Source of the DNA: Bacteroidales bacterium | GTDB lineage: Bacteria > Bacteroidota > Bacteroidia > Bacteroidales > UBA932 | NCBI GenBank assembly: GCA_016290835.1 | Contig: JAEEVG010000024.1 | Coordinates: 1 to 34,674 of the forward strand | Direction: 5' to 3' | DNA: 34,674 bases | Shown: piece after piece, positions 1-34,674 of the stretch | Layout: every line of letters starts with the position of its first letter | How positions within the stretch are numbered: position 1 is the first letter of the stretch | Notes under the pieces: generated by a model | What the model saw: only the letters and a program-made list of their open reading frames with translations | Told to the model about the DNA's origin: nothing | The model's database searches: none | Program-made: the position numbers and the translations under genes

Positions 1-970
1 TGCCGGAAGGACCCCAGTCCTTGGTCGTGTCCAGATCGCGCTCGTTCACGGCGATGCGGCGGTGCCCCAGGATGGCGATCACCAGTTCGTCCGCGCTGAT
101 CACGGCCTCGTGGGTCACCCAGTCATATTCGGTCTCGCGGTAGATCGGACGCAGGTTCGTGCCGTCGGCATTGACCATCCAGGTGCGCTGCGGGGCCTTG
201 CCGCCGGTCTCCCAGCAGAAGATCACCTCGCCGGGGTGCCAGGGGTTGCCCTGGATATGGCCCACTTTGAAATGCACGGCCACCACGGGCTCGGCCTTGC
301 CGGTGCGCAGGTCGATCTTGCCGATGCCGCCCGGGCCGGCGCCCATGTTGCGCGGGCCGAAGTTGGGCGCAATCGGCTCCGCGATGGGCATATTGCGGGC
401 ATAGTCAGGGGCCAGGCGGAAATATGCCAGTTCTTCGCTGCCGTCCAGGGCCAGGTCTCCTTCGACGCACAGTTCGGCGGGAATGATCCCGCAGATGCGC
501 TCATAGGCGGCCTTGCCCTGCAGCTTGCCCGCCTCGGAATCCTTGAAGAGTTTCTCGAGGTTGATCTCCACGATCTCCCAGCCCGTCCGGCGCCCGTCGG
601 GGCCGCGCTGCTGACGCTGGATGTAGAGATTCATCGAGTTGCGGGCCACGCAGAGCATGCCGGTGTAGCCGCCTTCCGTCACCTGTACCATCTCGCCGGT
701 CTCCTCGTTGACGGCCATCGCCTCGCCGCGGACGCGGTTGGAGCGGAAGATCACCCACTTGCCGTCGGAAGTCCACTGATTGTGGGTCTGGTAGATCTTG
801 GAGTCCCCCTTGCCACTCTGGCTGGTCAGGAAGACCAGTTCGACGCCGGTTTTGGGATCTTTGATCACCTTCTTCTCGGAAGGGAAACGCCGCCCGATCT
901 GGGCGGAAACAGGAATTGCGGCCAGCGTCGCCAGGACAGCGCACAAAGCCAATTTGACTGTAACTTTCAT
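1..970 (-). CDS. Oligogalacturonate lyase-like protein (PL22 type), C-terminus outside window
   Basis: The gene starts at ATG 970-968 and stays open to the window edge, so 323 residues are visible and the C-terminus is missing. A signal peptide (MKVTVKLALCAVLATLAAI, then PVSAQ) indicates export. The rest looks like a beta-propeller with WD40/PD40-like blades, e.g. NQWTSDGKWVIFRSNR and YTGMLCVARNSMNLYI, as in the oligogalacturonate lyase family (PL22). That family cleaves short, often unsaturated, galacturonides and binds a metal through histidines; His287 in the VTHEAV stretch is a candidate ligand. It lies 83 bp behind susD on the same strand, after a terminator and with its own -7 box, and the locus also holds GH28 and GH105 enzymes. 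This supports a pectin role. A general TolB-like propeller protein is the main alternative. The family call is from motif memory and not a search. Confidence 0.62.
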   Translation of the reverse strand, partial: MKVTVKLALCAVLATLAAIPVSAQIGRRFPSEKKVIKDPKTGVELVFLTSQSGKGDSKIYQTHNQWTSDGKWVIFRSNRVRGEAMAVNEETGEMVQVTEGGYTGMLCVARNSMNLYIQRQQRGPDGRRTGWEIVEINLEKLFKDSEAGKLQGKAAYERICGIIPAELCVEGDLALDGSEELAYFRLAPDYARNMPIAEPIAPNFGPRNMGAGPGGIGKIDLRTGKAEPVVAVHFKVGHIQGNPWHPGEVIFCWETGGKAPQRTWMVNADGTNLRPIYRETEYDWVTHEAVISADELVIAILGHRRIAVNERDLDTTKDWGPSG

Positions 971-992
971 TTTCTAACGGTATTGATCCGGA

Positions 993-1000
993 CAAATATA
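993..1000 (-). promoter_or_regulatory. Putative -7 promoter box for the PL22-like gene
   Basis: On the minus strand this reads TATATTTG, an exact match to the Bacteroidota -7 consensus TAnnTTTG. It lies 22 nt before the ATG at 970, so the leader would be about 15 nt. No good TTTG is present 19-21 bp upstream, where the susD terminator stem lies. It may be a weak internal promoter. Confidence 0.45.
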
Positions 1001-1001
1001 C

Positions 1002-1041
1002 AAAAAAGAACGGACAGGACACGCAGGCCCCGCCCGTTCTT
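1002..1041 (-). terminator. Intrinsic terminator after susD
   Basis: On the minus strand an 8-bp perfect stem, AAGAACGG (1041-1034) with CCGTTCTT (1013-1006), encloses a GC-rich 20-nt loop and runs into six T residues (1007-1002). It starts 13 nt after the susD stop codon. It should end or attenuate susCD transcription before the lyase gene. Confidence 0.65.
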
Positions 1042-1053
1042 CGAATGGGTAGA

Positions 1054-3384
1054 CTAGTAGTTGTAACCGTAGTTCTGGTACTTCGCCTTCGCCTCGTTGC
1101 TCAGCGGCTGGCCCTCTTCGTCCGTCAGGAGATTGAGGTAGGTCGAAGGGAACGGCCGGAGCGTATTGAAGCTCTGGAAGTTGCCCTTCGGCCGGCCGGT
1201 CTGTCCGCTGTTGCCGATGACATTGTCGGCGACATCCCAGGAACCCACCTTGTAGTCCGTATTGCCGGCATTGGCACCGGCCTGCTTGTGCCACTGAATA
1301 CGTGCTGCCTGCACGCCGGCGTGATGCACCTCGTTGTAGTAGGTGTACTCGTGGGTGAATTCGCGGGCGTATTCGTTGCAGATGAACTCGATGAAGCGGG
1401 CGAGTTCGGTCGTGGCCTGCGGGTGGTAGTTCTCCTTCTTGGAGTGCTCCGACACACCGTCCCAGTAGGAGGCGTCCACCTTGATCTTCTCGTAGGAGTC
1501 TTTGGCGGCATACGGGTAGACCTGCTCCTCAGCGCTCAACTGCTCGTGGCCCGGGTAGAGGCGTGCGATGACGTCAAGACGCTGCTCGCCATCCTTGAAA
1601 GCGGCGCGGCGGCGCAGAGCATTGATGTAGGTGATCGCTGTGTCGTAGTCTCCCTTGCGACCATACGCCTCGGCACAGACCAAATACATCTCGGCCGTAC
1701 GCATCACGTTGACATCCCGGTAGGAGTACTCGGAGTCGGTACCTCCACGTTCGGAGTCCTGATACTTGCGGATGGTCGGGATACCCTCTGCCGTGTCGTT
1801 TTCGAGTTGCATGAAGTTCTTGGTGTTGTATTCCATGGCTCCATTGCCGTCCGGCATGATCGGTGCGCGGTAGTAGTATTTGTCACCGTCCTTGATCCAG
1901 CGGGCATAGATGACATAGGGCTGGGCAAGCGCTTCGTTGATATCGATGGCCGTATCCTTGGTATTCTCGATGAATGCCTGGGAGATGTCGCCGGCTCCCA
2001 TCTTGTGCTCACCTGCGACAGCCGCACGGCCGCCCCAGGCAGGCCACTTGTAGTTGTCCTTGATCTTTGCATTGAAATACGCAGCCTGGGCTTCGGACCA
2101 GCGATACGTGCCGTTCTTCGGGTCGTCGTAGGCGAAGTAAGGCTTGTTCTCCTCCGGGATGGACTTGCTGGTCGGAGCGGCCGCCGTTGTGTACTGGATG
2201 TCAAAAGACTTCTGGAAACGGGAATCGTTGATCTTGTCAAATAAGTCGAAGCAGTCATCCGTCGGGACGAACGTAGCCTTGAAGTTGGTGTAGCGGCCGG
2301 CGCCATACTGCCAAACAATGGAAGGGATGCCCTTCAGTTCGGAAGTGTATTCCGCAGCTCCGAAGCGGATCAGGCGCTGGCTATAACGGTAGTTATCAGT
2401 GCCCTTGCCGAATACGGCGTTGTGGACGTGCTCAGGGGTGGTTTCGTTGGCATAGTCACCCAGCGCACCGCTCGGGAAGATATCAGCAAAGTCGGCATCC
2501 AGCGGATGGTCCTGGATCACAATCTTGGCAAAGAAGATAGCAGAGTCGAGGTCTGCTGTCCCGGATCCCTTGTATAGCGCACCAAGGTAGGACTTCGGGT
2601 TAGAGGTATCGAGGGTGCCATCCGCGTTGCGTCCATACTCGGTGGTGCCGTAGTCCTTACCTTGGTAGCGGTTGAGATACATCCGGGCAAGCAGGAAGGC
2701 AGCCGTATATTTGGTCGCACGGCCGAATTCAGCGGCTGAATAACTGGCTGGCAGATGCTCATAAGCAAAGCGTAACTCGCCGATCAGGGTCTTGTACATA
2801 TCCGCTGACGGGGTCCGCTCGAAGACATAGGACTTCGGCAAGGTCTGGTAGGGCTCAGTGCAGAAGTGGACGTCGCCAAATGCGGTGTTCAATTCGTAAT
2901 AAATCCACGCGCGGCAGACCAGCGACTCGGACAGACGTTGGTTGGCGTAGGCCTGATCCTCGGCAAAGCGGCCCAGGGCGGCTCCGCTGCGGATGGCCTT
3001 GATGGCCCGGTTGCAGGTGGCGATTTCCGGATAGGCACCGATGGTGGAACCGCCGGAATATTCGCCCAGATAGCCGTTGGCCGCACCGGCTGCGGTAAGC
3101 CAGTTGGTATTGTTGCCATCCCAGGTGTTGCCGGAATAAGCATCATTCTCGAAATAGGTGGTCATCATATCGTGACCGCCCTCGTGGGTGAAATGCCCGG
3201 CAAAGAATTGCCGGTCGAAACGGAAGGCGTTGTAGTTTGCGACAATCATCTGTTCCAGACCCTGCTCCGTTTCGAGGTAGTCCTGGGTGATTGTGGAGAC
3301 GAGTTCTTCCTTCAGGAAAGTATCGGTGCAGCCGGCAAGCAGCATGGCGAACGCGGCGGCAATCAGGATCATTCTATGTTTCAT
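1054..3384 (-). CDS. susD: SusD/RagB-family outer-membrane glycan-binding lipoprotein
   Basis: This is a 776-residue surface lipoprotein that captures oligosaccharide and closes over the SusC pore. The N-terminus is a short charged stretch and hydrophobic segment ending in the lipobox LLAGC, followed by TDTFLKEELVS, typical of SusD proteins. Helical TPR-like repeats follow, including RLSESLVCRAWIYYELN and MRTAEMYLVCAEAYGRKGD; the latter is the usual SusD C-terminal signature. The length is above the usual 500-650 residues. An in-frame ATG also lies at 3390, but AAGGAA touches that codon directly and sits 6 nt from the ATG at 3384, so 3384 is preferred. It is 19 bp downstream of susC and probably cotranscribed. 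The ligand is inferred to be a pectic oligomer from the neighbouring enzymes. Confidence 0.93.
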   Translation of the reverse strand: MKHRMILIAAAFAMLLAGCTDTFLKEELVSTITQDYLETEQGLEQMIVANYNAFRFDRQFFAGHFTHEGGHDMMTTYFENDAYSGNTWDGNNTNWLTAAGAANGYLGEYSGGSTIGAYPEIATCNRAIKAIRSGAALGRFAEDQAYANQRLSESLVCRAWIYYELNTAFGDVHFCTEPYQTLPKSYVFERTPSADMYKTLIGELRFAYEHLPASYSAAEFGRATKYTAAFLLARMYLNRYQGKDYGTTEYGRNADGTLDTSNPKSYLGALYKGSGTADLDSAIFFAKIVIQDHPLDADFADIFPSGALGDYANETTPEHVHNAVFGKGTDNYRYSQRLIRFGAAEYTSELKGIPSIVWQYGAGRYTNFKATFVPTDDCFDLFDKINDSRFQKSFDIQYTTAAAPTSKSIPEENKPYFAYDDPKNGTYRWSEAQAAYFNAKIKDNYKWPAWGGRAAVAGEHKMGAGDISQAFIENTKDTAIDINEALAQPYVIYARWIKDGDKYYYRAPIMPDGNGAMEYNTKNFMQLENDTAEGIPTIRKYQDSERGGTDSEYSYRDVNVMRTAEMYLVCAEAYGRKGDYDTAITYINALRRRAAFKDGEQRLDVIARLYPGHEQLSAEEQVYPYAAKDSYEKIKVDASYWDGVSEHSKKENYHPQATTELARFIEFICNEYAREFTHEYTYYNEVHHAGVQAARIQWHKQAGANAGNTDYKVGSWDVADNVIGNSGQTGRPKGNFQSFNTLRPFPSTYLNLLTDEEGQPLSNEAKAKYQNYGYNY

Positions 3385-3403
3385 GGTCATTTCCTTTTAG
3401 TGA

Positions 3404-6400
3404 TTAAAAACCAAGTCTCAGACCAAAGACCAGACTGCGGGTCAGCGTAGTATTGTCAGTCTGGAGGTAGCCCAGGCCGTCGGAGTTCATATCGTCGGGG
3501 TTGATACCGACCCGGACCAGTTCACCGCCGAAAACGAAAGGATTGAGCACCTGCAGGGAGACGGCGGCGTTGGAAGCGCCGATCTTGCTGACCAGGTTCT
3601 TGGGCAGATTGTACGTCAGGGAGATGTTGCGGATGGCCACCATATCGCCCATGGCGAGGTTCGGCGTACCGTACACGGTCACCGGCTTCTTGCTGGTATC
3701 GATCGGACGGGCATAACGGGCGCCTGTGTTGGTCGGGCTCCAAGTGCTGTTCTCGACGCGCCGGCCGATGGTCTGCAGCACACCCATATGGCTCCCGCCA
3801 TAGGCGTTTCCGAAGCGGAAATACGCGAAGAAGGTCAAAGTCAGATCCTTCCAGCTAAAGGTGTTGTTGATGCCACCGGTCCACTTCGGAGACAGGGTGT
3901 AAATCTTTTTGTCGTCATCGTTAAAGACACCGAAACCATTGTTTTTATAGTACACAGTTTCGCCGGTGAGTTCGCCTGCGGCGTTCTTGATCTTGACCGA
4001 TTTAGCGTCCGGATCAGAAGCGGTTGTCTCGATGAACTCCTGATCCACGGTCTTGTAGGAGCCCGGGTAGAAGTTCATACCGAGAGAACGATAAATGTCC
4101 ATTAGGCGGTTGTCTTCCGGTGTATCCTGCCATAGGCGGTCATACTGCCAAGTATATGTGACGCGCAGCGGCGCACCCACAAACCAGTTGTTGCTCTTGT
4201 CTTCCGTGGCTCCGTTGGCCAGTTCGACGATCTCGTCGCGGTTGGTCGAGAAAGTCCAGTTGGTCTCCCAGCGGAAGTCGCGCGTCCGGACGTTGACGGT
4301 ATTCAGTTCGATCTCGAAACCACGGTTGCGTGTCTTGCCCACGTTGGCACGGACCGTCGTGTAGCCGGTAATGACAGGCACGGACTGGTTCATCAGGAGG
4401 TCGTAGGTGTTGGTGATGTAGTATTCGAGGGAACCGTAGATGCGGTAATCCAGGAAGGCGTAATCAAGACCGATGTTGAGGGAGGCGGTCTTCTCCCAAC
4501 CCAGACCATAGTTTGCCATGGAACCGGGTTTGGCACCCGGGGTGTTGACGGTCACCAGACCCTCGCCGAGCGGCATCTTGGCGCGGCTGGAAGTAATCGT
4601 ACCCATCGCCTGATACGGGTTGATGGCGGAGTTGCCGGTCACACCGTAGCCGGCGCGGAGCTTGAGCTGGTTGATCCAGTTGAGGCGCTTGATGAATTCC
4701 TCCTGCTCCATCTTCCACGCAAGGGCCACGGACGGGAAGTAATCCCATTTGTTGCCGGGGGCGAGCACGGAGGCGCCGTCGTAACGGATCGTCGCCGTGA
4801 GCAGGTACTTGCTCATCAGACTATAGTTGAGGCGGGCCATGTAGGAAGCGCGCTGCCAGGCGGAATAGCTGGAACCGACACTCAATTTGCTCTTGTCGGA
4901 GTCGCCGATGCCGAACCAGCGGGCCGTCGGATACACGGTGTCATACATACGGGCGTTCAAGCCTTCGGACTGACTCTGTTCCGCGGATTGGACCAGGGTC
5001 ACGCCCAGAGAGTGGATGTTGCCGAAGTCCCGGTTGTACATCAGCATATTCTCCAGGGTCCAGGCTTTGTTGAGGCTGTGGGCATAATAGCCGCTGTTGG
5101 GCAGGCTGGCCGGAGCCGCGAAGGGGTTGGTAAAGCCGCTGTCGTTGTATTGGCCGCTGCGGTTGTGGCGGTACTGGAAACCGAAATTGGTCCGCCACCG
5201 CAGGCCCTTGAGCGGAGCCCAGAAGCCGGCGAAATCCACCTCGGCAAAGGAGGCCAGGTTGACGGAGGCCGTATAGGTCATATTGGTGGACTCGGTCATA
5301 TTGCGCAGCGGGCTGTGGTAGACCTGATCGTACTCGTTGTCCACGGTCAGGATGCTGCCATCCTCGTTGAAGGCGGGGGCCCAGGGCATCATTTTGTAGC
5401 GGGCCAATGAATAGGAATCCTTCCACATGCCCTCGTTGCCGGAGTTGTTGATGAAACCGTAATCTTTCTCGGAATAGGTGCCGGTCATGGTGATGCCGCC
5501 CTTGAGCCAATTGGTAGCCGTTACTTCGCCGGAGACCTTGGCCGTATAACGCTTGTACATCTGGTCTTTCATCGGGACCTTCTGGTCCAGCAGTCCCATC
5601 GAAACATAGATATTGGACTTATCCGTGCCGGCCGACAGGGAAACCATATGGTCGTTGGTGACAGCCGGATGGCGGAGCACCAGACCGGCCCAGTCGGTGT
5701 TGAGGAGGTTCTCAGGATGGTATTCAGGCACCTGGGCGGCATAGCCGCGGGCAATCTCTTCCGATGTAGCGTTGCGCATCAGGTAGTTGCCGGACGCATC
5801 CTTCGGGAAGACCTTGTCCAGCGAAGCGTTCATATAGGTGGAGAACTGGGGATTCAGCCAGTTGGCGATGTCCTGGGCCGGATCCGGTGCCGTGCCGTAC
5901 TGTCCGCCATAGGCATCGGAGTTGATGGCCTGCTGGCGGTTGTAGTCCAGCAGCTGCTGGGAATCCATCCACTTGGTCAGGCTGTGCAGCTGGCTCAGGG
6001 TCACCGTGCCGCTGTAGTTGACACTGGTCTTGCCGGTCTGGCCCCGCTTCGTAGTCACGAGCAGGACGCCATTGGCGCCGCGGGAGCCATAGATGGCCGT
6101 GGCGGATGCGTCTTTGAGGACCTCGACGGATTCGATGTCGGCAGGGTTCAGGTCGTTGATCGAACCGGCACTGTAGGGAATGCCGTCCACGACGAAGAGC
6201 GGGCTGTTGCTCGCCATCAGGGAACGGTTGCCGCGGATGGTGATCGATCCGATTTCACCGGGACGGTTGTTACTGGACACGACCATACCGGTCACGCGGC
6301 CCTGCATGGCCTGCAGGGCATTCTGGACGGGGCGTTCTTCGATCATCTCGCTGGTCATCCGGGCCATGGAGCCCGTGATTTCGGATTTGCGCTGGGTACC

Positions 6401-6778
6401 ATAGCCCACGACGACCACTTCATCCAAGAAAGAGGTGTCTTCGGCAAGGACGACGCGCATTCCGTTCGCGGCAGCGACAGTCTGGGTGGCGTACCCGATA
6501 CAGGAGATTTCCAGCCGGGAGCCGGGTGCGACGCTCAGCACGAACACACCATCCATGTCCGTCACCGTGCCGGTGTCCGTTCCGAGGACGCGGACGCCGG
6601 CACCGATCACCGGTTCGCCGGCGGCATCCACGACGGTGCCCCGGACAGGACCGGCTTGATACGCCTGTTCCGGAGAGCGGTTGTCCGTTCCGGCCGGGGC
6701 CGGAAGGGCGGACACGCCCGATTGGAACAGGAAAAGGAAAACAACCATCGAAATGATTGCATTACTTCTCTTCATCAT
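3404..6778 (-). CDS. susC: SusC/RagA-family TonB-dependent outer-membrane transporter
   Basis: This 1,124-residue transporter imports oligosaccharides across the outer membrane using TonB energy. A signal peptide occupies about residues 1-25. A carboxypeptidase-regulatory-like beta domain follows (about 46-118, with GTVVDAAGEPVIGAGVRV and the end ISCIGYATQTV). Next come a TonB-box-like segment DEVVVVGYGTQRKSEITGS, a plug domain with FVVDGIPYSAGSINDLNP and SVEVLKDASATAIYGSRGA, and a long beta-barrel ending in Phe (SLVFGLRLGF). All are standard for the SusC family. It is the first gene of its unit, with a near-consensus promoter about 100 bp upstream. Two ATGs (6778 and 6775) are adjacent. The substrate is inferred as rhamnogalacturonan or homogalacturonan fragments from the GH106-like/GH28, GH105 and PL22-like neighbours. 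No SusR, hybrid two-component or anti-sigma regulator is visible here. Confidence 0.96.
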   Translation of the reverse strand: MMKRSNAIISMVVFLFLFQSGVSALPAPAGTDNRSPEQAYQAGPVRGTVVDAAGEPVIGAGVRVLGTDTGTVTDMDGVFVLSVAPGSRLEISCIGYATQTVAAANGMRVVLAEDTSFLDEVVVVGYGTQRKSEITGSMARMTSEMIEERPVQNALQAMQGRVTGMVVSSNNRPGEIGSITIRGNRSLMASNSPLFVVDGIPYSAGSINDLNPADIESVEVLKDASATAIYGSRGANGVLLVTTKRGQTGKTSVNYSGTVTLSQLHSLTKWMDSQQLLDYNRQQAINSDAYGGQYGTAPDPAQDIANWLNPQFSTYMNASLDKVFPKDASGNYLMRNATSEEIARGYAAQVPEYHPENLLNTDWAGLVLRHPAVTNDHMVSLSAGTDKSNIYVSMGLLDQKVPMKDQMYKRYTAKVSGEVTATNWLKGGITMTGTYSEKDYGFINNSGNEGMWKDSYSLARYKMMPWAPAFNEDGSILTVDNEYDQVYHSPLRNMTESTNMTYTASVNLASFAEVDFAGFWAPLKGLRWRTNFGFQYRHNRSGQYNDSGFTNPFAAPASLPNSGYYAHSLNKAWTLENMLMYNRDFGNIHSLGVTLVQSAEQSQSEGLNARMYDTVYPTARWFGIGDSDKSKLSVGSSYSAWQRASYMARLNYSLMSKYLLTATIRYDGASVLAPGNKWDYFPSVALAWKMEQEEFIKRLNWINQLKLRAGYGVTGNSAINPYQAMGTITSSRAKMPLGEGLVTVNTPGAKPGSMANYGLGWEKTASLNIGLDYAFLDYRIYGSLEYYITNTYDLLMNQSVPVITGYTTVRANVGKTRNRGFEIELNTVNVRTRDFRWETNWTFSTNRDEIVELANGATEDKSNNWFVGAPLRVTYTWQYDRLWQDTPEDNRLMDIYRSLGMNFYPGSYKTVDQEFIETTASDPDAKSVKIKNAAGELTGETVYYKNNGFGVFNDDDKKIYTLSPKWTGGINNTFSWKDLTLTFFAYFRFGNAYGGSHMGVLQTIGRRVENSTWSPTNTGARYARPIDTSKKPVTVYGTPNLAMGDMVAIRNISLTYNLPKNLVSKIGASNAAVSLQVLNPFVFGGELVRVGINPDDMNSDGLGYLQTDNTTLTRSLVFGLRLGF

Positions 6779-6882
6779 ACAATGCGTGAATTAAAGGTTA
6801 TTATGTGATAAGAATGTGGGGGTGATCCTGGCAGAGGTCACGAAGGACAAAAAAATCATCGGCTAACGGTTATTGGTTGTAA

Positions 6883-6914
6883 CAAATGTAGGTTTTTTCT
6901 CAATAAAATGCAAA
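6883..6914 (-). promoter_or_regulatory. Promoter of susC
   Basis: On the minus strand, TTTG (6914-6911), a 20-bp spacer and TACATTTG (6890-6883) match the Bacteroidota housekeeping promoter consensus almost exactly. Transcription would begin near 6876, giving a leader of roughly 100 nt before susC. Confidence 0.7.
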
Positions 6915-6916
6915 TA

Positions 6917-6952
6917 CGCGGGCCGGATTATCCGGCAGGTTCCCGGCCCGCG
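6917..6952. repeat. Perfect 10-bp inverted repeat beside the susC promoter
   Basis: CGCGGGCCGG (6917-6926) and CCGGCCCGCG (6943-6952) are exact inverted copies separated by 16 bp. The left arm starts 3 bp upstream of the susC -33 element. Because both flanking genes point away, no transcript is expected to end here, so an operator is more likely than a terminator. Confidence 0.6.
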
Positions 6953-6989
6953 TCCCTTACCATAACCAAATCGTTTAACCATTCTGCAT

Positions 6990-7006
6990 TGTGAATGAGA
7001 TTCACA
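6990..7006. promoter_or_regulatory. CRP/FNR-like palindrome, candidate operator
   Basis: TGTGAATGAGATTCACA is a perfect palindrome of 7-bp arms around GAG. It resembles the CRP-family half-sites TGTGA and TCACA, but with a 7-bp instead of a 6-bp spacer. It sits about 75 bp upstream of the susC -33 element and about 90 bp upstream of the mscS-like -33 element. A role for a CRP-like carbohydrate regulator is inference. Confidence 0.4.
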
Positions 7007-7098
7007 GGCAAAGGTATTCAATAAAACCGCACCCGAAGGACTGTAATCCGTTCATTGTCAGTATCCAAAACCGCCATCCCGGAAGCGGGGCCTGACGG

Positions 7099-7131
7099 TT
7101 TGGGGTTTTTCACGGATTCTTCTTATATTTG
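7099..7131 (+). promoter_or_regulatory. Promoter of the mscS-like/GH105/GH106-GH28 unit
   Basis: TTTG (7099-7102) and TATATTTG (7124-7131) are separated by 21 bp, close to the Bacteroidota consensus. The box ends 27 nt before the ATG at 7159, which makes an upstream TTG start at 7129 very unlikely because it would fall inside the box. Confidence 0.6.
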
Positions 7132-7158
7132 TATATTCTATTGATTCGTACCGGCCCT

Positions 7159-8085
7159 ATGTTGTTATTACAAATACAGAATCCCATCAGCGAAGAGCAG
7201 CTCGTCAGCAAGGCCGACTCCGCCAAAGTCGCCATCCGGCAATTCACGGAGATGCTGGCCGCCGACCCCGGCACCGCCCTGCAGAGCCTCGGCAGGCAGG
7301 CCGTCCAGTTCGGACTCAAGGTCCTCGCCGCCCTGGTCATCTACATCGTCGGGGCGTGGATCATCAAGCGCATCAAGCGCTCCCTGCAGCGCATGTTCGC
7401 GCGCAAGCAGACCGACCGGGCCATGGCTTCGTTCATCACCAGCCTCGTCTCCATCGTGCTGACCATCATCCTGATCGTCATCACGGTGGGCACCCTGGGC
7501 GTCAACACCTCCTCGCTCGCCGCCCTGCTCGCCGCGGGCGGCATGGCCATCGGCCTGGCACTGAGCGGCACCCTGCAGAACTTCGCCGGCGGCCTGATGA
7601 TCATGGCCTTCAAGCCCTTCAAGGCCGGCGACTATATCGAAGCGCAGGGCTACGCCGGCACGGTCACGGAAGTGACCATCGTCGGCACCCACCTCACCAC
7701 CCTGGACAACCGCAAGGTCATCCTGCCCAACGGGGCGCTGTCCGGCGGCAACATCGTCAACTACTCCAGCTTCCCGCTGCGCCGCATCGACGTCACCGTC
7801 AGCGTGGAATACGGCACTCCCTCCGAGGCCTGCAAGCAGCGGCTCACCGAGATCGTCAAGGAGGATCCGCGTTTCCTGGACGCCTCCACCCCCGGCGCCG
7901 CCGACCCGGTCATCGCCATCCAGAAACTCGACACCAGTTCGGTCAATTTCCTGATCCGCGCCTGGGTCAACACCCCCGACTACTGGAACGCCCTGTTCGA
8001 CCTCAACGAGCGCGTCTACACCGAGCTCCCGCAGGCGGGCTTCCACTTCCCGTTCCCGCAGTTGGACGTCCACATCCGCACCTGA
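7159..8085 (+). CDS. MscS-family mechanosensitive ion channel
   Basis: This 308-residue inner-membrane protein is of the small-conductance mechanosensitive channel family, which opens under membrane tension to release solutes. After an amphipathic N-terminus come three hydrophobic segments, roughly residues 51-70, 88-110 and 115-145. The third has the Gly/Ala-rich pore-helix pattern LLAAGGMAIGLALSGTLQNF. The beta domain follows with FKPFKAGDYIEAQGYAGTV and the characteristic DNRKVILPNGALSGGNIVNY, then the C-terminal alpha/beta domain. The length is close to E. coli MscS. The ATG at 7159 is chosen because an upstream TTG start would overlap the promoter box. Only 48 bp without an obvious promoter or terminator separate it from the GH105 gene, so it may be cotranscribed with the pectin enzymes. 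Confidence 0.93.
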   Translation: MLLLQIQNPISEEQLVSKADSAKVAIRQFTEMLAADPGTALQSLGRQAVQFGLKVLAALVIYIVGAWIIKRIKRSLQRMFARKQTDRAMASFITSLVSIVLTIILIVITVGTLGVNTSSLAALLAAGGMAIGLALSGTLQNFAGGLMIMAFKPFKAGDYIEAQGYAGTVTEVTIVGTHLTTLDNRKVILPNGALSGGNIVNYSSFPLRRIDVTVSVEYGTPSEACKQRLTEIVKEDPRFLDASTPGAADPVIAIQKLDTSSVNFLIRAWVNTPDYWNALFDLNERVYTELPQAGFHFPFPQLDVHIRT

Positions 8086-8133
8086 CATTCCCCGTACTGA
8101 CATTTCAACGAAAAACCAATCTTCCATCACATT

Positions 8134-9492
8134 ATGAGAAAATTCCTCCTTCCCTTCATCGCCTGCACCCTGCTGGCCGGCGTGTGCGCCTGCGGCCCGC
8201 AGCCGGCCGCCGAAGAGCAAGCCCAAGCCGTGCAGAACGACTCCAACACCCCCCTGCACCTGCTGCAGCCCGACTACAAGATCCCCTACGGCGTGCCCGC
8301 CAAGGAGGATGTCAAGGCCGACCTGGACCGCATCCTCAAGTTCGTGGACGCCGAGACGCCCTGGCAGCCCGGCGAGGACGGGGAGATTCCCCGCGGCGCC
8401 TTCCGGCTCGCCAGCTATGAGTGGGGCGTGACCTACGCCGCGATGCTCACCGCCGGCGCCACCACGGGCGACAAGGCCTTTACCGATTATACGTACAACC
8501 GCCACAAACTGCTGGCGACCCAGGCCGAGGAATACCGCGCCACGAACGGCAAGCCCGCCCACCGGATCAGCGTGACCATGACTCCCCACGCGCTGGACGA
8601 CTGCGGCGCCGTGTGCGTGTCCATGATCAAGGACCAGGTGGCCCACCCCGAACTGAACCTCCGTCCGCTGATCGACCTCTATGCCGATTACATCATGAAC
8701 AAGGAGTTCCGCCTCAAGGACGGCACCCTGGCCCGCAACCGGCCGCAGCTCAACACCGTGTGGCTGGACGATATGTTCATGGGCATCCCGGCCCTCGCCT
8801 GGTACGGCAAGCTCACCGGCGACCGCCGCTACTTTGACGAGGCCGTCCGCCAGATCCGCCTTTTCAAAGACAAGATGTGGGTCCCGGAGAAGAATCTCTT
8901 CCGCCACGGCTGGGTGGAGGCGATGGACGAGCATCCCGCCTACCACTGGGGCCGCGCCAACGGCTGGGCCATCCTGACGATGTGCGACGTGCTCGACGCC
9001 CTGCCGGAGAACTATCCGGGCCGCGCCGAGATCCTCGACCTCTACCGCAAGCACGTCAAGGGCCTCGCCGCCCTGCAGAGCAGCGAGGGCTTCTGGCACC
9101 AGCTCGTGGACCGCAACGACTCCTACCTCGAGTCCTCCTGCACCGCCATCTATGCCTACTGCTTCGCGCACGGCATCTGCGAGGGCTGGATCCACCCGCT
9201 CGAGTACGGCCCCGCCGCCCTGCTCGCCTGGGACGCCGTCCACACGGTCATCGACGAGGAGGGCAAGGTGAACGGTACCTGCGTTGGCACCGGCATGGCC
9301 TTCGACCCGGCATTCTATTACTACCGCCCGGTCAGCCCCTTCGCGGCCCACGCCTACGGCCCGGCCATCTTCGCAGGCGCCGAAGTGCTGCGCCTCCTGG
9401 ACAAGTTCCACCCGCGCATGAACGACAGCGCCATCCAGTTCTACTACGAGGACTACTCCGACAAGGGACCCATCTTCTCCATCGGCCAGTAA
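8134..9492 (+). CDS. GH105 unsaturated (rhamno)galacturonyl hydrolase lipoprotein
   Basis: This 452-residue enzyme belongs to family GH105, which removes the unsaturated uronic acid left at the non-reducing end by pectin or rhamnogalacturonan lyases. The N-terminus has a hydrophobic segment and a Cys-rich lipobox-like stretch (LLAGVCACG), suggesting a lipoprotein facing the periplasm or surface. The (alpha/alpha)6-barrel signatures are present: LDDCGAVC, VWLDDMFMGIPALAWYGKL (Asp212/Asp213, the likely general-acid site), HWGRANGWA, FWHQLVD and YLESSCTAIYAY. These match the YteR/RhiN-like order. The length is greater than the usual 370-400 residues, partly from the signal and a linker. Its stop codon is 1 nt from the next ATG, so translation is probably coupled to the GH106-GH28 gene. 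Substrate preference (galacturonan versus rhamnogalacturonan I) cannot be read from sequence. Confidence 0.9.
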   Translation: MRKFLLPFIACTLLAGVCACGPQPAAEEQAQAVQNDSNTPLHLLQPDYKIPYGVPAKEDVKADLDRILKFVDAETPWQPGEDGEIPRGAFRLASYEWGVTYAAMLTAGATTGDKAFTDYTYNRHKLLATQAEEYRATNGKPAHRISVTMTPHALDDCGAVCVSMIKDQVAHPELNLRPLIDLYADYIMNKEFRLKDGTLARNRPQLNTVWLDDMFMGIPALAWYGKLTGDRRYFDEAVRQIRLFKDKMWVPEKNLFRHGWVEAMDEHPAYHWGRANGWAILTMCDVLDALPENYPGRAEILDLYRKHVKGLAALQSSEGFWHQLVDRNDSYLESSCTAIYAYCFAHGICEGWIHPLEYGPAALLAWDAVHTVIDEEGKVNGTCVGTGMAFDPAFYYYRPVSPFAAHAYGPAIFAGAEVLRLLDKFHPRMNDSAIQFYYEDYSDKGPIFSIGQ

Positions 9493-9493
9493 T

Positions 9494-12400
9494 ATGAAGA
9501 GGCTCTCCGTCCTGTGCCTCGCCCTGCTGATCGCGGGGCAGGCGCTCCCTGCCCAGACGCGTTCCTGGGAAGGCATCCACCGCACCCCCCTCTCCGAAGC
9601 GGCCCGGCAGTTCGCCAACCCGCCCGCCGAGTTCGCCAGCCACGTGATCTGGGGCTGGGAAGGCCCGATGGACATCGAGACCATCCGCCACGACCTTGAC
9701 TCCATCAAGACCAAGGGCTTCCGCTCCGTCATCTTCGAGGCCGGCTACCGGCTCCCCTATGAATACCTCTCCGACGAATGGTTCGAGGGCATCCGCACCG
9801 GCGTGATGGAAGCCAAGGCCCGCGGCCTGAAGGTCTGGCTCATCGATGAGGGCAAATATCCCAGCGGCTTCGCCGGGGGCAAATTCACCCGCGAACGGCC
9901 CGATCTGCGGATGAAGGCCGTCGTGGCCGTGGACACCCTCCACGTAGAGAAAGGCACCGTCCTGCGGGGCGCGGCCGTCTCGCCCAAGGCCCTGAGCGCC
10001 GTGGCGGTGAGCCGCTCCGGCGCGCCCAACCGCACCGTCCCGATCACCGACGGCAAGATCGACTTCACCGCCGGACTGGACGAGTGGGATATCATCTTCG
10101 CCGGCACGGACTACCGGACCGGCCAGACCCGCGCCGTCAACAACCCGACCGGCGGCAAGGACACCCGCAACTCCATCTGCGACTACCTCAGCCCCGAGGC
10201 CGTGCGCCAGTTCATCGACTGGACCCACGAGCAGTACAAGAAATACCTCGGCGAGGAGTTCGGCAAGACCCTGCTGGGCTTCCGCGGCGACGAGCCCGAC
10301 TTCGCCTACACCCCCTGGACCCCGAAAATGGTCGAGGAGTTCGTCGCCCGCAAGGGCTACGACCCCACACCCTGGCTCGCCAGCCTGCTCGCCCGCACGC
10401 AGACCGTGCGCGAGAAGCGCTTCCGCGCCGACTACTGGGACGTGTGGTCCGAGCTTTTCGCCACCAACTTCTTCCAGCAGCAGGCGGAGTGGTGCGCCGA
10501 GAACGGCCTCGCGCACATCACCCACCTCAACAACGACCACAACATGCCGGTCTGCATCCGCGCCGAGGGCAACTTCTTCCGCGACCTCAGCCGGGTGCAG
10601 GTGCCGGGCGTAGACGCCATCTGGAACCAGATCTGGCCGGAGACGGTCAACGACTTCCCCAAGTTCGCCTCGTCCGTCAGCCACGTCTGGGGCAAGCCGC
10701 GCGCGTTCAGCGAGAGCTTCGCGGCCTACAACACCCCGCCCAGCATCCCGCAGGCCAAATATGCGGTGGACTACCAGATCGTGCGCGGCATCAATTTCTT
10801 CGAGTTCATGTTCTGGATGGCGGGCTCCGAGCGGGCCAACTGGATGACCGACCCGCGGATGAAGGGGCTCAACGACTACACCAACCGCGCCACCTACCTG
10901 ATGGCCCTCGGCGAGCCGGGCGCCCGCGTGGGGGTATACTACCCCACCGCCACCTTCTGGCTGAATGACCAGAGCGTCAATCCCGACCTGCTGGAGATCG
11001 CCCAGCTGCTGCTCAAGCATCAGCGCGACTTCGACTGGCTGGACGACGACGCCTTCAAGGAGGCCCTCCGCGTCAGCGGCGGCACCCTCGTCAACCAAAG
11101 CGGCCAGCGCTACGAGACACTCGTCATCCCCTCCGCCGACGTTCTCTCCGAGCAGGCGTTCGAGATGATCGCCGACTTCGCCCGGACCGGCGGCAAGGTC
11201 CTCTTCTGGGGCCGCAAGCCCACGATGCTCGTCGGCCGCAGTTTCCTGGAGCCCAAACCCCTTCCGGACACGCCCGACTGGCTCGAGGAGCCTTCCGTGA
11301 GCTGGACGGCCACCGTCTCGGGTGCGATGCCCGCCACGGCCGAGATGCGCATCCTGCCGCAGCTGAGCATGGACCGGATGATGCGCAATCCCCCGGGCCA
11401 GGCACCCCTCGAGGAGCCGGCCACCTACGCCGTGCGCTACACCCGGCGCGTGATGCCGGACGGCGTGCTCTATTTCCTCTTCAACGAGGGTGAGAAGGAC
11501 GCCGTCTTCGAGGCGGAATTCGATGCCGCCGGCATCGTGAAGGAGTGGAACGCCGAGACGGGCGCCGTCACGGCCATTCCTGCCGAGACCGTTGATGGCA
11601 AGATCCGCCTCGGCCTCAATCTCAAGGCCTGGGAGAGCAAGATCATCTCCATCGAGCGCGGCAATAAAGATTACAATGTCAAGAAGTTCGGCGTCAAGGG
11701 CAAGGGCGCCGTGGAGACCGCGGCCATCCAGGCCGTGATCGACCGGGCGGCGGCCGAAGGCGGCGGCACGGTCGTCTTCCCGGCGGGCAAGTACCTCAGC
11801 GGCGCGCTCTTCTTCCCCCGCGGGGTGAACCTCCGCGTCGAGAAGAAGGCCTTCCTGCAGGGCACGGCCAACCCCGACGACTACCCGGTCATCAAGACCC
11901 GTTTCGAGGGCATCGAGCGGATGTGGCGCTGCGCCTTCCTCAACTTCGACAACTCCGAGAACGTGTCCGTGAGCGGCGAGGGCACCATCGACGGCAACGG
12001 CCTGGCGTGGAACAAGGTCGGGTTCGGCATGAACGGCCGCCCGCGCTTAATGTGCCTGACCCGCTGCGACGGCGGCTCGGTCAAGGGTCTGCACCTGCAG
12101 AATCAGGCCTCCTGGTGCCTGCACGTACTTTACACCCGCGGCTTCACCATCGATGGGCTGGACATCCGGGCCATCGAATACATCCCCAGTTCGGACGGCA
12201 TCGACATCGACTCCTGCTCCGATGTCTACATCGCCAACACCTACATCTTCGTCCACGACGATGACATCTCCATCAAGTCCGGCAAGGACGAGGACGGCCG
12301 CCGCGTGGGCCGCCCGAGCGAGAACATCCTCATCGAGGACTGCCACTTCGCCTACGGCCACGGCGCCGTGACGATGGGCAGCGAGATTTCCGGCGGCATC

Positions 12401-12844
12401 CGCAACGTGACCTCCCGCCGCATCAAGGTGGACGGCGACAACTGGGGCCCGATCCGCTTCAAGAGCCAGCCGCCCCGCGGGGGCTGGGTGGAGAACATCG
12501 TCTTCGAGGATTATGAGATCGACAACGTGCGCAACATCCTGGATATCAACATGGACTGGAACACCCGCCGGCCTGCCGGCCAGCAGCCGGTCTATTACGA
12601 GCCGGCGACGCGCCTGCGCAACATCACGATCCGCAACGTCCGCGCCAAGGGCCAGAGGCTCGGCACGATGAACGGCTTCCCGGTCGCTCCTTTCGGCGAC
12701 GATGTCTTCCACTTCGAGAACTGCCGCTTCGAAGCCGAAAGCGGCCTGGTGATCGGCCATGCAGACGCAGTCAGTTTCGACGGCGTCGAACTCATCGTCC
12801 ACGAGGGTCCCACCTTCATCCCGGTGGGGACCCGGGCACAGTAA
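9494..12844 (+). CDS. Exported GH106-like / GH28 two-domain pectin hydrolase
   Basis: This 1,116-residue exported protein joins two glycosidase modules. A signal peptide covers residues 1-20. Residues about 30-720 resemble GH106-type alpha-L-rhamnosidases: WGWEGPMDIETIRHDLDSI, YPSGFAGGKF, FRGDEPDFAYTPWTP (Glu267 a candidate catalytic acid), a flavodoxin-like TGGKVLFWGRKP segment and a beta domain with YFLFNEGE and WNAETGAV. From about residue 724 (NKDYNVKKFGV) to the end it is a GH28 polygalacturonase-type right-handed beta-helix. This part has SDGID (900-904), HDDDISIKSG (Asp922-Asp924), GHG (955-957) and RFK (988-990) standing for the family NTD, DD, GHG and RIK motifs. GH28 normally hydrolyses alpha-galacturonide bonds and GH106 removes alpha-rhamnose, so one chain could trim alternating Rha-GalA backbones. 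The GH28 call is firm; the GH106 assignment is likelier than other unclassified TIM barrels but unproven. Confidence 0.85.
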   Translation: MKRLSVLCLALLIAGQALPAQTRSWEGIHRTPLSEAARQFANPPAEFASHVIWGWEGPMDIETIRHDLDSIKTKGFRSVIFEAGYRLPYEYLSDEWFEGIRTGVMEAKARGLKVWLIDEGKYPSGFAGGKFTRERPDLRMKAVVAVDTLHVEKGTVLRGAAVSPKALSAVAVSRSGAPNRTVPITDGKIDFTAGLDEWDIIFAGTDYRTGQTRAVNNPTGGKDTRNSICDYLSPEAVRQFIDWTHEQYKKYLGEEFGKTLLGFRGDEPDFAYTPWTPKMVEEFVARKGYDPTPWLASLLARTQTVREKRFRADYWDVWSELFATNFFQQQAEWCAENGLAHITHLNNDHNMPVCIRAEGNFFRDLSRVQVPGVDAIWNQIWPETVNDFPKFASSVSHVWGKPRAFSESFAAYNTPPSIPQAKYAVDYQIVRGINFFEFMFWMAGSERANWMTDPRMKGLNDYTNRATYLMALGEPGARVGVYYPTATFWLNDQSVNPDLLEIAQLLLKHQRDFDWLDDDAFKEALRVSGGTLVNQSGQRYETLVIPSADVLSEQAFEMIADFARTGGKVLFWGRKPTMLVGRSFLEPKPLPDTPDWLEEPSVSWTATVSGAMPATAEMRILPQLSMDRMMRNPPGQAPLEEPATYAVRYTRRVMPDGVLYFLFNEGEKDAVFEAEFDAAGIVKEWNAETGAVTAIPAETVDGKIRLGLNLKAWESKIISIERGNKDYNVKKFGVKGKGAVETAAIQAVIDRAAAEGGGTVVFPAGKYLSGALFFPRGVNLRVEKKAFLQGTANPDDYPVIKTRFEGIERMWRCAFLNFDNSENVSVSGEGTIDGNGLAWNKVGFGMNGRPRLMCLTRCDGGSVKGLHLQNQASWCLHVLYTRGFTIDGLDIRAIEYIPSSDGIDIDSCSDVYIANTYIFVHDDDISIKSGKDEDGRRVGRPSENILIEDCHFAYGHGAVTMGSEISGGIRNVTSRRIKVDGDNWGPIRFKSQPPRGGWVENIVFEDYEIDNVRNILDINMDWNTRRPAGQQPVYYEPATRLRNITIRNVRAKGQRLGTMNGFPVAPFGDDVFHFENCRFEAESGLVIGHADAVSFDGVELIVHEGPTFIPVGTRAQ

Positions 12845-12847
12845 ACA

Positions 12848-13594
12848 TCAGCGGAGCAATCCCGCTTCGACGGCCCGGCCGGCTTCTTCAAGCTTGGCCG
12901 GGCTTCCGATATCGATGAGGCGGAGGTTCTCCGCCACCACGCCCCGGATCGTGCCGGCGGCGCATTCGCTGAGGTAGAAATCGATGATGGAGAACTTGTC
13001 CGGCCAGGCGGCCATCTTCTCGAAGACGGCGTCCGAGACGATGTGGATGCCGCAGAAAGAATAGCGGCGATATTGCGACGGATCGAAATCCGGCAGGTAA
13101 GGGCTCTTGATCTCGCCCGTGAGCACATTGGTCCAGCCCGCCAGGCGCATCTGCTCATCAAAGAGCAGGTAGCGGTAGGCCGGGGCGTCGGTCAGCAGCA
13201 GCGTCGCCAGGTTCTCCGGCTCATCCTGCTCCAGGAACCAACTCAGATCCAAGTCGCTGAGTATATCCACATTATGCACCAGGAAGCGCCCTTCTTCGGA
13301 AGCGAGCAGCGGAGCCGCGTGCTTGATACCGCCCCCCGTCTCCAGGGGCTCGGCCGTCTCGCGGGAAATGGCGAGCTGCGCGCCGAAGTTCCCGTTTCCC
13401 GCAAGGTACTCCTCAATCTGCTCCGCGAAATGGTGCACGTTCACCACGAACGGCCCCAGGCCGGCCTCGCGGAGTTTGCAGATCACGCGCCGGAGCATCG
13501 GCGTCCCCGCGACGGGGACCAGCGCCTTGGGCATCTTGTCCGTGAGCGGACGAAGCCGGGTCCCGAGCCCCGCGGCGAAGATCAGCGCTTTCAT
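12848..13594 (-). CDS. murU: Sugar-1-phosphate nucleotidyltransferase, MurU-like
   Basis: This 248-residue cytosolic nucleotidyltransferase has the N-terminal signature MKALIFAAGLGTRLRPLTDK followed by MPKALVPVAGTPML. Further along are the metal-site region HNVDILSDLDL and a C-terminal GTIRGVVAENLRLIDIGSP. In the MurNAc salvage route, MurU converts MurNAc-1-phosphate and UTP to UDP-MurNAc. Its partner kinase AmgK is encoded immediately upstream here: the ATG at 13594-13592 overlaps the kinase stop codon (ATGA), which implies coupled translation. An in-frame start 14 codons earlier would lie inside amgK and is rejected. Its 3' end faces the GH28 gene with only 3 bp between stop codons. A mannose- or glucose-1-phosphate transferase is possible on sequence, but the pairing favours MurU. 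Confidence 0.78.
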   Translation of the reverse strand: MKALIFAAGLGTRLRPLTDKMPKALVPVAGTPMLRRVICKLREAGLGPFVVNVHHFAEQIEEYLAGNGNFGAQLAISRETAEPLETGGGIKHAAPLLASEEGRFLVHNVDILSDLDLSWFLEQDEPENLATLLLTDAPAYRYLLFDEQMRLAGWTNVLTGEIKSPYLPDFDPSQYRRYSFCGIHIVSDAVFEKMAAWPDKFSIIDFYLSECAAGTIRGVVAENLRLIDIGSPAKLEEAGRAVEAGLLR

Positions 13595-14619
13595 AATGCC
13601 ACCTCCATTCCGGGAATGATTGTCCGGCCGTCCCATTCCGTGCAGAGCCGCTGCAGCAGCTCGGTCAGGTAGGGATAGCGCGCGAAGGGCTCGGCCGTGA
13701 GCTCGCGGAAGCAGCCCAGCACCGTGGGGATGCAGTCGAGGAAGAGTTGCTTGCGCTCCACCAGGCCGCGGAAGCCGTAGGCCCCCGTCTCCTGCAGCAG
13801 GCGCACGAGCGTCAGCAGGCGGTACTGCCGGTAGAAATCCTTCTCGTCCACGGGACGGAAGGCATCCAGGGCGCGCAGGTACACGCCCTCCAGTTCGCGG
13901 CGCATCGCCGGACTGAAATGCGTCCCGGCGTTCCAGAGGAAAGAGGCAAGGTCGTATTGCACCGGGCCGCGGCGGCCGCCCTGGAAGTCGATGAAGCAGG
14001 GCTCGCCGTCCTTGATCATCACGTTGCGCGCCTGGAAGTCGCGGTACATAAAGGTGTCCCCCTCGAAATCCAGGGCGTCCGCGCGCAGGCGGTCGAAGTC
14101 GTCCTGCAGGCGGATCTCGCTGAATTCCAGACCGGTGAGCTTCAGGAAATCGTATTTAAAATAATTGAGGTCGAAGTCAACCATCCGGGCATTGAACTCC
14201 CGGTCGGGGAAGCAGATGTCCCAGTCCAGGCCCTCCCCCACCTTGAACTGCACGGCGGGCAGCAAGGCCATCGTGTCGTGCAGCCAGTCGCGCTGCTCCT
14301 GCGTGAAAGAGCCGTCCGCGAGGGCCGGTTTGAGGAGTTCGAAGAGCTGCCCGCCGCCCAGGTCTTCCTGGAGATAGGCCATCCCGTCCGGCGCAACGGC
14401 ATACACCGACGGGGCGTGCAGGCCGCGGGCGCAGAACTGCGCGTCGATCTCGAGGAAGGCGCGGTTCTCGGCCGGGTTCGTGCCGATGCAGCCGATCACG
14501 GTCCCCCCGCCCCCGGACAGGCGGTAATACTTCCGGGCGCTGCCGGAAAGGGGCAGCAACTCGCATCGGTCCGCTTCTTCGCCGGACCAGCCGCGGTAGA
14601 GTCGGGTGAGTCTTTCCAT
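13591..14619 (-). CDS. amgK: Anomeric MurNAc/GlcNAc kinase, AmgK-like phosphotransferase
   Basis: This 342-residue cytosolic protein has the aminoglycoside-phosphotransferase fold. AmgK phosphorylates the anomeric carbon of MurNAc (and GlcNAc) with ATP, feeding MurU and bypassing de novo UDP-MurNAc synthesis. The N-lobe has LPLSGSARKYYRL and a Gly-rich turn SGGGGTVIGC. The catalytic loop is MYRDFQARNVMIKDG, with Tyr where many kinases have His before Arg-Asp. The metal-binding segment is CFIDFQGGRRGPVQYDLAS; the FIDFQGGRxGPxxYDLAS pattern is typical of the Bacteroidota AmgK-type group. It overlaps murU by 4 nt. A promoter (TTTG, 20 bp, TAACTTAG) sits about 10 nt upstream of the start and overlaps the divergent porin promoter. 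A murein hydrolase nearby fits cell-wall recycling. Confidence 0.78.
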   Translation of the reverse strand: MERLTRLYRGWSGEEADRCELLPLSGSARKYYRLSGGGGTVIGCIGTNPAENRAFLEIDAQFCARGLHAPSVYAVAPDGMAYLQEDLGGGQLFELLKPALADGSFTQEQRDWLHDTMALLPAVQFKVGEGLDWDICFPDREFNARMVDFDLNYFKYDFLKLTGLEFSEIRLQDDFDRLRADALDFEGDTFMYRDFQARNVMIKDGEPCFIDFQGGRRGPVQYDLASFLWNAGTHFSPAMRRELEGVYLRALDAFRPVDEKDFYRQYRLLTLVRLLQETGAYGFRGLVERKQLFLDCIPTVLGCFRELTAEPFARYPYLTELLQRLCTEWDGRTIIPGMEVAL

Positions 14620-14629
14620 ATCCGGAAGG

Positions 14630-14661
14630 CTAAGTTACACACTTTTTGAGAATCCCCCAAA
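14630..14661 (-). promoter_or_regulatory. Promoter of amgK-murU
   Basis: On the minus strand, TTTG (14661-14658), a 20-bp spacer and TAACTTAG (14637-14630; one mismatch to TAnnTTTG) precede the amgK ATG by 10 nt, implying a very short leader. The site overlaps the opposite porin promoter. Confidence 0.5.
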
Positions 14662-14675
14662 AGTACTTACATTTG
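14645..14675 (+). promoter_or_regulatory. Promoter of the porin-like gene
   Basis: TTTG (14645-14648), exactly 19 bp and TACATTTG (14668-14675) give a full consensus Bacteroidota promoter. The box ends only 8 nt before the ATG at 14684, so the transcript would be leaderless or nearly so. Confidence 0.68.
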
Positions 14676-14683
14676 TAGATTGT

Positions 14684-17182
14684 ATGAGTCTGTTCTCGCG
14701 CATAGCCTTTCCGGCCGCAGTGATGGCGATCGCCACCGCCGGGGCGCTGGACTACGGCCGCGGCCCGGTGCAGCCCTTGCGCCCGGACGCGGGCGTGCGG
14801 GTGGCGGCGCCGGACACCGTGGTCTATCCCGTGGCCGGCTACAAACTGCGCCGCACCCTCTCGCTGGAGGAGATCACCGTGGTCGATACCTCCTCCGCCA
14901 CCGAGGGGGCGGACTCCGTCGCGGTGAGCATCGACACGGTCTTGCGCCTGAGCCCGCGGGACTCGTTCAAGGCCCTGCTGGATACCTCGCTCTGGAGCCA
15001 GCTGGACTCCCTGTTCCTGGCCGACTCCCTCGCCAAGGCCAAGGCCGCCTTCGACGCCTGGTACGCCGGCCTCTCCAAGCAGGAGCGCAAGGCCTATGAC
15101 ATGGAGCAGCGCGCCCAGCGCAAGCTCGCCCAGATGGATTCCCTCAAGAAAGCCAAAGAGGAGAAACAGAACATCCGCGACTCCATCGCGGAGACCACCC
15201 CGCGCATCCTGCAGACCTACATCCTGCCCGACTCGCTCTACTACAAGCGCCTCATCAGCTGGAAGCAGGACCCCGACTTCGGCAAAATCTCGGCCGGCGT
15301 CCCCGACACCACATTCAACTACCACTTCCACGACTATCCCTTCCACCGGCGCGACGTCAACGCCACGTGGCTGGGCGTCGCCGGCTCACCGGTACAGTAC
15401 TACAACTGGTTCCTGCGCGACAGCGACGAGGGGGTGGAGTTCTACGACGCCCAGGAGGCCTGGAGCTACTCGCACCGCACCCTGCCGCACTACAACACCA
15501 AGGTCCCCTACACCGAGCTCGGCTACTCGGGCACCCTGCTCGCCAACCGCGACAAGGAGTCCGACAACCTCCACATCTTCACCACCCAGAACATCACCCC
15601 GGCGCTGAACTTCGCCCTGCTGTACGACCGCTTCGGCGGCGGGGGCATGCTCGAGAGCGAGCAGACCGCCAACAAGACCTCCGTCGTCCAGGCCAACTAC
15701 CTGGGCAAGCGCTACACCCTGCACGCGGGCTACATCCGCAACATCGTGAACCGCCAGGAGAACGGCGGCATCACCGACCTGACCTGGATCCGGGACACCA
15801 CGGTGGACGCCCGCGACATCCCCGTGTACCTGTCCGGCGCCCGCTCCAAGATCAAGAAGAACACCTTCTTCGTGGACCAGCAGCTGCGCATCCCCTTCAC
15901 CTTCATCAGCCGGATGCGCGCCAAACGCGACACCACCTTCCACTTCGACCCCGACGCCCTGGACCGCAACCTCACCACGGCCTACCTCGGCCACAGCAGC
16001 GAGTTCTCCACCTACACCCGGGAATACTACGACAACATCACCGGCGGCTCCGCCCTGCAGTACTACGACCTCTACCGCTATGGGAACGCGAGCGCCGATT
16101 CGATGCGCGTCGCCCGACTCGATAACAAGGTCTATCTCCGCCTCCAGCCCTGGTCCGACGCGGGCATCATCTCCAAGCTCGACCTGGGCGTGGGCGACTA
16201 CCTGAAACAGTATTTCGACAGCACCAGCGTCCGGCCGACCAAGCACGTGGAGAACTCCGTGTATCTCTACGCCGGGGCCGAAGGACAACTGCGGGACAAT
16301 GCCTTCTGGGACGCCAAGGCCCGCTACGTGCTGCTCGGCCACGATTTCGCCGACTTCAACGTGGAAGCCAACGCGGAGTTCCGCTTCTACCCGTTCCGCC
16401 GGGCGCGCAAGAGCCCGGTCAGCCTGTCGGCGCATTTCGAAACCTCCCTGCGCGAGCCCACCTACTACCAGCAGCACCTCAACCTCAACCATTTCGCCTG
16501 GGACAACGATTTCGGCAAGATCTCCACGACCCGCATCCAGGGCAAACTGGACATCCCGCGCTGGGGCCTGTACGCCGACGTGGGCTATGCCCTGCTGGGC
16601 AACAGCCTCTATTACGACACCTCCGGCATCATCCGCCAGGAGGGACCCGTGGTGAACGTGCTCGCCGCGAACCTCCGCAAGGACCTCAAGCTGGGTCCCC
16701 TGCACCTCGACCACCGGGCGCTCTTCCAGGTCTCGTCCAATCCAACCGTCCTCCCGCTGCCCGCCGCGGCCTTCAATTTCCGCTACTACCTGGAGTTCGT
16801 GGTGCAGCGCAACGAGCAGAACCAGAACGTGATGGTGATGCAGATCGGGGCCGACGCCTACTACAACACCCCCTGGAACGCCCCGGCGTGGAACCCGAAC
16901 CTGGGCGTCTTCCATAACCAGGACCAGAATCGCTACACCAACGGTCCCTTCTTCGACGTCTTCGTCAACGTCCAGTGGAAGCGCGCCTGCGTGTTCATCA
17001 AGTACCAGAATGCCGGCGGCGGCTGGCCGATGCGCAAGATGGACTACTTCAGCGCAGACCGCTTCGTCGTGACCGCCAACGGAATGGACGGGCTCAAACT
17101 GGGCATCTACTGGCCGTTCTACACCCAGCCCACCGACCGCCGCCAGGGCGCCCCTTCGCAGTCGCAGCAACGTCATCAATAA
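14684..17182 (+). CDS. Putative outer-membrane porin (Porin_10-like)
   Basis: This is an 832-residue exported protein resembling the Bacteroidota 'putative porin' family (Porin_10). A short N-terminal hydrophobic segment (SLFSRIAFPAAVMAIATAGA) is followed by a charged, helical, coiled-coil-prone region (about residues 115-170, many Lys, Glu, Ala and Gln). A long part rich in Tyr, Phe and Asn alternating with polar residues comes next, as expected for beta-barrel strands, e.g. FNFRYYLEFVVQ and NGPFFDVFVNVQWKR near the end. The Pro/Ser/Gln-rich tail after GLKLGIYWPFY is short. The ATG at 14684 is chosen because an earlier in-frame start at 14606 would precede the promoter and overlap amgK. The lytic transglycosylase gene follows after 4 nt. 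The transported solute cannot be inferred, and an outer-membrane structural role is equally possible. Confidence 0.78.
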   Translation: MSLFSRIAFPAAVMAIATAGALDYGRGPVQPLRPDAGVRVAAPDTVVYPVAGYKLRRTLSLEEITVVDTSSATEGADSVAVSIDTVLRLSPRDSFKALLDTSLWSQLDSLFLADSLAKAKAAFDAWYAGLSKQERKAYDMEQRAQRKLAQMDSLKKAKEEKQNIRDSIAETTPRILQTYILPDSLYYKRLISWKQDPDFGKISAGVPDTTFNYHFHDYPFHRRDVNATWLGVAGSPVQYYNWFLRDSDEGVEFYDAQEAWSYSHRTLPHYNTKVPYTELGYSGTLLANRDKESDNLHIFTTQNITPALNFALLYDRFGGGGMLESEQTANKTSVVQANYLGKRYTLHAGYIRNIVNRQENGGITDLTWIRDTTVDARDIPVYLSGARSKIKKNTFFVDQQLRIPFTFISRMRAKRDTTFHFDPDALDRNLTTAYLGHSSEFSTYTREYYDNITGGSALQYYDLYRYGNASADSMRVARLDNKVYLRLQPWSDAGIISKLDLGVGDYLKQYFDSTSVRPTKHVENSVYLYAGAEGQLRDNAFWDAKARYVLLGHDFADFNVEANAEFRFYPFRRARKSPVSLSAHFETSLREPTYYQQHLNLNHFAWDNDFGKISTTRIQGKLDIPRWGLYADVGYALLGNSLYYDTSGIIRQEGPVVNVLAANLRKDLKLGPLHLDHRALFQVSSNPTVLPLPAAAFNFRYYLEFVVQRNEQNQNVMVMQIGADAYYNTPWNAPAWNPNLGVFHNQDQNRYTNGPFFDVFVNVQWKRACVFIKYQNAGGGWPMRKMDYFSADRFVVTANGMDGLKLGIYWPFYTQPTDRRQGAPSQSQQRHQ

Positions 17183-17186
17183 ACGC

Positions 17187-17921
17187 ATGCGCCGCCGAGA
17201 CCCCAAGCCCGCCATCGTCCTCACCCTGACCGCCCTGCTGATCCTCGGTACGGGCATCGCCACCCTGCTCAAGCCGGAGCCCGAACTCCCGCCCCCGCCC
17301 GAGAACATCCTTCCCGAGCCTGAGACCAATCCCCTGGACAGCCTGATGCTCGTCCTGAAGCGCCCGCGCGGCCGGGAGGGGAAACTCTCGCGGCTCAGCC
17401 CCTACGACAGCCTGATCCGCGCACACGCCGATTCCCTGGGCTGGGACTGGCACCTGCTCGCCGCCGTGATCTACCAGGAATCCCGCTTCAACACCGAGGC
17501 CCGCTCGTCCCGCGGGGCGGAAGGCCTGATGCAGATGATGCCCGCGACGGCCCGCAAATACGGCGTCACCGACCCCCTGGACCCGGAGCAAAGCATCGCC
17601 GCCGGGGCCCGGATGCTGGGCAAATTGATCCGCCGCTACTACCCGGTCGGAGACAATATGACCGAGCGCTACAAATACGCCCTCGCAGCCTACAACGCCG
17701 GGGTGGGGCGCATCGACGACTGTCTGCGGGTGGCGCGCCTGCTCGGCACGGATACCAGTTACTGGCTGAATGTCGTGAACCACGCCCTGCCGCGGATGCA
17801 GGATGAGGCCATCCTCGCTTCGGGGGCGGTCCGATCCGGCCCGTTCCGGGGAGAGGAGACGGTCCGCTATGTGGATAGCGTCATTTCCCTGTATCAGCGT
17901 TTCTGCCGGATATGCCCTTGA
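17187..17921 (+). CDS. Membrane-anchored lytic transglycosylase (SLT domain, GH23-like)
   Basis: This 244-residue protein has one N-terminal transmembrane segment (about residues 9-27, IVLTLTALLILGTGIATLL) and a Pro/Glu-rich linker. An SLT domain spans about 75-200: LLAAVIYQESRFN (Glu98 is the expected catalytic acid), GAEGLMQMMPATARKYGV, DPEQSIAAGARML and YALAAYNAGVGRI. Such enzymes cleave peptidoglycan between MurNAc and GlcNAc, leaving 1,6-anhydroMurNAc. It resembles the catalytic half of MltF without the solute-binding domain. It follows the porin-like gene by 4 nt, and amgK-murU lies just beyond, suggesting a wall-turnover cluster. Its last 41 nt overlap the convergent YczE-like gene. 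Confidence 0.92.
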   Translation: MRRRDPKPAIVLTLTALLILGTGIATLLKPEPELPPPPENILPEPETNPLDSLMLVLKRPRGREGKLSRLSPYDSLIRAHADSLGWDWHLLAAVIYQESRFNTEARSSRGAEGLMQMMPATARKYGVTDPLDPEQSIAAGARMLGKLIRRYYPVGDNMTERYKYALAAYNAGVGRIDDCLRVARLLGTDTSYWLNVVNHALPRMQDEAILASGAVRSGPFRGEETVRYVDSVISLYQRFCRICP

Positions 17922-18612
17922 CGATACGGCCCACCAGCGGGTCCGTCCAACGCATCATCAGACCCGGCAGGATGGCCAGCAGGAGGGTTCCCAGCCCGAT
18001 TACCACCCCGTCCGTGCGGGCAAGCAGGACGTCTCCGAGACCGGTCCAGGCCCCGGAGCCGAAAGGGTTGGCGAAGAACAGCGCGCAGAGCAGCACGGAG
18101 AGCGCCACGATCAGCGAATCCATCACGACTTTGACCGGCGAGAAAGGTTTCTTGAACACCTGCGAGATGGCGCCCACCGTCATCTCCGCCGAGAGCATCC
18201 AGGCGTTCGCGGCCACCTCGATGCTCACGCCCAGGGCCGTCACGGCCCCGGCGAGCACCGACAGGGCGAGCCGGAGGGCGAAATGGGACGGATGCAGCCA
18301 GTCCAGGGCCCAGAGCCAGCCGTCGATCAGGTAGCCGAACAGGGCCGAGGCCACGATCTGCATCAGGTATTCCGCCTTGAAGTCCTTGCGCAGCAGGGCC
18401 AGCTGGATGAGCAGGTAGCTCATATTGACCAGCAGGGTGAAGGTCCCGACCGAGAGGACGGGCCATTTGAGATTCAGCACATAGGAGGGACACGAGAGCG
18501 GCGCCGTGCCGAGGTTGGAAATGATGGACAGCGCGACGCCCAGCGCCACGAACACCAGACCCACGGTCGCAAAGCCGTAGCGCAGCAGGATATCTTTCAC
18601 TTTCGGGCCCAT
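17881..18612 (-). CDS. YczE/YitT-like multispanning membrane protein
   Basis: This is a 243-residue integral membrane protein with about five or six hydrophobic segments. The opening LLRYGFATVGLVFVALGVALS and the next stretch IISNLGTAPLSCPSYVLN, with its GTAP turn, are typical of the YczE/YyaS family (also called DUF6198), whose function is unknown. A later repeat-like half, ALGVSIEVAANAWMLSAEM followed by TVGAISQVFKKPFSPVK, hints at internal duplication. ATG 18612 is preferred over an in-frame start at 18669 because a near-consensus -7 box (GATATTTG, 18628-18621) lies between them, 8 nt upstream. Its 3' end overlaps the lytic transglycosylase gene on the other strand by 41 bp. Confidence 0.82.
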   Translation of the reverse strand: MGPKVKDILLRYGFATVGLVFVALGVALSIISNLGTAPLSCPSYVLNLKWPVLSVGTFTLLVNMSYLLIQLALLRKDFKAEYLMQIVASALFGYLIDGWLWALDWLHPSHFALRLALSVLAGAVTALGVSIEVAANAWMLSAEMTVGAISQVFKKPFSPVKVVMDSLIVALSVLLCALFFANPFGSGAWTGLGDVLLARTDGVVIGLGTLLLAILPGLMMRWTDPLVGRIVKGISGRNADTGK

Positions 18613-18686
18613 CGTGCCTGCAAATATCGGAATTTTCCGTAAATTCGCAGTTCGATCCGGATGATCCATAAATTAATTTAATATAT

Positions 18687-20699
18687 ATGAAAAAGCTTTT
18701 AGCAATCATGATTCCTGTCTTGATGCTGGCGGCCTGCCAGCCCAAGGAGACCAAGGCGCCGGCCCTGGATACCACCGACATGGACCTCAGCGTGAAGCCT
18801 GGGGACGATTTCTTCCTCTATGCCAACGGCAACTGGATGAAGAAGAACCCCCTCAAGCCGGAATATGCCCGCTTCGGCTCCTTCGACGTGCTGCGCGAGA
18901 AGAATGTCGAGGACCTGAACGCCCTCTTCGCCGAGATGAGCGAGCTCAATCCCGAGCCCGGCACCATCGAGCAGAAGATCGTGGACCTGTATAAGCAGGG
19001 CCTCGACTCCGTCCGCCTCAACGCGGAGGGCGCCGCCCCGCTGAAGAAGTACCTCGACGAGCTGTATGCCGTCCCGGACAAGAAAGCGCTGGCCGCACAC
19101 CTGGGCAAGCTCAACCTTTCGGGCGGCGGCGGATTCTTCCGCGGCGGCGTGGAGGCCGATATGAAAGACAGCAAGAACCAGATCTTCTACCTGAACCAGG
19201 GCGGTCTGGGCATGCGCAACCGGGATTACTATGTGGATCCGGCCAACGCCGGGCTCCGCAAGGGCTACGAAGAGATGCTCGTCAAGTTCTTCACCCTCGC
19301 CGGACTGGACCAGCCTGAGCAGCGCGCGGCCAACGCCGCCGCCCTCGAGGACCAGCTCGCCGTCGTCTCCTGGAGCAGCGTGCAGAACCGCGACACCGAG
19401 AAGCAGTACAACCCGATGAGCTCCGCGAAGATCTACAAGACCTATCCGGGCTTCGACTTCAAGACCTTCTTCCAGGCCCTCGGCCTGCCCGAGATGGACA
19501 AGGTCATCGTCTCCCAGCCGTCCTATTTCGAGGGATTCAGCAAGATCTACCGCCTGGCAAGCCTGGACGTCCTCAAGGACTACCTGGCCGCACGGCTGAT
19601 CAGCGGCGCCGCCGAGAGCCTCTCCGACGACTTCTATGCCGCCAATTTCGACTTCTTCAGCACCCAGATGAGCGGCGTGACCGAGCAGCGGCCGCGCTGG
19701 AAGCGCGCGATGAACGTGCCCAGCAGCACCCTCAGCCAGGCCGTGGGCCAGCTCTACGTCGCGAAATTCTTCCCCGAGTCCTCCAAGCAGAAGATGCTTG
19801 ACCTGGTGAAGAACCTGCAGATCGCCCTCGGGCAGCACATCGACGCGCTGGACTGGATGTCCGATGCCACCAAGGCCAAGGCCCGCGAGAAGCTCGCCTC
19901 CTTCACCGTCAAGATCGGCTATCCCGACGAGTGGAAGGACTACAGCACCCTGAAGGTGGACCCGGAGCTGAGCTACTACGAGAACCTGCGCGCCGCCAGC
20001 GCCTGGCGCGTGGCCGAGAATCTCGACAAACTCGGCAAGCCCACGGACCCGACCGAGTGGGGCATGTCTCCGCAGACGGTCAACGCCTACTACAACCCCT
20101 CCACCAACGAGATCTGCTTCCCGGCCGGCATCCTGCAGCCGCCTTTCTTCAACCCGGATGCGGATGATGCCGTCAACTACGGCGCCATCGGCGTGGTGAT
20201 CGGCCACGAGATGACCCACGGCTTCGACGACCAGGGCAGCCTCTTCGACAAGGACGGCAACATGAACAACTGGTGGACCCCCGAGGACCGTGCCGCCTTC
20301 GAGCAGAAGACCCGCGTGCTCGTGGACCAGTACAACGCCGTGGAGGTCCTGCCGGGCATGCACGCCAACGGCGAATTCACCCTGGGTGAGAACATCGCCG
20401 ACCACGGCGGCGTGAGCGTGGCCTGGACGGCCCTGCACAACGCCCTCGGCGAGAACGTGCCCGCGCCCATCGACGGCTTCACCGCCGACCAGCGCTTCTT
20501 CCTCGGTTTCGCCCGCGTCTGGGCCCAGAACATCACCGACGAGGAGATCGCCCGCCGTACCCTGCAGGACGAGCACTCCCTGGGCTGCAACCGCGTCAAC
20601 GTGACTCTGCGCAACTTCGGCTACTTCTTCGATGCCTTCGACATCCTGGAAGGTGACCCGATGTGGCGTCCGGAGGCCGAGCGCGTCCTGATCTGGTAA
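18687..20699 (+). CDS. M13-family (neprilysin/PepO-like) zinc metallopeptidase lipoprotein
   Basis: This 670-residue lipoprotein has a signal ending in the lipobox MLAAC (Cys16), so it is probably anchored in the periplasm or outer membrane. The M13 N-terminal domain opens with DLSVKPGDDFFLYANGNWM, the family start motif. The catalytic domain has NAYYNPSTNEICFPAGIL, the zinc site GHEMTHGFDDQG (His507, Glu508, His511) and GENIADHGG (Glu568 as third ligand, Asp572). It ends in DPMWRPEAERVLIW, the standard M13 terminus. All catalytic residues and full length are present. M13 enzymes cleave oligopeptides, here probably for nutrition or processing of exported peptides. The LolCE-like permease gene begins 3 nt after its stop. 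The region just before the ATG is very A/T-rich and lacks a Shine-Dalgarno sequence. Confidence 0.95.
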   Translation: MKKLLAIMIPVLMLAACQPKETKAPALDTTDMDLSVKPGDDFFLYANGNWMKKNPLKPEYARFGSFDVLREKNVEDLNALFAEMSELNPEPGTIEQKIVDLYKQGLDSVRLNAEGAAPLKKYLDELYAVPDKKALAAHLGKLNLSGGGGFFRGGVEADMKDSKNQIFYLNQGGLGMRNRDYYVDPANAGLRKGYEEMLVKFFTLAGLDQPEQRAANAAALEDQLAVVSWSSVQNRDTEKQYNPMSSAKIYKTYPGFDFKTFFQALGLPEMDKVIVSQPSYFEGFSKIYRLASLDVLKDYLAARLISGAAESLSDDFYAANFDFFSTQMSGVTEQRPRWKRAMNVPSSTLSQAVGQLYVAKFFPESSKQKMLDLVKNLQIALGQHIDALDWMSDATKAKAREKLASFTVKIGYPDEWKDYSTLKVDPELSYYENLRAASAWRVAENLDKLGKPTDPTEWGMSPQTVNAYYNPSTNEICFPAGILQPPFFNPDADDAVNYGAIGVVIGHEMTHGFDDQGSLFDKDGNMNNWWTPEDRAAFEQKTRVLVDQYNAVEVLPGMHANGEFTLGENIADHGGVSVAWTALHNALGENVPAPIDGFTADQRFFLGFARVWAQNITDEEIARRTLQDEHSLGCNRVNVTLRNFGYFFDAFDILEGDPMWRPEAERVLIW

Positions 20700-20702
20700 A
20701 GG

Positions 20703-21863
20703 ATGCAGGCAGAAGGGTTCATCGCCGCACGCCTGCGCGTCAAGGAAAAGATGGCTGTCGTCGCGATAGCCATCTCTTTCCTTGTCATCATCATCGCCGT
20801 CGCGATCTCCGGCGGGTTCCGCCGGGAGATCCGCGGCGGGGTGAGCGCGGTCACGGGCGATGTCCTGCTGACCAACGCCGCCGCCGATCTGACGGGCAGC
20901 GACGATCCCATCTGCGCCACACCCTCTTATTTATCCCAGCTGGAGGCCGTCCCCGGGGTGGAGCGCATCGAGCCGGTCATCTACCAGGCCGGCATCCTCA
21001 AAGTCGGGGACGACATCCACGGCGCCCTGTTCAAGGGCACCCTCGCCGACACCCTCTCGCTGAGCGTGCGCCTGCCCTCGGCCCTGGCCGCCCGCCTCGG
21101 GCTCGGCCCCGGGGACGACCTGACGGCCTATTTCATCGGGGAGAAGGTCAAGATCCGCAAATGGCACATCACCGAGGTGTACGACGCCGCGATGGACACC
21201 CCGGAGGGCCAGCTGCTCTACGTGCCCATCGGCGACCTGCGGCGCCTCAACGAGTGGGAGCCGGACCAGGCTTCCCTGCTGGAAGTGACCCTGTCCCCCA
21301 AGCGGCGCAGCCGCCGGGCGATGAGCGAAGCCACGCAGGAACTGGGCTGGCGCGCCACGCTGAACGCGCAGCCGGACGAGGATCCACTGCGGGCCGTCTC
21401 GGCCACGGAGCGCTTCGCCCAACTGTTCGACTGGCTGGAACTGATCGATTTCAACGTCTACGCCATCCTGCTGCTGATGACCATCGTGGCAGGCTTCAAC
21501 ATGATCTCCGGCCTGCTGATCCTGCTGTTCCGCAATGTCTCCACGATTGGCATCCTCAAGACCCTCGGGATGGGCGACCGCGCCATTGCGCGCGTGTTTC
21601 TGCGGGTCGGCGCCCGGACCGTGGCCATCGGGATGGCCGCCGGCAACCTGCTCGCCCTGCTGTTCTGCCTGGTCCAGGGCACCACGCACTGGATCAAGCT
21701 CAATCCCGAGAATTATTTCGTCTCTTTCGTGCCGGTGCAGGTGAATCTGCCGGCCATCCTGCTGGCGGACGCGGCCGCTTTCGCGGGCATCCTGCTCCTC
21801 CTGCTGATTCCCACGCTGTTCATTTCGCGGGTCGATCCCGCCAAGACCGTCAAGGCCGACTAG
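20703..21863 (+). CDS. ABC transporter permease, FtsX/LolC-LolE-like
   Basis: This is a 386-residue permease of the MacB/FtsX type. The pattern is one N-terminal transmembrane helix (about residues 18-38, MAVVAIAISFLVIIIAVAIS), a large extracytoplasmic domain (about 40-255) and three C-terminal helices around 255-280, 300-330 and 345-375. LRVKEKMAVVAIAIS at the start, NMISGLLILLFRNVSTIGIL with KTLGMGDRAIARVFL, and the end LLIPTLFISRVDPAKTVKA are typical of LolC/LolE-like subunits, which extract lipoproteins from the inner membrane. No ATP-binding partner is encoded nearby; a LolD-like ATPase encoded elsewhere would be needed. It begins 3 nt after the M13 peptidase, and its stop overlaps the convergent NUDIX stop by 4 nt. 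Another MacB-type function cannot be excluded. Confidence 0.85.
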   Translation: MQAEGFIAARLRVKEKMAVVAIAISFLVIIIAVAISGGFRREIRGGVSAVTGDVLLTNAAADLTGSDDPICATPSYLSQLEAVPGVERIEPVIYQAGILKVGDDIHGALFKGTLADTLSLSVRLPSALAARLGLGPGDDLTAYFIGEKVKIRKWHITEVYDAAMDTPEGQLLYVPIGDLRRLNEWEPDQASLLEVTLSPKRRSRRAMSEATQELGWRATLNAQPDEDPLRAVSATERFAQLFDWLELIDFNVYAILLLMTIVAGFNMISGLLILLFRNVSTIGILKTLGMGDRAIARVFLRVGARTVAIGMAAGNLLALLFCLVQGTTHWIKLNPENYFVSFVPVQVNLPAILLADAAAFAGILLLLLIPTLFISRVDPAKTVKAD

Positions 21864-22471
21864 ACCTTCGCCTCCCGGAAGACCTCCTGGATCGAAGGAT
21901 AGGTATTCTTCAGATACGGGGGGAGGCTGGACCGCGCCACCCAGACCGCGCGGGTGATGTCCTCCTCGCGCTGCGGCGTGAGGTTCACCGGGTCGGTATA
22001 GAGCATGTCGTACCACCAGGTGTGCTTGAGGTGCCAGATACCGCCGCGCAGATAGCAATGGTCCGTGATGCAGATCAGATTACGCAGTTCCAACTGGTCC
22101 ACGCCCGTCTCTTCCTGCACTTCGCGCAGGGCGGTGAGGGTGATCTCCTCCCCTGCCTCGCGGTGACCTTTGGGGAGGTCCCAGAGGCCGCTGCGCTGGA
22201 TCAGCAAGTAGTCGCCGCGGCGGTTGGAGACGAGCCCGCCGGCGGCGTCCACTTCCCGGAATTCCGCGCAGACCCGCCGGTACATCCATTCGGTGTTTTC
22301 GGTGGGGATGTAGATGCGGGCAAGGGACTGCGAGGCCTCGAACATCGCCACGAGGGTGTGGATGTTGATGGTCTCCCCGAAGTGGAATTCGACGGCGTTG
22401 GGGTCGGAGAGGGCCTGTTCGTCGGGACTGCAGATGATGATGCAGCGTTTTTCGAAATAGATTCTATGCAT
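21860..22471 (-). CDS. NUDIX hydrolase
   Basis: This 203-residue cytosolic protein has an exact NUDIX box from Gly102 to Val124 (G-x5-E-x7-REV-QEE-T-G-V), the magnesium-binding site that hydrolyses nucleoside diphosphate-linked substrates. The NUDIX domain spans roughly residues 74-200. It is preceded by about 70 residues (EFHFGETINIHTLVAMFEAS) that match no domain I recognise but recur in Bacteroidota NUDIX proteins. Trp-rich loops after the box (GGIWHLKHTWWYDML) may shape substrate specificity, which cannot be read from sequence. It is divergent from the SRPBCC-like gene with a 55-bp gap and convergent with the permease gene, overlapping by 4 nt. Confidence 0.92.
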   Translation of the reverse strand: MHRIYFEKRCIIICSPDEQALSDPNAVEFHFGETINIHTLVAMFEASQSLARIYIPTENTEWMYRRVCAEFREVDAAGGLVSNRRGDYLLIQRSGLWDLPKGHREAGEEITLTALREVQEETGVDQLELRNLICITDHCYLRGGIWHLKHTWWYDMLYTDPVNLTPQREEDITRAVWVARSSLPPYLKNTYPSIQEVFREAKV

Positions 22472-22482
22472 CGGATTTTTGC

Positions 22483-22510
22483 TATCTTTGCAATCAGTAC
22501 AACAAATGTA
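22483..22510. promoter_or_regulatory. Two divergent -7 boxes between the NUDIX and SRPBCC-like genes
   Basis: TATCTTTG (22483-22490, plus strand) lies 36 nt before the SRPBCC-like ATG, and TACATTTG (22510-22503, minus strand) lies 31 nt before the NUDIX ATG. Both match TAnnTTTG, but neither has a clear TTTG at 19-21 bp. The would-be -33 regions fall inside or beside the opposite gene. Confidence 0.45.
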
Positions 22511-22526
22511 AGCATTATTTCCGACT

Positions 22527-22970
22527 ATGACAGCACACTATACCAGCAAGCACGGCCAGGTCGCCCGGCGGCCCGAGGAGCTTTATATGACTTTCACCGA
22601 TTTGCGCAATTTTGCGCAGATGGTGCCCCAGGGCCGGGTCCAGGCCGATATCCAGGCGGATTTCGATACGCTTTCGGTGACGGTCCAGGGTTTCAAGATC
22701 GGGGTGCGCGTGGATGACCGGGAGCCTTACCGGCTCATCCGGCTGGGGAGCAGCGAGTCGCCCGTGGAGTTCGTGGGGGTGTTGCATTTCGAGCCGTCGC
22801 CGATTCCCGGGCGGACGGATTTCTGGATCGACCTGGACGCGAATCTCAATTTTATGATGAAGACGATGTTGGGCGGGCGGCTGCAGGATGCGCTGGATCA
22901 GATGGTGGACAGTCTGGTGGATGTGTCCGAAGGGCGGATTCCGCCGATGGCGCAGGATTTCCGGGGGTGA
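22527..22970 (+). CDS. SRPBCC-like (START-superfamily fold) protein of unknown function
   Basis: This is a 147-residue cytosolic protein without signal or membrane segment. The opening resembles a small SRPBCC/polyketide-cyclase-type domain: a first strand (HYTSKHGQVARRPEEL), a helix (LYMTFTDLRNFAQMVP), alternating strands (DTLSVTVQGFKIGVRV, DFWIDLDANLNFM) and a long C-terminal helix (GRLQDALDQMVDSLVDV). This family binds hydrophobic ligands in a central cavity, but no ligand or reaction can be assigned. Its stop codon overlaps the start of the methyltransferase gene (TGATG), so the two are almost certainly cotranscribed. Codons here end in G more often than in most of the window. Confidence 0.72.
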   Translation: MTAHYTSKHGQVARRPEELYMTFTDLRNFAQMVPQGRVQADIQADFDTLSVTVQGFKIGVRVDDREPYRLIRLGSSESPVEFVGVLHFEPSPIPGRTDFWIDLDANLNFMMKTMLGGRLQDALDQMVDSLVDVSEGRIPPMAQDFRG

Positions 22971-24307
22971 TGGAGGAGGCGTCCGTTTCGGTTCGGCTCA
23001 ATCCTTTTAAGGGTGCTGCGGGTCCTGCGGGGGCCGCGGTGCCGTGGTCGCCGTATGGGCGCATCCTGCCCGAGCGCCCCGTCTTTACCCTCGATCCTCT
23101 TTGGCACGCGGGGTGCTATTATGTGCAAGATAGTTCCGCGATGTTTGTAGGACACGTCTTTCGTTCCCTTCTGGAGCGCGGCAAGGGCTCTCCCCCGAAA
23201 AACTTCGCGCTTCCTCCCGAGGCACCGACTCCAATCTGCGAATGCGCCGAAGCGGCGACGGCAGTAGCCTCTGAAAACCGTAGCCACCCTCGGCTTCGTA
23301 AGAGGGAGGGGCCCGCAGCCGAAGGCTGTGGGAGGGGTCCGACGCAGTCGGACGTTTTCAGAGGCTGGCTGCCGCAGAGCGAAGGGCAATCGGTGATTCG
23401 GGTTTTGGATTTGTGCGCGAGTCCGGGCGGGAAGACGACGGATCTGGCGGCGTCGCTGCGGGAACTGTACGGAGACGCTTTCGTGCTGGTAGCGAATGAA
23501 GTAATGAAGGCACGCGTAGGAGTGCTGGATGATAATGTGGCACGCTGGGGAGACCCGAATGTCGTGGTGACGAGCGTCGACCCGGGAGCCTTCGCCTCGC
23601 TCGCGGGCTGGTTCGACATCATCGTCGCCGACGTCCCCTGCAGCGGCGAAGGCATGTTCCGCAAAGACCCCCGCGCCCGGCAGGAATGGAGCCCCGCGGT
23701 GGTGGAGCTCTGCGCCGCCCGCCAGCGCCGCATCCTCGCGGACGTCTGGCCCGCCCTGCGCGAAGGCGGCTGGCTGCTCTACAGCACCTGCACCTACGAG
23801 GCCGCCGAGAACGACGACAACCTCGCCTGGGCCGCCGAAACCCTCGGCGGCGAAATCCTCCCGCCGGAAGCCGAGTTCGAGGAGATGGGCGTACGCCTCA
23901 CCCCCCACGGCCACCTGCTCGAAGCCGGCGTGGTCCCGGGCGAAGGACAGTGGGCCGGGGCGCTGCAGAAGACGGCCCCGCAGCGGGTGTCCCCCCGCGC
24001 GGACCTCGCCGCCCTGCACCCCGTCCGCAGCGGCCTGCGCAAAGGCGGGCAGCTGGGAAAAGAGTTCCTGCCCGACCCCGACTACGCTTTGAGCATAAAA
24101 TTTGATAGAGAGGACTATCCGTGTGCGGACGTGGACCTGCCCACGGCCCTGCGCTACCTCCACCGGGATGCGCTCGTCCTGCCCCAGGCCGCACCCGGCT
24201 ACAATGTGATCACCTACCTCGGCCACCCGCTGGGATTCGTCAAGAACATCGGTTCGCGATGCAACAACCTCCTCCCCAAGGGCCGCCGGATTTTGATGAA
24301 CGTATGA
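22970..24307 (+). CDS. RsmF/NSUN-type RNA (cytosine-C5) methyltransferase with an unusual insert
   Basis: This is a 445-residue SAM-dependent RNA methyltransferase of the RsmB/RsmF (NOL1/NSUN) group, which makes m5C in rRNA or tRNA. The N-terminal segment WHAGCYYVQDSSAMFVGHV is typical. The SAM motif LDLCASPGGKTTD, the loop DVPCSGEGMF (Cys224) and YSTCTYEAAENDDN (Cys274) supply the two catalytic cysteines. The C-terminal half contains an RsmF-like RNA-binding part ending in GFVKNIGSRCNNLLPKGRR. Between about residues 66 and 141, where relatives have a short linker, there is a Pro/Gly/Arg-rich insert of about 75 residues. It is encoded by a DNA element with nested inverted repeats (see 23266-23374). 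The ATG at 22970 is preferred over GTG 22967. The stop overlaps the next start (ATGA). Whether the enzyme still works with the insert is unknown. Confidence 0.87.
   Translation: MEEASVSVRLNPFKGAAGPAGAAVPWSPYGRILPERPVFTLDPLWHAGCYYVQDSSAMFVGHVFRSLLERGKGSPPKNFALPPEAPTPICECAEAATAVASENRSHPRLRKREGPAAEGCGRGPTQSDVFRGWLPQSEGQSVIRVLDLCASPGGKTTDLAASLRELYGDAFVLVANEVMKARVGVLDDNVARWGDPNVVVTSVDPGAFASLAGWFDIIVADVPCSGEGMFRKDPRARQEWSPAVVELCAARQRRILADVWPALREGGWLLYSTCTYEAAENDDNLAWAAETLGGEILPPEAEFEEMGVRLTPHGHLLEAGVVPGEGQWAGALQKTAPQRVSPRADLAALHPVRSGLRKGGQLGKEFLPDPDYALSIKFDREDYPCADVDLPTALRYLHRDALVLPQAAPGYNVITYLGHPLGFVKNIGSRCNNLLPKGRRILMNV
23266..23374. repeat. Nested inverted-repeat element inside the methyltransferase gene
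   Basis: The outer arms AGCCTCTGAAAAC (23266-23278) and GTTTTCAGAGGCT (23354-23366) are perfect 13-bp inverted copies. After a small bulge they extend with CGGCAG (23259-23264) and CTGCCG (23369-23374). Inside lie CCCTC/GAGGG (23287-23291/23302-23306), CCCGCAGCC-GAA-GGCTGTGGG (23312-23332, one G-T pair) and GTCCGAC-GCA-GTCGGAC (23337-23353). The layout suggests a small non-autonomous or REP-like element read through in frame. The inserted DNA may begin earlier, near 23175. Confidence 0.65.
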
Positions 24308-25155
24308 ATATGAAGAAACTGATCGCCCCGATCGCCCTGATCCTGCTGATGACCTGCGCCGCCTTTGCGCAGGAAGAGCTCCCCACCGAAGACTTCCAGG
24401 CCCGCTACGAGCGCCTGGTGCGCAACGTCGGGTATTCCGGCGTAGGCGTAGAGACCCTGCTCGACCGCTGGGAGACCGCCAGCCCGGACGATCCGGCCAT
24501 TCCCGTGGCCCGCTTCAATTATTATTTTACGAAAAGCCAGAAGACGGAGATCGTGCCCAAGCCCGGGGAGCGGCGCTACCTGGGGCAGCAGCCGTCCCTG
24601 ACCCTCAAAGACTCCGAGGGCAACGATATCAATTATTTCGAGGACGTCACTTACGATGAGGAACTCTTCGGCGAGGCGCTGAAGGTCCTGGACAAGCAGA
24701 TCGCCGAACATCCGGACGAACTGCGCTGGCATTTCCTCAAGATCACGGCCCTGACCGACTACGAGAAGGAGAGCCCGGACATGGCCGCCGCGGAGATCAA
24801 GGCGCTCATCGAGCGAAATGCCACCGCCCGTCCGGCCTGGACCCTCGACGGGGAAAGCGTCGATACGGATCTTTTCCAACAGGGCATCGGCGAATACTGC
24901 GCCCTCTTCTTCCAGACCGGCACCCCCGCCAGCTACGAGTATTTCCGCGAGATCTCCGAGCGGATGAACAAACTCTTCCCCAAGAACCCCGTCTTCCTGG
25001 ACAACCTCGGCTCCTACCAGCAGGTGGTCAAGAACAACGACAAACAGGCCATCAAATATTACAAAAAGGCCCTCAAACTCGACCCCGAGGACTACGCCGC
25101 CACCCGCAACATGCAGCTCATCGAGCGCAAACAAGCCCTCGCGAAGAAGAAATAA
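24304..25155 (+). CDS. Exported TPR-containing protein
   Basis: This 283-residue protein has a signal peptide (about residues 1-22, KKLIAPIALILLMTCAAFA, then QE). The middle part (YFTKSQKTEIVPKPGERRY, FGEALKVLDKQIAEHPDEL) is not recognised beyond helical repeat character. Near the C-terminus one clear TPR motif appears: LDNLGSYQQVVKNNDKQAIK, then YYKKALKLDPEDYAATRNM. TPR proteins of this kind act as binding scaffolds in the periplasm. The ATG at 24304 overlaps the methyltransferase stop codon, whereas a longer in-frame ORF from 24121 would lie almost wholly inside that gene and has no signal peptide at its start. A terminator-like hairpin follows directly. No specific function can be assigned. 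Confidence 0.82.
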   Translation: MNMKKLIAPIALILLMTCAAFAQEELPTEDFQARYERLVRNVGYSGVGVETLLDRWETASPDDPAIPVARFNYYFTKSQKTEIVPKPGERRYLGQQPSLTLKDSEGNDINYFEDVTYDEELFGEALKVLDKQIAEHPDELRWHFLKITALTDYEKESPDMAAAEIKALIERNATARPAWTLDGESVDTDLFQQGIGEYCALFFQTGTPASYEYFREISERMNKLFPKNPVFLDNLGSYQQVVKNNDKQAIKYYKKALKLDPEDYAATRNMQLIERKQALAKKK

Positions 25156-25182
25156 AAAGTTTCGGGTTGTGTGAAACTTTTT
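25154..25182 (+). terminator. Terminator-like hairpin after the TPR gene
   Basis: AAAAAGTTTC (25154-25163) and GAAACTTTTT (25173-25182) form a perfect 10-bp stem with a 9-nt loop. The A/T-rich ends supply the T-run in either direction. It overlaps the end of the TPR gene stop codon and precedes queA. Confidence 0.6.
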
Positions 25183-25190
25183 GCGAGGTC

Positions 25191-25220
25191 TTGCCGTATA
25201 AAAATTGCTTTGTCAATTTG
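25191..25220 (+). promoter_or_regulatory. Promoter of queA
   Basis: TTG (25191-25193), 19 bp and TCAATTTG (25213-25220; one mismatch to TAnnTTTG) lie just before queA. The box ends 6 nt before the ATG, so transcription would start at or within a few bases of the start codon. Confidence 0.5.
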
Positions 25221-25226
25221 TAACGC

Positions 25227-26297
25227 ATGAAACTCTCTCAATTTGATTTCGAACTCCCCCAGGAGAAGATCGCCACGGAACTGATGCCCGAAGTGGACGG
25301 ACACGTCCAGTGGCGCGACGAATGCAAACTGATGGTCCTGCACAAGGACACCGGCGAGATCGAGCACCGGCAGTTCAAGGATATCATCGATTACTTCGGC
25401 AAGGGCGACCGCTTCGTGCTCAACGACACCAAGGTCTTCCCCGCCAAGCTCTATGGCAAGAAGGAAAAGACGGGCGCCGACATCATGGTCTTCCTGCTGC
25501 GCGAACTCAACAAGGAGCAGCGCCTCTGGGACGTGATCGTGGACCCGGCCCGCAAGATCCGCATCGGCAACAAACTCTATTTCGGCGAAGACGAGAGCAT
25601 GGTCGCCGAAGTGATCGACAACACGACCTCCCGCGGACGCACCCTGCGTTTCCTCTATGACGGCCCCTACGAGGAGTTCAAAGCCGCGCTCTTCGCCCTC
25701 GGCCAGACCCCCGTGCCGGAGTGGGTCAAGCAGACTCCGACCGCCAGGGACGCCGAGGAATTCCAGACCATCTTCGCGAAATACGAAGGCGCCGTGTCCG
25801 CCCCCGCGGCCGGGCTGCACTTCAGCCGCGAACTGCTCAACCGGATGATCCTGCACGACATCGAGAAGACTTTCATCACCGTGCATATGGGCATCGGCCA
25901 CTTCCGCACCGTGGACGTGGAGGACCTCTCCAAGCACCGCATGGACGGCGAACGCATCATCATCAGCGAGCAGGCCGCCGCCGAAATCAACCGCACCAAG
26001 CGCGCCGGCGGCAAGATCTGCGCCGTGGGCGTGACCGTGATCCGGGCCCTGGAGACCTACGTGACCACGGACCACGAAGTCCGCGCCAACGACACCTGGA
26101 CCAACAAGTTCATCTTCCCGCCCTACGAGTTCTCCATCCCCGACGCCATCGTGTCCAACTTCCACCTCCCGGAATCCACGATGCTGATGTCCGTGGCGGC
26201 CTTCGGCGGCTATGACAAGGTGATGAACGCCTACCGCACCGCCCTGGAGGGCGACTACCGCTTCGGTCCCTACGGCGACGCCCTGCTGATCCTGTAG
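25227..26297 (+). CDS. queA: S-adenosylmethionine:tRNA ribosyltransferase-isomerase
   Basis: This 356-residue cytosolic enzyme transfers and isomerises the ribosyl group of SAM onto preQ1 in tRNA, forming epoxyqueuosine at the wobble position of GUN anticodons. The family start MKLSQFDFELPQEKIA is intact. It is followed by RFVLNDTKVFPAKLYG, the SAM/tRNA-site segments AAGLHFSRELLNRM, HMGIGHFRTVDVEDL and HRMDGERIIISEQAA, and the C-terminal NFHLPESTMLMSVAAFGGYD. The length is normal. It stands alone between a hairpin and an intrinsic terminator. The promoter box is only 6 nt from the ATG. The other queuosine genes are not in this window. Confidence 0.97.
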   Translation: MKLSQFDFELPQEKIATELMPEVDGHVQWRDECKLMVLHKDTGEIEHRQFKDIIDYFGKGDRFVLNDTKVFPAKLYGKKEKTGADIMVFLLRELNKEQRLWDVIVDPARKIRIGNKLYFGEDESMVAEVIDNTTSRGRTLRFLYDGPYEEFKAALFALGQTPVPEWVKQTPTARDAEEFQTIFAKYEGAVSAPAAGLHFSRELLNRMILHDIEKTFITVHMGIGHFRTVDVEDLSKHRMDGERIIISEQAAAEINRTKRAGGKICAVGVTVIRALETYVTTDHEVRANDTWTNKFIFPPYEFSIPDAIVSNFHLPESTMLMSVAAFGGYDKVMNAYRTALEGDYRFGPYGDALLIL

Positions 26298-26321
26298 CGT
26301 ATAACTGGCAGAAAGATAGAG

Positions 26322-26352
26322 AATCCGGTTGATTTGCTCAGCCGGATTTTTT
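26322..26352 (+). terminator. Intrinsic terminator after queA
   Basis: AATCCGGTT (26322-26330) and AGCCGGATT (26340-26348) pair with one T-G wobble and a 9-nt loop, followed by a T-run to 26352. The same bases contain the dprA promoter, so termination and initiation sites overlap. Confidence 0.72.
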
Positions 26353-26359
26353 ATATTTG
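26329..26359 (+). promoter_or_regulatory. Promoter of dprA
   Basis: TTG (26329-26331), 20 bp and TATATTTG (26352-26359), an exact -7 box, lie 25 nt before the dprA ATG. The -33 element falls inside the queA terminator stem. Confidence 0.55.
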
Positions 26360-26384
26360 TCCCGAAACATAAACACTATGAGAA

Positions 26385-27554
26385 ATGGACAAAGATTCTG
26401 CACCCGTGGTGAGCGCCATCGCGCTCAACGCCATCTTCGGCAATGAGCCGAAGTTTTCCCACAACCTGATCGATGCGCTCGGCTCCGCCGAAGCGGTGTT
26501 CGCACTCTCCGAGCAGCAACGGCTCGAACTGTTCGGGCCCTACAACGCCCGCGCCGGCAGCATAGGCCCAGCCGCGCTCGAAGCCGCGCAGCAGGAATAC
26601 GAACAACTCTCCGCGCGCGGCGTCCAGTTCCTCGACATCTTCGACGAGGGCTACCCGGAGGCCCTCCGGGAATGTCCCGACGCCCCCCTGCTGCTCTATG
26701 TGCGCAGCGCCACCCCCGCCCGGGAGCTGTTCGGCGGGCGGCCCGCCGTGTCCATCGTCGGCACGCGCGACCAGAGCCTCTACGGCCGGGCCTGCTGCCA
26801 GCGCATCGTCCGGGCCCTCGGCGAGGCACCCTGCAAACCGCTGATCGTCAGCGGCCTGGCCCTGGGGGTGGACATCACCGCCCACGCTGCCGCGCTGGAC
26901 TGCGGCCTCCCGACCATCGGCGTGAGCCCGGTCGGCGTGGAGGATGTCTATCCCCGCCGGCACACGGCTTTCGTGGAACGGATGGTCGCCACGCCGGGCT
27001 GTGCGCTGGTAACGGATTATCCCCCCGGCACCTTCCCGGCGGCCTTCAATTTCCTGCGGCGCAACCGCATCATCGCCGGGCTGGGAGGGGCCACCATCCT
27101 GGTCGAATCCCGCCTCAGGGGCGGCGGAATGATCACCGCCCGCCTCGCCGCCGGCTACGGACGGGACGTGTTCGCCGTACCCGGGCGCATCGACGACCTG
27201 CGCTCGCAGGGCTGCAACCTGCTGCTCCGCGAACAGCTGGCCGCCCCCGTGGCCTCGCCCGAGGCCTTGCCCGCCATCCTCGGCCTCGGCCGCCTGCGCC
27301 TGACCCGCAAGGCCGAGCTCGGGCAGGCCGTTCAGGAGCGTTTCGGGGCGGCCCTGCCCCCCGACGAGGTGGGGCGGCTCGTGCAGATCGCCCGCCTGGT
27401 GCACGAGCAGCGGGGAATCTGCTTCGACGAAATCTGCCGCGAGACCGGTATCGACTATGCACCGGTGGTGCGGGCGGCCGGGCTGCTGGAAGAGGAGGGC
27501 TTTCTGAGCGTGGATCTGCTCCAAAGATGCACCATTAATACAAAAAAAGTGTAA
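26385..27554 (+). CDS. dprA: DNA-processing protein DprA/Smf
   Basis: This is a 389-residue cytosolic protein. DprA protects incoming single-stranded DNA and loads RecA during natural transformation. An N-terminal helical region (about residues 1-85) leads to the Rossmann-type domain with VSIVGTRDQSLYGR, LIVSGLALGVDITAHAAAL, VEDVYPRRH and TDYPPGTFPAAFNFLRRNR, then IIAGLGGATILVESRLRGGG, all canonical. A C-terminal winged-helix-like DprA domain follows (RGICFDEICRETGI, GLLEEEGFLSVD). The length is typical. The stop codon (27552-27554) is part of a TAAATTTG box in front of tatD, and the gap to that gene is 6 nt. Presence of dprA alone does not prove competence, as it is widespread. Confidence 0.95.
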   Translation: MDKDSAPVVSAIALNAIFGNEPKFSHNLIDALGSAEAVFALSEQQRLELFGPYNARAGSIGPAALEAAQQEYEQLSARGVQFLDIFDEGYPEALRECPDAPLLLYVRSATPARELFGGRPAVSIVGTRDQSLYGRACCQRIVRALGEAPCKPLIVSGLALGVDITAHAAALDCGLPTIGVSPVGVEDVYPRRHTAFVERMVATPGCALVTDYPPGTFPAAFNFLRRNRIIAGLGGATILVESRLRGGGMITARLAAGYGRDVFAVPGRIDDLRSQGCNLLLREQLAAPVASPEALPAILGLGRLRLTRKAELGQAVQERFGAALPPDEVGRLVQIARLVHEQRGICFDEICRETGIDYAPVVRAAGLLEEEGFLSVDLLQRCTINTKKV

Positions 27555-27560
27555 ATTTGT

Positions 27561-28334
27561 ATGATAATGGAGTTTATCGACACGCATACCCACAGCTACG
27601 ACGAGGCCTTCGACGGCTGCGAGGACGAGGTGGTCCGCCGCGCCCTCGAGGCAGGTGTAAGCATCCAGCTCCAGGCCGACGTGGATTCCCGCGAACGGGG
27701 GCGGATGTTCGCCCTCGTGGAGCGGCATCCCGGCGTGCTGCGGCCGATGCTCGGGCTCTACCCCGGCTCCGTGGACAAGGACTGGCGGCGCGAGATCGAC
27801 GCCCTGGAGGCCTGGCGCGGTCGCGGCATCGTGGCCGTGGGCGAGATCGGGCTGGACTACCACTACGGGGCCGAGTTCAAGAAGGAGCAGCAGGAGGCCT
27901 TCCGCACGCAGCTGGAGCTCGCCGCATCCTGGGACCTGCCGGTCAACATCCATCTCCGCGAGGCCACGGAGGATTTCCTCACCATCCTGGGCGAATGCCG
28001 CCACCTCGGTCTGCGGGGCAACCTGCACGCCTTCAGCGGCAGCGAGCAGACCTTCCGCCGGGTGCAGCGCCTCGGCGACTGGTACGTAGGCATCGGCGGC
28101 GTGCTGACCTTCAAGAAAGCCGCCATCGCCGAGGAGATCAAACGCATCCCCCTGGACCGCATCCTGCTCGAAACCGACGCCCCCTACCTCACCCCCGTCC
28201 CGCACCGGGGCGAGCGCAACGAGAGCGCCTACATCCCCCTGATCGCCGCCTTCCTCGCCCGCCAGAAAGGGCTGGAACTCAAGGAAGTCGCGGCCGCGAC
28301 CACCGAAAACGCCAAAAGACTTTTTGCCCTATGA
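27561..28334 (+). CDS. TatD-family metal-dependent deoxyribonuclease
   Basis: This 257-residue cytosolic TIM-barrel hydrolase is of the TatD family, with 3'-5' DNase activity in characterised members. The metal ligands are in order: IDTHTHSYDEAFD near the N-terminus, VAVGEIGLDYHYG, PVNIHLRE, NLHAFSGSEQT and LLETDAPYLTPVPHRGERN. All are conserved and the length is normal. Two in-frame ATGs (27561 and 27567) are possible. A TAAATTTG box ends at 27559, so if it works as a promoter the transcript would start near the second ATG. Otherwise the gene is read through from dprA. The stop overlaps the ansA start (ATGA), so those two are coupled. Confidence 0.94.
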   Translation: MIMEFIDTHTHSYDEAFDGCEDEVVRRALEAGVSIQLQADVDSRERGRMFALVERHPGVLRPMLGLYPGSVDKDWRREIDALEAWRGRGIVAVGEIGLDYHYGAEFKKEQQEAFRTQLELAASWDLPVNIHLREATEDFLTILGECRHLGLRGNLHAFSGSEQTFRRVQRLGDWYVGIGGVLTFKKAAIAEEIKRIPLDRILLETDAPYLTPVPHRGERNESAYIPLIAAFLARQKGLELKEVAAATTENAKRLFAL

Positions 28335-29398
28335 AACTGAGTTTCAACCTGTTCCCGGAGAAGTCCGTGCGCAATGCCGTGCTGCTGATCTATACCGGCG
28401 GCACCATCGGCATGAAAGAAGACCCCGCCGACGGCACGCTCAAGCCCTTCGACTTCAGCGGCATCCTCGAGGAAGTGCCCGAGCTGCGCAAGTTCGCGAT
28501 GAAGATCGATTCCTATACCTTCAACCCGCTGATCGACTCCTCCGACGTGGAGCCCGCGCTCTGGCAGTCGCTCGCCCGGCTCATCCGCGACCGCTACGAC
28601 GACTACGACGGCTTCGTGATCCTGCACGGCACGGACACGATGGCCTACAGCGCCTCCGCCCTGAGCTTCATGCTGGAGAACCTGGGCAAGAGCGTCATCT
28701 TCACCGGCAGCCAGCTCCCCATCGGGCAGCCCCGCACCGACGGCAAGGAGAACCTCATCTCCGCCGTCGAGATCGCCACGGCCAAGGATTCGCACCGGCA
28801 CCCGCTGGTGCCCGAGGTGTGCATCTGCTTCAACGCCCAGCTGCTCCGGGGCAACCGCAGCGTCAAGGTCAACGCCACCGGCTTCGATGCGTTCAAGTCC
28901 CCGAACTACCCGCCCCTGGCCACGGCCGGCATCAATATCAAATATAACAACAGTTTCATCCACTACGGCTACGACCGCCGCAAGGGCGTCTCCATCCATA
29001 CCAAACTCGACACCCGCGTATCCGTGCTCAAGCTCCATCCCGGCATCACGGAGCAGGCCGTCCGCGACATCCTGCTCGGGGACGGCTCCCGCGCCGTCAT
29101 CCTGGAGACCTACGGCGCCGGCAACGCCCCCAGCCGCCCCTGGTTCCTCTCGCTGGTCCGGGAGGCCGCTTCGCGGGGCAAGATCCTGCTCAATGTCACG
29201 CAGTGCCTGAGCGGCGACGTGGATATGGATATCTACGCCACCGGCCGGGCCCTGAAGGACGCCGGAGTGGTCTGCGGGCACGATATCACCACCGAGAGCG
29301 CACTGGGTAAACTCTTCTATCTGATGGGAGAACACGCAGATAACGAGAAGGTCAAGACCCTGCTCGAGAAAAATCTCAAGGGCGAAATCTCAAAATAA
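28331..29398 (+). CDS. ansA: Type I (cytosolic) L-asparaginase
   Basis: This 355-residue enzyme hydrolyses asparagine to aspartate and ammonia. It has both threonine motifs of the family: LLIYTGGTIGMKED near the N-terminus and FVILHGTDTMAYSASALSF. LGKSVIFTGSQLPIGQPRTD and the C-terminal GHDITTESALGKLFYLMGE complete the pattern. No signal peptide is present, consistent with the cytosolic, lower-affinity type I enzyme. The ATG at 28331 overlaps the tatD stop and is chosen over a much longer in-frame ORF from 27557 that would cover all of tatD. No terminator hairpin is seen behind it before the exbB promoter. Confidence 0.95.
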   Translation: MKLSFNLFPEKSVRNAVLLIYTGGTIGMKEDPADGTLKPFDFSGILEEVPELRKFAMKIDSYTFNPLIDSSDVEPALWQSLARLIRDRYDDYDGFVILHGTDTMAYSASALSFMLENLGKSVIFTGSQLPIGQPRTDGKENLISAVEIATAKDSHRHPLVPEVCICFNAQLLRGNRSVKVNATGFDAFKSPNYPPLATAGINIKYNNSFIHYGYDRRKGVSIHTKLDTRVSVLKLHPGITEQAVRDILLGDGSRAVILETYGAGNAPSRPWFLSLVREAASRGKILLNVTQCLSGDVDMDIYATGRALKDAGVVCGHDITTESALGKLFYLMGEHADNEKVKTLLEKNLKGEISK

Positions 29399-29401
29399 GT
29401 A

Positions 29402-29430
29402 TTGATAAATGGAATTTTTTTACTAAATTG
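29402..29430 (+). promoter_or_regulatory. Probable promoter of the exbB cluster
   Basis: TTG (29402-29404), 19 bp and TAAATTG (29424-29430; one T short of TAnnTTTG) lie in an A/T-rich stretch. Transcription starting near 29437 would leave a leader of about 57 nt before exbB. Confidence 0.45.
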
Positions 29431-29493
29431 CACCGCTTTTAGATTATTACGAATCATAGGATAAATCACAACTAATACATTATCAAATTCATT

Positions 29494-30234
29494 ATGAAAA
29501 AGTTTTTCAGGTTTTTGGCAGTTGCAGGCGCTATGGCCTTCTCTGCAAACGCATTCGCCCAGGAGATGAGCGCGGCTGACCTTCTCAGCGGCAGCGAGCA
29601 GCCCCTCAACCAGGCTCTCAAGCAGAAATTCATCGAAGGTGGTCCTGCGTTCATGTCCTTGATCATCATCTGCTTGATCATCGGTCTTGCCCTCGCCATC
29701 GAGCGCATCCTCTATCTCTCCTTCTCCAAGATCAACACCAAGAAGCTCGTGGAGAAAGTCGAGGCTGCCCTCAACGAAGGTGGTATCGAGAAAGCCAAGG
29801 AGGTCTGCCGCAACACCCGCGGTCCGGTCGCCAGCATCTTCTATCAGGGTCTCCTGCGCTACGACCAGGGCCTCGATGTGGTCGAGAAGACGATCGTCTC
29901 CTATGGTTCCGTCCAGCAGAGCCAGCTCGAGAGCGGCCTTTCCTGGATCTCCCTGTTCATCGCCATCGCCCCGTCCCTCGGATTCCTCGGTACGGTTATC
30001 GGTATGATCAACGCCTTCGATGCCATCCAGGCTGCGGGTGATATCTCCCCGAACGTTGTTGCCGGTGGTATGAAGGTCGCCCTTATCACGACGGTCGGCG
30101 GTCTCATCGTCGCCATGATTCTCCAGGTCTTCTACAACTACATCCTCGCCAAGATCGAGAACATCACCATCGACATGGAGGATTCCTCCATCAGCCTGAT
30201 CGACGTGCTGACCAAGTACAGCGAGAAGAAATAA
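29494..30234 (+). CDS. exbB: ExbB/TolQ/MotA-family proton channel protein
   Basis: This 246-residue inner-membrane protein forms, with ExbD, the proton channel that powers TonB-dependent outer-membrane transport. An N-terminal signal-like segment (residues 1-22, ending AFAQE) precedes three further transmembrane helices around 55-75, 150-175 and 195-220. Signatures include AIERILYLS, the amphipathic cytoplasmic region (EKAKEVCRNTRGPVASIFYQ) and the channel helices IAIAPSLGFLGTVIGMINAF and KVALITTVGGLIVAMILQV. It leads a cluster of exbB, a small membrane protein and two exbD genes. Its codons contain more T-ending triplets than most of the window, possibly reflecting high expression. This motor probably energises SusC-type transporters. 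Confidence 0.94.
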   Translation: MKKFFRFLAVAGAMAFSANAFAQEMSAADLLSGSEQPLNQALKQKFIEGGPAFMSLIIICLIIGLALAIERILYLSFSKINTKKLVEKVEAALNEGGIEKAKEVCRNTRGPVASIFYQGLLRYDQGLDVVEKTIVSYGSVQQSQLESGLSWISLFIAIAPSLGFLGTVIGMINAFDAIQAAGDISPNVVAGGMKVALITTVGGLIVAMILQVFYNYILAKIENITIDMEDSSISLIDVLTKYSEKK

Positions 30235-30264
30235 TCCTCAAACCCCGGTTTAAACGACTGAATA

Positions 30265-30708
30265 ATGAAACTCAACAAGATATTCAAGTGGGGAATGGTG
30301 GTGCTGATCCTCATCAGCGTCGCTCTCCTGGTGTGGGGTTTCGTGAAGGGCTTTGCAGATGGTGACGTCGCTCTGCCTGCCACGAATGCTCTCCTCACCT
30401 GGGCAGCGATCATGATCGGCATCGCCCTCTTCTGCTGGATCGTCATCGGGCTGATCATCAGCGTCGCAAACAATCCGAAATCCCTCATCAAGATGGGTAT
30501 CGTCCTGGTTGCGGTCGTCGCTGTGGCCCTGGTGGCATACATCCTTGCGAAGGGCAACCCCGTCCCGGGCTATACGGGAACTCCCGTCTCCCAGGGCATG
30601 CTCAAACTTACTGATACCATCCTGATCCTCACGGCCATCGCCGGTGTCGGCGCCATTGTTGCCATCATCGTCGGTGAAATCCGTCTGGCCATCGCTAACA
30701 AGAAGTAA
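30265..30708 (+). CDS. Small four-helix membrane protein within the exbB-exbD cluster
   Basis: This is a 147-residue protein that I do not recognise. Four hydrophobic segments are visible, roughly residues 8-28 (WGMVVLILISVALLVWGFVKG), 42-68, 75-94 and 115-140 (ILILTAIAGVGAIVAIIV). There is a short basic tail (LAIANKK) and a polar loop with GNPVPGYTGTPVSQG. It is encoded 30 nt after exbB and its stop is 2 nt before the first exbD, so it is very likely part of the same transcript. An accessory subunit of the ExbB-ExbD motor is plausible from position only. No catalytic motif is visible. Confidence 0.8.
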   Translation: MKLNKIFKWGMVVLILISVALLVWGFVKGFADGDVALPATNALLTWAAIMIGIALFCWIVIGLIISVANNPKSLIKMGIVLVAVVAVALVAYILAKGNPVPGYTGTPVSQGMLKLTDTILILTAIAGVGAIVAIIVGEIRLAIANKK

Positions 30709-30710
30709 TT

Positions 30711-31295
30711 ATGGCTAAGAAAACACCAGCAATCAATTCGAGTTCTACGGCCGATATCGCTTTCCTGTTGTTGTGCTACTTCCTGATGACCACAACGATG
30801 GGTTCGCACTTCGGACTTTCCCGTCGTCTCCCCCCGATGCCTGATCCCAATCAGAAGGTCGAGGACCAGAAGGTCAATCGGCGCAACATCATCGTGGTGA
30901 AGATCAACTCTGCCGATAGGATTCTTGCCGGTTCCGATGCCATTGACGTCTCTCAGCTTAAAGACAAGATTAAAGAGTTCATTAGCAACCCCGCCAACGA
31001 TCCGAACCTTCCTGAGAAGGAAGTGAAGGAGATCGAAGGTTACAGCAAGGGCACCTACCCTGTCTCCAAGGGCGTGATTTCCCTGCAGAACGACCGTGGT
31101 ACAAGTTACCAGGCCTATATCGCCGTCCAGAACGAACTCGTCAAGGCAGTCAACGAACTGCGTGACGACTTCTCGATGCGCGAGTTCGGCAAGGTTTATA
31201 CGATGCTCGACGAAGACCAGCAGAAGATCGTCCGCGACTGTATCCCGCAGAACATTTCCGAGGCGGAGCCTAAGGACGTCGGTAAAAGAAGATAA
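30711..31295 (+). CDS. exbD: ExbD/TolR-family protein, first copy (extended)
   Basis: This is a 194-residue single-pass inner-membrane protein. The N-terminal helix INSSSTADIAFLLLCYFLMT carries the conserved Asp15 needed for proton movement in ExbD/TolR proteins. It is followed by a periplasmic domain longer than in E. coli ExbD (about 141 residues in total). The segment about residues 75-125 (ISNPANDPNLPEKEVKEIE and following) looks like an insertion, while SYQAYIAVQNELVKAVNELR fits the usual C-terminal fold. It lies between the unknown four-helix protein and a second, shorter exbD. Two different ExbD subunits in one cluster are common in Bacteroidota and may form a heteromeric motor. Confidence 0.9.
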   Translation: MAKKTPAINSSSTADIAFLLLCYFLMTTTMGSHFGLSRRLPPMPDPNQKVEDQKVNRRNIIVVKINSADRILAGSDAIDVSQLKDKIKEFISNPANDPNLPEKEVKEIEGYSKGTYPVSKGVISLQNDRGTSYQAYIAVQNELVKAVNELRDDFSMREFGKVYTMLDEDQQKIVRDCIPQNISEAEPKDVGKRR

Positions 31296-31309
31296 TAGGA
31301 GATAAGATT

Positions 31310-31777
31310 ATGTCAAGATTCAAGAAAGGCGGCAAAAAAGAAATGCCGGGGATCACTTCCAGTTCCCTCTCCGATATCGTGTTCATGCTCCTGTTCTTCT
31401 TCATGGTCACCACGCAGATGCGTGACACCGAGCAGAAGGTCAAAATCACTACGCCTGAAGCATCCGAAGTCGTCAAGCTGGATCGCAAGGACCTCAACTC
31501 GTACATCAACATCGGTTCCCCTACCCTGCAGTATCAGGCCCAGTACGGTACCGATGCCCGTATCCAGTTGAACGACGCCTTCCGCACCACGGACGACATC
31601 CGCGACTTCGTCGCCGCGGAGCGTGACGCTTTGAGCGAGGCCGACCGCCAGCTCATGACCGTGTCCATCAAGGCTGACCAGGACGTCAGAATGGGTATCG
31701 TGACAGATGTTAAGCAGGAGCTGCGACGCTGCTCCGCCCTTAAGATCATGTACTCCGCAAGAAAGCCTGCAAAATAA
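31310..31777 (+). CDS. exbD: ExbD/TolR-family protein, second copy
   Basis: This 155-residue single-pass inner-membrane protein has a basic cytoplasmic start (MSRFKKGGKKEMPGI), then the helix SSSLSDIVFMLLFFFMVTTQ with the conserved Asp of the ExbD family. The periplasmic domain ends in VTDVKQELRRCSALKIMYSA, the usual fold end. An AGGAG-like sequence lies 9 nt before the ATG, one of the few good Shine-Dalgarno matches in the window. It shares little with the upstream exbD beyond the helix and fold, so the two are not a recent duplication. A strong terminator follows 22 nt after the stop. Confidence 0.92.
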   Translation: MSRFKKGGKKEMPGITSSSLSDIVFMLLFFFMVTTQMRDTEQKVKITTPEASEVVKLDRKDLNSYINIGSPTLQYQAQYGTDARIQLNDAFRTTDDIRDFVAAERDALSEADRQLMTVSIKADQDVRMGIVTDVKQELRRCSALKIMYSARKPAK

Positions 31778-31798
31778 TCCTTTGCAGTATTGAATACG

Positions 31799-31828
31799 AG
31801 CAGCCCCCTTCAACGAGGGCTGCTTTTT
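31799..31828 (+). terminator. Intrinsic terminator after exbD
   Basis: AGCAGCCC (31799-31806) and GGGCTGCT (31817-31824) form a perfect 8-bp GC-rich stem with a 10-nt loop, directly followed by TTTTT. It closes the exbB-exbD unit and lies 18 nt before the asnS start. Confidence 0.85.
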
Positions 31829-31846
31829 AAAATCCATAAATCTAAA

Positions 31847-33250
31847 ATGAAGGAAATACTTCGAACCAAGGTGAAGGACCTGCTCACGATGGAAGCAGGC
31901 CGGGAGGTCCTGGCCAAAGGCTGGGTCCGCACGAAGAGAGGGAACAAGGAGATCGCATTCATCGCGCTCAACGACGGATCGACCATCAAGAACCTGCAGA
32001 TTGTCGTGGACAAGAATGCAGACACGGAACCCCTGCTCGCACAGATCAGCACGGGCGCCTGCATCGGCGTACGCGGCCGTCTGGTGGAATCCGTGGGCAG
32101 CGGCCAGGCCGTTGAAGTCCACGCAGAGGAGATCACCGTCTATGGCGGCTGCGATCCCGTGCGCTATCCGCTGCAGAAGAAGGACACTTCTTTCGAGTAT
32201 CTGCGCACCGTCGCCCACCTGCGTCCCCGGACCAATACCTTCGGCGCCATCTGGCGCCTGCGCAGCCAGATGGCCTTCGCCATCCACGAGTATTTCCACA
32301 GCAAGGGCTTCGTCTACGTCCACACCCCGCTGATCACCGCTTCCGACGCGGAAGGGGCCGGACAGATGTTCCAGGTCACGACACTCGACCTCGAGAATGT
32401 CCCGCGCGACAAGAAAGGCCGCATCGACTATGCCAAGGACTTCTTCGGCAAGCAGACCAGCCTGACTGTCAGCGGGCAGCTCGAGGGCGAGCTCGGGGCC
32501 ACGGCCCTGGGCGAGATCTACACCTTCGGCCCGACTTTCCGCGCCGAGAATTCCAACACCCCGCGCCACCTCGCGGAGTTCTGGATGATCGAGCCCGAGA
32601 TGGCGTTCTATGACATCAAGGACAACATGGACCTGGCCGAGGACTTCATCAAGCACCTGGTGTCCTATGCCCTGGAGCACTGCCTGGAGGATATCCAGTT
32701 CCTGAACGACCGCTATGACGGCGAGCTGCTCGAGCGGCTCCGCAGCGTCATCGGCACGGAGTTCGTCCGCCTGGAATATACCGAGGGCATCCGCATCCTC
32801 GAGCAGGCCGTGAAGGACGGCGTCCAATTCGAATATCCGGTCGCCTGGGGCATCGACCTGCAGAGCGAGCACGAGCGCTATCTCGTGGAGAAACACTTCG
32901 GCAAGCCGGTCATCCTCACGGGCTATCCCAAGGACATCAAGGCCTTCTATATGAAGCAGAACGACGACGGCAAGACCGTGCGCGCGATGGACGTGCTCTT
33001 CCCGAAGATCGGCGAGATCATCGGCGGTTCCGAGCGCGAGGCCGACCTGGGCAAGCTCGAGCACCGCATCGACGAGCTGGGGATGAGCCGCAAGAACCTC
33101 GAGTGGTACATCGACACCCGCCGCTTCGGCTCCTGCCCGCACAGCGGCTTCGGTCTCGGCTTCGAGCGTCTGCTCCTCTTCATCACCGGCATGTCCAACA
33201 TCCGGGACGTCATCCCGTTCCCGAGAACTCCTAAAAACGCAGAATTCTAG
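31847..33250 (+). CDS. asnS: Asparaginyl-tRNA synthetase
   Basis: This 467-residue cytosolic class IIb synthetase charges tRNA-Asn. An N-terminal OB-fold anticodon-binding domain occupies about residues 15-100 ([35 protein letters not shown]). The catalytic core holds [17 protein letters not shown], the motif 2 region [39 protein letters not shown] and motif 3 [15 protein letters not shown]. The length is normal. ATG 31847 is chosen because an in-frame TTG at 31790 precedes and includes the terminator hairpin. No clear promoter is seen in the 18 nt after the terminator, so some read-through from exbD may be needed. The udk gene follows after 2 nt. Confidence 0.97.
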
Positions 33251-33252
33251 TT

Positions 33253-33873
33253 ATGTTAGTCATCGGTATCGCCGGCGGATCCGGCTCAGGCAAGACGACC
33301 GTCGTCAAAGCCATCACCGAGCAGCTCAACGCCAAGCGGGTGGTGGTCATCCCCCAGGATTCCTACTACAAGGACTCCAGCGACCTCTCCGACGAGGAGA
33401 AGCGCGCCCACAATTTCGATCATCCCGACGCCATCGACTGGGAACTGCTCTGCGATCAGCTCCGGGACCTCAAGCGCGGCAAGACCATCCAGCAGCCGGT
33501 GTATTCCTACATCTCCTGCTCCCGTTCCAAGACGGAGACGGTGACCGTGGAGCCCGCGGATGTCATCATCATCGAAGGCATCCTGATCTTCACCTGCAAG
33601 CGCCTGCGCGACCAGATGGATATCAAGATTTTCGTGGATGCGGACGATGACGACCGCCTGATGCGCGTGATGGCGCGCGACATCACCGAGCGCGGCAAGG
33701 ACGTCCACTGGGTAATCGAGCGTTACTCGCGCACCGTCAAGCCGATGTACCTCCAGTTCATCGAGCCGAGCAAGCGCTACGCGGACATCATCATTCCGCA
33801 GGGCGGGCACAACAAGGTGGCCATCGACATCATCACGGCCACCGTCGAGAAGTCCCTCGCGAAAATCAAATAA
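33253..33873 (+). CDS. udk: Uridine kinase
   Basis: This 206-residue cytosolic P-loop kinase phosphorylates uridine and cytidine with ATP or GTP in pyrimidine salvage. The Walker A motif GIAGGSGSGKTTVVKAI is near the N-terminus. VVVIPQDSYYKD, NFDHPDAIDWELL and PVYSYISCSR form the nucleoside-binding part. VIIIEGILIF (Walker B-like), FVDADDDDRLMRVMARDI and the lid RGKDVHWVIERYSRTVKPM complete the family pattern. The length is normal. It begins 2 nt after asnS and ends 8 nt before the TonB-like gene, so the three genes probably share one transcript. Confidence 0.96.
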   Translation: MLVIGIAGGSGSGKTTVVKAITEQLNAKRVVVIPQDSYYKDSSDLSDEEKRAHNFDHPDAIDWELLCDQLRDLKRGKTIQQPVYSYISCSRSKTETVTVEPADVIIIEGILIFTCKRLRDQMDIKIFVDADDDDRLMRVMARDITERGKDVHWVIERYSRTVKPMYLQFIEPSKRYADIIIPQGGHNKVAIDIITATVEKSLAKIK

Positions 33874-33881
33874 GCAGCCCC

Positions 33882-34601
33882 GTGCGCCGGATCTCCAGCG
33901 AAGATAAGGCAGGCATCTACACCACCGTGATCGTCCATCTCGCGGTGGTGATTATCTTGTTGCTGGCAGGTCTGGATTATTCCCTGAAGAAAGAGAACAG
34001 CTTCGTGCTGGATTTCTCCAAGCTCGAAGAGAAGGAGCGCCTCCAGGAGGAGGTGGAGCGGCTGCGCAAGGAGGTGGAGTTCAAGGAGAGCATTGCGCGC
34101 AAACTTGAGGAGGATCTGGGCTCGGTGCCGATCCGGGGCGTGGCCGTGGACCGGGGCGCCCTGCGGGACGATCGCGGGACGGATGCGGAACAGCTCTACC
34201 GCGACGCTGCGCGGCTGCAGGAGGAGCTTTCCAAGGGATATCAGGTGGAACAGGACGACGTGGCCGATCCGGGGCCCGTGGTGCCCCAGAAACAGGAAAA
34301 GAAGCAGGAAGCGGTGTATACCGGCCCCTCGGTGGTGTCCTACTACCTGGAGGGGCGCAAGGCCAGCCATTTGCCGATTCCGGCGTATCGTTGCCTGGGC
34401 GGAGGGCAGGTGACGGTGCTGATCACCGTCAATCCCGGCGGGACCGTGATCGGGGCCAAGGTGGACGAGGCCGTGTCGTCGACGGACGGCTGCCTGCGCG
34501 CCTTTGCCATCCGCGCCGCCCGCTTGTCCAAGTTCTCCGCCAAAGCCGACGCTCCCCCCAAACAGCAGGGCAATATCGTTTACGAATTCATCCCCCAATA
34601 G
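33882..34601 (+). CDS. TonB-like energy transducer with a coiled-coil stalk
   Basis: This 239-residue protein starts with GTG at 33882; no better in-frame start is nearby. A single N-terminal transmembrane segment (about residues 12-30, IYTTVIVHLAVVIILLLAG) is followed by a heptad-like coiled coil (about 46-80, EEKERLQEEVERLRKEVEF). A second helical stretch (101-118) and a polar linker rich in Gln and Lys come next. The C-terminal domain (about 148-239) resembles TonB C-terminal domains: GGQVTVLITVNPGGTVIGAK, then VDEAVSST and an Arg/Ala-rich helix. The usual Pro-rich spacer is missing. Cys171 and Cys204 might form a disulphide. It probably couples ExbB/ExbD to outer-membrane receptors, though an anti-sigma or structural role is possible. 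The stop codon lies in a hairpin. Confidence 0.75.
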   Translation: MRRISSEDKAGIYTTVIVHLAVVIILLLAGLDYSLKKENSFVLDFSKLEEKERLQEEVERLRKEVEFKESIARKLEEDLGSVPIRGVAVDRGALRDDRGTDAEQLYRDAARLQEELSKGYQVEQDDVADPGPVVPQKQEKKQEAVYTGPSVVSYYLEGRKASHLPIPAYRCLGGGQVTVLITVNPGGTVIGAKVDEAVSSTDGCLRAFAIRAARLSKFSAKADAPPKQQGNIVYEFIPQ

Positions 34602-34630
34602 CCCAATAGCTCCGTTGTCGCTATTGGGCT
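34600..34630. terminator. Hairpin spanning the TonB-like stop codon, possible bidirectional terminator
   Basis: AGCCCAATAGC (34600-34610) and GCTATTGGGCT (34620-34630) form a perfect 11-bp stem with a 9-nt loop. The left arm includes the last base pair of the TAG stop and is part of a tandem CCCAATAG repeat (34594-34609). No T-run follows on the plus strand, so a classical intrinsic terminator is not certain. Confidence 0.5.
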
Positions 34631-34643
34631 GACGCCTCCGATC

Positions 34644-34674
34644 CTATTTGATCTTACAGAATAGCAGGGCGTAG
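34644..34674 (-). CDS. Possible C-terminal end of a convergent gene, cut by window edge
   Basis: On the minus strand one frame is open from the window edge and ends in TAG at 34646-34644, encoding YALLFCKIK. The position after a hairpin and facing the TonB-like gene is what the end of a convergent gene would look like. Nine codons are far too few to identify a product or to be sure. Confidence 0.22.
   Translation of the reverse strand, partial: YALLFCKIK

Follow-up and report, generated by a model that had tools for sequence, protein, structure and literature searches.

Insertion of an extra segment in the linker of an rsmF-type gene

What is the segment that lies in frame in an rsmF-type RNA methyltransferase gene of a Bacteroidales bacterium, and how could it have arrived there? 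The window, that is, the whole stretch of DNA analyzed, is 34,674 nucleotides long, and its features are collected in Table 1. The product of the gene matches the RsmF N-terminal, RsmB/F methyltransferase and PUA domains in Pfam, and the NCBIfam RsmF models match it below their cut-offs. This is the only RsmF gene match in the source genome; the two other matches of that search are copies of the element described below. As the first-pass annotation stated, the insert leaves the reading frame open, the protein being continuous over its 446 amino acids with all three Pfam domains present. The distance between the sequences encoding YYVQDSSAM and VLDLCAxPGGK is 318 nt in the window and 108–126 nt in six empty relatives, which agrees with the short linker that had been assumed for relatives. 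Comparison of RsmF proteins across the segment indicates that the insert is not conserved: among the 23 genus members whose N-terminal segment was compared, 21 have the short linker and only the source genome and G008 have a long one. The insertion had been placed within an essential-looking domain; it lies instead in the linker preceding the SAM-binding motif, not inside the catalytic domain.

Table 1. Features of the rsmF-type gene and its insert (positions in the window).
Feature	Position	Strand	Remarks
rsmF-type RNA methyltransferase gene with insert	22967..24307	+	446 aa, open throughout
Entire segment in excess of the short linker seen in empty relatives	23176..23396	+	ends approximate; from linker lengths
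Probable relic of an earlier type B copy of this family, in reverse orientation	23192..23208	-	weak call
Clover-leaf element, type A copy	23258..23375	+	span of covariance model R1, 122 bits; score not independent, the window copy being among the building sequences of R1
Closing stem P1, 5' strand	23259..23278	+	7 outer and 13 inner pairs
Closing stem P1, 3' strand	23354..23374	+	1-nt bulge at 23367
Pseudoknot helix, 5' strand	23279..23285	+	CGTAGCC
Pseudoknot helix, 3' strand, within the P2 loop	23292..23298	+	GGCTTCG
Hairpin P2, crossed by the pseudoknot	23287..23306	+	CCCTC/GAGGG
Hairpin P3	23312..23332	+	23312–23320 with 23324–23332
Hairpin P4	23337..23353	+	23337–23343 with 23347–23353

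Upstream of the element, 15 of 17 bases of the putative remnant are identical to and collinear with genome G074 (E 0.02, a short match), whose RsmF gene has a type B copy and a type A copy side by side. These 17 bases may be what remains of an older type B copy, a tentative assignment.

Fold and covariation of the element

Each copy folds as a clover-leaf, in which a long stem closes off an H-type pseudoknot and two hairpins. The perfect 13-bp inverted repeat reported in the first-pass annotation is real: positions 23266–23278 (AGCCTCTGAAAAC) pair with 23354–23366, with 75 nt between the arms, and the longest perfect repeat in 60 Markov sequences of the RsmF linker is 10 bp. Beyond this repeat P1 continues past the bulge at 23367 with seven further pairs, 23259–23265 with 23368–23374. 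The three inner hairpins, two of them strong, were likewise recovered, P3 and P4 being strong and P2 weaker. In the minimum-energy fold of the window copy P2 is in a shifted register (23287–23291 with 23306–23310); comparison of 65 copies places it at 23287–23291 with 23302–23306, and the fold of the reverse strand agrees.

A structured element had been proposed for 23175–23390, of which the structure stands and the extent does not. The 118-nt unit 23258–23375 has a folding energy of −74.4 kcal/mol (z −7.0; 0 of 200 shuffles as good), and its reverse complement folds about equally well (z −7.0). The interval 23175–23390, in which the added sequence is mostly weaker, reaches a z of only −2.5 (3 of 200 shuffles as good), and the structured unit is therefore 23258–23375.

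In alignment A3, which comprises 65 copies, standard pairs occupy 87.6% of cells versus 68.3% after shuffling, double-changed cells number 473 versus 142 shuffled and 39–117 with the partners slid by 1–3 columns, and the covariation score is 0.42 versus 0.13 shuffled; A3 was fitted to the nested structure of R1, which favors that structure in the pair counts. By helix, the paired cells amount to 92.8% for P1, 85.7% for the pseudoknot, 98.5% for P2, 84.6% for P3 and 77.6% for P4, in which the alignment of types A, B and C is imperfect. Changes on both sides occur somewhere in all 14 of the counted P1 pairs. The pseudoknot is absent from R1 and covaries (GC 58/AU 6 with no unpaired cell at one pair, GC 24/AU 17 with 8 unpaired cells at another); one pair in the middle usually fails to form (52 of 64 cells). 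Taken by itself, the helix of the pseudoknot could also be a simple hairpin, so arm repair may conceivably have contributed to its covariation. In P1, G-T pairs outnumber A-C pairs by 29 to 11 (59 of the 65 copies; p 0.006, an optimistic value because the copies are related). Both the conserved pseudoknot and this surplus of G-T pairs suggest recognition of a single folded strand, either RNA or single-stranded DNA.

Copy number and distribution

Searched against the source genome at E up to 10, the segment recovers the window and 38 matches; the seven that rank next are 74–91% identical. Twenty-two stretches were read in register; nearly all have the same clover-leaf with differing closing arms, and locus L028 is truncated. 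Alignment A2 contains 20 of the 22, leaving out L016 (interrupted) and L028, and R1 was built from these 20. The first-pass annotation had called for a search for further copies: R1 has 23 matches at E up to 1 in the source genome, 21 of them below 1e-9, and it finds matches in 21 of the 24 other genomes of the genus, 15 of the 24 with 10–40 copies. At the family level it matches 60 of 119 genomes and 9 of 20 genera, and it matches none of 16 genomes each taken from another family of the order. A pattern of the core searched over 84,980 species is present in at least 120 stretches; among the matches listed, 119 are labeled as Bacteroidales-type organisms, including Candidatus Cryptobacteroides and Coprenecus, and one as Streptomyces. 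The Streptomyces stretch (L246) has no R1 match, R1 having been run on 100 of the at least 120 pattern loci.

No element source among the 13 searched has an Rfam match at the gathering score. By E-value, the best match of the window is GA-cis at 13.4 bits versus a cut-off of 34.7, and among seven other loci the long hairpin of L312 matches MIR1223 at a score under the cut-off and Actino-ugpB appears at E 0.9, none of these being credible. A TPP riboswitch is found in L103:1120–1216 of genome G019 (68.4 bits, above the cut-off), where it adjoins an element copy with no overlap. At E up to 1e-5, plasmid and phage collections contain nothing that matches the element.

Closing arms and the search for a mobilizing enzyme

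The core is conserved; the closing arms vary between copies yet pair within each copy. The outer 5' flank has its own 3' flank as its single best partner in 47 of 65 copies, and the mean outer-arm score is 14.1 for matching pairs versus 6.5 for mismatched ones. Ten copies were read in genome G451, and four of them (L309–L312) have cores 91–94% identical to that of L310. These four share about 10 stem pairs, after which each has unique arms; 33/34, 31/32, 31/31 and 36/36 bases of their stems are matched. The remaining G451 copies share part of their arms, the flanks in G500 are partly shared, and most of the G081 copies that belong to one type have long flanks in common, seemingly as part of a larger repeat. 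The G081 loci L278–L287 are near-identical larger repeats with GTGCCGTTCTTGT/ACAAGAACGGCAC-type flanks around the clover-leaf, some of them at contig ends, and locus L018 of the source genome is related to them.

A conventional MITE or REP-type unit that a transposase such as a divergent Y1/HUH enzyme mobilizes in trans, and whose ends have been blurred by mutation, would also be short, non-autonomous and present in many copies. The usual substrate of Y1 enzymes is hairpin DNA. Eleven of 16 genus genomes searched have Y1_Tnp matches, 2–6 each and some below the curated cut-off, and divergent Y1/HUH-type frames of about 290–370 codons are found in these 11 (loci L338–L345, L348 and L349). Against a transposase stand the ends, which vary even where the cores are 91–94% identical, and the surroundings of the enzymes: R1 finds no copy at 11 loci around Y1 and reverse transcriptase genes. 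Among the Y1_Tnp and RVT_1 genes no autonomous partner with the same ends was found. Neither Y1_Tnp nor RVT_1 shows a relation to copy number, by eye, across the 16 genus genomes. With some of the searched genomes incomplete, there is no Y1_Tnp match in G014 (15 copies), G013 or G001 (11 copies each) and no RVT_1 match in G004 (36 copies). Movement by such a transposase is a possible but doubtful alternative.

Filled, empty and flipped sites

In the RsmF linker of 20 close genomes R1 finds 10 copies in 9 genomes, in agreement with what direct reading of these loci had shown. The copies are in sense orientation in the source genome, G274, G323 and G081 and in antisense orientation in G266, G008, G299 and G113; G074 has one of each. 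Six genomes (G193, G135, G124, G338, G317 and G015) have a bare linker. A third repeat family occupies the linker in G166, G216 and G096 and a second family that in G380, and the RsmF genes of G008 and G299 carry the second family as well. The presence of several repeat families and orientations indicates that the same linker has been hit repeatedly. The second dispersed family reads LERSEVRISGPAGPGTLAETKSERGLRPQG in the RsmF gene of G008 (loci L270–L273; G008 C42:125975–126099 and others) and has ten matches in G008, nine in G299, two in the source genome and one in G380. The third (L274–L277) has eight matches in G096 and three each in the source genome and G216. One of its positions in the source genome, C30:15132–15191, is the TrmB linker position where G008 and G015 carry the clover-leaf.

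Opposite orientations at one site are also seen in RlmI (source genome and G008), in RNase R (source genome and G015) and in a FAD protein, where G015 differs from the source genome and G008. The two orientations could have arisen by inversion at the site or by several insertions into a loop that tolerates them. Assembly chimeras were rejected as a general explanation, since different genomes show the filled and empty states at one linker.

Comparison of filled and empty alleles suggests that one arm is native and the other an inverted copy of it. The DNA identity between filled and empty RsmF relatives is only about 80% (among the matches listed), so which arm is native was mostly judged by eye. 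The best case is TrmB, in which the G008 far arm, over 11 bases, exactly inverts the near flank of the empty G015 allele; the far arm of the source genome is missing from G015 and part of its near arm is present there. For RlmI and the FAD protein the inverted target copies were judged by reading the flanks. PmbA gives a similar impression by eye but says little, as no 9-base word is common to either arm and the empty alleles. Inverted copies of the RsmF flank measure 21 bp in G221 (4-nt loop), 17 bp in G008 and 14 bp in both G216 and G096. No direct target-site duplication was seen by eye, and inverted copies were seen instead, in flanks whose divergence makes this tentative. At a spot upstream of uvrB in the genus of G451, differing repeats have diverged too far to tell the native arm.

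Two sites are described here in their own right. In the RsmF gene of G221 (L255), there is a 21-bp perfect inverted copy of the native left coding flank with a 4-nt loop, with no mobile core and with the frame open; an inverted duplication without the element may reflect a separate local process. The intergenic spot before uvrB (L319–L334) holds different palindromic repeats by species in the genus of G451, and in G440 the two genes are directly adjacent with no repeat before uvrB.

If the arms were not target copies, the element could insert into pre-existing palindromes, for example at the tips of hairpins, and this would agree with the arms being already paired in copies that look recent. 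We regard it as unlikely: no perfect inverted repeat reaches 12 bp in any of the six empty RsmF linkers, and the empty TrmB allele of G015 is, by eye, without the far arm.

Reading frame and host genes

With both flanks scored for codon usage, 26 of the 65 copies lie in phase within a continuous open frame inside a gene, in sense or antisense, and these 26 loci support the proposal of a repeat family that is tolerated in coding regions. Five copies have flanks on one strand but out of phase and three are in phase with stops; the rest comprise 16 with one coding side, 12 without a clear coding flank, 2 with flanks on opposite strands and one (L077) with a flank too short. The in-phase share is 26 of 31 (p about 1e-8 versus a chance of one third), or 29 of 34 when the three with stops are counted. 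Across the open loci the element is read in more than one frame and on both strands, and it is apparently translated straight through as extra protein, to judge from the open frames.

Ten hosts were named in the source genome with Pfam and NCBIfam, several of the NCBIfam matches being below cut-off: RNase R, an RlmI-like methyltransferase, TldD, PmbA, an HI0933-like FAD protein, a FAD-dependent protein, DnaX, UvrD/PcrA, TrmB and a TPR protein. The RNase R insert falls within the span of the RNB domain. The TrmB copy of the source genome is scored as coding on one side only, as is its counterpart in G008 (L068, 1837–1951); a second G008 copy further along the same gene (L068, 1258–1372) is in phase and open. 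Hosts at other loci, which we take from their motifs to be YgiQ, MtaB, RecG, PolI and ComEA, add to these. In the copy at L016:1079–1229, in the HI0933-like gene, a short palindromic insert in turn interrupts the region of P2, and the frame is still open. At L078 (G015 C84:430–547) a presumed QueH-like protein, the element and a presumed XerC-like integrase follow one another in one frame, a fusion that may be due to recombination between copies or to an assembly join.

Duplication of a structured RNA with a function in the host (a cis-regulator, a ribozyme or a terminator) would produce covariation through selection on that function, and the covariation is strong and includes the pseudoknot. 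The 12 copies without a clear coding flank, and several G451 flanks that read as gene ends, would also suit such an RNA. The copies occur in both orientations relative to the genes, their host genes are unrelated and related species differ in having them, and Rfam gives no match at the gathering score and none credible by E-value, all of which makes a host RNA improbable. That the element is cut from the message or bypassed by the ribosome, as a small intron or bypass would be, leaving a protein without the insert, is very improbable: the compact self-closing fold within conserved genes speaks for it, yet a removed element would require no open frame and no length in multiples of three, and 26 copies are open and in phase versus 5 out of phase and 3 with stops.

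Proposed origin of the element

The family is probably a short non-autonomous mobile element of about 120–160 nt with no gene of its own, a conserved core and variable closing arms. The core consists of the pseudoknot, P2, P3 and P4. The element is dispersed in many copies, is present or absent at orthologous sites and, where both flanks code on one strand, lies mostly in phase and open, in either orientation. This agrees with the initial reading of the insert as a small non-autonomous mobile element that stayed open, copies elsewhere and empty sites having been found. The cell would translate the insert as a surface loop, and insertions that disrupt the reading frame or a fold essential to the protein would be lost to selection. 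A copy may come to lie at the tip of an inverted target duplication (target arm, element, inverted copy of the arm), as would be expected if insertion, or later repair of the hairpin, proceeds through fold-back template switching that produces inverted arm copies. The same template switching could maintain pairing between the arms and invert the core where it stands, giving both orientations at one site. It would explain the paired variable arms, the inverted target copies and the flips; it would not, by itself, explain how the core travels.

In yeast coding genes, template switching between the arms of inverted repeats is described as homogenizing the arms and inverting the spacers (PMC8604942), and in work on RNA hairpins it is proposed to make and keep them (PMC8794818). 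The arm homogenization and spacer inversion described for yeast are those proposed here; the yeast spacers given are 2–5 bp (PMC8604942), whereas here the spacer would be the mobile core of about 75 nt. More speculatively, the element could represent a new mode of mobility, in which fold-back template switching copies a folded RNA or single-stranded DNA with a pseudoknot core into a replication fork, with inverted target duplication, in-place flips and ready-made protein loops as results and with at least two further repeat families using the same linkers; we raise this with little confidence.

Relation to known repeats

The nearest known kind is the Rickettsia palindromic element (RPE), matched by description and not by sequence. 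As summarized in a 2024 review, RPEs are about 150 bp long, occur in many unrelated genes, often in frame, and each encodes a conserved peptide (PMC10969869). The clover-leaf is likewise a palindromic unit of similar size (118 nt plus outer arms) that lies in frame and open in unrelated protein genes. It differs in having no single conserved peptide, with several frames and both strands used, and in its Bacteroidales host, both orientations open, pseudoknot core and variable inverted target-like arms. ERIC-type and other small enterobacterial mobile repeats are described as multicopy units of 103–168 bp, some intragenic and open (PMC2759123, PMC2229807); on these descriptions they resemble the clover-leaf in unit size, copy number and occasional open position within genes, and they differ in host.

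The label REP-like, first given to the insert, fits poorly. REP units are described as extragenic and 20–40 bp long (PMC3733652), and the likeness to REP/RAYT systems lies in palindromic repeats in both; here the unit is far longer, at about 118 nt, its ends are variable, at least 26 of 65 copies are intragenic and 0 of the 11 Y1/RT loci have a copy. MITEs share conserved terminal inverted repeats, in contrast to the variable ends and conserved core here, with the G081 and G500 sets sharing longer flanks. A paper on MITEs in Porphyromonas gingivalis is on record (PMC4596501). Among the best-ranked results of a literature search that covered few subscription journals, no such in-frame element is reported for Bacteroidales. 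The 2024 review singles out Rickettsia for unusually frequent in-frame palindromic insertions and treats their occurrence elsewhere as conceivable (PMC10969869).

The inserted segments are repeats and not protein domains, which is relevant for annotation, and the hosts of the clover-leaf include enzymes of tRNA, rRNA and DNA metabolism. With hundreds of related genomes, the origin of the arms, the frequency of core flips and the tolerance of protein loops to insertion are all testable in this family.
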